A stretch of DNA of 47,257 bases from Pirellulales bacterium. Lineage in GTDB: Bacteria > Planctomycetota > Planctomycetia > Pirellulales > JADZDJ01. Below the pieces are notes generated by a model. The model saw nothing but the letters and a program-made list of their open reading frames with translations, was not told where the DNA came from and searched no databases. Where the stretch lies: NCBI GenBank assembly GCA_035499655.1, contig DATJYL010000215.1, positions 1 to 47,257 on the forward strand, read 5' to 3'. A program made the position numbers and the translations under genes. Shown in pieces: positions 1 to 47,257 of this stretch; position 1 is the first letter of the stretch, and the number at the start of each line of letters is the position of its first letter.

Positions 1-3
1 GGC

Positions 4-909
4 CTAACGCCGCGGCTGTTGATCGCCGCCGCCTTGCACCCGTTGCGCGGTTGGGGGAACGTCCGGCAAAATGATTTCGCCGGCAATTTCATGCTTCCAC
101 ATCGGACGCCCCGACTGCACGCTTCTGGCGTCCAGCAAGCAATGCACAATGCGGATGCCGCCGGCCACGTTTTCAGGACTTTCGACCAGGCTGATGCGCT
201 TGTCACCGACGTCGTAATAAGCCAAGGGGCGCGGTATTCTAATCGCTTGTGGAACGCGGTCCACGGCAACGGTTGCCGTTCCACTTTCGACATCGACGCG
301 CGCCTGGCCCGATTCGATTTTCCGCGCCGCGGCAATGGCTTCCTGCGTGGGAGGCACACCGTTGGCAAAGGTCACCCCCTTGGCAAATTGCCGCTCGGCA
401 CGCCAAGTGAGGACCATTTCGTGACCGTCAATGGCGGCCACCGAGTTGAACGAAAGGCCAATGCCGCCGTCGACCGCAATCCAATCGGGCAGGACGATTG
501 GCTGCGTGTGCTTGATCAGTTTTCCACTGGGCGCATCGAGCACGACAATATCCATCGTATTGATTTGTCCTTGGCCGCGCGGCGCTTGGGCAAGCAATTG
601 ATCGCCGTCGAGAGCTAATGGATGAAGCGCCTCCTTGCTCTCCCAGATGGCTTGGCCGCTTTCCAGATCGACGGCTTCAACGCCATCGTTCATACTGGAG
701 ACATAAGCGATTTTGCCCGCTGTATCGGCAATACCGCCGGGAATGACCACCCAGGGAGTTGACACTGCGGCATTGGAGTATTCATCGGCCACAACCGCCG
801 AAGTTAGCCCGCCCAGAGCGATGACTAGAAGCGCCGCGAAGCCTGCGATAATGATTCGTTGACGAGCTGCCCGCGCTATGCAATGTGTATTCACGACGAC
901 ATCCTCCAT
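4..909 (-). CDS. PQQ-like beta-propeller protein, probably exported
   Basis: This is a 301-residue protein from the start chosen here. Residues about 17-42 form a hydrophobic stretch after a basic N-terminus, so it is a signal peptide or anchor. What follows reads like PQQ-enzyme/propeller repeats: a strand of the type GKIAYVSSMNDGVEAVDLE followed by GQAIWES, and later IVVLDAPSGKLI. No catalytic residues are evident, and the protein is short for a complete eight-bladed propeller. The frame is open up to 1026, but that longer form would overlap the upstream WecG/TagA-type gene by 44 bases and bury the signal peptide, so the ATG at 907-909 is preferred. No convincing ribosome site is visible. 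It is the last gene of the minus-strand polysaccharide arm; a role in that pathway is only inferred from position. Confidence 0.6.
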   Translation of the reverse strand: MEDVVVNTHCIARAARQRIIIAGFAALLVIALGGLTSAVVADEYSNAAVSTPWVVIPGGIADTAGKIAYVSSMNDGVEAVDLESGQAIWESKEALHPLALDGDQLLAQAPRGQGQINTMDIVVLDAPSGKLIKHTQPIVLPDWIAVDGGIGLSFNSVAAIDGHEMVLTWRAERQFAKGVTFANGVPPTQEAIAAARKIESGQARVDVESGTATVAVDRVPQAIRIPRPLAYYDVGDKRISLVESPENVAGGIRIVHCLLDARSVQSGRPMWKHEIAGEIILPDVPPTAQRVQGGGDQQPRR

Positions 910-982
910 GCAGGTCGTGGCGATTTGATCTTTAGCCCATGGCCTCCGGCCGCGGATAGCCATCCGTTTGAAGGGGCGAATT

Positions 983-1978
983 TTAGCGAGAGTTAGCGAT
1001 ATCCCAAAGGCCAGCTTGATCGACAAATTCCGGCACTTCGGCCGTTTCCACCCGGTGCAAAGTGCTTTTTAAGGGGTCGAAACTGACAGCACGGCGGCCG
1101 GCTGCCCATTCGCGCCAGACCAACTGCGGAAATATCCACGCATCGCGGAGATAGCGTTTGGCCAAACGACGGGGTTCTCCCAGCAGGCGATGCAGCCATT
1201 CCAGGCCTACGCGCCGCATCCACGCCGGAGCCCGCGGTTTTTCGCCGGCCAGAAAATCAATGGTTGCCCCCACGCACAGCGCCACCGGCGCCGCAATTTG
1301 GCTGCGATGTGCATGAACCCACAACTCCTGCTTGGGCGCACCCAAACCAATAATGAGCACGTCGGGGCGAGCCTGGGCAATGTGTCGAAGAATTGCGGCG
1401 TTTTCGGTCGGATTTTTTTCGAAACCCAGCGGCGGACTATAAGTGCCGACCACCGTCACCGCCGGCCACTGCTGCTCGATATTTTGAGCCGCCCGCTCCG
1501 CAACGCCGGGCGCGGCGCCCAACAGAAACACACGCAGCGGTGAAGGGTCGAGCACGTAGGCGCGGGCTTCGGCATCCACTGTTTCAAACAGTGCCGGCAC
1601 CAAATCGCTGCCGGGCACGCGTTCCGGGATGGGTCGATGCAGCAATTTTGCGGCGGCCAACACGGGAAAGCCATCAGCCAGCACCAGTGAAGCATCGGCA
1701 TAGGCCCGCTGCAATCCGACGTGTTTCTGAAACATTACGGCGTGATCGACGTTGGGCGTCACCACGTAGTGGCAGTTTCCGTCACGATTTTGAACCCAAT
1801 CGAGCAATTGTCCAACAGCATCGGGCATACGGAGGGCATCGAGCTTCATCCCGAATAAATGGACGGTGCTTTTCGTTGTGCGAATGCCGACGGTTTTCAT
1901 TGTTTCGCAACTTGGTAGACTCATCGTTGTTTCTCGGCTTGGCGTTGGTGCATCGTTTTCCACGCTTGATGTTCTCAT
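983..1978 (-). CDS. WecG/TagA/CpsF-family glycosyltransferase
   Basis: This 331-residue protein belongs to the GT26 family, which transfers N-acetylmannosamine or its uronic acid from UDP to a lipid-linked acceptor at the inner membrane face. Family hallmarks are visible: TPNVDH at about 75-80, LADGFPV at about 100-106, GLGAPKQELW at 211-220 and GLEWLHRLLGEPRR at 258-271. The first residues up to about 35 are a poorly conserved extension. Its ATG overlaps the TGA of the upstream GT4 gene by four bases (ATGA), which supports this start and implies translational coupling. The exact donor sugar cannot be read from sequence. Confidence 0.9.
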   Translation of the reverse strand: MRTSSVENDAPTPSRETTMSLPSCETMKTVGIRTTKSTVHLFGMKLDALRMPDAVGQLLDWVQNRDGNCHYVVTPNVDHAVMFQKHVGLQRAYADASLVLADGFPVLAAAKLLHRPIPERVPGSDLVPALFETVDAEARAYVLDPSPLRVFLLGAAPGVAERAAQNIEQQWPAVTVVGTYSPPLGFEKNPTENAAILRHIAQARPDVLIIGLGAPKQELWVHAHRSQIAAPVALCVGATIDFLAGEKPRAPAWMRRVGLEWLHRLLGEPRRLAKRYLRDAWIFPQLVWREWAAGRRAVSFDPLKSTLHRVETAEVPEFVDQAGLWDIANSR

Positions 1979-3213
1979 CGCTTGAGCGCGCTTCGATAGA
2001 TTTCGGCCACACCGGCGGCCATGGCGGTATCGGAAAATCGCTCCGCGTGACTGGCCACGGCGTTGGCTCGCAGCGATTGCCAGTCGTGCTTCCCAGTGAC
2101 AACCGCCGCGATGTTGTTGGCCAATTCCCCGGCGTTGTTCGGTTCTGTCAGCAACCCGTCGTGGCCGTGGCGAATGACATCGGCAATGCCTTCCACGCGG
2201 CTGCCGATAGGGGGCACGCCGGAAGCCATGGCCTCAAGCACAGCCATCGGCATGCCTTCCGGCAAGATGCTGGGCAAAACCAGCAGATCAAGCTCGTCCA
2301 GTTCGCTGTTGATGTTCTGCCGAAAACCGCGCCATTCAACGAGATTGCCAATGCCCAGCTCGCAGGCCAGTTGCAGCGAATGTTCCTGATACTGCGGCGT
2401 TTCAAAGCCGCCAATGACACGCAACTTCACCGGCATCCCCTGGCTGTTCAAAATAGCCAGCGATTCCAGGAGCACTTCTAATCCTTTGCGAGGACGCAAA
2501 AGTGCGACCATGCCCACGGTCCAACTATTTTTCGGTGCGCGACGGTTGGCCAAATTACTGCGTTTGGAGACGCCATTGGGAACAAGATGTACTTGTTCCG
2601 TAGCAACTCTCCAGCGGCGAATGTAATCTGCCGACGATGGCGATACGGCAATGATGGCTGCTACCCGGGTAAGACTTGCCCGTTCACAGTAGGCCGATAG
2701 CCGGGCCAGCCAGCCGCAGCCAACTTCAGTGGCCGTATGGCCATGCACATGATGTACCAGTGGCACGCCGGCCAGCCGCGCCGCAATTTGACCAATGAGC
2801 GCGGTCCGCGGCGTGTGCGTGTGGATCAAGTCGAACCGCTGGGCGCGCACAATTCGGGCCAGCCGCCAGGCCGGCCGCAAATCGAATCGGGAGCGCATCG
2901 GCAGTGAGAAGAGCGGCGTGTTTTGGCAGTGGCGATCGGTGGGAAAACGATCGGGCTTGATGCAGGCAATCGCCACATCGACGCCAAACTGCGGCAATCG
3001 CAGGGCCAACAAGTCTTGCACGCGCTCCGCTCCGGCATAATGTTCGCCATTGACGACGTGCAAAACACGCAGGATATCTGTAGCAGGGGGGGGCGGTGCA
3101 TTGGCGGGGGCGCCATGCAGACATGGGACATTGCCATCAGGCAAATGCTCTGCAAACGGCACCTTGGTCAACGGCGTCTTGGGCAGTTCAAGCAGCGTCG
3201 GGCTCATGGGCAT
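1975..3213 (-). CDS. GT4-family glycosyltransferase
   Basis: This 412-residue protein is a GT-B-fold retaining glycosyltransferase, expected to add a sugar to the growing lipid-linked polysaccharide unit in the cytoplasm. The N-terminal Rossmann half begins near residue 47 (LRVLHVVNGEHYAGAERV). The C-terminal half starts near 231 (WTVGMVALLRPRKGLEVLLE) and carries the EX7E nucleotide-sugar motif at E319/E327 within LPEGMPMAVLEAM. Residues 1-46 are a Pro/Ala-rich extension. An AGGA six bases before the ATG supports the start. The stop overlaps the next gene by four bases. Donor and linkage are unknown. Confidence 0.92.
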   Translation of the reverse strand: MPMSPTLLELPKTPLTKVPFAEHLPDGNVPCLHGAPANAPPPPATDILRVLHVVNGEHYAGAERVQDLLALRLPQFGVDVAIACIKPDRFPTDRHCQNTPLFSLPMRSRFDLRPAWRLARIVRAQRFDLIHTHTPRTALIGQIAARLAGVPLVHHVHGHTATEVGCGWLARLSAYCERASLTRVAAIIAVSPSSADYIRRWRVATEQVHLVPNGVSKRSNLANRRAPKNSWTVGMVALLRPRKGLEVLLESLAILNSQGMPVKLRVIGGFETPQYQEHSLQLACELGIGNLVEWRGFRQNINSELDELDLLVLPSILPEGMPMAVLEAMASGVPPIGSRVEGIADVIRHGHDGLLTEPNNAGELANNIAAVVTGKHDWQSLRANAVASHAERFSDTAMAAGVAEIYRSALKR

Positions 3214-3278
3214 GGGGGTTCCTGCTTATGGAAATCCGACAAGATCTGTGGACAAACCAACGCAAATCGTCTTTCCGT

Positions 3279-4109
3279 TCAATAGGCCCCCTTGCAAGTG
3301 ATAACCTTCAGAGGCGTGCGCACGAGGAGCTTAAAATCGGTCCACAGATTTTGGTGGCGCAGGTACCAGATATCCATTCGCACCCAATCTTCGAAGCCGA
3401 TTTCGCTGCGGCCGCTGACTTGCCAGAGGCAGGTTAAACCAGGCTTCACGGCCAGCCGTCGCCGCTGCCAGGCCTTGTATTTGGCCACTTCCTTGGGGAC
3501 CGGCGGGCGCGGCCCAACCAACGACATTTGCCCCAACAGCACATTGATCAATTGCGGCATTTCGTCGATGCTGGTTTTTCGCAACCAGCGGCCGAGGCGC
3601 GTCACACGGGGATCACAACGGTTTTTGAAAATCGGTCCGTCTTGCTCATTTTGCACTAAATGTTGCAGTTTGTCGGCGTCCAATCGCATGGTGCGAAATT
3701 TGAACATCCAGAAGCGTCGGCCACACTGCCCCACACGCTCCTGCCGGAACAATGGCCGGCCCCGGGTTGTCACGACCAGCACGGCAAAAACGGTTAGCAA
3801 AATCGGCGACAACAGCACAAGCAATGCTAATGAGCCGACAATGTCCAAGGCTCGCTTCGCAGTTTGATATTCCGGCGATAAATTCCCTTCGGCCCAAATC
3901 AGCGGCATTCCGGGAATGTTTGCTTCTACAGCCAGCCGCTGCCGCGATGGCAATTGCCGGGGCACGAATAATCTTGGCCGAGCGGCGGGGATGTGCTGGT
4001 CGGCGGTGTGCGGTGGAGATAAAACCGCCACGGTGCCTGCATCGTCGTTCATGAGGCGCTGAATGGATGGCTTCCATTGGCCGAGCTGCCTACTCATACG
4101 CTTCAACAT
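3279..4109 (-). CDS. Undecaprenyl-phosphate sugar phosphotransferase (initiating transferase)
   Basis: This is a bacterial sugar transferase of the WcaJ/PglC/EpsL type. Such proteins start repeat-unit assembly by moving a sugar-1-phosphate onto undecaprenyl phosphate. The core is complete: one membrane re-entrant/TM stretch (ALDIVGSLALLVLLSPILL), FRQERVGQCGRRFWMFKFRT, the DE pair in SIDEMPQLINVLLGQMSLVG, PRPP, and KPGLTCLWQVSGRS. The ATG at 4107-4109 has AAGGAG seven bases upstream, so I take it over the in-frame start at 4187; this gives 276 residues. It lacks the large multi-TM N-terminal domain of WbaP/WcaJ. The substrate is not predictable. Confidence 0.92.
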   Translation of the reverse strand: MLKRMSRQLGQWKPSIQRLMNDDAGTVAVLSPPHTADQHIPAARPRLFVPRQLPSRQRLAVEANIPGMPLIWAEGNLSPEYQTAKRALDIVGSLALLVLLSPILLTVFAVLVVTTRGRPLFRQERVGQCGRRFWMFKFRTMRLDADKLQHLVQNEQDGPIFKNRCDPRVTRLGRWLRKTSIDEMPQLINVLLGQMSLVGPRPPVPKEVAKYKAWQRRRLAVKPGLTCLWQVSGRSEIGFEDWVRMDIWYLRHQNLWTDFKLLVRTPLKVITCKGAY

Positions 4110-4340
4110 GCTTGCTCCTTGGATGACTGCGTAAGGGGAAGTTTGGGCAATCATGAATCCAGAATTGCGGATTCGGCATGTATCCACTCAAAGGCAAAGA
4201 GCATGCCCAAGGTGCGTTTCAGAAATCCGCTGTCGGTGTAAACGTTGATGTAAAAAGCGGTTGCGGATTGAAGCCGCCTTGAGCTGGCAGCGTTTTAGAT
4301 TGTTCCGAGCCACCTCACTGTTTCCGCCAATCAACGTGCT

Positions 4341-4356
4341 GTTGCCGCCCGGCAAC
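4341..4356. other. Short perfect hairpin between polysaccharide genes
   Basis: GTTGCC and GGCAAC form a perfect 6-bp stem around a 4-base loop. It lies in the 276-base gap between the O-antigen ligase and the sugar transferase. No T-run follows on either strand, so it is not a classical terminator. It could be an attenuating or RNA-processing structure. Nothing else is recognised in this gap. Confidence 0.3.
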
Positions 4357-4385
4357 ATCTTGGTGAGGCCAAATTCGCAGCCGCT

Positions 4386-5801
4386 TCAAAGCGATTGAGC
4401 CGCCAGCACCGGAACTGGTTTTCTTTGATGTAGCGAAGAATTTTCTTTTTTCGTATTGATTGGGACCGCGTTTGCCGCCAGGCCGGAAACGATCGCGGCG
4501 GCCAGAAACATCAGTAGATTAGCGCCATCCATGATGTTTGTATCGTGGAACAACGCGGTGGGCAAATACGCTGCCACGAGCGCCATAAACATGATGCCGG
4601 ATTGTCTCACTGCGGCCGAAGTGCGGGGGTCGCGATAAATTTTCCAGGCACTGTGAAGCCACAGCAACAGCAAGAGCACAAACAAGCACATGCCCACTAA
4701 CCCGGTTTCCACCAACAGCGCCAAAAACGCATTGTGCTGCACGTAGGGAATCACTTTTTCCAATGGGAGACTGCTGTTGGAACGGTCAGCCAAATAGGGG
4801 AGTTTTTCGCGGTCGTACTGGCCGAAGCCACAACCCCACAACGGCCGATCCAAAAACATTTGATAGGCGACTTCCGCCAGAATGGGCCTGAGCTCGGCCG
4901 ATTCCTCCGACGCGGCGGCATCTAAATTCACATCGCGTTTGATGTTCCACATGCTGTCCCATTTGGCGGCGAATAGAGTGATTGCTCCCATCGCGCTCAG
5001 ACACAAAAACAAACGCCGCCACGATCGGGGAACGCTAAAACCTATGAATACGGCGAGACCCAATCCGCCGCCGATCCAGGAACAGCGGGTGAGTGTGGCG
5101 TATACCGCTGCCAGGGTTAACGCCGTAAATGCTAATAAGATTAATTGACCAAGGCGGCCCAGCACCGACCAAAAAGTTAGCGCTGCCAGCAGGCCGGCCA
5201 TCAGATAAATCCCCATTTCGGCCGGATTTAAAAACGGCCCACGCGCGCGACCGAAAAACTCCGTTGTCGGTGAGCAGATGTACGATGGAAACACAGCCCA
5301 CCACTGGCCCGTGCTTTCGGCCAAAGCGGTGAATGTTAAATAGACGCCGAACAGGGCCAGTGCGCCCCAAGCGCGGCGGACCGTACGATCGTCTAACGGC
5401 GATTGCCGCACGATCCAATAAATCATGGCTGGCATCAGCCAGTAAAAAATCCAGTGGGCCGCCGGCGTGGAAGTGGCAGAACCTTTCCAATTGTGAGTAA
5501 AGGTGCTGATGCCCAACATAACCAGCAAAGCCAACAACACCCAGTCGGCGCGTCCGGTCGGTTTTGGATCATTGAATCCCCAGCGGCGATGCACGATGTA
5601 GGCGATCGCCATTAATCCGATCAGCCCACGATCCGCGCTCAGAGGGAGTCCGCCGTCGGCATGCCAAAACTGATAACCGAAGCAAGCGCTCACAATCATC
5701 ACGGCTAAGCAACCACCCACTAGTGAGCCGCGCAGCACAAACCAGCCAATCCAAACCAGGGCGGCACAAGCGGCAACGATTGTTAAAAAATCCATCGGCA
5801 C
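4386..5801 (-). CDS. O-antigen ligase/Wzy-type polymerase, multi-pass membrane protein
   Basis: This 471-residue, highly hydrophobic protein has about a dozen predicted membrane spans and a large periplasmic loop at about residues 290-355. It fits the WaaL/Wzy superfamily (O-antigen ligase domain), which joins undecaprenyl-linked repeat units or moves them to an acceptor. Family-like motifs are the Arg-containing FFGRARGPFLNPAEMG before a span and the loop motif PLWGCGFGQY followed by YVQHNAFLALLVETG. The GTG at 5799-5801 has AGGA five bases upstream and is preferred over the ATG two codons later. The gene sits 42 bases after the Wzz-like gene. Ligase versus polymerase cannot be settled from sequence; the locus argues for polymerase. 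Confidence 0.88.
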   Translation of the reverse strand: MPMDFLTIVAACAALVWIGWFVLRGSLVGGCLAVMIVSACFGYQFWHADGGLPLSADRGLIGLMAIAYIVHRRWGFNDPKPTGRADWVLLALLVMLGISTFTHNWKGSATSTPAAHWIFYWLMPAMIYWIVRQSPLDDRTVRRAWGALALFGVYLTFTALAESTGQWWAVFPSYICSPTTEFFGRARGPFLNPAEMGIYLMAGLLAALTFWSVLGRLGQLILLAFTALTLAAVYATLTRCSWIGGGLGLAVFIGFSVPRSWRRLFLCLSAMGAITLFAAKWDSMWNIKRDVNLDAAASEESAELRPILAEVAYQMFLDRPLWGCGFGQYDREKLPYLADRSNSSLPLEKVIPYVQHNAFLALLVETGLVGMCLFVLLLLLWLHSAWKIYRDPRTSAAVRQSGIMFMALVAAYLPTALFHDTNIMDGANLLMFLAAAIVSGLAANAVPINTKKENSSLHQRKPVPVLAAQSL

Positions 5802-5843
5802 GTGCTTCCTGAGGCCGAAAGCAAGTTTGCCGCCGCCGCTGGT

Positions 5844-7397
5844 TTAGCGAACTGGCGTCAACTTTCTCAAAGCCTGCTTTAAGGATAGATCGCGGCCACC
5901 GATTTCATGCTCCGACGTGAGTTCTCGATGAGAGGCAAACTTACGAACAGGATGTCCATTGCCCTCAACAGGCGAAAACTCTCCACAGGCCAATGGCGGA
6001 ATCTCGGCGCCTACCAGAGGCTGCGATTGGGTCGCTTGTCGCACGGCTTCCGATTGTGTCGGATTTACCGTGAGAAACACGATGCCCAAGCCCAAGAGCA
6101 AACCGCCCAATATGCCGCCCAATACGATGGTCGTCTTCCCAGGCCCAACGGGCGAATCTCCGGCGACCGGGGCGTCGATAGCGGCAATCAAACTGGCTGT
6201 CAGAGCAGCCGCTTGGCTGGCTCGTGATTCGGCCAACTCTTGCTCGGCGGTCTTCAGAATGTCGGCCCGCTGATTACGCTCCGCCACCAGATTGGCGTAT
6301 TCGGCCCGCATGCCCGCTAAGGTGCTCAATCGCTGCCGAGCGTCGTTCAACTGAGATTTCAAAAGATCAGCCCGAGCTTGGGAAAGTCGCAAATCGGATT
6401 GCACGCCGACGATGGCCGAATCGATTTCGGCCCGGACTTTGTCGGCAATTTCCTGTTCGGCAATTTTGGCCGCGACAACCGACGGATGGTCGGCCGTCAG
6501 GTTGCCCAGCAGTTGCGAGGTGCGGAGTTGGGCATCGACCAAGCCGTCTTTCAAACGGCGCAGTTCGGGCTGGGCCTCCAACAAGCGATTCGGGGCCGAA
6601 GCCAGCGACCGGCCATCGGTTTTTGAGACTTGCAGCAGAGAGAGCAATTCTTGATTGCCGTCGATGGCCTGTTGGGCTTGCCGCAATTCTTGATCCATTT
6701 CGTTGATGGAACGGCGCAATGGGCTGTCGCCACCGCCCAGATCGTTGAGCATGCGCAATTCGCCTAGATCGGCCCCGACGCGGCTTTCGATTGCCGTTAA
6801 TTCTTCGGTGGTGCTATTCAAATCGGTCTTGGCCAAATCGACGGTTTTGCTTAATTCGGCGATCAGACTTTGCGCTTTTTGATTGCGCAGCTCCTGCGAT
6901 CGCAACTGTAGTTGCCGACAAATTGCGGCGGCCAAATCGACGGCTCGCTGGCGATTTTCCGCTTCGACATTCAAATAAAACACTTCGGTCTTTCCGAATT
7001 CGGCTCCTTTGGGCGGCACCAACTTCACGTGGCCTTGCAGCGCGGCGACTGCCGCATCGGTCGGCCAGGACGGGACATTTTTTGATTTTGAATCGGGACC
7101 CACTTCGGCCAGCGCGGCGCTTAACACCGAACGGCTGTGGGCCAATTCCAGGATGGTTTCCTGCGTGGTTTTCATGTCGTCGGGCTGCTGAAATTTTCCG
7201 GGACGTGCATTGGCGCCCATGGCTTCGTCGCGGGCCATCAACGCTTGCGAAGCTTCCCACGAGACCGGGCGCAACACGGCGTACACCATCGCTAACAGCG
7301 GAACCGCCACCAAGGGTGCAATCCAGCGCTTCGGATGTTCGCGCAAAATGCGAAACACTTCGATGGGGGTGATAACTGGCTTGTTGGTCGGCGACAT
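5844..7397 (-). CDS. Wzz/GumC-like polysaccharide chain-length determinant protein
   Basis: This 517-residue protein has one N-terminal span (about 24-40, IAPLVAVPLLAMVYAVL), a long periplasmic part with extensive coiled coil (about 165-400), and a C-terminal span near 425-445 (GILGGLLLGLGIVFLTV). That is the polysaccharide co-polymerase layout. ELAHSRSVLSAAL and FYLNVEAENRQRAVDLA match the Wzz domain. No fused BY-kinase domain is present: there is no Walker A after the last span, and the tail of about 70 residues is low-complexity. The frame is open to 7565, but the ATG at 7395-7397 has AGGA nine bases upstream and starts just before the domain. It is the first gene of the left arm. Confidence 0.88.
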   Translation of the reverse strand: MSPTNKPVITPIEVFRILREHPKRWIAPLVAVPLLAMVYAVLRPVSWEASQALMARDEAMGANARPGKFQQPDDMKTTQETILELAHSRSVLSAALAEVGPDSKSKNVPSWPTDAAVAALQGHVKLVPPKGAEFGKTEVFYLNVEAENRQRAVDLAAAICRQLQLRSQELRNQKAQSLIAELSKTVDLAKTDLNSTTEELTAIESRVGADLGELRMLNDLGGGDSPLRRSINEMDQELRQAQQAIDGNQELLSLLQVSKTDGRSLASAPNRLLEAQPELRRLKDGLVDAQLRTSQLLGNLTADHPSVVAAKIAEQEIADKVRAEIDSAIVGVQSDLRLSQARADLLKSQLNDARQRLSTLAGMRAEYANLVAERNQRADILKTAEQELAESRASQAAALTASLIAAIDAPVAGDSPVGPGKTTIVLGGILGGLLLGLGIVFLTVNPTQSEAVRQATQSQPLVGAEIPPLACGEFSPVEGNGHPVRKFASHRELTSEHEIGGRDLSLKQALRKLTPVR

Positions 7398-7923
7398 GGG
7401 AAGAGTCCTGTGCGGGCTGCTTGGCGAGGGATCGATGAAGCCAACAGGCAAAACACCTGCGGCGATGACTGAGGTAAGCAAAGCCAATGCCGACCATCGT
7501 GGAGTGTGTATTTCTGCGGTCGTAAAGAGTCGCAACTCGCGTTTCATCATCCCTTTGCGACGCAACTGGTCGGGTGCTGCGGTGGGTAAAGCGGCGTTGA
7601 AGCAAATCGGGCATGTTGATCAATGGCAACGATTTGTTTCCGCCACGCCACATACCGCCAAATTGCAACACCCGTCAATCGGCATGACCGCCGATGATTT
7701 TTGTCCACGCGCCGGCAAAACCATTTGCCTTAAACGCTTGGGCGCGGAATGTTTCAGTAATTGACCCGTTCGACAGCAGACCGGCACGGCCACTATGGGC
7801 GTACCGCGGCGCACGATATGCAATGCAGTTTGCCGACGCGGTTCCAGCCGTTCGGCTAATCCCCCGCGCACAAGCAATCTCGGCCGAGGCCCGGATCAGG
7901 AATTATTAACCGGACCGCAGTCC
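7398..7923. promoter_or_regulatory. Long divergent intergenic region of the polysaccharide locus
   Basis: These 526 bases separate the divergent Wzz-like and acetyltransferase genes, so both operon promoters should lie here. I could not pick a convincing -35/-10 pair on either strand. Open frames cross it in both directions (to 7565 leftward, from 7795 rightward) but look like N-terminal over-extensions: they lack family residues and the better-placed starts are at 7397 and 7924. Confidence 0.4.
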
Positions 7924-9108
7924 ATGCACATCAACCGCCATTTCGATTTCGCTTCACTCTTGCCGCTGAAGGAGCGTTGGAACGAGCTTTCCGACGGCGT
8001 GCCTTTTCGAAGCTGGGAATGGGTAGAAGCCTGGTGGCGGCATTACGCCTGCCATAACGATGGCCGCCCCAAGCGCGATCACGAATTGTTTGTGCTGACC
8101 GTGTGGGACGAAAACAATCGTTTGGTAGCCATTGCGCCGTGGTACCGGCAGGTTTCGCGCAGTGGTGCGCGCGTAATCCGCTTTTTGGGCGACGGCGAGG
8201 TGTGCAGCGATTATCTCAGCCTGTTGTGTGACCGCGGCGAAGAACAGGCTGTGGCCGCCGCTTTGGCCGACTGGCTGACCATTCAAAATCAGAGTTCCGC
8301 GATTGCCGTTAGCCGTTGGGACCGCATGGAATTTATCGGCGTTTCAGACGACGATTTGCCGGTCAGGCTGCTGCTGGCTCAATTGCAGGAAGAGGGGAGC
8401 ACCGTCCATCGCACCCCCGGGCTGAACACGTGGCGGATCACACTTCCCGGCACTTGGGAAGAATTTCTGATGGTGCTTTCCAAGCCTCACCGCAATCGCT
8501 TGCGGCGCGCCGACAAGAACTATTTTCAATCAGGCCTGGTGCAAATTCGTCGAGCGCAAACCGAGGATGACGTTGCTACGTGGTTCGACATCTTGGTCGA
8601 TCTGCACCAGCGGAATTGGCAGCGACGGGGCATGCCCGGCTGCTTCGCCTCAGAACAGTTTTTAGCGCTGCACGGCGAGTTGTCCCGGCGTTTTTTTCAC
8701 GATGGGCGAGCCACGCTGACTTGGTTGGAAATGGAAGGCAAACCGTTGGCGGTTGAATATCGGCTACACGGCACGGACATCATGTATGCCTACCAATGCG
8801 GCATCGATCCCGAACGATTGAAAGTGCAACCGGGCGAGCTGGCAAACATGGCCTCCATTCGAAATGCGATTGAACGCGGCCAACTTGCGTACGATTTTCT
8901 CCGCGGCGACGAACCGTACAAAGCCCATTGGCGTGCGGCGCCGCAGCCGATGTTTACGATCCGTGTGATTCCGCGGCGCGCTTCTTCCCGGCTGCGGCAT
9001 CAGGCGTGGCTGGCTGGACAGAATGTGAAGCAGTGGATCAAAAGCGGCCTGGAACTGACGCGACTGCGAAAATCGGCATCTAGTGCACACCCACAGCAAT
9101 CGCCGTAA
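7924..9108 (+). CDS. CelD/BcsL-type GNAT acetyltransferase (FemAB-like)
   Basis: This 394-residue protein resembles the Acetyltransf_6 (CelD/BcsL) family, a double-GNAT fold related to FemAB and found in many exopolysaccharide loci. Visible features are FRSWEWVEAWWRHYA near the N-terminus, a WYRQ strand, KPHRNRLRRADKNYFQSG mid-protein, and the C-terminal block GKPLAVEYRLHGTDIMYAYQ then YDFLRGDEPYKAHWR. The last is typical of FemAB-related proteins acting in exopolysaccharide export systems. The frame is open from 7795; the ATG at 7924 fits the domain edge, although no strong ribosome site is seen. Predicted role: acylation or amino-acylation of the polymer or its precursor, inferred from family and context. 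Confidence 0.82.
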   Translation: MHINRHFDFASLLPLKERWNELSDGVPFRSWEWVEAWWRHYACHNDGRPKRDHELFVLTVWDENNRLVAIAPWYRQVSRSGARVIRFLGDGEVCSDYLSLLCDRGEEQAVAAALADWLTIQNQSSAIAVSRWDRMEFIGVSDDDLPVRLLLAQLQEEGSTVHRTPGLNTWRITLPGTWEEFLMVLSKPHRNRLRRADKNYFQSGLVQIRRAQTEDDVATWFDILVDLHQRNWQRRGMPGCFASEQFLALHGELSRRFFHDGRATLTWLEMEGKPLAVEYRLHGTDIMYAYQCGIDPERLKVQPGELANMASIRNAIERGQLAYDFLRGDEPYKAHWRAAPQPMFTIRVIPRRASSRLRHQAWLAGQNVKQWIKSGLELTRLRKSASSAHPQQSP

Positions 9109-9118
9109 GGAAACGACC

Positions 9119-9997
9119 ATGAACCTTCGGCAAACTTTTCACCCGTTGCTTCTGGGTGGTTATTGCAACGCCACGTTGCCTTACCGGCGTTGGCTTCGCG
9201 CTCGGCTTGCGGCACAAGGGCGGGCGCCAATTCTCGTGCTGTTTTATCACCGCATTGCCGACGATGGGAGCCGACATTGGACGCACTCCAACCGTCTGTT
9301 CCAAAAGCAAATTTTCTGGCTCGAGCGACATTGCCAACTGATTTCGCTGGAAGAGGCCCAGCGCCGAATACGCTCCGGTTCCAACGACCGTCTGGCCGCC
9401 TGCATCACTTTCGACGATGGCTACTCGGAAAACTGTGAACAAGCCATTCCACTGTTAATTCGTCATGGAATCCCTTGCACGTACTTTGTCAGTTCGCGGC
9501 ATGTGTTGGATGGGGTCAGGTTCGCACATGATGTAGCCAACAACGGTCGGGGAATTCCGAATACGATTGAGCAACTACGCTGGATGGCCAAAAGCGGCGT
9601 CGAAATTGGCGCCCACACGCGTACGCATGCTGATTTGGGCCGCGTCACCGACGAGAGCCAACTGCTTGACGAAGTGATCGCTGCCGGCGAGGAGCTTGAA
9701 GCCGCCGTTGACCAACCAATGCGCTATTTCGCGTTTCCATATGGATTGCCGCAAAACCTCAACGCACAGGCAGTCCAGCTCCTGCAGGAGCATGGTTACG
9801 AAGCCTTTTGTTCGGCTTACGGCGACTACAACTTTCCCGGCGACGATTCGTTCCACATTCGCCGCTTTCATGCGGACGACATGCTGCGGCTGAAAAACTG
9901 GGCCACCATCGACCCGCGTCACCTTAAGCCCACCTTTACGTTCGATTATCGGTTATCGGCACCTGAGTTGCCGTGCAGCGAGATGGCCGAAGCCTGA
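9119..9997 (+). CDS. Polysaccharide deacetylase (NodB/CE4 family)
   Basis: This 292-residue protein is a metal-dependent N- or O-deacetylase. The NodB motifs are clear: TFDDGY at 97-102 (catalytic Asp and metal Asp), HTRTH at 166-170 (metal His pair) and FAFPYG near 210. No signal peptide is evident, so it may act on cytoplasmic or membrane-associated glycan. The ATG at 9119 follows AAGGAAA, which overlaps the stop of the acetyltransferase gene, so the two are coupled. A slightly earlier in-frame start at 9083 overlaps that gene and is less likely. With its neighbour it probably adjusts acyl decoration of the polymer. Confidence 0.9.
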   Translation: MNLRQTFHPLLLGGYCNATLPYRRWLRARLAAQGRAPILVLFYHRIADDGSRHWTHSNRLFQKQIFWLERHCQLISLEEAQRRIRSGSNDRLAACITFDDGYSENCEQAIPLLIRHGIPCTYFVSSRHVLDGVRFAHDVANNGRGIPNTIEQLRWMAKSGVEIGAHTRTHADLGRVTDESQLLDEVIAAGEELEAAVDQPMRYFAFPYGLPQNLNAQAVQLLQEHGYEAFCSAYGDYNFPGDDSFHIRRFHADDMLRLKNWATIDPRHLKPTFTFDYRLSAPELPCSEMAEA

Positions 9998-10083
9998 TTT
10001 GAAATTACTGCTTTTTCCGCGGGATAGAAAGCGGCGGAAAGAAAAGCAACTGGTCGAACAACTTGTACCCGGTTGAGGTTCAA

Positions 10084-12966
10084 ATGTCGGCGGTGCTCGA
10101 TATAACCCATGACAAATTGCCCAATCCGCCGACTGCGGCAGCGCCACCGAGCCAGCCAGCGGTGAATGACAATGGTAAATCTGTTGTTCCCCGAGGCGGA
10201 TTGCGCACCGATAGTTTAGCCGAAAGCGTGGTGGTGCTGCTTACCCTGACGGCGGTGCAGCGCTTTATCGGATTTGTCCGCGGCGTTTTGGTCTGCCGCT
10301 GGCTCAGCCCGCAAGACCTGGGCCAATGGGACATGGCTTTTGGGTTCCTAACATTGGGGGCACCCCTAGCCGTTTTGGGCTTGCCTGGCAGCTTCGGTCG
10401 TTACGTCGAATACTTTCGACAGCGCGGCCAATTGAATCGGCTGTTAAAGCGGACTGCGATTGTTTGCACCGCGCTGACCGCTGCGGTGGTAAGTGCGATC
10501 TGCATTGCACGACCGTGGATTTCGACCATCGTGTTCGGCCGATCCGACGAAAAGCAATTGGTGCTTGCGCTGGCCATTTGCCTGGCAATCGTGATCGCCT
10601 TCAATTACCTCACCGAGCTGCTGACCGCCCTGCGCATGGCGCGCGTCACGGCGGTGGTGCAGTTTTTTAACAGCATCATGTTTGCCGGTTTCGGCATATT
10701 TTTATTGTTTTCCTGGCGAACTCAGGCCGTGTCTTTGGTGGCCGCTTATGGCATTGCTTGTGCGCTGCAGGTCGCCTGGATGATTTGGTTTTTGCGCCGT
10801 CAGTGGCGTCTTGCTCCGCCGGAATCCGCCACAATTGTCGATGCCGACAGCGGCAAATTTTGGTCGAAACTATTGTCGTTTGCCGCCTGGGTATGGGTGG
10901 GCAATCTGATGTACAATTTGTTCGATGTGGTGGATCGTTACCTCATCATTCATACGTCCACCGTCGCAGATCCGCTAGCGCTGGTTGGTTCCTACCACAG
11001 CTCACGAATTGTTCCCTTGCTACTGGTGACCATCGCCGGTTTGCTAGGCACGATGATTCTGCCTCACCTCAGCCACGATTGGGAATTGGGTCACCGGCAA
11101 CAGGTCTCCGCCCGGATGAACCTGATTCTGAAGCTGATCGGCCTGTTGCTGTTTGTCGGATCGATTGCCATTTTGCTGGCCGGCCCGTTCATGTTCAACG
11201 TGGCGTTCAATGGCAAATACGCGGCGGGCAGAGAAGTTCTGCCGTGGACATTAACGTTCAGCGTGTGGTTCGGCTTGATCAGCATCGCCCAATTGTATTT
11301 GTGGTGCGCGGAGCGCGCACGGTTGAGTTGCCTGGCACTGGGAATCGGCCTGCTTGCCAACATTGTCATTAATTTGATTTTGATTCCGCATTTTGGACTG
11401 CACGGCGCCGTATGGGCCAGGGCGGCCTCCAACTTATTAACCTTGGCGTTGATTTACCGCTTTAGCGCTTGGCTGGGAATGAAGATTGAACGCTCGCTGT
11501 TGATTGTATCGCTGTTGCCGCTGGCGCTTAGTTTTGGACCGTGGGTGGCAATATTCACGTTGATCGCCGTGATTGGTGCAGTCGGCGCTACCAATCAAAT
11601 TCTCTCCCAGGCGGAAAAACAACGCCTGCTTGTAGTGTGGAACGAGTACATCAGCCGCATGCGCGCCTTTTGGAAAAGCAACTCCGCCAATAAGTTTGGT
11701 CCTCGTTTGGCGGCCGCTGATGACTCGCTGACTTTGGCTACGAGAGTTGATGCATACACTCCCGCCGATTCGGGTTACAGCCTTGGGAACAGCGATGTGT
11801 CTCATCGCGAAGTTGAATCGCCGCCGCCGCGACCGTTGCGCGTGACGTTTTACAGCACGTCCTTGCACGTCGGAGGTGCGGAAACATTACTATTCAACTT
11901 GATTCAACGACTCGATCGATCTCGCTTTGCACCCGAGTTGTGCTGTTTGAAAGAGTTGGGCGAATTGGGGGAAAAATTGTCGCGGGAAATTCCTGTGTAT
12001 GCCGACTTGTTGCGGCACAAGTTCGATGTGCGCGTGTTGAGACGGCTTACAAGGCTGTTGCGCGAGCGGCAAATCGATGCCGTCGTCACGGTGGGGGCGG
12101 GAGATAAAATGTTTTGGGGACGGCTGGCGGCCCGCCGCGCCGGCGTGCCGGTGATCGTATCCGCGTTGCATTCTACCGGTTGGCCCGACGGTATCACCTG
12201 GCTGAATCGACGACTCACTCTGCTGACCGATGCGTTTGTGGCCGTCGCCAAGAACCATGCCCAACATCTCATAGAACGAGAGCACTTACCGGCCGATCGG
12301 GTATGCCCCATTCCGAATGGCGTCGACACAAGCATATTCTATCCGCGATCGCCCGAAGCCGATTTGCGAAAGCAATTGAAGATTCCCGCGGCTGCGCCGG
12401 TGGTAGGCATTGTGGCCGTGCTGCGGCCGGAAAAAAATCACGAGCTGTTTTTGCGGGTCGCCGCGGGTGTGCGGCAGCAATTGCCTGAGGCTCATTTCCT
12501 AATCATCGGCGATGGCCCGCGCCGTGCGGAATTGGAGTCGCTGGCCGAAAAACTTGGATTGGGCAATCACGCCCATTTTCTCGGCAAGCGTGCGGACGTG
12601 CCGCAGTTGCTGAATTTATTGGACGTGTTTGTGCTCACCTCGCACAATGAGGCCAATCCGGTTTCGATTCTCGAAGCGCTCGCCACGGCAAAGCCTGTCG
12701 TGGCCACCAAAGTCGGCTCCGTGCCGGAAACCGTGATCGACGGCGTGACCGGGTTCCTTGTGCCGCCGGGTGGCGAATTGACGATGACCGACCGCTTGAC
12801 GGAACTTTTGCTTGATCCTGCCAAAGCCCAACGGTTGGGGGCTGCTGGCCGCCGCCATGTGGTGGAAAATTGGTCGCTGGACCGGATGGTCGACGGCTAC
12901 GAGGAGCTGCTCGAACGGCTGTATTGGCAGAAGCGGGACGCCGTTTCAGATGGTAATTGGCGCTAA
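10084..12966 (+). CDS. Fusion of Wzx-like flippase and GT4 glycosyltransferase
   Basis: This single uninterrupted 960-residue frame has two parts. Residues about 45-495 form a multi-span membrane domain of the polysaccharide-flippase/MOP type, with about 12-14 hydrophobic segments and a VVLLTLTAVQRFIGFVRGVL opening. After a polar linker (about 500-580), residues about 583-950 are a complete GT4 transferase: VGGAETLLFNL, a PNGVD turn, VVGIVAVLRPEKNHELF, IIGDGPRR, and EX7E in EANPVSILEALATAKPVV. GAGG sits five bases before the chosen ATG; a TTG seven codons upstream is less likely. Inferred role: adding a sugar and exporting the lipid-linked unit. No frameshift or stop separates the halves. Confidence 0.88.
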   Translation: MSAVLDITHDKLPNPPTAAAPPSQPAVNDNGKSVVPRGGLRTDSLAESVVVLLTLTAVQRFIGFVRGVLVCRWLSPQDLGQWDMAFGFLTLGAPLAVLGLPGSFGRYVEYFRQRGQLNRLLKRTAIVCTALTAAVVSAICIARPWISTIVFGRSDEKQLVLALAICLAIVIAFNYLTELLTALRMARVTAVVQFFNSIMFAGFGIFLLFSWRTQAVSLVAAYGIACALQVAWMIWFLRRQWRLAPPESATIVDADSGKFWSKLLSFAAWVWVGNLMYNLFDVVDRYLIIHTSTVADPLALVGSYHSSRIVPLLLVTIAGLLGTMILPHLSHDWELGHRQQVSARMNLILKLIGLLLFVGSIAILLAGPFMFNVAFNGKYAAGREVLPWTLTFSVWFGLISIAQLYLWCAERARLSCLALGIGLLANIVINLILIPHFGLHGAVWARAASNLLTLALIYRFSAWLGMKIERSLLIVSLLPLALSFGPWVAIFTLIAVIGAVGATNQILSQAEKQRLLVVWNEYISRMRAFWKSNSANKFGPRLAAADDSLTLATRVDAYTPADSGYSLGNSDVSHREVESPPPRPLRVTFYSTSLHVGGAETLLFNLIQRLDRSRFAPELCCLKELGELGEKLSREIPVYADLLRHKFDVRVLRRLTRLLRERQIDAVVTVGAGDKMFWGRLAARRAGVPVIVSALHSTGWPDGITWLNRRLTLLTDAFVAVAKNHAQHLIEREHLPADRVCPIPNGVDTSIFYPRSPEADLRKQLKIPAAAPVVGIVAVLRPEKNHELFLRVAAGVRQQLPEAHFLIIGDGPRRAELESLAEKLGLGNHAHFLGKRADVPQLLNLLDVFVLTSHNEANPVSILEALATAKPVVATKVGSVPETVIDGVTGFLVPPGGELTMTDRLTELLLDPAKAQRLGAAGRRHVVENWSLDRMVDGYEELLERLYWQKRDAVSDGNWR

Positions 12967-12979
12967 AAATATCGTCCCA

Positions 12980-13324
12980 TTAGGCGACCAATTCATGCTG
13001 ATCCAGAAGCTGTAGGCAAAGCGACCGAATTGCAGCCAACTCTCGCTGAAATTCTTGCTGAGCTTCTTTAGTAGGCAGGGCGTCGAACAAATCCTGCAAC
13101 TGCACGCCACGGCCCATGATTTCATCTGCCGTTTTGTCTCGCAGTTTTTCTTTCACAAATTGACAGTTGTCGGCATGGTAAAACAACCGTGTCGCATCCA
13201 GCGGACTAATTCCGCCATTGGCTAGCGATTCGATAATGCCCAGATTCAACAGCACGAATAAACCACGTCCTGTGGCTTCAGTGTCTGTATTCAGAATCTT
13301 TGCAAGTTCTATCGTCTTCATCAT
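12980..13324 (-). CDS. Small protein of unknown function, coupled to the 78-residue gene
   Basis: This 114-residue, soluble, mostly helical, acidic protein (start MMKTIELAKIL) has no family that I recognise. Its ATG overlaps the TGA of the preceding small gene by four bases (ATGA at 13321-13324), so the two are very likely translated together. The downstream end converges with the flippase fusion, 13 bases away. Small size, acidic character and coupling are typical of the second partner of toxin-antitoxin or toxin-immunity pairs, but that is inference only. Confidence 0.6.
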   Translation of the reverse strand: MMKTIELAKILNTDTEATGRGLFVLLNLGIIESLANGGISPLDATRLFYHADNCQFVKEKLRDKTADEIMGRGVQLQDLFDALPTKEAQQEFQRELAAIRSLCLQLLDQHELVA

Positions 13325-13557
13325 GGCATGGTGGTTTGTTTAGGGAAAAACTTTACACCGGCAACCTGTCCGGTACCGTGTTCGAAGTAATGGATTTCAC
13401 CTGTATTTCCTGGTTTGATGACTTTCTGCCACGAACCCGATAACAACCGCAGCCGCTTATTCCGCACAGGATACTTCAGGGCCGATCCTTTAAGGGGAAT
13501 CCAATCCGTTGGAACAGAACCCGACGCCTGGACGTTCGGGTAAAGGTTTAATGGCAT
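13321..13557 (-). CDS. Small basic protein of unknown function, toxin-tail-like
   Basis: This is a 78-residue basic protein. The stretch GSWQKVIKPGNTGEIHYFEH followed by GTGQVAGVKFFPK has the look of small C-terminal domains of polymorphic toxins, but I cannot name a family and no catalytic set is certain. There is no signal peptide. The gene starts 35 bases after the nuclease gene, behind a candidate internal promoter. No good Shine-Dalgarno is present; a TATAAT-like sequence lies immediately before the ATG. It overlaps the next gene by four bases. A real gene is likely because of this tight coupling. Confidence 0.5.
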   Translation of the reverse strand: MPLNLYPNVQASGSVPTDWIPLKGSALKYPVRNKRLRLLSGSWQKVIKPGNTGEIHYFEHGTGQVAGVKFFPKQTTMP

Positions 13558-13591
13558 TTAATTATAGTTCGTTTCAAAAGACTATTTTTGC

Positions 13592-13600
13592 ATTATATCA
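13592..13600 (-). promoter_or_regulatory. Candidate extended -10 promoter for the two small genes
   Basis: On the minus strand TGATATAAT matches an extended -10 (TGnTATAAT), ending 34 bases before the ATG at 13557. It overlaps the last codons and stop of the nuclease gene. The -35 region is poor, which extended -10 promoters tolerate. Confidence 0.35.
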
Positions 13601-14309
13601 CTCGGTCGACCGAAAACGACATTTTGTAGCGTGCCAAAAAAACTCCAGGAACACGAGAAACAGCAACTCGAAGATCGTCTGTAATTTCGTTGGCGATGAT
13701 CGCGCCTCGGCATGGCCCATTGCCGAGATGTTTATCAACCCAACCCATGTAATACAATAGCTGCCCAAGTGTTTTGTTGCGCCCTCTAGAAAGCTTCAAT
13801 TCAATCACAACATATTTTTTGTCACGATCAACCGCAAGCAAATCTATGCGTCCGTCATCAACGTTAAATTCTCTGCCGCTTTCATCACCATTCACATACA
13901 GTTGCAGACCGGCTTCGACTCGATCAAGATTCTTGGCTAGGAAATCTCGAAGGTGAGCCTCTAGCGCAAATTCTAACGCATCTTGCTCCTCTTCTTGCTT
14001 TTCTGAATTGGACGAAGCATTACCTGATAAATATGCAACGTAGTCTCGCCATATTTTAGTGCTTTGTCGTATTTTTGATTCACCTTGCGGAGACCGTCCA
14101 AGTGGCCACTTCTCATCAATAAATTGTGGCAGGAGTCCTCGTTTCTCGAATAACTCGATCATCCTGCCACGCCGAACAGACGAGTCATAACTTCGATCCC
14201 ATTCGATTTCCATTTCTCTGATGTCTTCGGCATCTTGTGACATACCGTGTTGTTCCGCGAAGTCATATGCCCTTAGCAATGGAAACACCTTCGGTTCCTG
14301 ATCTTCCAT
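13593..14309 (-). CDS. PD-(D/E)XK nuclease-like protein (NucS/DUF91 type)
   Basis: This is a 238-residue protein. The C-terminal half carries a restriction-endonuclease core: a helix with Glu (FALEAHLRDFL, about 114-124), GRIDLLAVD with the metal Asp at about 156, the strand YVVIELK with Glu170 and Lys172, and Gln183-Tyr187 in LGQLLYYMGWV. That order matches the NucS/EndoMS nuclease domain. The N-terminal 90 residues do not match the NucS DNA-binding domain as far as I can tell. AGGGG eight bases before the ATG supports this start over the in-frame one at 14372. AT-rich sequence, unlike its neighbours, suggests acquisition by transfer. Confidence 0.75.
   Translation of the reverse strand: MEDQEPKVFPLLRAYDFAEQHGMSQDAEDIREMEIEWDRSYDSSVRRGRMIELFEKRGLLPQFIDEKWPLGRSPQGESKIRQSTKIWRDYVAYLSGNASSNSEKQEEEQDALEFALEAHLRDFLAKNLDRVEAGLQLYVNGDESGREFNVDDGRIDLLAVDRDKKYVVIELKLSRGRNKTLGQLLYYMGWVDKHLGNGPCRGAIIANEITDDLRVAVSRVPGVFLARYKMSFSVDRVI
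13602..13613. promoter_or_regulatory. Perfect 12-bp palindrome (possible operator)
   Basis: TCGGTCGACCGA is its own reverse complement. It lies one base upstream of the extended -10 on the minus strand, where a repressor would block the promoter. It also encodes the last residues of the nuclease, so chance cannot be excluded. Confidence 0.3.
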
Positions 14310-14668
14310 AAGATTTACCCCTTGATGGTTTGTTTCCCAGTGAGTGTGTCTGTTGTGCTCCCAATATAACACCCAACATCAAGACTTCAATTTTGCCACT
14401 TTCTCGATCATCTGGCGGTGCTGAGACCCCATAAAAGGCCTTGCAAACCGCAGATTTTGCCACGAATCTTCTTCATTTGCTGTGTGACCCTCTACTGTCT
14501 GCCGGCAACGTACTGAACGGTCGCAATTCGCGGCCATAAGGATGAACCGCACCGGGGCGGCGGCTGTTAACCAGGGATGGAACCGAATCATGACCACAGC
14601 AGCAATTCTTTTCTTTGTGTACCGGGCGGCGATGAGGGCTTTCCGCACGGCCCCTAAAGCGGGATAAT
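14310..14668. other. Intergenic region between nuclease and acyltransferase genes
   Basis: These 359 bases separate two divergent genes. The nuclease promoter lies at its left end. A minus-strand open frame (14379-14792) crosses it but overlaps the acyltransferase start and looks like no protein family, so I do not call it. Composition changes from AT-rich to GC-rich across this gap, consistent with one edge of the transferred patch. Confidence 0.5.
14363..14390 (-). promoter_or_regulatory. Candidate sigma70-type promoter of the nuclease cassette
   Basis: On the minus strand TTGAAG (14390-14385) and TATATT (14368-14363) are separated by 16 bases, close to the vegetative consensus. The predicted start of transcription would be about 45 bases before the nuclease ATG at 14309. 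Confidence 0.5.
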
Positions 14669-15370
14669 ATGCAGCTTTCCGCCACGCTTCCTCGTAATTC
14701 CCGACAGGCGGGTCTGCGGCGCTATCGTTGGGCCGTGCCCCCGTCCGATCGGAATCCCATTTGCTGGATGACCGGCACCTTCCTGGCTGCACTCGCCAAG
14801 TTTTTAAGCGGCGCCAGCGCCCGTTGGGTTGACTGCCAGCCCGACACCTGCCAGCGCGTTTACTTTGCCAACCACACTAGCCATTTGGACGCGTTGGTCG
14901 TGTGGTCGTCGTTGCCCGTGGAGTTGCGAAATATCACCCGGCCCGTGGCCGCCAAGGATTATTGGAACAACGGCTCGCTACGCCGGTATTTCGCCACGAA
15001 AGTGTTCGACGCGCTGCTCATCGACCGGACCGAAATCAAAGTCCATAACAGCCCTATCGACATCATGATACGCGAAATGGGGGACACCAAATCTTTGATT
15101 GTTTTTCCCGAAGGGGGCCGCAGCATCGACGGCGAAATCGGCGAGTTCAAAAGCGGGTTGTACTATCTTGGCAAAAAACGTCCCGACTTAGAGCTGGTGC
15201 CGGTGTACATCGATAACATGAACCGCGTGCTGCCGCGGGGCGAAGTGTTGCCCGTCCCGCTGCTCAGTTGCATCACTTTTGGGCCACCGATTTGGCTGGA
15301 TAAAGGGGAACCCAAAAACGACTTTCTGCGGCGTGCCAGGGAGGCTGTCCGGCGCTTGAAAGATGTTTGA
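14669..15370 (+). CDS. 1-acyl-glycerol-3-phosphate acyltransferase (PlsC-like)
   Basis: This 233-residue lysophospholipid acyltransferase should convert lysophosphatidate to phosphatidate at the inner membrane. The HX4D catalytic motif is NHTSHLD, and the glycerol-phosphate binding block is FPEGGRSIDGEIGEFKSG. A later strand LELVPVYIDNMNRVLP also fits the family. One weak hydrophobic segment lies near residues 35-50. The neighbour 152 bases downstream is a CDP-diglyceride synthase, the next enzyme in the pathway, which strengthens the call. No strong ribosome site precedes the ATG. Confidence 0.88.
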   Translation: MQLSATLPRNSRQAGLRRYRWAVPPSDRNPICWMTGTFLAALAKFLSGASARWVDCQPDTCQRVYFANHTSHLDALVVWSSLPVELRNITRPVAAKDYWNNGSLRRYFATKVFDALLIDRTEIKVHNSPIDIMIREMGDTKSLIVFPEGGRSIDGEIGEFKSGLYYLGKKRPDLELVPVYIDNMNRVLPRGEVLPVPLLSCITFGPPIWLDKGEPKNDFLRRAREAVRRLKDV

Positions 15371-15522
15371 ACGCCGGGCCGCCGAATGTCATGGAATGAC
15401 CTAACTTTGTCATGGATGCGACCCCTTTTGAATTACGCGATCATACGGCCGGGGGCTTAGCGCTGAATGGGTAAAGCCGTTAAACTCCGTTCGCCTTCAA
15501 ATCTGCCCTAACGACCCCTGGA

Positions 15523-16482
15523 TTGAACATACCCGCAATGGAAGATTGGAGAACATTATCTCTGGTCGGTGGTGTGTTGGTCTTGCTGACGGTGGCCACC
15601 ATTGTCGGGCAGTTTCTGAAACGGCACCCCGATACAGGACTGAATGCCGCGGCCGTACGGTCTTTTAATCTCCGGCTGCGCGCCTGGTGGATGATGTGCG
15701 CCCTGTTGGCCACGGCCCGGTTTATCGGCAAGGGTTGGACGGTGGCCATGTTCGGCTTTATTTCGTTCGTGGCCCTGCGTGAGTTTATCACCATTACACC
15801 GACGCGGCAGGGAGATCATCGGGCGCTGTTTTGGGCCTTCGTTCTGTTCACGCCGCTGCAATATGTTTTGGTGGGCCTTAACGCCTATCAACTTTTCAAC
15901 GTGCTGATTCCGGTTTACGCGTTTTTATTTGTGCCCGCACGAATCGCCCTTTCGGGAGATTACAAACGTTACTTGGAGCGCGTGGCTAAAATTCAGACCG
16001 GATTGATAATTTGCGTTTATTGCCTGAGTTTTGCGCCGGCACTGTTGTACTTAAACATTAAAGAATATGCGGGCTCCAACTACCGCCTGCTATTCTTTTT
16101 TATTTTGATGGTGCAGATGGGAGACGCCCTACAATACATTTGGGGCAAACTCATAGGGCGACGGGTGATTGTGCCCAGCATCAGTTCCAACCGCACATGG
16201 GAAGGATTTTTGGGCGGAGTGGCCAGCAACACGTTGTTGGGCGCGGCATTGTATTGGGCCACACCGTTTCAACCGTGGCAAGCGGCCGGCATGACGCTGA
16301 TTATCAGCATCCTAGGATTCTGCGGGGGCCTGACGATGTCAGCCATTAAGCGCGATCGCGGAGTGAAAGATTACGGCACCCTGGTCGAAGGGCACGGCGG
16401 CGTGTTAGACCGGATCGACTCGATTTGCTTTGCCGCGCCGGTGTTTTACCACCTCACCTGGTCGATTTTTCCGCCGGGCTAA
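15523..16482 (+). CDS. cdsA: Phosphatidate cytidylyltransferase (CDP-diglyceride synthase)
   Basis: This 319-residue integral membrane enzyme makes CDP-diacylglycerol from phosphatidate and CTP. About eight to nine hydrophobic spans are visible. The C-terminal family signature is intact: SAIKRDRGVKDYG followed by HGGVLDRIDS, with the conserved K-D and D-R-x-D metal and CTP residues. The frame opens with TTG at 15523; the ATG at 15538 is an equally possible start. It follows the PlsC-like gene, giving a small phospholipid pair. Its end converges with the metallopeptidase gene, 12 bases away, with no obvious terminator between. Confidence 0.9.
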   Translation: MNIPAMEDWRTLSLVGGVLVLLTVATIVGQFLKRHPDTGLNAAAVRSFNLRLRAWWMMCALLATARFIGKGWTVAMFGFISFVALREFITITPTRQGDHRALFWAFVLFTPLQYVLVGLNAYQLFNVLIPVYAFLFVPARIALSGDYKRYLERVAKIQTGLIICVYCLSFAPALLYLNIKEYAGSNYRLLFFFILMVQMGDALQYIWGKLIGRRVIVPSISSNRTWEGFLGGVASNTLLGAALYWATPFQPWQAAGMTLIISILGFCGGLTMSAIKRDRGVKDYGTLVEGHGGVLDRIDSICFAAPVFYHLTWSIFPPG

Positions 16483-16494
16483 GCCTCGTTGCCG

Positions 16495-17646
16495 TTAGCG
16501 GGTCCATTGCAGCAGCACTTGGTGCCCTTGTGCGGCGTCATTCGATGTCGAACCGGTGGACGCCAAACTGGGAACATCGCGCTGGGCCAGATATTCCGGA
16601 TTCTTGGGCGAAGGCGGGGCTGATGAACGCTCGTAAACGCTCCGACTTCCCGCGGCGGAATCTACCGTCGAAGCCACGTCGCTGGAATCGCGTACCGGTC
16701 CCCAACCCTGGTCGTCGACAGCGTCTGAGTTTTTACTCCACGATGCCGCCGGATGGTGGCCCGCAATTGGCGCGCTATTCGTGCCACTGGCAAGCGAATC
16801 TCGATCATCGCTTTGGGCCCTATACAAGGGGCCGCCGCCTGACGACTCTGGCCGACCGTTAGCGGCCAAACCACCATTGGGCTGTTGTGCCACGAGCGTT
16901 GGGCTTCCTTGTTTTACCCAGCCGAGCCATTCATCTTGCAATGCTTGTAAATTCGGATAGCCGTAGTATTTTTGCGTGGCGGCGGGCCAGTTTTCGGATT
17001 TCATTCCATCGCCCACAAACTGCAGAAACTTTTGCCGGCCTCCTTGTTCGATTAAATACTGAGCCAACGAATAACCCTCGGAGTACAGCGGAAGCACATC
17101 GTGCGGATATTCTTTAATAGCGAACAGCTTGTCGAAGGCGATGCCACGATCAGTGCGTAAAAAGTTGACCAGCATTACCTGCTGTTTATTTCGTTCCGAC
17201 CAATGCTCTACCGTGGTGCAGGCCCCTTCGTCAGCCCAACGTGGTAATCCCCGTCGAAAATAACTGGCAAAAATCGTGTGTGTGACTTCGTGCGGCAAAA
17301 CGCTATCTAAAATGCGCTCTTCCGAGCCTTGAATTCTCATGTCCCAATCGCCAACTTCACCATTTGCGAATACAAAACTTGTTTGACCGCCGGCCCCCAA
17401 ATTCGGCGCCACGTCGGCGTGTATGGGGCACGGGCGCGACCAATTCGGCATCGGCGAACCGATCCAGGTAATCGCCAAATCGTGGCGATAGCGCTCGGCC
17501 GCCTGGCCGATTTCTTCGGCCAATTCCGGCGTGGGCGCATCGATGACAAAATTCGCCGTCCGGGTTCCAGCGCCCAACAAGACGCGGGGATTCAGCATAA
17601 CGGCCACCGCCAACAAAGCGGCGGCGGGAAAGATGCGAGCTTCCAT
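16495..17646 (-). CDS. Exported gluzincin-type metallopeptidase-like protein
   Basis: This 383-residue protein has an N-terminal signal peptide (about 1-26, ending LLGAG). The centre has HEVTH at 119-123 followed by LPRWADEG at about 134-141, where Glu140 would be the third zinc ligand. This is the layout of the peptidase-MA-like family. LYSEGYSLAQYLIEQGG and LQALQDEWLGWV also match such domains. The C-terminal 130 residues are Ser/Pro-rich and probably disordered. GGAG eight bases upstream supports the ATG at 17646 over an earlier one at 17667. The substrate is unknown; it likely acts in the periplasm or outside. Confidence 0.72.
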   Translation of the reverse strand: MEARIFPAAALLAVAVMLNPRVLLGAGTRTANFVIDAPTPELAEEIGQAAERYRHDLAITWIGSPMPNWSRPCPIHADVAPNLGAGGQTSFVFANGEVGDWDMRIQGSEERILDSVLPHEVTHTIFASYFRRGLPRWADEGACTTVEHWSERNKQQVMLVNFLRTDRGIAFDKLFAIKEYPHDVLPLYSEGYSLAQYLIEQGGRQKFLQFVGDGMKSENWPAATQKYYGYPNLQALQDEWLGWVKQGSPTLVAQQPNGGLAANGRPESSGGGPLYRAQSDDRDSLASGTNSAPIAGHHPAASWSKNSDAVDDQGWGPVRDSSDVASTVDSAAGSRSVYERSSAPPSPKNPEYLAQRDVPSLASTGSTSNDAAQGHQVLLQWTR

Positions 17647-18052
17647 GCTCTGGGTCTCCACAAACAAAACGCGGCGGGAAATTCGCGGCCAGCATCAATG
17701 CGGCCACGGCGGGGGGCGGGAAGTATCGTTACAGTCAACCCATTAAAGTTCAACGACCCGCTGTGCGCCGGCTGCCCATGAGCATGTTATGTGCCACGAC
17801 ATGTTTGCATCGACGCTACAATGCACAATCTCGTTCACAACACGCTGCAAGGTATTGCCTTGCACGAATACTGCGGAACTTGTTTAACCTGCAATCTATC
17901 AACGTCACAGTTTTCTATTTTGTAAAGGTTGCAAAGTTTACCCGCCCGAGCGCCAAAACTCCTAGAGCGATTTCCTGGCAGGAATTTGGCAAATAATAGC
18001 GACTTGACGCTGATGCGTTGAAAATCGGACGTCGGCCGGCCCAGCAGAGCGG
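17647..18052. other. Intergenic region upstream of the metallopeptidase
   Basis: About 406 bases without a supported gene. It holds the promoter of the metallopeptidase (minus strand) and the tail after the Nudix gene. The only structure I note is an inverted repeat TTCCTG-G-CAGGAA at 17972-17984, a possible operator. No terminator with a T-run was found. Confidence 0.35.
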
Positions 18053-18481
18053 TTACGTCTCCGTCCGCACGACTTTTGCTTCGCGCAGCAAGATCTCTGT
18101 CAAGGGAGCATTTGCAGCGGGAAATTCGAGAGTGGCAAGTTTCTCTGCCGGCGTCCAGTGAAATGGCGCATTTGGACTCACACGATTACCGCCGGCATCG
18201 ACCGGGCGGCAGCGAAAAAAATGAACTTCCAACAAGCCGTGATCATAACGATAAAGCGTGGATAGATATTTTCCCAAAACTTGTACGGCGATTCCACTTT
18301 CTTCCTGGCATTCTCGCACGGCAGCGGCTTCCGGCGCTTCGGTCGCCTCGACTTTTCCTCCTGGAAACTCTGCTAACCCTGCCAGCGGCGCGCCCAGTGG
18401 CCGCCGGCCCACTAAAAACTGCCCTTGATGCTCCACAACAGCAATCGCCACGACAGTCGGTTTTTCTGTAATCGCTGGCAT
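18053..18481 (-). CDS. Nudix hydrolase, MutT-like
   Basis: This is a 142-residue protein with the Nudix box GGKVEATEAPEAAAVRECQE followed by ESGI, so Mg-dependent pyrophosphohydrolase activity is expected. LVGRRPLGAPLAGLAEFPGG is the MutT-type lead-in, pointing to oxidised dGTP or a similar nucleotide, although specificity is not certain. The TTG at 18499 would add six residues; the ATG at 18481 is preferred. It lies 45 bases downstream of fabI on the same strand and may be co-transcribed with it. Confidence 0.85.
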   Translation of the reverse strand: MPAITEKPTVVAIAVVEHQGQFLVGRRPLGAPLAGLAEFPGGKVEATEAPEAAAVRECQEESGIAVQVLGKYLSTLYRYDHGLLEVHFFRCRPVDAGGNRVSPNAPFHWTPAEKLATLEFPAANAPLTEILLREAKVVRTET

Positions 18482-18526
18482 GATGAATGTCGGCTGCAAT
18501 CGTCTTCTTGACTAATTAACCGCGGG

Positions 18527-19345
18527 TTACTTTTTGAATTTTTCCAGTAGTCGCCCAGGCGAACCCATGATGTTATAGCCCGCGTCGACATGGAGAATTT
18601 CGCCGGTAATGCCTTCCGAAGCCGGCGACAGCAAAAATGCACCGCTGCGGCCCACTTCTTCGTGCGTGATGTTGCGGCCCATGGGAGCCATCATTTGATA
18701 AAGCTCTTCCATTCCATCCGATCCGACGGCGCGCGCCGCCAAGGTGCGTAGCGGGCCGGCGCTGATGGCGTTTACTCGCACGCCAGCCGGGCCCAAATCG
18801 AAAGCGGCATATTTTACGCATGCGTCTAGCGCGGCTTTGCAGATGCCCATCACGTTGTAACCGGGGACTACCTTTTCGCCGCCGAAGTAAGTCAGCGCCA
18901 AAACAGCACAACCGGCATTCATGATCGGTTTGGCGGCGCTACACAACGCCAGTAAACTGTACGCGCTGATATCCATCGCCAGTTTGAAACCCTCGCGGCT
19001 GGTCTCGATGGTCGGACGTGCCAAATCGTCGGTATTGGCAAAGGCGATGGAGTGCAACAGAAAGTCGATTTTGCCGAATTCGCTGGCGGCCTTGTCCATG
19101 AACAACTTAATATCGGCGTCTTTGCTGACATCCAGTGGCGCCAAAAACTTTGCCCCTGGCTGCGTGTCGGTCAGCTGCGACACACGGCGGCGGTTTCGCT
19201 GTCGTTCGTCATCGGGCCGGTCGGGCAAATGGGAAAAACCGCACAAACCGCCCTCGGCCAGAATCTGCTTGGCGATGGCCCAAGCAATGGAGTGTTCGTT
19301 GGCCACGCCCAATATCAGGCCTTTTCTTCCATCAAACATCCCCAT
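18527..19345 (-). CDS. fabI: Enoyl-[acyl-carrier-protein] reductase (NADH)
   Basis: This 272-residue, complete short-chain dehydrogenase-type enoyl-ACP reductase catalyses the last step of each fatty-acid elongation round. Hallmarks: GVANEHSIAWAIA at 13-25 (NAD loop of FabI type), LHSIAFA at 97-103, Tyr153 and the Y-x6-K pair Tyr163/Lys170 (YNVMGICK), then RVNAISAGPLRTLAA and the C-terminal GEILHVDAGYNIMG. The ribosome site AGGAGGT lies a few bases before the ATG and is nearly perfect, suggesting strong expression. It diverges from the sigma54 activator gene. Confidence 0.95.
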   Translation of the reverse strand: MGMFDGRKGLILGVANEHSIAWAIAKQILAEGGLCGFSHLPDRPDDERQRNRRRVSQLTDTQPGAKFLAPLDVSKDADIKLFMDKAASEFGKIDFLLHSIAFANTDDLARPTIETSREGFKLAMDISAYSLLALCSAAKPIMNAGCAVLALTYFGGEKVVPGYNVMGICKAALDACVKYAAFDLGPAGVRVNAISAGPLRTLAARAVGSDGMEELYQMMAPMGRNITHEEVGRSGAFLLSPASEGITGEILHVDAGYNIMGSPGRLLEKFKK

Positions 19346-19423
19346 GATTACCTCCTATCCGATTGTGTGTATCTCTATCTGGCCGTTGAAGATAATGCTT
19401 GGATCGCCATCGATCAATGCCCT

Positions 19424-19458
19424 GGTATCGATAGGTCCATTGTCACCACAATGATACC
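19424..19458. promoter_or_regulatory. Nested inverted repeat between fabI and the sigma54 activator
   Basis: An inner repeat ATTGT-cacc-ACAAT (19439-19443 / 19448-19452) is framed by GGTATC (19424-19429) and GATACC (19453-19458). It lies in the 212-base divergent promoter region, so it could be an operator for either gene or both. Two GATTGTGTRT-like copies flank it nearby (about 19361 and 19467). The binding protein is unknown. Confidence 0.35.
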
Positions 19459-19557
19459 GATTGTACGATTGTGTATCAGATTTGCCACGATCCAGCGTCA
19501 ATGTGTCGCGTATTAAATTGAAGCGAGCAAAAACAAGCGCAATCGACTTTAGCCACC

Positions 19558-21504
19558 ATGAATTCGATCTCCTCGGAATCCCGGCACCGGGCCGAAAATA
19601 CAACGCCAGTTGCAACCGAGCTTCTTTTGCGCGCCGAGCAACCGGCCAGTGCGACCGATTACTTGAACGAAACGCTTCCTCTGTTGCTACCCGCCCTGTC
19701 GGCTGATTTAGTCGCTGTAACGTGCGCCGGGTGGGGAAACCAGTGCGTGGCCCAGGCTGGCTTGCAGCAAGCGTGGCCCACGGATTTGGTTGCTGAGTGC
19801 TTGGATCGTGAATCGCCTCAAGTCGCCGGACCTTGGCTGGCCGCGCCGTTATCGGCCCGTGAGCATTCTGGCGAAGTGTTGCTGCTGCATCGCAGCGGCA
19901 TGAACCGAAATTCGGCCATCGCGGCCGACCGGGCGCCGTCGCTGCCGCCAGGTTTGGAATCGATTGCGGCGGCGCTGGGCGCCGGATTGAGAATGGTTCG
20001 GGCACGCGGCAAGCTACGCCAGCGCGCTACCCAAGCCGAAACCATTCTTTCCATCGTGCAACAATGGGGCCGCCCACAAGAAATGGAAACGCTATTGAAT
20101 CAGATGGCCGAGGCATCTACCCAGCTGCTCGAAGCAGACCGGGCCAGCATTTTTCTGTGGGATCGGGCAAATCACTTGCTCGTGGGACGGCCCGCGCTAG
20201 GCGTGGCAAGCGGCGAATTGCGTGTGCCCGACGATGCTGGCGTTGTGGGTGAAGTTTTGCGTACTGAGCAACCGCAGCGGATTTCGCACCGTGAAACGCG
20301 TGACCTCGTGAATCGGCGCGTTGACACACAATTGGGTTACCAAACTCGCACTTTGGTTGCTGTACCGCTTCGCTCCCCGGCGGGCGAGTTGTTGGGAGTA
20401 TTTGAGGTCATCAACAAGCGGGCCGGCGATTTTACCGGGGACGATGAAGCTGCGCTGGTGGAATTAGCCTCGCATGCCGCGGTGGCGCTTGAAAACGTTC
20501 AAGATCGTCAGCGATTGCTGGAATCGCATCGGCAGATGGTCAACCAAGCGGCGGAAGACGTGCGACTGTTGGGCAACAGCCCGGCCATCGAGGCTTTGCG
20601 CTCGACCATCCGCCGCGTGGCCGATACCGATTTGGCTGTCCTGGTGTTGGGTGAAAACGGCACAGGGAAGGAAGTCGTCAGCCAGTTGATTCATTATCGC
20701 AGTCCGCGGCGCGACCGGCCGTTTGTCGCCGTCAACTGCGCGGCCATTGCCGAAACGCTGCTGGAAAGCGAACTGTTCGGACACGAAAAAGGCGCTTTTA
20801 CCGACGCCCACGAATCGCGCCCGGGCAAATTCGAATTGGCTGCCGGCGGCACGCTGCTGCTGGATGAAATCGGCGACTTGAGTCCCGGCGGGCAATCAAA
20901 ACTGCTACGTGTGCTGGAGGAAAAAGTGGTCGTTCGGGTGGGCGGGTCGAAGCCCATTCCGGTCGACGTGCGAGTGCTGGCGGCCACCAATCAAAGCCTG
21001 ACCGACATGGTGCGCGCCCGGAAATTCCGCCAAGATTTGTTCTTTCGGTTGAACGTAGTCGTGTTGGAATTGCCGCCGCTTCGCGATCGAGGAGATGATA
21101 TTCTGCTGTTGGCCGAACACTTTTTATCGGATTTTTGCCGCCGGGCGCGCCGCAAATCGCCCAAGTTTTCCGCTGAATCCCGAAAGCGGCTGCTCCAACA
21201 TCCCTGGCCGGGCAACGTGCGCGAATTGCGGAATTTGATGGAGCGATTGGCGTTTCTCGTCGTCGGCGACGTAATCGAACCAGGCGATTTGGCCTTCATT
21301 TTGTCTCCCTCGCCGGAAACGTCCAATTTGCTGATGGTTGACCAGCCCTTGTCGAGCGCGACGGACCGCTTTCAAATCGAGTATATTCACAAAGCCATCG
21401 GCCGCACCGGCGGCAACATGAGCGACGCTGCCGACTTGCTCGGTCTGCATCGCTCCAACCTGTACCGCAAAATGAAACAGTTGGGAATGGAAAGCGGAGG
21501 CTGA
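19558..21504 (+). CDS. GAF-domain sigma54-dependent transcriptional activator with GAFTDA loop
   Basis: This 648-residue bacterial enhancer-binding protein has an N-terminal region (1-160) of no clear family, a GAF sensor (about 165-315, AEASTQLLEADRASIFLWD), an AAA+ module (about 340-575) and a Fis-type helix-turn-helix at the C-terminus (GNMSDAADLLGLHRSNLYRK). Walker A is GENGTGKE near 365-372 and Walker B LLLDEIGD. The sigma54-contact loop, normally GAFTGA, reads GAFTDA at 412-417. There is no receiver domain, so a small ligand or partner through GAF is likely. The HIT gene follows three bases later. Confidence 0.9.
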   Translation: MNSISSESRHRAENTTPVATELLLRAEQPASATDYLNETLPLLLPALSADLVAVTCAGWGNQCVAQAGLQQAWPTDLVAECLDRESPQVAGPWLAAPLSAREHSGEVLLLHRSGMNRNSAIAADRAPSLPPGLESIAAALGAGLRMVRARGKLRQRATQAETILSIVQQWGRPQEMETLLNQMAEASTQLLEADRASIFLWDRANHLLVGRPALGVASGELRVPDDAGVVGEVLRTEQPQRISHRETRDLVNRRVDTQLGYQTRTLVAVPLRSPAGELLGVFEVINKRAGDFTGDDEAALVELASHAAVALENVQDRQRLLESHRQMVNQAAEDVRLLGNSPAIEALRSTIRRVADTDLAVLVLGENGTGKEVVSQLIHYRSPRRDRPFVAVNCAAIAETLLESELFGHEKGAFTDAHESRPGKFELAAGGTLLLDEIGDLSPGGQSKLLRVLEEKVVVRVGGSKPIPVDVRVLAATNQSLTDMVRARKFRQDLFFRLNVVVLELPPLRDRGDDILLLAEHFLSDFCRRARRKSPKFSAESRKRLLQHPWPGNVRELRNLMERLAFLVVGDVIEPGDLAFILSPSPETSNLLMVDQPLSSATDRFQIEYIHKAIGRTGGNMSDAADLLGLHRSNLYRKMKQLGMESGG

Positions 21505-21507
21505 ATC

Positions 21508-21849
21508 ATGCCCAAGACGATTTTCAAGCGGATCATCGACCGCGAGATTCCCGCCAACATTGTGTACGAGGACAACCTGTGCCTGGCATTCCGCGATGTT
21601 TCGCCGCAGGCGCCGACCCACGTGCTGGTGATCCCTAAACAAGAAATAGTCAATCTGGACGCGCTGACTGCCGCCGATGTGCCGCTGCTGGCTCATCTGT
21701 GGTCGATCATTCCCAAGCTGGCCAAACAACTGGGTCTGAAGGATGGTTACCGCGTGGTGGTGAACAACGGTCCCCACGGGGGCCAGACCGTCGATCATTT
21801 GCACTTTCATATTCTTGGCGGCCGGCCCATGCAGTGGCCGCCGGGGTAG
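21508..21849 (+). CDS. HIT-family (histidine triad) nucleotide-binding protein
   Basis: This 113-residue protein belongs to the HINT branch: EIPANIVYEDNLCLAFRDVS, PTHVLVIPK and the triad HLHFHIL at His97, His99 and His101. Such proteins hydrolyse nucleoside phosphoramidates or related AMP conjugates. Length is normal for HINT. GGAGG lies inside the end of the upstream activator gene, eight bases before this ATG, so the two are co-translated; a functional link is not known. Confidence 0.93.
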   Translation: MPKTIFKRIIDREIPANIVYEDNLCLAFRDVSPQAPTHVLVIPKQEIVNLDALTAADVPLLAHLWSIIPKLAKQLGLKDGYRVVVNNGPHGGQTVDHLHFHILGGRPMQWPPG

Positions 21850-22030
21850 GGCGACAGGCAAGGTCTTTTGTAGAGTGGCCGGCGCCTGCGAGTTTTGCGT
21901 GGCGGCTTTCGCGCCAAATATTATAAAAGTCCGCCGCGCTAGACGTGTTTTCCGAGCAGACGGCGTGAGTAAAGGCTTCGTGGATCCCCTGCTGCATCAC
22001 TTGGGGATGGACTTGTTCGTCTATCCACTT

Positions 22031-22396
22031 TTATCCCAAGGGCAATGAAATGGATTCAACTGCGTCTTCGAAGTGAATTTCTTGCGAATTGGCGATCAAC
22101 GTGACCTGACCACCGCCAATAACGACTCCCGCGACGGATACATGGTAAATCCAGCCGTCGGTGCCCGTCTTGTCGATATGCAAATCAAGCGTCGAACTTT
22201 CTTGGGGAGCAATGGCTACGAAAAAAGGACCGACGGTTGTATCGTTGTCCCATTTATTACCGCCACCAACGGAAACAGGCGCCCCGACCGCGCTATCGCT
22301 TCCCCGCGCAACGATAGAAATGCTGACGATATCTTGGTCGTCCTTATCGTCACGGGTGGTATGAAAGGTGACATTTACCCCTGTAATTTGTGCCAT
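22031..22396 (-). CDS. Small beta-rich protein of unknown function
   Basis: This 121-residue acidic protein has alternating hydrophobic strands (VTFHTTRDDKDDQDIVSISIV, then ESSTLDLHIDKTGTDGWIYH, then VSVAGVVIGGGQVTLIANSQ), suggesting a beta-sandwich reminiscent of PLAT/LH2 domains. It has no signal peptide. AAGGGG lies about nine bases before the ATG. It stands alone between the HIT gene (convergent) and the SGNH hydrolase (same strand, 138 bases upstream). No function can be assigned. Confidence 0.6.
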   Translation of the reverse strand: MAQITGVNVTFHTTRDDKDDQDIVSISIVARGSDSAVGAPVSVGGGNKWDNDTTVGPFFVAIAPQESSTLDLHIDKTGTDGWIYHVSVAGVVIGGGQVTLIANSQEIHFEDAVESISLPLG

Positions 22397-22533
22397 TTTT
22401 TGTTACCCCTTTTTGCTTGCACTGTTTTAACAATTCATTCGCCACTTCACGCGGTACTTTATTATCGCGTGTGACAGCACGTTGTCACCCCGAACCAAGT
22501 TTCAGCAGATTTCTGAATCTTTCTGAGAATCAA

Positions 22534-23508
22534 TTAGCCATCGGTCGGGTCTGTGGCTGGTTTCGTGGGATGGGGGTCGGCGGAAAGAAATTTGTTGAGC
22601 GGGAAGTCAGGCTGAGCTTTGATGCCTTCGATGACGGACTGGGCATTGAGCAGGGCGCCGTGCCAGGCGGTGTGGGTGTGCTCTTTGGGAAAGAACGGCT
22701 TGACGGCGTCTTGGCCGAGCATGTCGTAATGATCGGCGATGATGCTGTTCAAATCGATGAACAACGCCCCTTCCTGCTGGGCCACGCCTGCGGCCCAACC
22801 AGCGTAGGTGTCTTTGGCGCGGCGGACTTTGCCGTCGGTCCATTCATTGCGGGGAATGAGGGAACAGACAATCGGTGTGGCCCCTTTGGCCTTGATGTCG
22901 GCAATGTACTTGCGCAGATACCAGCCGTAGGTATGGACGGTTTCGGGCGATCCGTTGATGTTGGCATCGGCGGGGGCGTCTTTGGTTTCGTCGCCTGTGC
23001 CGCGGAGCGAACCACGACCGTTGGGACCGCCGCCATCGTTATGACCGAATTGCATCATGACGAAATCGCCGGGCTTGAGGAGGGCAACGACGCGGTCCCA
23101 GTGTCCGGCGGTGAGATAGGTGCGGCTGCTGGTGCCGCCGAGGGCCTGGTTTTCGACATTGATTTTTGCTGGATCGAAATAAGCGGCCAGTGGATGGCCC
23201 CATCCCCAAAGGCCATCGGAGCCTGTGTCGCGGCCGTTTTTGACGGTGGAATCGCCGATTAGAAACAAGGTGGGCAACGACGGGTTGTAATGCGGATGGA
23301 GCACGCCGGTGCGGGGAGCGACGACCGACTTGGTTTGATTGTCGGGAGCTTTGGGTTGCGGGGCGGCGCTGGCCGGCGGTGCGGCGTTGGATGGGGGCGT
23401 GGTATTGGCCGTGGGCGTTGAATCATTCTGCGCTTTCGCGAGTGCGACAGTGAACAGCACCGAGGCTACGACCAACGGTTTCCAGCAACGAGTGAATGAT
23501 TTGAGCAT
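22534..23508 (-). CDS. SGNH/GDSL esterase, rhamnogalacturonan-acetylesterase-like
   Basis: This is a 324-residue exported protein: a signal peptide (about 1-26) and a Pro/Ala/Thr-rich linker (27-75), then a CE12-like SGNH hydrolase. Catalytic blocks are IGDSTVKNG with Ser87, GGTSSRTY (oxyanion Gly), MMQFGHNDGG (Asn) and the C-terminal EHTHTAWHGA (His). The order and WGWGHPLAAYFD match rhamnogalacturonan acetylesterases, which remove acetyl groups from pectin. GGAG eight bases upstream supports the ATG. Likely periplasmic or surface glycan degradation. No other pectin-degradation gene is visible nearby. Confidence 0.85.
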   Translation of the reverse strand: MLKSFTRCWKPLVVASVLFTVALAKAQNDSTPTANTTPPSNAAPPASAAPQPKAPDNQTKSVVAPRTGVLHPHYNPSLPTLFLIGDSTVKNGRDTGSDGLWGWGHPLAAYFDPAKINVENQALGGTSSRTYLTAGHWDRVVALLKPGDFVMMQFGHNDGGGPNGRGSLRGTGDETKDAPADANINGSPETVHTYGWYLRKYIADIKAKGATPIVCSLIPRNEWTDGKVRRAKDTYAGWAAGVAQQEGALFIDLNSIIADHYDMLGQDAVKPFFPKEHTHTAWHGALLNAQSVIEGIKAQPDFPLNKFLSADPHPTKPATDPTDG

Positions 23509-23553
23509 GGAACTCTCCCCTTAAAACATTGAATGAATTCAACCGCTCTTGAA

Positions 23554-23591
23554 CCCCTCACCCCGGCCCACTCCCACAAGGGGAGAGGGAG
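23554..23591. repeat. Interspersed hairpin repeat, copy A
   Basis: The core CTCCCACAAGGGGAGA (23571-23586) is identical to copy B at 29510-29525 and folds into a CTCCC/GGGAG stem. The flanks CCCCTCACCCCGGCCC and GGGAG also resemble copy B. ATTTTTGTTGGAT follows about 40 bases downstream. It lies between dprA and the SGNH gene and resembles GC-rich hairpin repeats scattered in many bacterial chromosomes. Confidence 0.6.
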
Positions 23592-23644
23592 AAAATGGGC
23601 GTGGCACCGGCGATCACGGGACAAGAGGGATTTTTGTTGGATTG

Positions 23645-24778
23645 TTAAAGTCGCAGTACCGAATTTGCACTCAACCGGCGGACCAGACGGCGCATTTCCA
23701 ACACGCTTAATGTGGACAGCACCTGGGAAGCGGCCAGGCCGCTGGCGGCGATCACGGAATCGACGGTGGTGGAATCTTCGGGCACGGCGGCCAAAACCTG
23801 GCGTTCCAAATCGTTCAGCGCCAGTTCGGCCGGGTGATGGATTTCGCGGCCATCGCTTCGGGCCGGAATCGCTTCGACCAGCGGACCGAGTTCTTCCAGC
23901 ACGTCGTCGACGGTTTCGACCAGCTTGGCGCCATCGCGAATGAGGCGATGGCAACCGTGGGACATCCGGCTGGTGATGGGGCCTGGGACGGCGAAGACGT
24001 CGCGGCCCTGTTCCATTGCATGCCGCGCGGTGATGAGCGCGCCGGAGCGGAGTGAGGCTTCCACCACGAGCACGCCAAGCGAGAGGCCGCTGATGATGCG
24101 ATTGCGCTGCGGAAACATGCCGCGGAGGGGCTCGAAGCGAGGGGGAGATTCGCTAAGGACGGCGCCGTGGGCGGCAATTTCTTCCGCCAATTGCTGATTT
24201 TCCGGCGGATAAACGTTCAATACGCCGCTGGCCAGGACGGCAATGGTGCGGCCGCCGGCAGTAAGTGCGCCACGATGCGCCGCCGCGTCGATGCCCCGGG
24301 CAAGGCCGCTGACAATGGTAAAGCCTGCCCGCGCCAGACCGCTTGCCAAGCGCTCGGTTTGCGTGATTCCGTAATGCGTGGCGTGGCGGGAACCGACGAT
24401 GGCAATGGCCAATGCATCGGCAGGCAACAGTTGCCCGCGCACAAATAACACGCCGGGCGGGTCGGGCAAATCGCGTAACAGCCGCGGATAAACATCGTCC
24501 AGCTCGGTGATGATTTGAACTTGCCCGCGGCGGCAGATTTCGATTTCGGCATCCACGTCGATTTGCTCTTGCGCCGAGCAAATGGCGCGGCAGAGCTTTG
24601 GTCCCACGCGGTTGACGGCGCGTAAATCGGCTGGGGCGGCGGCCAGCACAGCTTGAGGCGTGCCAAATTTTTCCAGCAGGCTGCGACGCATGAGCGGTCC
24701 GACGCCCGGCACCAGGGCCAAACGTAGCGAAGCGATGAGGGCATCGGAGAGCGTGGAGGAATCGCAATCGCGCGGCAT
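23645..24778 (-). CDS. dprA: DNA-processing protein DprA (Smf)
   Basis: This 377-residue protein loads RecA on incoming single-stranded DNA during transformation. An N-terminal SAM/HhH-like part (LALVPGVGPLMRRSLLEKFG, about 17-36) is followed by the Rossmann domain with AIVGSRHATHYG, IVSGLARGIDAAAHRGAL, GVLNVYPPENQQLAEEI and FPQRNRIISGLSLGVLVVEA. A winged-helix C-terminal domain (about 310-375) matches the DprA WH domain. Family length is normal. The start has only a weak ribosome site. No other competence genes are visible in this window. Confidence 0.94.
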   Translation of the reverse strand: MPRDCDSSTLSDALIASLRLALVPGVGPLMRRSLLEKFGTPQAVLAAAPADLRAVNRVGPKLCRAICSAQEQIDVDAEIEICRRGQVQIITELDDVYPRLLRDLPDPPGVLFVRGQLLPADALAIAIVGSRHATHYGITQTERLASGLARAGFTIVSGLARGIDAAAHRGALTAGGRTIAVLASGVLNVYPPENQQLAEEIAAHGAVLSESPPRFEPLRGMFPQRNRIISGLSLGVLVVEASLRSGALITARHAMEQGRDVFAVPGPITSRMSHGCHRLIRDGAKLVETVDDVLEELGPLVEAIPARSDGREIHHPAELALNDLERQVLAAVPEDSTTVDSVIAASGLAASQVLSTLSVLEMRRLVRRLSANSVLRL

Positions 24779-24884
24779 GGGGAAGTTGTGCCGAACTGGT
24801 TTGCGGGGGCGGAGGACAAGATTCAGCCCTGCGAGGAGCCAACAGTCATTTTAGCGAGCCGTTGAGCAATCGCCAGCCCCGTCG

Positions 24885-25580
24885 CTACCGGGGGGAATGA
24901 GGCAGTTCGGCCGGGACATCGGGGGCATCGGCACTTATCCGCTGCGGGGCGCTAGAGGAGTGAATAGATTCGCGAGAGATGACCACCATCCGCACCAACT
25001 CAGCCAACGAGGAGGCCTGCATCTTTTGCAGAATCATGGCCCGCCGCAGCTCCACGGTGCGTAAGCCGAGATCTAAGTCTCGGGCGATGGTTTTGTTCGG
25101 GCGGCCTTCAATCAGTTTTTCCAGCACGCGGTGCTCGTCGGAGGTGAGGGTTGTCAAGCGGCGGCGGACTTCGCCGCGCAGCAAGCGTTGGCCGCGCCCG
25201 GCGGCTTCGGTTTCCAAGGCCTGCGAGATCGACTCCCACAGTTTTTGATCGCTGCAGGGCTTTTCCAAGAATGTGGTGGCGCCGTTGCGCATGGCGCGCA
25301 CCGCCGTGGGAATATCGCCGTAACCGGTGATGACGATCAGGGGAAGATCGGTCCCTTCCTGGATCAGCCGTTCCTGCAAGTCCAAGCCCGACATGCCTGT
25401 CATGCGGACGTCGACCACGATACAACCCGTTTGGCAGCGATCGAAGCGTGCCAAAAAGTCTTCGGCAGATGCGAAGGTTTCGGCCTGCAAGCCATGAGAT
25501 TGAATCAAGGCGGCCATGGATTCGCGGGCGGCGGGATCGTCGTCGATGATAAAGACGGGATCAAGGGTGGCTGTAGGCAT
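24885..25580 (-). CDS. FixJ-type response regulator (REC-LuxR)
   Basis: This 231-residue protein has a receiver domain (about 8-125) with the acidic pocket DDD at 13-15, phospho-acceptor Asp57 in VVDVRMTG, and Lys in FLEKPC, followed by a LuxR-type helix-turn-helix (about 135-200, TLTSDEHRVLEKLIEGRPNK). GGAGG before the ATG is a good ribosome site. Its start overlaps the end of the upstream histidine kinase gene by 20 bases, so they form a two-component pair. The FixJ subfamily often responds to oxygen, thiosulfate or dicarboxylates through PAS kinases; the signal here is unknown. Confidence 0.93.
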   Translation of the reverse strand: MPTATLDPVFIIDDDPAARESMAALIQSHGLQAETFASAEDFLARFDRCQTGCIVVDVRMTGMSGLDLQERLIQEGTDLPLIVITGYGDIPTAVRAMRNGATTFLEKPCSDQKLWESISQALETEAAGRGQRLLRGEVRRRLTTLTSDEHRVLEKLIEGRPNKTIARDLDLGLRTVELRRAMILQKMQASSLAELVRMVVISRESIHSSSAPQRISADAPDVPAELPHSPR

Positions 25581-27792
25581 GATGTGGTTCCTCCTTGAAT
25601 ATCGGCAGCGTAAAATAAAAGGTAGTGCCCTCGGCGGAGTTGGATTCGACCCAGAGCCGGCCCTGGTGAGATTGCACGATGGACTGACAGACCGCCAAGC
25701 CTAGGCCCATGCCTTCCGACTTGGTGGAGAAGAAGGGCTCGAACAATTTGGCGACGCGGTCGGCGCCGATGCCGCAGCCGTTATCGTGGACGGCGACTTG
25801 CACAGCGTCGTCGACAATTTCGGTGCGTACCAACACGGTTCGGTCGGATATTGAATTTTTTCCCAGCGCTTCGACGGCATTGCGGAGCAAATTGATGAGC
25901 ACCTGCTGGATTTGGATGGCATCGGCCAGAATCAGCGGGAGATTTTCGGCCAATTCGCAACGTACCAGCAATTGGTGTACGCGGACATCAAAATTGAATA
26001 AGAGCAGGCAGTCTCGGACCAATTCGTTGATATTGACGGTCGAGCGCAAGTGAGTCTTGCGGCCGAAGCGCCCGGCTCGGCGAATGATTTCGGCCGCGCG
26101 GTTGGCCTGCTGGGAAATTTGCTTGAGCCAATTGAACAAATTGGGGCGTTGCACGAGGGGAGATTTCGCCAACTCGTTAATGCCGGCCTGGGCGAAATTG
26201 GCAATGGCATGCAACGGTTGATTGATTTCGTGCGAGATTTCCGAGACCAATCCGCCGATGGTGCAAAGCCGTGTTATGTGAGCCAACTCGGTCATGTTCT
26301 GCTGAGCTTGTTCCTGCGAGCGAACGCGATCAGTAACGTCGCGGCAGATGGCCAGAGTGGATTCGACGGAACCGTCTGGGGCGAATTCCGGGAGAAAACG
26401 GCTTTCGAAATGCCGCAGGCCCTGGCGGCCGTCATAAGCAAATTCAATGGTCTGCCTGTCGCCGGTATCAAAGACCGCTTGCATGGTTTTGTGCCACAAG
26501 CACACCAGATTGTCGGGCATGCCTAAGTCGGCGTTGGATTTTCCTAAAAATTGCTCGGCGGGAATGCCGGTGACGCTTTCAACTGTTCGATTGATGAAGA
26601 TGTGCCGATACTGGCGATCGAACCTGGCGACGATATCGGGCAAATTATCGGCCAGCGCGCGGAACTCGCGCTCGCTGCGGCGGACGGCGTCTTCTGCACA
26701 GCGTTTCTCGGTAATATCCCAAAAAATTCCCTGCGTGCCGATGACGCGACCTTCGGCATCGACGACAGAGGTTTTGACGGTGCGGACCGTGCGGAGGGAG
26801 CCATCCGGGGCACGCAGGTCTTCTACGGTTTCCAACGGCGTCCCGGTTTGTACAACACGCTGATCATCGGCGCGATACTTCGAGGCCAACTGCGGGGGGC
26901 AATGCTCGAAGTCGGTCATACCCAACACTTGCTCCACCGATTTGCCGATGGCTTCGCAGAAGCGCGTGTTGGCGTACGTGAATCGTCCTTGCAAATCCTT
27001 GCGAAACACACACTGCGGGATATTTTCCACGAGCGAACGGTAAAGGGCTTCGGAATCGCGCAACTGCTCTTCGAGCAGGGTTCGTTCGGTGATCAATTCG
27101 GCCAAGATGACGACGCCGCCGATTTGCCCATTGGATTTAAACCACGGATGAACCACGGACCTGGAGTAATCTGTGCGACCGTTGAATTCGCAAAAAAATT
27201 CATCGTTGCGCCGGACAACTTCGCCCTGCAGCGCGCGGCGGTGGTCATCCTTCCAACGCTGTGGAAAGTTTGGCAGATCCTCGTAGTGATGCCGCCCGAT
27301 AATATTTTCCGGCGGAATATGAAGATCGGTCACCCAGCGACGGCTGTGAGCCAGATAACGCATTTCTTGATCGAACATCGCCACAGCCGCCGGAACTTGC
27401 TCGACAAAATGTCGCAATTGTTCTTCGCTTCCACGCAACACACGATAGGTTTCGTTAAGCTGTTTGCCATGTCGGCGGCTGGATAACGCCAAGCCGGTTA
27501 TGACGGCGCCGCAGCAGGCTAAAATGACCTCGTTGGCGATGCGAATCCAAAGCTGATTATTTGCCAGCAACTGACTTTCATATTCGACGTCGTAAACCGC
27601 CATTACGGCGCAGAACACGAAGTACAGCCAAGTCGCAAGCGGAGGCAAGGACCAGGCCGCCAGGATAATCAGCGGGATATACAGCACCTGGACCACCAAC
27701 ACGGGAACGGCGAGGTCGAGTGCGAAGACCAGCATGGCAGCGGCAACGAGCGCGGAAACTCGCCAACCGGAAAGTGGTGATGTTTTGCCCAC
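25561..27792 (-). CDS. Membrane PAS-domain sensor histidine kinase
   Basis: This 743-residue kinase starts at the GTG at 27790-27792, which has GAGGG eight bases upstream; the open frame to 27975 adds a Cys-rich extension that looks non-coding. Three or four spans lie at about 10-105, then three PAS domains (about 120-240, 245-370 and 375-490). HisKA follows with the phospho-His at about 521 in SHEINQPLHAIANF, a form typical of the FixL/TodS/DctB-like group. The ATPase domain has LLRNAVEAL (N box), DNGCGIG and GMGLGLAVCQS. It overlaps its FixJ-type partner by 20 bases. No haem-binding PAS signature was verified. Confidence 0.9.
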   Translation of the reverse strand: MGKTSPLSGWRVSALVAAAMLVFALDLAVPVLVVQVLYIPLIILAAWSLPPLATWLYFVFCAVMAVYDVEYESQLLANNQLWIRIANEVILACCGAVITGLALSSRRHGKQLNETYRVLRGSEEQLRHFVEQVPAAVAMFDQEMRYLAHSRRWVTDLHIPPENIIGRHHYEDLPNFPQRWKDDHRRALQGEVVRRNDEFFCEFNGRTDYSRSVVHPWFKSNGQIGGVVILAELITERTLLEEQLRDSEALYRSLVENIPQCVFRKDLQGRFTYANTRFCEAIGKSVEQVLGMTDFEHCPPQLASKYRADDQRVVQTGTPLETVEDLRAPDGSLRTVRTVKTSVVDAEGRVIGTQGIFWDITEKRCAEDAVRRSEREFRALADNLPDIVARFDRQYRHIFINRTVESVTGIPAEQFLGKSNADLGMPDNLVCLWHKTMQAVFDTGDRQTIEFAYDGRQGLRHFESRFLPEFAPDGSVESTLAICRDVTDRVRSQEQAQQNMTELAHITRLCTIGGLVSEISHEINQPLHAIANFAQAGINELAKSPLVQRPNLFNWLKQISQQANRAAEIIRRAGRFGRKTHLRSTVNINELVRDCLLLFNFDVRVHQLLVRCELAENLPLILADAIQIQQVLINLLRNAVEALGKNSISDRTVLVRTEIVDDAVQVAVHDNGCGIGADRVAKLFEPFFSTKSEGMGLGLAVCQSIVQSHQGRLWVESNSAEGTTFYFTLPIFKEEPHHAYSHP

Positions 27793-28052
27793 GATCTTTC
27801 CCTCAGAACCCCCTGATGCTTGTCCCCGCAACGGAAAACCGCAACCAATTTCCAAACAAGCCGAAGCGACCTCCCCGCCCAGTGTAAAACACACGAGTGG
27901 ATTGCACGAGCAGGTCAAGCCAGATGGGGGGAGTCTACTCAATCGTCTGGCTACTGTCGTTGCGGTTATCCGCAAACTCTGCCCGATGATTTACAAATTT
28001 CCACAATCTTCCACCTGTAATGTGGAAATTTGCCCGGTCGAATTTTGCCGGC

Positions 28053-29144
28053 TTAGCTGTCGCAGATGAGCTTCACTTCTGCCGGATCAATACCGCTAAC
28101 CACCTCGACGTGTCCCAGGCGCGTGGGCAACACGAATTGCAACTTCCCTTGGCTGGTTTTTTTATCGTGCCGCATTGCCGTGAGCAGGCGGTCGGCATCC
28201 GCCTTGGGCGCCGTAACCGGCAAGCGCAACGCTAGGAGTAGGTTTTGTTGCCGCTGGACAAATTCGTCGTTCACACGCTTCAGCCGTTGGGCCAGCCGGG
28301 CGGCGCACATCATGCCGATCGAAACCGCTTCGCCATGCAGCAACTGTCCGTACCCTGTCACCGCTTCCAAGGCGTGGGCGAAGGTATGTCCGTAGTTGAG
28401 CATGGCGCGGCGGCCGGTTTCTTCGCGCTCGTCGGCTTCCACGACGTCGGCCTTCAATCGGCAGCAGCGAGCAATGATATCTGGCAACACGCCGCCTTGC
28501 CGCAAAACCAATGCGGGGGCATCCCGTTCTAGGCGGCCAAAGAATTCGGCATCCATAATCACGCCGTATTTGACGACTTCGGCGAGGCCGGAAAGGTATT
28601 CTCGTTCCGGCAGCGTGTGCAAGGTGTCAGTGTCGACGAATACGGCGGCCGGTTGCCAAAACGCCCCGACCATATTTTTGGCTTGCGGCAGGTTGACGCC
28701 GACTTTGCCTCCCACCGAACTGTCTACCTGCGCCAACAGCGTGGTGGGTACTTGCACGTATGCAATTCCTCGGCCGTAGCAAGCTGCTACAAAGCCTGCC
28801 AAATCGCCCACGACACCTCCCCCAAGCGCCACAATGAGCGATTGCCGATCGGCACCTAGTTCAAGCAACTTATTCCAAAGCCGTTCGGCTTCCGCAAGGC
28901 ATTTGGTTTGCTCGCCAGCGGGCACACCGACGACATCAACTTTCGCGCCAGTCGCCGCTAAACCATGGGCCACGGGCGCGGTGTGAAGCGGTTCCACTTT
29001 GGAATCGGTAATGATGATCGCATGGCCGACCGGCCCGCGCTGACCCAAAAACTTCCCAACGGATGCCAAGATTCGCTGCCCGATGCGAATCTCGTAACCG
29101 CGCTGTTGCAAGTTGACGTGAACGGAGACGAAAGATTCAGCCAC
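28053..29144 (-). CDS. aroB: 3-dehydroquinate synthase
   Basis: This 363-residue enzyme carries out the second step of the shikimate pathway. Visible are the NAD-binding GGGVVGDLAGFVAACYGRG, the core PTTLLAQVDSSVGGKVGVN, LPEREYLSGLAEVVKYG with metal Glu, and metal His residues in NYGHTFAHALE and LLHGEAVSIGM. The start is a GTG at 29142-29144 with no good ribosome site. A small unknown gene lies 55 bases upstream on the same strand. Length is normal. Confidence 0.95.
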   Translation of the reverse strand: MAESFVSVHVNLQQRGYEIRIGQRILASVGKFLGQRGPVGHAIIITDSKVEPLHTAPVAHGLAATGAKVDVVGVPAGEQTKCLAEAERLWNKLLELGADRQSLIVALGGGVVGDLAGFVAACYGRGIAYVQVPTTLLAQVDSSVGGKVGVNLPQAKNMVGAFWQPAAVFVDTDTLHTLPEREYLSGLAEVVKYGVIMDAEFFGRLERDAPALVLRQGGVLPDIIARCCRLKADVVEADEREETGRRAMLNYGHTFAHALEAVTGYGQLLHGEAVSIGMMCAARLAQRLKRVNDEFVQRQQNLLLALRLPVTAPKADADRLLTAMRHDKKTSQGKLQFVLPTRLGHVEVVSGIDPAEVKLICDS

Positions 29145-29199
29145 AGAAGCACGTTCAAAAAGAAATGGGGCATCCTTGGTACCGCAACGCTTTTCCGAG

Positions 29200-29427
29200 C
29201 TACCGCGCAGCCAAACGTTCTAAGTCGGTTTCAGTGACTGTAATTTTGCGACAAAAGCCGGTATGCTGACGCAGGTACGACACGTCGGCACAGTTTTTGG
29301 GGTCGGCGTGCAGAGCGGATTCCACACGTGCCCGATCGGCGGGTTCCCAATCTTCATAAGCGTCGGGCCAAATCGTAGCCTGTTCGACCACCAGGGCTTC
29401 ACGATACGGATCAAATTCGTTGGGCAT
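29200..29427 (-). CDS. Small conserved-looking protein of unknown function
   Basis: This is a 75-residue acidic protein beginning MPNEFDPYREALVVEQ. It contains two Cys residues and a Trp-rich stretch (TIWPDAYEDWEPADRARVE). No family is recognised. An earlier in-frame ATG at 29481 would add a hydrophobic run ending near the second Met; the start at 29427 is chosen because the composition changes there, but no ribosome site decides it. It sits directly upstream of aroB and is probably co-transcribed. Confidence 0.5.
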   Translation of the reverse strand: MPNEFDPYREALVVEQATIWPDAYEDWEPADRARVESALHADPKNCADVSYLRQHTGFCRKITVTETDLERLAAR

Positions 29428-29492
29428 GGCAACGGCGTGAGGTGCGGGTATCAAACGGAGAAATGTCAGAACATCTAACAAAGTGATTCTTA

Positions 29493-29530
29493 CCCCTTGC
29501 CTCGGCCCTCTCCCACAAGGGGAGACGGCG
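29493..29530. repeat. Interspersed hairpin repeat, copy B
   Basis: This shares the 16-base core CTCCCACAAGGGGAGA (29510-29525) with copy A and has similar GC-rich flanks. TATTTTTGTTAGAT follows immediately, while in copy A the similar stretch is about 40 bases further away. It lies in a divergent promoter region, where a transcription terminator is not expected, so a dispersed repeat is more likely. Confidence 0.6.
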
Positions 29531-29560
29531 TATTTTTGTTAGATGCCCTAAATATCGCTC

Positions 29561-29572
29561 TCAGTATACTGA
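29561..29572. promoter_or_regulatory. 12-bp palindrome upstream of a membrane-anchored protein gene
   Basis: TCAGTATACTGA is perfectly palindromic and contains TATACT, a fair -10 hexamer for the gene at 29611. No matching -35 is evident. Possible operator or promoter. Confidence 0.25.
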
Positions 29573-29610
29573 CCGGCCAATTCATCGCCAAGGTTCCAGC
29601 TTGACGACCC

Positions 29611-30177
29611 ATGTCGAAAATCCGCGGTAAAATAATTATTTTATTGATGTTCGCCGCCGCGGCGAGCATTGCTGGTTTTTCCATCTGGTATAACCAGCGG
29701 CAATCGTACCGCGTGATTGCGGCATTGTCGCCGCGGGTGACGCAATTAATTGCTTATGCTCCCCAAGCTGAAATCATGCGGCTTTTGCCCACCAGGGGCG
29801 GTGGAGCCGGCGGTTCGACAAGCGATCCGCCCGAAAATTCGGAAATCGTCAACATACAAAATCACACTTATCGAATCAGCACGCAAAAAAATGCTCTTGC
29901 CTTGGAGCATTTTACGGACGTCCGCCATTGGCTGTTGCACAACGACAATTACGATTGGAACCCCTCGCCGGACAACAACGTCGGCGGTTGGCAATACCTG
30001 GTCGAATTTACCGACGGCGCCAATCAAGCGCGGTTGGCGTTCGACTTGCATCATCAATGCTTGATGCTGCTGCCCGACGGCGCCCCGCTCTGCGTAGTTC
30101 CCATGCAAGAGGGACTGCAAGCATTTTTTGATACCCAATTTTTGCCGGTGGAAAATGCCGCCCCCAATACAGATTGA
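29611..30177 (+). CDS. Membrane-anchored protein of unknown function
   Basis: This is a 188-residue protein with an N-terminal span (about 7-26, IIILLMFAAAASIAGFSIWY) and a soluble remainder predicted outside the membrane. A Gly-rich loop near 63-70 precedes strands such as IQNHTYRIST and WQYLVEFTDGANQARLAFDL. No family or catalytic motif is recognised. It diverges from the aroB group and lies 131 bases upstream of the ParA-like gene; the two may be co-transcribed. Confidence 0.65.
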   Translation: MSKIRGKIIILLMFAAAASIAGFSIWYNQRQSYRVIAALSPRVTQLIAYAPQAEIMRLLPTRGGGAGGSTSDPPENSEIVNIQNHTYRISTQKNALALEHFTDVRHWLLHNDNYDWNPSPDNNVGGWQYLVEFTDGANQARLAFDLHHQCLMLLPDGAPLCVVPMQEGLQAFFDTQFLPVENAAPNTD

Positions 30178-30224
30178 TTTCAATCTGCGGTCGATCGGTC
30201 TAGGCTCAACCACATCCGTCCGTT

Positions 30225-30230
30225 TATAAT
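30225..30230 (+). promoter_or_regulatory. Candidate -10 element before the ParA-like gene
   Basis: TATAAT matches the consensus -10 exactly, about 80 bases before the ATG at 30309. The -35 region is weak, so this is tentative. Confidence 0.25.
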
Positions 30231-30308
30231 CGCTCCCCGCGCGCCGCCTGTGAATCATAGTTTGGCGGCTTGGAAAGGGGTTCGGCTGCTGGGAAACGGA
30301 GTTTCACG

Positions 30309-31133
30309 ATGCGATCGCTGGCGGTGTTGAATCAAAAAGGCGGAGTCGGCAAAACCACCACGGCCGTCAATTTAAGCGCTGCCTTGGCGGCGGCCGGCCA
30401 CCGAGTGTGCTTGATCGATCTTGATCCGCAAGCGCATGCCACATTGCATTTGGGTCTCACTCCGGGCGAACAGGGCCACTCGATTTACGAAGTGCTTTTG
30501 GGCGATACCGCTTTGATTGCAGCACAGCGACAAGTGGTGGAAAACCTGTGGCTGGTCGGTTCGCATATCGATTTAGCGGCCGCGGAGGTCGAATTGGCCG
30601 GCGTGGTGGGCCGCGAATCGATCCTACGCGATAAACTTGCCGGCATCAATCATTTGGATACGCCTTTCGATTTTCTTCTCATCGATTGTCCACCATCGCT
30701 GGGCGTACTGTCGCTCAATGCTCTCGCCGCCGTCGACGAAGTGTTACTGCCACTGCAGCCGCATTTCCTGGCCCTGCACGGCCTGAGCAAATTGCTGCAA
30801 ACCATTGACGTGGTTTCGCGCCGGCTGAATCCGGGGTTGAAACTATCCGGCGTGGTGCTTTGCCAGTACGAATCGGCCACGCGGCTGGCCAGCGAAGTGG
30901 GCCAGAACGTGATCGACTATTTCGACAGCCAGCGCGATCTACCCACGCCCTGGTCGGCAGCTCAGATTTTTCGAACGCGCATTCGCCGGAACATTCGCCT
31001 GGCGGAAGCACCCAGTTTCGGGCAATCGATTTTTCAATACGCGGCCGATTCGCACGGAGCGGAGGATTACCGCCAACTGGCCGAAGAGTTGCTGCGGATG
31101 TCTGTGAAAGCATTGCTCGTGAAATCCGCCTGA
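30309..31133 (+). CDS. ParA/MinD-type ATPase (orphan ParA)
   Basis: This 274-residue deviant-Walker ATPase has the P-loop QKGGVGKTTT at 9-18, LIDLDPQAHATLHLG (Walker A', Soj type) and LLIDCPPSLGVLSLNAL (Walker B). It is a full-length ParA without an N-terminal DNA-binding extension. GGAG eight bases upstream supports the ATG at 30309 over an earlier in-frame start at 30270. No parB gene or parS-like site is seen within the window, so it may position another cargo or act with a distant ParB. Confidence 0.88.
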   Translation: MRSLAVLNQKGGVGKTTTAVNLSAALAAAGHRVCLIDLDPQAHATLHLGLTPGEQGHSIYEVLLGDTALIAAQRQVVENLWLVGSHIDLAAAEVELAGVVGRESILRDKLAGINHLDTPFDFLLIDCPPSLGVLSLNALAAVDEVLLPLQPHFLALHGLSKLLQTIDVVSRRLNPGLKLSGVVLCQYESATRLASEVGQNVIDYFDSQRDLPTPWSAAQIFRTRIRRNIRLAEAPSFGQSIFQYAADSHGAEDYRQLAEELLRMSVKALLVKSA

Positions 31134-31182
31134 GCGCGTTGCCGCATAGACTTACTTATCGCACGACCCCCCTTCGTCCCCT

Positions 31183-31746
31183 TTACACCGAAATGCTGGT
31201 AACGGCTTGGAAATCGGGATCGGCGCGGAGTGGATCGAAATCGTGTTCGGTTTCGACCAGAGTGCGAAAGGTGCTATCCAAAGATAAAGCCTGCGACAGA
31301 TACGCCAGCGACTGCCGCTTGTTGCGCGCCAAACTCCAATAGCAGGCTAAATTGTAGTTCACCACGGCGCTGCCCGGCTCGATGTCGAGCGCTTCTTCCA
31401 GCGCTTCGATGGCCAAATCCAAACGACCGGTGCGCTTGTAGCACCAACCCAAAGCCAGCCAGGTGTCGACGTTTTGTGGATCGCTTTCCGCTGCGGCAGA
31501 AAGAGGCGCCAGCGCATCTTTGAAGCGCTCCATCATGCGCAGCGCTTGGCCCTTGATCAATTGCACCTGCGGACTTTGCGCGGCCGATTCGCCCAAATGT
31601 TCCACGACTTCCAAGGAGCGCTGTGCCAGCCGATCGCGGACAAGTACGGGCAACTCCCATTGATCGGAAAACACCAAGGCCAGGTCGAGATAGCCCTCGG
31701 CCTCGCGCACCAATTGTTGTCGCTGTAGTCGATTGATGGAGGACAT
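31183..31746 (-). CDS. TPR-repeat protein
   Basis: This 187-residue soluble helical protein has at least two clear tetratricopeptide units: VDTWLALGWCYKRTGRLDLA followed by IEALEEALDIEP, and a following NYNLACYWSLARNKRQSLAY. The C-terminal LRADPDFQAV is a common ending of such proteins. The ATG at 31746 starts the recognisable sequence; the upstream extension to 31818 is Cys-rich and not convincing. Likely a protein-interaction adaptor; partner unknown. It converges with the ParA-like gene, 49 bases away. Confidence 0.8.
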   Translation of the reverse strand: MSSINRLQRQQLVREAEGYLDLALVFSDQWELPVLVRDRLAQRSLEVVEHLGESAAQSPQVQLIKGQALRMMERFKDALAPLSAAAESDPQNVDTWLALGWCYKRTGRLDLAIEALEEALDIEPGSAVVNYNLACYWSLARNKRQSLAYLSQALSLDSTFRTLVETEHDFDPLRADPDFQAVTSISV

Positions 31747-32453
31747 GGAACAGCACTTTCCCATCAACGTGAAACGCGTTGATGGACCTGAAACCCGGCG
31801 GCTGCAGCACCATGACAAGTGGTTTCAAATAGCCTCCCTGCGCGGGTGCGGAGACGTAACCTCAGTGTTGCGCCACGCAGTCGTCTAGTAACTTAATCTT
31901 ACACGTAAGTGGCCCATTTCCCAAACGCATTGACGGTGCAACACACGTTTTTTTTGCTTTGCTCTGCCGGAATTAACAGCCAGCTAAACTCCAACGATCC
32001 GGAAACAAATGCCGGAGCGGAGATGATTCGTTCTTCGCGGCAGGCAATGGGCAATCGATTGCTAACATTGATGAAACTGAACGTAAATCGCGTCGTATCG
32101 GGCGGCGGCTTCCGCGCTAGCTTCCCAAGGCGGTTTCTATTTCGGGCGCGTGGCAGGAAATCAACACGGGGTTATTTCCGTCAACAACAATGATGCTCTC
32201 TGACTGCGCCGGTAGCGCCTGTACATCGTGTTGCCAATGACGGAAATCGAATCGCCGCAATCTCTTCGGTTCCAAATCTCTAGGACTTGCACAGTTTGGC
32301 TCGCTGCTTGCGATTACACCCAATCACCGCTGCATTGGATTCGGATTGCTAATAGCACATTCACGGCCAGTCATTTTAGTTCACGGCCATGGGGAGCGGC
32401 CAAGGCCGAGAACAGCGGTCGAAGCTGAAAACGTTCTCGGGAGTTTGTCAAGC
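31747..32453. other. Long intergenic region without a supported gene
   Basis: About 700 bases between divergent genes. Short open frames such as 31909-32193 lack ribosome sites and family features. Some stretches (about 31900-32060) are more AT-rich. No RNA gene, terminator or repeat was recognised. Confidence 0.4.
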
Positions 32454-32819
32454 ATGCGCTGGATTGTCGGAATTATATTTCTGCTGAGCCTTGTCGCGGG
32501 GCTAGCCTGCCAGATCGATTTTTCGGGAAGCAGTACGGCCAATCCACCACCCCCTTCCGCTTGGCGACTTACTCCCAACGGTTGGCAAAAAATGGCTTCG
32601 CGCACGGTCCAGATTCCGGTCGAGCATGCTCAGGAAGACCCTTCGATTGGACTTCCGCATCCGATCGTGCTGGCGCTGTTCGTGTCGTTGCTGTCGTTGT
32701 TGGCTCTGGTGGCATTTAGCCCTTCGCGGCCGACTTCGAATCTCGGCCCCGAGCATGATAGCCCGTCCGAATTAGTCTACATCGAGCTACGCAGCCAAGC
32801 ATGGCTTAACGGTTGCTAG
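32454..32819 (+). CDS. Small two-span membrane protein
   Basis: This is a 121-residue protein with a first span at about 3-20 (IVGIIFLLSLVAGLAC), a Pro-rich loop with WRLTPNGWQKM, and a second span at about 68-86 (HPIVLALFVSLLSLLALVAF). The loop motif of a Trp-Arg...GW type recalls small membrane proteins I associate with planctomycetes; this is recollection, not proof. The frame is open from 32346; the ATG at 32454 fits the first span. Function unknown. Confidence 0.5.
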   Translation: MRWIVGIIFLLSLVAGLACQIDFSGSSTANPPPPSAWRLTPNGWQKMASRTVQIPVEHAQEDPSIGLPHPIVLALFVSLLSLLALVAFSPSRPTSNLGPEHDSPSELVYIELRSQAWLNGC

Positions 32820-33185
32820 CCGGAGAGTTTGGAACCGGCATCGTCTTCATCGGCCGCTGCGAGATTGCTCCAACTCGCGATAGATTTGCCGGTTAGGACA
32901 ATTTCTCTCCACGCCGGCCATTTCTCGCTAACGCATATTTTCGGAAAAATTGTGCGTTTATGTACGCCTGTGCTGTGTCGCTGACACTATTACTCTTAGC
33001 GGGCGTAATTCAACGGCTTGGCGTCCGTTATCGGGCGAGCCAAGCTTCTGCTGAGCATTATGTGCCGGCATTTGGCTCGGCAGCAGCCTCATCCTCCCAA
33101 GTTTTGAAACAGCCTTTTTAAAAGTCAGATGTCGGTAGGCTCACCCGCTGGAAGCCGTTTTTCACATTTTTCTTGGAGTTCGATC
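32820..33185. other. Intergenic region upstream of the large stalk protein
   Basis: About 366 bases. It holds an inverted repeat GCTTGGC / GCCAAGC (33016-33022 / 33039-33045, 16-base loop) and a possible 53-codon frame (32960-33121) that starts with a hydrophobic run. No convincing promoter hexamers were picked. Confidence 0.35.
32960..33121 (+). CDS. Possible small membrane peptide
   Basis: This 53-residue frame starts MYACAVSLTLLLLAGVIQRL, i.e. a hydrophobic N-terminus of about 14 residues, then a small-residue-rich tail. No ribosome site is visible and the inverted repeat at 33016-33045 lies inside it. It could be a leader peptide of the stalk-protein gene or chance. Confidence 0.2.
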   Translation: MYACAVSLTLLLLAGVIQRLGVRYRASQASAEHYVPAFGSAAASSSQVLKQPF

Positions 33186-35609
33186 ATGCGTTTAACGTTG
33201 CGAACCATGCTGGCATACCTCGACGGTATTCTGGAACCGGCCGACCGAGATGAGATTGCCCGGAAAATTGACGAAAGCGAATTTGCCCGCCAACTGGTGC
33301 AACGCCTCCGCGATTGCGCGGGCAATCCCCAACTAGCAGCTCCCAAAGTTTCCGCCAAAAACACAGGCTTGGATCCCAACCTCGTTGCCGAGTACTTGGA
33401 TAACACCCTGGCAGGCGAGCGCGTGCCGGAATTCGAAAAAGCATGCTTGGAATCCGACATCTATCTGGCCGAAGTGGCAGCTTGCCATCAAATTCTTACG
33501 ATGGTTTTGGCCCAGCCTGCGGATATTGATCTGGAAATGAAGCAACTGATGTACGGGGTGATTCATCAAGCAGCGCAACAGGCGTCAAAGTCGAGTGTAG
33601 CGGACCGAGCGGCGGACGAACGCGGCCCAGCGCTACCTGATGATATCTGGGTGAAGCCGCAGCGGCGCAAACCGGAAATTCCTGATTATCTGCGCGAAGG
33701 ACCCAAGCGCTTCAGGTGGAAGCCGGTGGTAGCCGCCGCACTGTTGTTGTTAATTCTGGTGGTTGCCATCACCATGGTTTTGGGACCGTTGGACCGCACT
33801 CATCCGATCGCGCGCTTATTAGGTTTCGGTCCAGCGGCGGAAAACCAGGCGAATCCAGCCGAGGCGGGGAATGAGCACGGCAGCAATACCGAGACTCCAA
33901 ATACGACGGATCACGCATCGACTTCTGGCACATCGAAGTCGGAACCACGCGATCAGGGCAGCACTACCAAACCTCCAGATGCCCCTTCTACCAATCCGAC
34001 ACCTCTCGCTGGAAGCGCCAATGCGTCCGACAACTCCGGGACCGAAAAAACTGCGTCCGACTCTTCGCAGACTGATACCAAAACCGCAGCGCAACCCTCC
34101 AATCCGGCAAGTGACACAACACCCGCAGCCACGGTCACGGCAAACACCGCAGCGTCTGCTGCCGGCACAGTGACACCGCCGGCTGCCGCTGCAAATCCTC
34201 TTCCTTCTGCCGGGCTGCCTTCTACGGTACTTCCTTCTACGGGGCCATCTACCACGGCAAATCCGCTCGCGCCGGAACCGGACGCGTCAACAGTCGGTTC
34301 AAACCTTAAACCTCCGCCCACCCCAGAACCACCCGCCGGCAACGCTGTTGTTCCACCACAATCTGCGGTTGCCGGACACGAAGCGCCTGGCAATGCCCAG
34401 GAGACGACGACGCACGGTCTCATGTTGCCGCCACAAACCCGCGATGCCACCGTGCCCGTCGACAACACGCCGTTGGGTCGGTTTCTGCCGAGCAAGGACG
34501 TGGTCCTGTTGAAGTTTGATGCCGCTGCAAATCAATGGTCCCGGGTCCCCTCAGGGGCCTCGGTCACCGCCGGCGAGCAATTGCTGGTATTGCCCACATA
34601 TCGTCCGACTATCACCCTTTCTACTGGGATTACACTCGAGATTCCCGATGAAACTTTATTACAACTGCAACCGGCCAATACCCAAGGCGTGCCTACGGTG
34701 AAATTGGTTTATGGACGGCTAGTCGCGATCACCGCAGGCAAACCTGGACCCCAGCTAAGTTTGGATGCCGGTGGAATGAAAGGGGTGATCTCCTTTGTCG
34801 ATGCCGAGGCCATGTTGGGAGTGGAGGTGCGTCGATATTACTCCGCCGGATCAAATCCGGAAGTTGAAGAACCGCATGTGGCCGCCGATTTATATGCTGC
34901 CCGCGGTCATTTGGAATGGACGGCCGCCGATGGCACTGTTACCGCTCTGGAAGCGCCCCAGCGATGGGTGTTGTCGGCCGATCCGACAGAGGCCGCTGCT
35001 GGACCCACGGCCGCGCCAAACATGCCGAAATGGATCGAACCCGAACAGCTCCGGTCGTTCGATGAACAGGCATCGGAATACTTGACGCAGTCGCTATCGG
35101 ACGATAAACCGCTGCTCGTGGCCTTGGGGGAAATGGTCGAACATCGCAAGGCCGAATACAAGTCGTTGGCCGCACAGTCCCTAGCATTGCTCGACGAGTT
35201 TGAACCGCTGGTGGCGACATTCAACGATTCCGAGCAACGCCCGATGTGGAGTGTCGACATAGCCAGTGTTAAGGCGGCGATAGCGCGTGGACCGACCACG
35301 GCCATTAAAGTACATGAGGCTTTTGTGAAACAGCGCGGCGATGATTTGGGCAAAGATCTTTACCGGATGTTCTTGGGATATACCAAGGAACAACTGCAAA
35401 ATGGCGAGGCAGCCAAGTTGGTTGAATTTTTGGACCACGATAATCTCGATTGCCGGGTACTGGCGTTTGCCAACTTGCAGGAAATCACGAACAAAACGCT
35501 TCTGTACCGGCCCGATGCACCGGCGGCCAGCCGAGCCCAAGCCTTACGCCGATGGCAAGAAGAACTTCACAACGGCGCCATTGTTCCTCGCGACAATCCG
35601 CAGAAATAA
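33186..35609 (+). CDS. Large anti-sigma-like membrane protein with Pro/Thr/Ser-rich stalk
   Basis: This is an 807-residue protein. The N-terminal 160 residues are helical and cytoplasmic-like: MRLTLRTMLAYLDGILEPAD, then LVAEYLDNTLAGERVPEFEK and CLESDIYLAEVAACHQIL. They resemble two tandem anti-sigma zinc-finger-like units without clear zinc ligands. One span lies at about 178-200 (VVAAALLLLILVVAITMVLG), followed by a roughly 210-residue stalk rich in Pro, Thr, Ser and Ala (about 210-420). A globular C-terminal part of about 380 residues then shows beta strands and helices. GGAG eight bases before the ATG supports the start. Likely a membrane sensor or regulator; no sigma gene is adjacent. Confidence 0.72.
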   Translation: MRLTLRTMLAYLDGILEPADRDEIARKIDESEFARQLVQRLRDCAGNPQLAAPKVSAKNTGLDPNLVAEYLDNTLAGERVPEFEKACLESDIYLAEVAACHQILTMVLAQPADIDLEMKQLMYGVIHQAAQQASKSSVADRAADERGPALPDDIWVKPQRRKPEIPDYLREGPKRFRWKPVVAAALLLLILVVAITMVLGPLDRTHPIARLLGFGPAAENQANPAEAGNEHGSNTETPNTTDHASTSGTSKSEPRDQGSTTKPPDAPSTNPTPLAGSANASDNSGTEKTASDSSQTDTKTAAQPSNPASDTTPAATVTANTAASAAGTVTPPAAAANPLPSAGLPSTVLPSTGPSTTANPLAPEPDASTVGSNLKPPPTPEPPAGNAVVPPQSAVAGHEAPGNAQETTTHGLMLPPQTRDATVPVDNTPLGRFLPSKDVVLLKFDAAANQWSRVPSGASVTAGEQLLVLPTYRPTITLSTGITLEIPDETLLQLQPANTQGVPTVKLVYGRLVAITAGKPGPQLSLDAGGMKGVISFVDAEAMLGVEVRRYYSAGSNPEVEEPHVAADLYAARGHLEWTAADGTVTALEAPQRWVLSADPTEAAAGPTAAPNMPKWIEPEQLRSFDEQASEYLTQSLSDDKPLLVALGEMVEHRKAEYKSLAAQSLALLDEFEPLVATFNDSEQRPMWSVDIASVKAAIARGPTTAIKVHEAFVKQRGDDLGKDLYRMFLGYTKEQLQNGEAAKLVEFLDHDNLDCRVLAFANLQEITNKTLLYRPDAPAASRAQALRRWQEELHNGAIVPRDNPQK

Positions 35610-35725
35610 AAAGGGCGCCGCATAATTTGAAAAAAATGCAGGGCGGCTGTTCCCACCCGCTGGGCTTTTTTCTCCGGGAAAACGACGGAGGATAAGCGTC
35701 GCTCCATCACTCGCAGTTCAAATTA

Positions 35726-35760
35726 GGCGACGATCAATAAAAACGTCGCCCACCGTTTTT
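35726..35760 (+). terminator. Rho-independent terminator-like hairpin
   Basis: GGCGACG (35726-35732) and CGTCGCC (35744-35750) pair perfectly across an 11-base loop, followed by CACCG and five T residues. It lies 117 bases after the stalk-protein gene on the plus strand and is the most terminator-like element in the window. Confidence 0.5.
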
Positions 35761-35772
35761 GTGTCCCCCTCA

Positions 35773-35789
35773 GTCGCTGGGGCAGCGAC
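35773..35789. promoter_or_regulatory. Second hairpin/inverted repeat upstream of the MarR gene
   Basis: GTCGCT-ggggc-AGCGAC is a perfect 6-bp inverted repeat, 70 bases before the MarR-type ATG. It could be an autoregulatory operator or part of the transcript leader. Confidence 0.35.
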
Positions 35790-35859
35790 CATCCTTCCCC
35801 CCCTCCGTGGAGCATCCGGATTGAAATCGTGCGGTGCCTCAATTAAATTAGCCCCTCAT

Positions 35860-36345
35860 ATGTCACCAAAGCGTTCTCAGTCCCAAACACCTTCGGAGAT
35901 CGATCGAGACAAATGTCTTGAAATTATCGGCACTTGCGCCTGTTTCAATTTTCGCAAGGCCTCGCGCAGCGTCACGCAATTATTCGACCAAATTCTGGCG
36001 CCCATCGGTTTACGATCGACGCAACTGACGATTTTGGTGGCCGCCCAAGTGCTGGGCCCATGCGGACTGGCTCGGCTGGCCCGCGAATTAGTGATGGATC
36101 GCTCCACCATCACCCGCAACATTCATCCGCTGGTTCTCCAAGGATTGCTGCAAGTAACCGGCAAAGGTGGACGTGGCGGCAAGACGGTGGAAATTACCGC
36201 AGCCGGACAGCAGGCGCTGGTCAGTGCCTTGCCCTATTGGAAAGAAGCCCAAGGGCAATTGCTGAACCGCATGGGACGAGAGCGATTGGACCGAGTCATG
36301 GTCGATTTAAGCAACGTGGTCGATGCCACCCGCGCCACAGGCTAA
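35860..36345 (+). CDS. MarR-family transcriptional regulator
   Basis: This is a 161-residue protein with a winged helix at about 45-120: LRSTQLTILVAAQVLGPCGL, then LARELVMDRSTITRNIHPLV (recognition helix) and the wing GGRGGKTVEITAAGQQAL. Helices at both ends (FNFRKASRSVTQLFDQILAP and the C-terminus) would form the dimer interface. Three Cys residues in the first 35 positions (one in DKCLEI, two in GTCACF) could sense oxidants. The start is uncertain: the frame is open from 35761 but no strong ribosome site is seen. It converges with the lipoprotein-like gene. Confidence 0.88.
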   Translation: MSPKRSQSQTPSEIDRDKCLEIIGTCACFNFRKASRSVTQLFDQILAPIGLRSTQLTILVAAQVLGPCGLARLARELVMDRSTITRNIHPLVLQGLLQVTGKGGRGGKTVEITAAGQQALVSALPYWKEAQGQLLNRMGRERLDRVMVDLSNVVDATRATG

Positions 36346-36354
36346 TCCAAGCTT

Positions 36355-37338
36355 TCAACGTAACGGCACCGTTGCTCCGGGCGGGTAGATGCCCGCACTA
36401 CCAGGAACCGTCACGGGCGTTACCGGCTGTATCCCGCCTGGAACGGCAAATTGCAAGTGCGGATCGGCCAAATCGACATTTGGAAAGCCCGGGTATTCCG
36501 GTTTGGTCCACAACGTTAAATTGTCGGGCGGAATGCCATTCACCACCCAGCCGGAAATATCTAAGTGAAACGACAACTGCGTGGTAGGCCATTGCACATC
36601 GATGGAATGGGGCAAATTCGCTCCTGATGCCGCATCGCGCTGAAACCCGCTGGCCCGTGCCACGGCCAGCAATTGTCCTTGCGGATTGTACACATCCTGT
36701 TCCACTATGGCGCCTTCCCATTGGTCGACGACGGTAATTTGTGTTACTTCGCCAGTCGGCATGGCGCGATGACTGCGGATTTCCACTCTGTCGCCATGCA
36801 CTGGAAACGGTCCTTCCAGGGGCTGCGTGGTGTCAAACCGCGCCAGACCAGCAGCATCGATCAGCCATTCCGGTTCCACCGGCAGGATCTGTCGGGCATT
36901 GGACATGGCAAATTGATCGTGCCGGCACACAAAGGTTGCGGGCGGTTGATTCCGAGCCACCCACAGCCAAAACAGATCGTCATTGCTTCCTAAATCCAAC
37001 TCCGCGCCAGTGAGCGACGAAGCGCGTAACCGCAATCGACGGGGGGGGGCGAGCGCCACAGTGGCCCTGAGCGAGGGTGCCCCGGGTAAGCTGAGCGTAG
37101 CCTGCGTAGATTGCAACGATTGCACTCGGTTCGCATTATCGTTCACCAGGGTAATGATTTGGTCGATCGTGGCGGTGGCCGGCAACATTCGGGGCTGGGT
37201 ATACCCGCGCACCCATTGGTTGCAGCTGGCCCCGCCGGCGGCAAACAGCGTCATCAGCAGGCCCAGCGCCGTGAGTGCAAAGCTTGCCCTGATGGGGCGT
37301 CTTGGTTGTCGCGCTGCTGGTTGGATTTCGAAATTCAT
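36355..37338 (-). CDS. Probable exported lipoprotein, LolA/DUF4292-like fold possible
   Basis: This 327-residue protein has a twin-basic N-terminus and a hydrophobic run (about 18-34) ending in GGASC, a near-lipobox with Cys39. The mature part starts with a helix (TIDQIITLVNDNANRVQSLQ) and beta strands with LRATVALAPPRRLRLRASSL, suggestive of LolA/DUF4292-type lipid-binding sheets, then a Pro/Gly-rich tail. It would sit in the periplasm or outer membrane. The gene lies directly after the 159-residue unknown gene (12 bases or more) in one operon. Function unproven. Confidence 0.65.
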   Translation of the reverse strand: MNFEIQPAARQPRRPIRASFALTALGLLMTLFAAGGASCNQWVRGYTQPRMLPATATIDQIITLVNDNANRVQSLQSTQATLSLPGAPSLRATVALAPPRRLRLRASSLTGAELDLGSNDDLFWLWVARNQPPATFVCRHDQFAMSNARQILPVEPEWLIDAAGLARFDTTQPLEGPFPVHGDRVEIRSHRAMPTGEVTQITVVDQWEGAIVEQDVYNPQGQLLAVARASGFQRDAASGANLPHSIDVQWPTTQLSFHLDISGWVVNGIPPDNLTLWTKPEYPGFPNVDLADPHLQFAVPGGIQPVTPVTVPGSAGIYPPGATVPLR

Positions 37339-37350
37339 GCTTTTTAAGCC

Positions 37351-37830
37351 TTATGTCGCAAACAACAACCGCGCCAGTTCGTCTTGAATTTCTTTGCTAC
37401 GCGCCTCATCCGGCGCGACAACGGTTACTCGGTACTCTTGCTCCCGCCGGGGGCAGAACAACACCAATGTTTCATGCTGAGCATTTTCGCGCTTCGTTTC
37501 TTCCAGCCGGCACACTCGGCGTCGCACCAACAACAGCGCCAACACGTATCGCATGTCGGCCTTGGCTGGATCGTTGGCGAGTTGTTCCAACAAATCGAGC
37601 ATCACATCGTTGGGCGCCCAATGAACTCGCACTCCTTCGCGCGCTGGCAGCTGCGATTTCCACCAGCCGACGGCTTTTTCGGACGGCCCGGGCCAGGCCT
37701 CGGCTGAGTAATCGTATCGCACCAGGTTGGCTCCCTCGGCCGCCAGCACGGAATAAAATTTCTCGCCTGGCCGTAATTCCCGGCCGGTTGCCGCACAACG
37801 GCGAGTACAACGAACGCCCTCGTATTCCAT
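37351..37830 (-). CDS. Soluble protein of unknown function
   Basis: This is a 159-residue protein. The N-terminus has CTRRCAATGRELRPGEKFYS, a Cys-containing turn like a degenerate zinc ribbon (two Cys only), then a helical C-terminal half with LALLLVRRRVCRLEE and a strand LVLFCPRREQEYRVTVV. A TTG at 37851 would add seven residues; the ATG at 37830 is preferred. It is followed by the lipoprotein-like gene and likely transcribed with it. No function assigned. Confidence 0.6.
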   Translation of the reverse strand: MEYEGVRCTRRCAATGRELRPGEKFYSVLAAEGANLVRYDYSAEAWPGPSEKAVGWWKSQLPAREGVRVHWAPNDVMLDLLEQLANDPAKADMRYVLALLLVRRRVCRLEETKRENAQHETLVLFCPRREQEYRVTVVAPDEARSKEIQDELARLLFAT

Positions 37831-38047
37831 GCGCGAAGTTTCCGTGATCAATCGTCAACCGCCCAAGACATGTTTGAGAATGGCAAAGTTCGAAGTGCAT
37901 CCATTTCAAGCGGCAAGTTTGCGATAAGTCTCGCTCGGCCGGCGGCTTAGCAGCAGCCGAACAGGCCGGGCGCAAGGGGCGACAATCGTATGCCAAAACT
38001 CCGCCCCGCTCAAGACAAAAAAGCCACGGCGTTTGAGGTAGCAGCAG

Positions 38048-39052
38048 CTAGCTTCCGAGACTGATTTGCATTGCCAAAGGCCGATTTTCTCGATACCAGG
38101 ACATCGTGCGGCGGAGCCCTTCCTCTAATGAAATCTGGGGCGTCCAGGAAAGCAGCTGACTGGCTTTGCTGATGTTGGCCCAAGTGGCCAACACGTCGGC
38201 GGGATGGGCGCTGCGGCGCTCGATAATCGGCTGCCGCCCCACCAATTCTGCGATTTGCGCGATCAGCGAATTGAGCGAAGTCAAACGGTCGCCGCCCAAA
38301 TTGATGACTTCGAACCCCAGTGGCTTGAGCGCGGCCACGGTGCCGCGGGCCACATCGTCCACATAGGTAAAATCTCGCTGCTGCTGGCCATCGCCGAAGA
38401 CGGTGATCGGTTCCCCTTCGGATATTTTTCGAATGAAGCGGAAGACGCTCATGTCTGGTCGGCCGGCGGGACCGTAAACCGTGAAATAGCGCAGCACACT
38501 TACATCGAGCTTGTGCAAATGATGATAAGTGAAGGCCAACGCCTCGGCCGCTTTTTTCGAGGCGGCATACGGCGAAAGAGGCCGGCTGGTGTCGGCGTCT
38601 TCCGAAAACGGCACCTGATTGTGACCGCCGTACAAGCTGGAAGTGGAAGCTAGCACAAATTTCGGCACGCCCTGCCGACGGCACAGTTCCAATAAATTCA
38701 GCGTCCCTTCGGCATTCGTGCGCAAATAAACCAACGGATCATCCACAGAGGGCTGAACTCCCGCCCGCGCGCCTAAATTTAACACGGCGGCAAACGGCGA
38801 TCCGCCCACTGCGCCCCCGTCATACTCGGCAAATATCTTTTCCAGCGCCCCCGAATCGGTCATTTCGATCCGCTGAAATTGAAAACGCGGCAGGGGTGTC
38901 AACTGTGCCAGACGCCACTCCTTCAACCGCGGATCGTAGGAGGCGTTGAGATTGTCAACGCCCACCACCGCGTGTCCGGCATCGAGCAGAATTTGGCAAA
39001 CTTTGGAGCCGATGAAGCCCGCCGCGCCGGTGACCAGATATCGCTGTGCCAT
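38048..39052 (-). CDS. NAD-dependent sugar-nucleotide epimerase (UDP-glucuronate 4-epimerase-like)
   Basis: This is a 334-residue extended short-chain dehydrogenase. The NAD loop is GAAGFIGS at 9-16, the VVGVDNLNASYDPRLKEWR block is typical of UDP-glucuronate/UDP-glucose 4-epimerases, and the catalytic STSSLYGG then SPYAASKKAAE supply Ser/Thr, Tyr and Lys. RYFTVYGPAGRPDMSVFRF and GQQQRDFTYVDDV also match. AAGGA eight bases before the ATG supports the start. It may feed sugar nucleotides to the polysaccharide locus at the left end of the window, but it is about 25 kb away. Confidence 0.88.
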   Translation of the reverse strand: MAQRYLVTGAAGFIGSKVCQILLDAGHAVVGVDNLNASYDPRLKEWRLAQLTPLPRFQFQRIEMTDSGALEKIFAEYDGGAVGGSPFAAVLNLGARAGVQPSVDDPLVYLRTNAEGTLNLLELCRRQGVPKFVLASTSSLYGGHNQVPFSEDADTSRPLSPYAASKKAAEALAFTYHHLHKLDVSVLRYFTVYGPAGRPDMSVFRFIRKISEGEPITVFGDGQQQRDFTYVDDVARGTVAALKPLGFEVINLGGDRLTSLNSLIAQIAELVGRQPIIERRSAHPADVLATWANISKASQLLSWTPQISLEEGLRRTMSWYRENRPLAMQISLGS

Positions 39053-39179
39053 GTGAACGATTCCTTAGGGTCGGATCACTTCCATCAGCATGTTACGGCA
39101 GTAGGTTCGCAGCAGGCAACATGTGTCGGGAAGAAAGCGGCGGTTGCCGACGAGATAATTGGAAATCCGAGGGACGCGG

Positions 39180-39413
39180 TTAGGGTTTATTCAGGGCGGC
39201 ACGATGTGCATCGGTAGCGGGCACGGCATGATGGCCGCTGGCATCGCTCAGGCATTTTCCGCCGATGCTGGCGAACATTCGCCCGTCTACTAAGTAGATA
39301 AATACGGACCCGACATACTGGATAATGGCAATTTCCAAAGCTTCCTGGGGCGGGGCATCGGGCCGGGGAAGAATGGCAGCTTCGCCATTGGCCTCGAACA
39401 TCTCTCTGGACAT
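39180..39413 (-). CDS. Small protein of unknown function
   Basis: This is a 77-residue protein with an acidic N-terminus, a short hydrophobic strand pair (IAIIQYVGSVFIYLVDGRMF) and a Gly/Ser/His-rich end. No family recognised and no ribosome site visible, so it is a tentative gene. It lies between the epimerase (same strand) and mqnD (divergent). Confidence 0.35.
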   Translation of the reverse strand: MSREMFEANGEAAILPRPDAPPQEALEIAIIQYVGSVFIYLVDGRMFASIGGKCLSDASGHHAVPATDAHRAALNKP

Positions 39414-39716
39414 GGCAATACTTCTAATGGTTTGGGTGGGTGTTCCGAAATTCAGGGAAAAATTGGCATGCGGGTACAGCCGTTTCAGTGAAATTGCAAA
39501 ACCCGCGCCAGCCGATTTGAACCTAACTTAATAGCGAGAAAAATCCGGATAAGCCACGATTTGTGCAGTTACGCCCCCGCTGCTGATGGAAACCAAATAA
39601 GTCGTTCATTGGGTGAACCGCTGTTCGCGGTGCAAGCGGTGGCATACCATGATGGCCGGCGCTGGAGGCTTTCGAACTGCTAGATTGAAGCCAACTTTTT
39701 CTCACGGAGTGCAATA
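39414..39716. other. Divergent intergenic region upstream of mqnD
   Basis: About 303 bases. A small inverted repeat ACCGC-tgttc-GCGGT sits at 39617-39631. No further gene, RNA or clear promoter was identified. Confidence 0.3.
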
Positions 39717-40601
39717 TTGTCTTCCGCCGCCAAAGCTGTCGCCGCCAAACAAATTATCCGCGTGGGGCACAGTCCCGATCCGGACGACGCCTTCATGTTC
39801 CACGCGCTGGCCAACGGGAAGATTGACACCGGGCCGTACGAGTTCCGGCACGAGCTGGTCGATATCGAAACGCTCAACCGCCGCGCTTTTAGCGGCGAGT
39901 TGGAGCTCACGGCCGTCAGCATTCATGCCTATGCCCACCTCACAGATCAATACGTGTTGTGTCCCTGCGGCGCGAGCATGGGCGATGGTTACGGTCCAAT
40001 GGTTGTCGCCCCAAGGCAATACAATATTGAAGATTTGAAACTGCTCACTATTGCTGTGCCTGGCACGCTGACCACGGCGTACCTGGCGTTGCGGCTATGC
40101 TTAGGCGGGGAATTCAAACACGTGGTCGTGCCATTTGATCAGATCATTGAAGCCGTCGTGAGTGGCGAATACCAAGGTCGACCCGTCGACGCCGGACTAA
40201 TTATCCACGAAGGGCAACTCACGTACGGGCAGCGCGATCTCAAACTCGCCGTCGACCTGGGACAATGGTGGCTTGACAAAACCGGTCTGCCGCTGCCGCT
40301 GGGTGGAAATGTGCTTCGGCGGAATTTAGGCGCGACTACCATCCGTGAGGTGAACCGATTGTTGAAGGAAAGCATTCGCTACGGATTGGCACACCGCGGG
40401 GAGGCGCTGGCGCACGCCCTGCAATATGGCCGCGATTTAGACTCGGCCCAGGCAGATAAATTCGTGGGGATGTACGTCAACGATTGGACGCTCGATTTCG
40501 GTCCGCGCGGTCGTGAAGCTGTGCGGCGATTGCTGACCGAGGGGCATACGGCGGGGGTGATTCCCAAGCGCGTGGAACCAGAGTTCGTGGAAACCGATTA
40601 A
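39717..40601 (+). CDS. mqnD: 1,4-dihydroxy-6-naphthoate synthase (futalosine menaquinone pathway)
   Basis: This 294-residue periplasmic-binding-protein-fold enzyme converts cyclic dehypoxanthinyl futalosine to 1,4-dihydroxy-6-naphthoate. It matches MqnD in layout: GHSPDPDDAFMF near 22-33, DIETLNRRAFSG, VPGTLTTAYLALRL, AGLIIHEGQLTYG and VDLGQWWLDKTGLPLPLGG. There is no signal peptide, as expected for a cytosolic enzyme. The start is a TTG with GGAG eight bases upstream. Other mqn genes are not in this window. Confidence 0.88.
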   Translation: MSSAAKAVAAKQIIRVGHSPDPDDAFMFHALANGKIDTGPYEFRHELVDIETLNRRAFSGELELTAVSIHAYAHLTDQYVLCPCGASMGDGYGPMVVAPRQYNIEDLKLLTIAVPGTLTTAYLALRLCLGGEFKHVVVPFDQIIEAVVSGEYQGRPVDAGLIIHEGQLTYGQRDLKLAVDLGQWWLDKTGLPLPLGGNVLRRNLGATTIREVNRLLKESIRYGLAHRGEALAHALQYGRDLDSAQADKFVGMYVNDWTLDFGPRGREAVRRLLTEGHTAGVIPKRVEPEFVETD

Positions 40602-40686
40602 CCGCCGAGGCGCGAAGACGCAGTGCAGATTGAAAATCAAGAAACCACCGATGAATGCGGATTAACGCAAATGAATACAAATTGTG

Positions 40687-41025
40687 ATGAGTAGCGATCA
40701 GTCAAAACGAACTATGCCCCCGCTGCCAGAGCGGCCGGAGTTGCCGGAGCCGGCATTGGCCAAGCCGCGGGGTTCGCTGTGGACATTGGTCATCGTCACG
40801 GCGATGGCCGCGGGGTTTTTCATCAGCCTGTATTTTTTGGCCGGCGAGCTGGGCCCCATTGTGTTGGGCATCGGTCTGATTTTGGGAAGCATCTTCGTGA
40901 TTGCTTGCCTGCACTATTTGTTGTGGGGTCGGTGGCTGGGCGATTCTATCCGGCGAGAGGTGGAAGCCGAGGAGCAAATCGAACAGGCCAACCTGGCCCA
41001 AACTCGTCGCGAACAAACTCCGTGA
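40687..41025 (+). CDS. Small two-span membrane protein
   Basis: This 112-residue protein has a Pro-rich cytoplasmic N-terminus, two spans (about 32-52, WTLVIVTAMAAGFFISLYFL, and 58-80, IVLGIGLILGSIFVIACLHY) and a charged, coiled C-terminal tail rich in Glu and Gln. A GTG lies one codon before the ATG and is an equal alternative. No function known. It is 85 bases after mqnD and converges with the thioredoxin-like gene. Confidence 0.6.
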   Translation: MSSDQSKRTMPPLPERPELPEPALAKPRGSLWTLVIVTAMAAGFFISLYFLAGELGPIVLGIGLILGSIFVIACLHYLLWGRWLGDSIRREVEAEEQIEQANLAQTRREQTP

Positions 41026-41031
41026 GAGCTC

Positions 41032-41622
<591 letters not shown>

Positions 41623-41842
41623 GGCGATGATCTCCTATGAAATGCGTGGCTTTTCGCGAAATGTTTGCGACCAATGCCCACTTGCTTTAAAATCTTAGCA
41701 AACAGCAGGCCGCCAGCTACCCCCGGCCAGCGTGCTGTTTTTGCGACGCCTGCAGAAGTTTTCTCAGAAATTTGGGAAAACGGATGTAAGAAATCTGGTT
41801 CGGGAGCGACTTGGCCAGTGCGGATACAAAACGATTCCCGAA

Positions 41843-42385
41843 ATGGTGCCTCCGATGGTCGATTGGGACGAACTTGTGCGTCGGGAAGGAACCGCCGTTT
41901 GGCGGACCATTTATCGCCTGGTTAGAAATCAGGCCGATGCCGACGAGTGCTTTCAGGAAACCTTTGTGGCGGCGCTGGAGCTAGCCAATCGTCAGCCGGT
42001 GCGAAACTGGCCGGCGCTTTTGCAATGCCTGGCAACCAGCCGGGCGGTGGATCGGATCCGCAAGCGACTGCGGCGAACGAAGAAAGAGGAACTTGCCGAT
42101 TTGGCACAAGCGGAGGCCAAACAACCCGGCCCTGTGCAACACGCTGAAGCCGCCGAACGGGCAACCAGGCTGCGCTGGGCTTTGGCGCAAATTCCAGCCC
42201 GTCAGGCGGAGATTTTTTGTTTGCACGAATTGGGCGGCTGGAAATACGAGGCCCTGGCTGAACGGTTCGCCATGACGGCCAGCGCCGTCGGAGTGCTGCT
42301 GCATCGGACGCGGAAAAAACTGCACGATTTGTTGAATTTGCACGGGGCGTTGTCCCAATCGCTACTGGAACAACGACCGACGTAG
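41843..42385 (+). CDS. ECF-type RNA polymerase sigma factor
   Basis: This is a 180-residue sigma factor with region 2 (about 10-75, VWRTIYRLVRNQADADECFQ with the usual acidic DADE) and region 4 (about 110-165, ALAQIPARQAEIFCLHELGG then YEALAERFAMTASAVGVLLH). The frame is open from 41732; region 2 begins soon after the ATG at 41843, but no ribosome site decides the start. It ends 11 bases before its membrane-protein partner, which carries GGAG in that gap, so the two form an operon and probably a sigma/anti-sigma-type pair. Confidence 0.88.
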   Translation: MVPPMVDWDELVRREGTAVWRTIYRLVRNQADADECFQETFVAALELANRQPVRNWPALLQCLATSRAVDRIRKRLRRTKKEELADLAQAEAKQPGPVQHAEAAERATRLRWALAQIPARQAEIFCLHELGGWKYEALAERFAMTASAVGVLLHRTRKKLHDLLNLHGALSQSLLEQRPT

Positions 42386-42396
42386 GAGCGGAGATT

Positions 42397-43683
42397 ATGT
42401 CAGATCATCAAAATCAAAACGACGAAATTTCGAAAGCTGTTATGGCACTCCAAGAATTGCCGGTTCCGGAAGGTCCGTCGCCGGAAACGGTTTCTCGAAC
42501 TTTGGCGGCGCTGCGTGCGGCCGCCGATCGGCCGCAATCGATTCCGCTGTTTTGCCCAATAAACACTTTGCGTTGGGCTGTTCAGGCAACTGCACTGTTG
42601 GGCATTGCGGCCGCGGTGCTGGTGATGTGCCTGGTGTTTTCCAATTTGGGCGGCGGTTCGGTGGCGTTTGCTCAAGTAGCCCAAAAGCTGCATGATGCAT
42701 TCACGCTGTCTTATGACTCTACCATTACCAGCCCGGGCGAGCAGGAGCCAAAACTGAAATATCGGACATGGTACATGGAGCCGGGAAAGGCGCGGATGGA
42801 TATGGGCGATACCATCACGATCATGAATCATGCGACGGGCGCCAATCTAGTGCTCAACAACAAACTTAAAACCGCTATTGTTACGCCAGCAAATTCCACG
42901 ACCAATTCCGCGGTAGGTGATTTGCCAAACCTAATCGATATGTTGCGTTCGCTAGTGGGGAAAAGTTCGCACCCGTTGGGCGAGAAAGAAATGGATGGGC
43001 AGAAAGCTAAAGGATTTGTCTGCGACGTGAAAAGCGATTTGCAATATACCATTTGGGTGAATGCCGCCACGGGCGATCCAATTCGTGCGGAGTTTCCGCT
43101 CAATATCGGCCCGGTGCAGGGAACGGTGGCCATGACCAACTTCAAGCTGGACCAACCATTGGACCCAGCCCTGTTTAGTGTGGATGTGCCTGAAGGGTAC
43201 AAGACGGTGGAACTCCCTGCACTAGACAAAAAGATTCTGCAAATCACCCCGACCGAAAACATTGTGGAAATTTTGCGGGTCTACGCCGAAAAATCGGACG
43301 GGGAATTTCCCAAACGGCTGGACAATTGGGGTGACTTTGCAACCAAATTCACCAAGGGAATGGATCAGGAACATCCCAATGCAGACGAAATGAAAAAGGT
43401 CATGGTCTTCATGCAGCGGGTTGGGGTGTTTGCAGGGAGCTATCTGTTCTCGCACAAAAAAGGAACCGATTACGATTACCTGCCCGGAAGTAAGCTCGGG
43501 GAACAGGACCGCATTGTGTTCTGGATCCGAGACGACAAGAACGGCGATTACAAGGCGGTTTATGGCGACTTGCGGATCGAAAAAATCAACAAAGAACAGT
43601 TACCGCCGCCGGCAACCATTGAAGCGCCGGAAACCAAAAAGATTCCAAGAAATCCATCTGTGAATGCCACGAAGTCGCAATAA
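42397..43683 (+). CDS. Membrane protein paired with the ECF sigma factor
   Basis: This is a 428-residue protein with a cytoplasmic N-terminal segment (1-55) rich in Glu/Pro and without a zinc-finger Cys/His set, one span at about 60-82 (ATALLGIAAAVLVMCLVF), and a large outer domain. That domain has strands typical of LolA-like lipid-binding folds: YRTWYMEPGKARMDMGDTIT, VLNNKLKTAIV, GFVCDVKSDLQYTIWVNAAT, then a VTM-like strand and LFSVDVPEGY. The C-terminal 150 residues are of unknown type. GGAG precedes the ATG. By position it may control the sigma factor in response to an envelope signal. Confidence 0.75.
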   Translation: MSDHQNQNDEISKAVMALQELPVPEGPSPETVSRTLAALRAAADRPQSIPLFCPINTLRWAVQATALLGIAAAVLVMCLVFSNLGGGSVAFAQVAQKLHDAFTLSYDSTITSPGEQEPKLKYRTWYMEPGKARMDMGDTITIMNHATGANLVLNNKLKTAIVTPANSTTNSAVGDLPNLIDMLRSLVGKSSHPLGEKEMDGQKAKGFVCDVKSDLQYTIWVNAATGDPIRAEFPLNIGPVQGTVAMTNFKLDQPLDPALFSVDVPEGYKTVELPALDKKILQITPTENIVEILRVYAEKSDGEFPKRLDNWGDFATKFTKGMDQEHPNADEMKKVMVFMQRVGVFAGSYLFSHKKGTDYDYLPGSKLGEQDRIVFWIRDDKNGDYKAVYGDLRIEKINKEQLPPPATIEAPETKKIPRNPSVNATKSQ

Positions 43684-43928
43684 AACCTCGAATAACTGAC
43701 GTTTAAGCCTTCTACAGCCATTGCGGTTGACTTAAATTACGCCATTTGCCAGAATCGACTTTGCCGCTTGTATGGCTTTTCACCAAGTCGCACAGTGGAG
43801 AGTGGAATCTAACTGGCTTTTTCCGACGGCTCATCGTCGGTTTACATATTTGCACTCCGGATGTTGTGTTGTTCCAGGCGCGACGCAGCAAACGTGGGCC
43901 GGGCTGTGCAAGAGAAAGAGGCGCCGTT

Positions 43929-44879
43929 ATGGCGACCCGAAGGAAGTATACATCGTTACGCGGTCGGTTCGCCTGGACGCTGGCCTCGGCCGCCGCAATC
44001 GGGTTGGTGTCGCTGGTTTCGATCGTGCTTTACCGATCGAGGAAACCGGCGGAGCATGAAGAACCCGGCTTGTTGGCAACCGCTGCACCGCAGCCCGACG
44101 CCGAACAGGCAATTTCATCGCCGGCGCCATCGGCCAAGTTTGATGCCGTGCAAGCTGTCGCTACAGACGGGAGCAATGACAACCGACACGGCGACAAAAG
44201 CCCGTATTCTGTTCAGATGGCTAGTGGAGAATTTGTCGAGCAAACGCCTGGCTCCATTCCGGCGGGTAACTTTCATTCGCCGCGTTACGGGTATTCCGTT
44301 ACTTTGAACGGCACGAATTGGACACGCTGGGATGACCTTGCGGCCGTTGTGCCCGAGGCCGAATGGGGCGCACTGTTGAACAACTACGGCCGGTTTTTGG
44401 TGATGCCCGTGGTGTTGGCGGACCCGGCGGCGTCGCCGACGGAGATCGATCGCGCGCTATTGGCGCAATTTGGATTTGAGTATCCGAGTCAGCGGCCGAC
44501 GGAATTGACGAACTTCCAACGGCAGGGGGCCGAAGGGCATCTTTTCCGACTGACACGTCAAGTCAGCGGCCGGGAGAACGTTTATCGGATTTGGATTCTC
44601 CGCCGCGATCGTTATGCATATTTAGTGGCCGCGTGGGTCGACCGCACAGCCGCATTCAATGCCAAATCTGCGAATGCGGACGCCGATGAAATTCCGGGCC
44701 GTTCCGCAGGTGACGCCAAATTCAACGCGGAAATTGAAGCGCAGCTGGACGATGTGTTAAGTCGCTTCAAATTCGACGATTTGGCCGCTACGGCCGGCGA
44801 ACCCAACACGTTGAACGAACGACGCGGACTACATCACGCAAGCCATTTGCAGCCGCAGCCGGCCGCGGTCGAAAATTAA
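43929..44879 (+). CDS. Membrane-anchored protein of unknown function
   Basis: This is a 316-residue protein with an N-terminal basic segment and one span (about 12-35, GRFAWTLASAAAIGLVSLVS), a low-complexity linker to about 105, and an outer domain (about 108-290) with SPRYGYSVTLNGTNWTRWDD, WILRRDRYAYLVAAWV and helices around them. The strand set is a little like PsbP-type folds, but this is not established. GAGG eight bases before the ATG supports this start over the open frame from 43746. Its TAA overlaps the TAA of the convergent BRCT-MerR-TPR gene. Confidence 0.65.
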   Translation: MATRRKYTSLRGRFAWTLASAAAIGLVSLVSIVLYRSRKPAEHEEPGLLATAAPQPDAEQAISSPAPSAKFDAVQAVATDGSNDNRHGDKSPYSVQMASGEFVEQTPGSIPAGNFHSPRYGYSVTLNGTNWTRWDDLAAVVPEAEWGALLNNYGRFLVMPVVLADPAASPTEIDRALLAQFGFEYPSQRPTELTNFQRQGAEGHLFRLTRQVSGRENVYRIWILRRDRYAYLVAAWVDRTAAFNAKSANADADEIPGRSAGDAKFNAEIEAQLDDVLSRFKFDDLAATAGEPNTLNERRGLHHASHLQPQPAAVEN

Positions 44880-46207
44880 GGCGCGTCGCCGACGTGCTGC
44901 AATCTTTCCCGAGCCGCCGACGCCCAGGGGCTTTCGGGCGCCAGCAGCAAGAATTCGCGCCAATGATTCAGGGCTTCGTCGTCGCGGTGCAGTTCGTCCA
45001 GCGTGCGGGCTAAATGAAAATGCGCATCGGCATAGCCGGAATGAATGGCCAAAGCGCCTTCTAATGCCGCCACCGCAAGTTCATGCTCGCCCAATTCGGC
45101 CAGCACGCAACCGAGGTTTGCGCGGGCTTCGACCAAATCTTCGTCCAGCTCGATGGCCATGTAGTAACGTTCCCGAGCGGCGGAAATATCGCCCAACCGA
45201 TAGAACAACTCGGCCATGGCAAAACAAACGGCTGCGCGGGGTCCGGCGGCCGCCGCATAAGCCCGATAAGCTTCCACCGCCGCCGCCAGGTTGCCCTCGT
45301 CTTCCAAGTCGGCGGCCAAAGCGAGCAATTCGTCCGGTCCCAGCGGCGCGGCGGTGGAGCGCAGCGCATCTGCCAGTGAAATAGTCCGCGGCGCCGGTGG
45401 GTTTATTTCGGTTGAATTCGCTTCTCCGGCAGCCGAAGCGACGCTGGAATCTTGCGGCAACGAATCGAAATCGAAAAACAACTGGCCGCCGGGGCCAATC
45501 AAACCGTCGCCTTGGCGCAGCAGCAGCCGGCTGCCGCGCACAATCACAGAAAGTTGCGCCAGCGGACGTTGGATGTGCGGCACGTAACGGGCCAGCTCGG
45601 TCAGCTTGCGTTCGATGGCCGCGGGTGAAACGCCTGCGGCAAGCAACTCGGCTAAGCGCCGGGCCGTGGCGACTTCCTGAAAATCAAAATACGGCAACCG
45701 GCGCACTTCCCGCGCCGGTTGGATCAGTCCGCGACGATGCCACCGGCGGACCACCGCCACGGGCACGCCGATCAATTCGGCCAGCATCGCCGGCGTGTAC
45801 AAACGGCGGATGTTTTGCTCATCGTCGACCAAGCCCAGGCGCTGCCAGAATTCGCTTTCGCCAATCACTTCCACCTGGCCTGCCTCGATGACGGCCCGCA
45901 TGTTATCGTCAAAGAAATCGGGCGCGCCCGGATCGGCCGTAACGGCCACGTCCTCTCCCACGACAACCAATTGCACGTCGCCAGCGGCTGCTGGAGAATT
46001 TGTCTCCGCGGATGGCGTGGTGGACTCGGTCGAGAGATCGGTGGTCGCCGTCTCTGGCAACTGCACCAATAGGCCGCCGCGCTGGCGAATAAGCTGCTGG
46101 ACATCGCGCTTTGACATTCCGGCCAGGCGGCCGACCACGGCCACGCGCAGCCCGGCTAACTCGGCGGCATCGGCGCCGGCAGCGATTGTCATAAATGCTT
46201 CCTGCAC
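44876..46207 (-). CDS. BRCT-MerR-TPR fusion protein
   Basis: This 443-residue protein has three parts. Residues about 16-120 resemble a BRCT domain (LAGLRVAVVGRLAGMSKRDV then QQLIRQRGGLLVQ). Residues about 133-205 carry a MerR-type helix-turn-helix with wing: YTPAMLAELIGVPVAVVRRW, HRRGLIQPAREVRRLPYFDF. A disordered linker follows, then four or so TPR units at about 300-435 (AVCFAMAELFYRLGDISAAR, NLGCVLAELGEHELAVAALE, AHFHLARTLDELHRDDEALN). No metal-binding MerR Cys set is present. A DNA-binding regulator or organiser is inferred. The first codons include a second Met at residue 6, either of which may start translation. Confidence 0.8.
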   Translation of the reverse strand: MQEAFMTIAAGADAAELAGLRVAVVGRLAGMSKRDVQQLIRQRGGLLVQLPETATTDLSTESTTPSAETNSPAAAGDVQLVVVGEDVAVTADPGAPDFFDDNMRAVIEAGQVEVIGESEFWQRLGLVDDEQNIRRLYTPAMLAELIGVPVAVVRRWHRRGLIQPAREVRRLPYFDFQEVATARRLAELLAAGVSPAAIERKLTELARYVPHIQRPLAQLSVIVRGSRLLLRQGDGLIGPGGQLFFDFDSLPQDSSVASAAGEANSTEINPPAPRTISLADALRSTAAPLGPDELLALAADLEDEGNLAAAVEAYRAYAAAAGPRAAVCFAMAELFYRLGDISAARERYYMAIELDEDLVEARANLGCVLAELGEHELAVAALEGALAIHSGYADAHFHLARTLDELHRDDEALNHWREFLLLAPESPWASAARERLQHVGDAP

Positions 46208-46367
46208 GGTGTGGCAATTTTCGGAATGCGGCGAATGGCCGGTGATGCCTCAGTTTCGCGCAGAAGTTGAACGGTGTCAACGAGCGGCGGGCGGACCGCC
46301 TCATTGCTGATCATCTGTGCCGCTTGCAAGAATCGGCGTGTGGAAAAGATGTCGACCGGCCGTTGGC

Positions 46368-47257
46368 TTAGGATACCACTTCCTTGGGCACCACAGGATG
46401 CGAGGCCAAAAACACGCTGCAAGGAGCGTTTTGCAATACAAAATGGGCCCAATCGGCTTCCGGTACGTTGGCGTAGGAACGCTTCTCTTCCGACCAGGGC
46501 AGAACAATCACGTTGTAGTTGCCATCGCGAGCCAGTCGGACAATTTCCGGGCCAGTTTGTGGCTGCATGGCAACAATTTTTAGTTTGCGGCCCAGTTGCA
46601 AAGCACGCTGCTGATCGTCCGCAAGTGAACTGTGTCCGTTGCCCGGATGATGCTCAATGCTCATCGGAGTTACAGCGACCAAATCTAAATCAACATCGGG
46701 AGCGAGCATGGTCAACATCCATTCAAAAACATCGCGGCTGGCCGGAGTGCTGTCGTGTGCCATCAGTACGTGCCGCACGCCGATGCCGGCGGCCCGCAGC
46801 TCGGCCACGGAGCGGGCTTGCCGTTCCGCCGCCCGAGGAATGCGGTTGCCGCCTTCGAGGTCGAAGGAGACATCGCGATCGGCGCTGACGATGTGGACGG
46901 TAAGGCCATGGGGATGCCCTTCGTTCAGGCTGATCCAGTAGAGAGCGATTTGATCGAGTTGTTCCTCGGCCGTGAATTTGTTCGAGGCGCCCAACATGAC
47001 TTCTTGGGCGCCGACATCTTTGGCAGTGCCCAACACGGCGATGAGCGGATTATTGGTGGGCACGATCAGCGGAATGACGCGCTTGCCCAGGCGTTCGGCG
47101 CGATCGACCACGGCGGTCATAAGTTGCCGGTCGTAGGTATCCAGATCGATATCTTCAGCTTTGGAGGCGCCGCCGGGGGGCTCCATTTTCGCGGTCATAA
47201 CAATCACGTCGGTGGTGAGCGGATCGTTGTCGGCCAGCGCCTTTTCCAACATGAACA
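46368..47257 (-). CDS. C-terminal part of a permease/universal-stress protein, cut by the window edge
   Basis: At least 294 residues are visible, and no start is reliable because the frame continues to the right end of the window; the first Met (MLEKALADNDP) looks internal. The visible part resembles two Usp-type domains: one around DTYDRQLMTAVVDRAERLGK and IPLIVPTNNPLIAVLGTAKD, and another near RHVLMAHDSTPASRDVFEWM through IVLPWSEEKRSY. Such double Usp tails follow amino-acid-permease (APC) domains in proteins I recall from planctomycetes; the membrane part would lie beyond the window. Coding ends 160 bases before the BRCT-MerR-TPR gene, upstream of it on the same strand. Confidence 0.6.
   Translation of the reverse strand, partial: FMLEKALADNDPLTTDVIVMTAKMEPPGGASKAEDIDLDTYDRQLMTAVVDRAERLGKRVIPLIVPTNNPLIAVLGTAKDVGAQEVMLGASNKFTAEEQLDQIALYWISLNEGHPHGLTVHIVSADRDVSFDLEGGNRIPRAAERQARSVAELRAAGIGVRHVLMAHDSTPASRDVFEWMLTMLAPDVDLDLVAVTPMSIEHHPGNGHSSLADDQQRALQLGRKLKIVAMQPQTGPEIVRLARDGNYNVIVLPWSEEKRSYANVPEADWAHFVLQNAPCSVFLASHPVVPKEVVS

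Follow-up and report, generated by a model that had tools for sequence, protein, structure and literature searches.

Gene content of the locus

The window (the whole 47,257-nucleotide stretch of Pirellulales DNA analysed here, contig DATJYL010000215.1) carries a polysaccharide gene cluster of two divergent arms, and in its right arm one gene encodes both a Wzx-like flippase and a GT4 glycosyltransferase (GT) (Table 1). A reverse-strand gene at this position was rejected, the reverse frame checked being full of stops. In the wzx neighbourhood, Bac_transf and Wzy_C scored above cut-off and Wzz/GNVR matched weakly, and the gene content points to a Wzx/Wzy-type exopolysaccharide locus with a predicted polymer product. 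Affiliation with an XrtA/exosortase cluster was rejected because the GT scores 203.8 bits against the curated cut-off of 409.05 bits for TIGR03088, the XrtA/PEP-CTERM glycosyltransferase family, and because the exosortase of this genome lies on other contigs.

Across relatives, the right arm follows the order GNAT, deacetylase, wzx, GT4, acyltransferase and CdsA, and the divergent left arm holds a WecG-type GT, Wzy_C and a Wzz-like gene. The window keeps this common order, and its left arm additionally contains a second GT4 and a sugar phosphotransferase. Of 94 loci longer than 5 kb, 84 contained the polysaccharide deacetylase. In the window, a nuclease gene stands between the fusion and the acyltransferase; it was absent from that slot in all other loci compared, the congener's included, and looks like an insertion into a conserved operon. 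Many Pirellulaceae loci contain the deacetylase and the GT without a recognised wzx in the fetched stretch and, therefore, the GT can work without an adjoining flippase. Elsewhere in the window, an 826-aa frame (33129-35609, + strand) has no Pfam or NCBIfam match.

Table 1 Features of the window and of two further flippase fusions (L162 and L163) in the phylum.
Feature	Position	Strand	Basis or remark
WecG/TagA/CpsF glycosyltransferase	983..1978	-	PF03808
Second GT4 glycosyltransferase	1975..3213	-	PF00534
Polyprenyl-phosphate sugar phosphotransferase, would initiate the repeat unit	3279..4187	-	PF02397
Wzy_C polymerase/ligase	4386..5801	-	PF04932
Wzz/GNVR chain-length protein, conserved neighbour	5844..7565	-	weak PF13807/PF02706 below cut-off; conserved position
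GNAT/FemAB-like acyltransferase, conserved neighbour	7795..9108	+	PF13480
Polysaccharide deacetylase, conserved upstream gene	9083..9997	+	PF01522
GAGG, Shine-Dalgarno-like	10075..10078	+	5 nt ahead of ATG at 10084; read from sequence
wzx-GT4 fusion gene	10084..12966	+	960 aa, frame open for 960 codons
Wzx/MOP flippase domain, residues 45-502	10216..11589	+	PF01943; AF2 helices; WzxE 9g9p match
Soluble tail helix of flippase, residues 509-536	11608..11691	+	AF2 model and split relatives
Disordered polar linker, residues 537-583	11692..11832	+	pLDDT <50 over 537-576; congener comparison
GT4 glycosyltransferase domain, GT-B fold, residues 584-955	11833..12948	+	PF13439, PF00534; BshA/HepE matches
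EX7E motif EANPVSILE, residues 856-864	12649..12675	+	alignment of relatives
NucS-C-like nuclease gene	13593-14372	-	PF01939
PlsC-type acyltransferase, conserved downstream neighbour	14669..15370	+	PF01553
CdsA-type cytidylyltransferase, conserved downstream neighbour	15523..16482	+	PF01148
Flippase-GT2 fusion, G437, another genus	L162:2109-4490	+	793 aa; PF00535 E 1e-15
Flippase with C-terminal hexapeptide-type (left-handed beta helix) transferase-like domain, G398	L163:910-3156	-	748 aa; PF00132 weak, below cut-off

Two domains and a linker in one chain

The sequence-only reading had proposed that one uninterrupted frame encodes both proteins, and the Pfam profiles bear this out. The flippase half matched Polysacc_synt (residues 46-304, E 7e-13) and MurJ (119-498, E 5e-07), and the GT half matched Glyco_transf_4 (596-750, E 2e-20) and Glycos_transf_1 (760-924, E 5e-40), all four exceeding their curated cut-offs (e.g., 49.1 bits for PF01943 vs a gathering score of 28.2). 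In an AlphaFold2 model built from 66 relatives (mean pLDDT 88.4, pTM 0.62), residues 45-502 form a bundle of helices and residues 509-536 a soluble helix; residues 537-583 are disordered, and residues 584-955 adopt the GT-B fold. The modest pTM is in keeping with two confidently modelled domains that have no fixed relative position. In structure comparison, flippase residues 48-466 matched the lipid III flippase WzxE (9g9p; Z 34.2, 2.8 A, 399 residues aligned), and the GT domain matched BshA (6n1x, Z 41.8) and HepE (4xsp, Z 40.7), its matches to BshA, HepE and PglA spanning Z 38-42. Domain search and model thus agree on the flippase and GT4 identities first suggested for the two halves.

By its profile, its WzxE/MurJ-like fold and its pathway neighbours, the N-terminal half belongs with the Wzx repeat-unit flippases of the MOP superfamily and is predicted to translocate repeat units. 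WzxE, however, is a stand-alone flippase, whereas the window's carries extra C-terminal helices leading into the fused GT4. The C-terminal half has the GT4 profiles, the GT-B fold and a complete EX7E motif, as previously read from the letters, with each of its glutamates (E856 and E864) kept in 97% of aligned relatives; sugar transfer is accordingly a prediction from sequence and model. It shares fold, motif and 20-25% identity with the retaining GT4 enzymes HepE, BshA and PglA (8dqd), which are separate soluble or peripheral proteins, unlike the fused GT4 of the window.

The linker had been described as polar and about 80 residues long. This length holds for the span of ~81 residues from the end of the final membrane helix (~502) to the start of the GT (584), but the disordered part comprises only ~47 of them, with pLDDT mostly at 30-50 across residues 537-583. 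The Wzx proteins of split relatives stop shortly past the position equivalent to the tail helix. Between the window and its congener (G001), residues 530-583 are equal in length without any indel and only 26% identical, and dN/dS (NG86) is ~0.9 for the linker, estimated over as few as 54 codons, vs 0.11 for the flippase and 0.08 for the GT. A drifting spacer with its frame kept is what a protein tether would predict, although this pattern alone is weak evidence.

A continuous frame could still yield two products if an internal start or proteolysis freed the GT. In the window, codon 572 is an in-frame GTG preceded by GGGA, and one fused genome (G197, at L042/L148) retains an ATG at the GT start site of split relatives. 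However, the window has no in-frame ATG from codon 526 to the GT, the congener's linker has no such GTG among its in-frame start codons at that place, and the linker at L013 lacks methionine altogether, making separate products improbable.

Fused and split relatives in the order

We show that the join is genuine. The domain E-values rule out chance, as does a fused homologue, 69% identical to the window's protein, in the independently assembled genome of a congener (G001). An assembly or base-calling error that merged two genes might be suspected given the 244 contigs of the window's assembly, but the congener, from a separate assembly, is fused as well, its linker aligning without gaps, and another fused copy (G019) sits on a single-contig 4.8 Mb chromosome, leaving such an error with hardly any probability.

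Relatives with both halves do not always carry them split, as the fusion occurs in six genomes (G000, G001, G006, G019, G117 and G197). In the order, which includes named Pirellulales such as Lacipirellula, Blastopirellula and Bythopirellula, wzx and GT are usually adjacent, co-directional, separate genes, split at 69 of the 74 loci with both halves (duplicates included; 59 distinct). Both halves were found in 72 of 160 genomes and lie within 600 nt of each other in 52, two of which are fused (G117 and G197). A further 22 genomes have the adjacent pair, four of them fused (G000, G001, G006 and G019), so that, of ~74 genomes in which the pair is adjacent, 6 carry similar fusions. G002, a genome of the same family as the window's, has split halves. 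The split pairs of Lacipirellula limnantheis (L061) and Blastopirellula marina (L105) are orthologous to the two halves and occupy the same operon slot, but a stop divides them into two genes, adjacent or overlapping, instead of one frame. In some genomes the halves are far apart, even in single-contig ones (G163, G195, G203 and G215), and linkage is therefore not obligatory.

Among the fused genomes, the congeners G019 and G117 have linkers that differ greatly in length and sequence, both in frame; in G117, a long Ser/Thr/Val tandem-repeat linker, unlike that of G019, joins flippase and GT (L151:308-3601, + strand). G006 has a separate split wzx/GT pair besides its fused copy (L155 and G006:C191), and the two G197 loci (L148 and L042) appear to be one locus since they share the junction sequence and the length of the contig. 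Eight other candidates (G205, G149, G155, G102, G122, G104, G087 and G038) were rejected for a stop between the halves in each, and two more (G432, with a 1044-aa open frame, and G445) for the lack of an evident fused partner in the translations read. A contig labelled Candidatus Nealsonbacteria (L059) carries a planctomycete-like wzx with 45% identity to the window's and is possibly mis-binned.

When 42 concatenated pairs were placed in a tree, the six fused genomes fell on four branches. Four changes of the fused state are required, and good branch support makes every one of them unavoidable; the same number came out of a 59-row tree. Such counts do not separate gain from loss, but repeated fusion is the simpler reading because a fused ancestor would require many separate splits. 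Judged from these trees, the fusion probably arose repeatedly and convergently, with at least four state changes; on the sequence comparison, it is a non-obligatory form that this conserved gene pair has taken repeatedly. Each origin may have involved the loss of a stop between two adjacent co-directional genes acting on the same lipid-linked unit, and the repeated origin suggests that both proteins act on the same intermediate.

Possible roles of the tether

In Wzx/Wzy-type pathways, the repeat unit is assembled on undecaprenyl-PP on the cytosolic side of the membrane; Wzx then flips it, and Wzy polymerises the units outside. We propose, with a probability of roughly one half, that the fusion is a bifunctional inner-membrane protein of this pathway whose tethered GT4 adds a late sugar at the mouth of the flippase. 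The N-terminal half would act as the Wzx flippase, and its cytosolic C-terminal helix would carry a flexible tether that keeps the retaining-type GT4 in the cytosol. From there it may add a late sugar to the undecaprenyl-PP-linked unit beside the inward-facing mouth and hand finished units over locally, which could make the flipping of a newly completed unit more likely. Here, we infer that the acceptor is the unit that is flipped, that the sugar is late or last and that tethering matters. The coupling of sugar addition to flipping, which the sequence-only reading raised as a possibility, would operate through the tether, and its suggestion that the sugar is the last one is a guess.

Wzx flipping efficiency can depend strongly on the terminal residues of the repeat unit (PMC6436433), although the same study argues that Wzx can function without being part of a complex, a point against the tether reading. 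The tether reading is further weakened because most relatives use separate genes, some of them unlinked. A proven case of synthase and flippase in one chain is MprF, which handles aminoacyl phospholipids (PMC8131360). In MprF a single polypeptide makes its lipid-linked substrate and flips it, which is an analogy only: the families are unrelated and the substrate is another, and Polysacc_synt/MurJ and the GT families were the only Pfam matches, with no MprF-type domains, so that membership was rejected.

The main rival to the tether mechanism is that adjacent co-directional genes, transcribed together, lost the intervening stop codon by a neutral change, the tether having no consequence beyond a 1:1 stoichiometry. 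This rival stays strong because many relatives (e.g., L011, L012, L023 and L039-L041) are one stop codon away from fusion, with both genes in the same frame; the nearly free drift of the linker and the small share of fused genomes also fit it. Against it, two genera have each kept the fusion in frame while their species diverged widely, the fusion has originated on four branches, and other kinds of flippase-enzyme fusion exist in the phylum. We consider neutral fusion quite plausible, if somewhat short of an even chance. The coexistence of fused and split orthologues in close relatives provides a clean natural experiment for comparing the two, one that bears on the question of how cells see to it that only complete lipid-linked units are flipped.

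Beyond the order, a survey restricted to this phylum gave 69 Polysacc_synt matches in 59 genomes, and two further long frames among them are fusions (G437 and G398). Flippase-enzyme fusions therefore recur in the phylum, and no described Wzx-GT fusion came up among the open-access papers listed in literature searches. Flippases with a fused finishing enzyme (GT4, GT2 or hexapeptide-type) might make up a recurrent class whose flipping is gated by the finishing step, as a check that the unit is complete, a tentative extension that we regard as rather unlikely. In both further fusions, as in the window's protein, a Polysacc_synt flippase is followed at its C-terminus by a cytosolic enzyme domain, but the enzyme families differ from GT4 and the flippases are distant from the window's.
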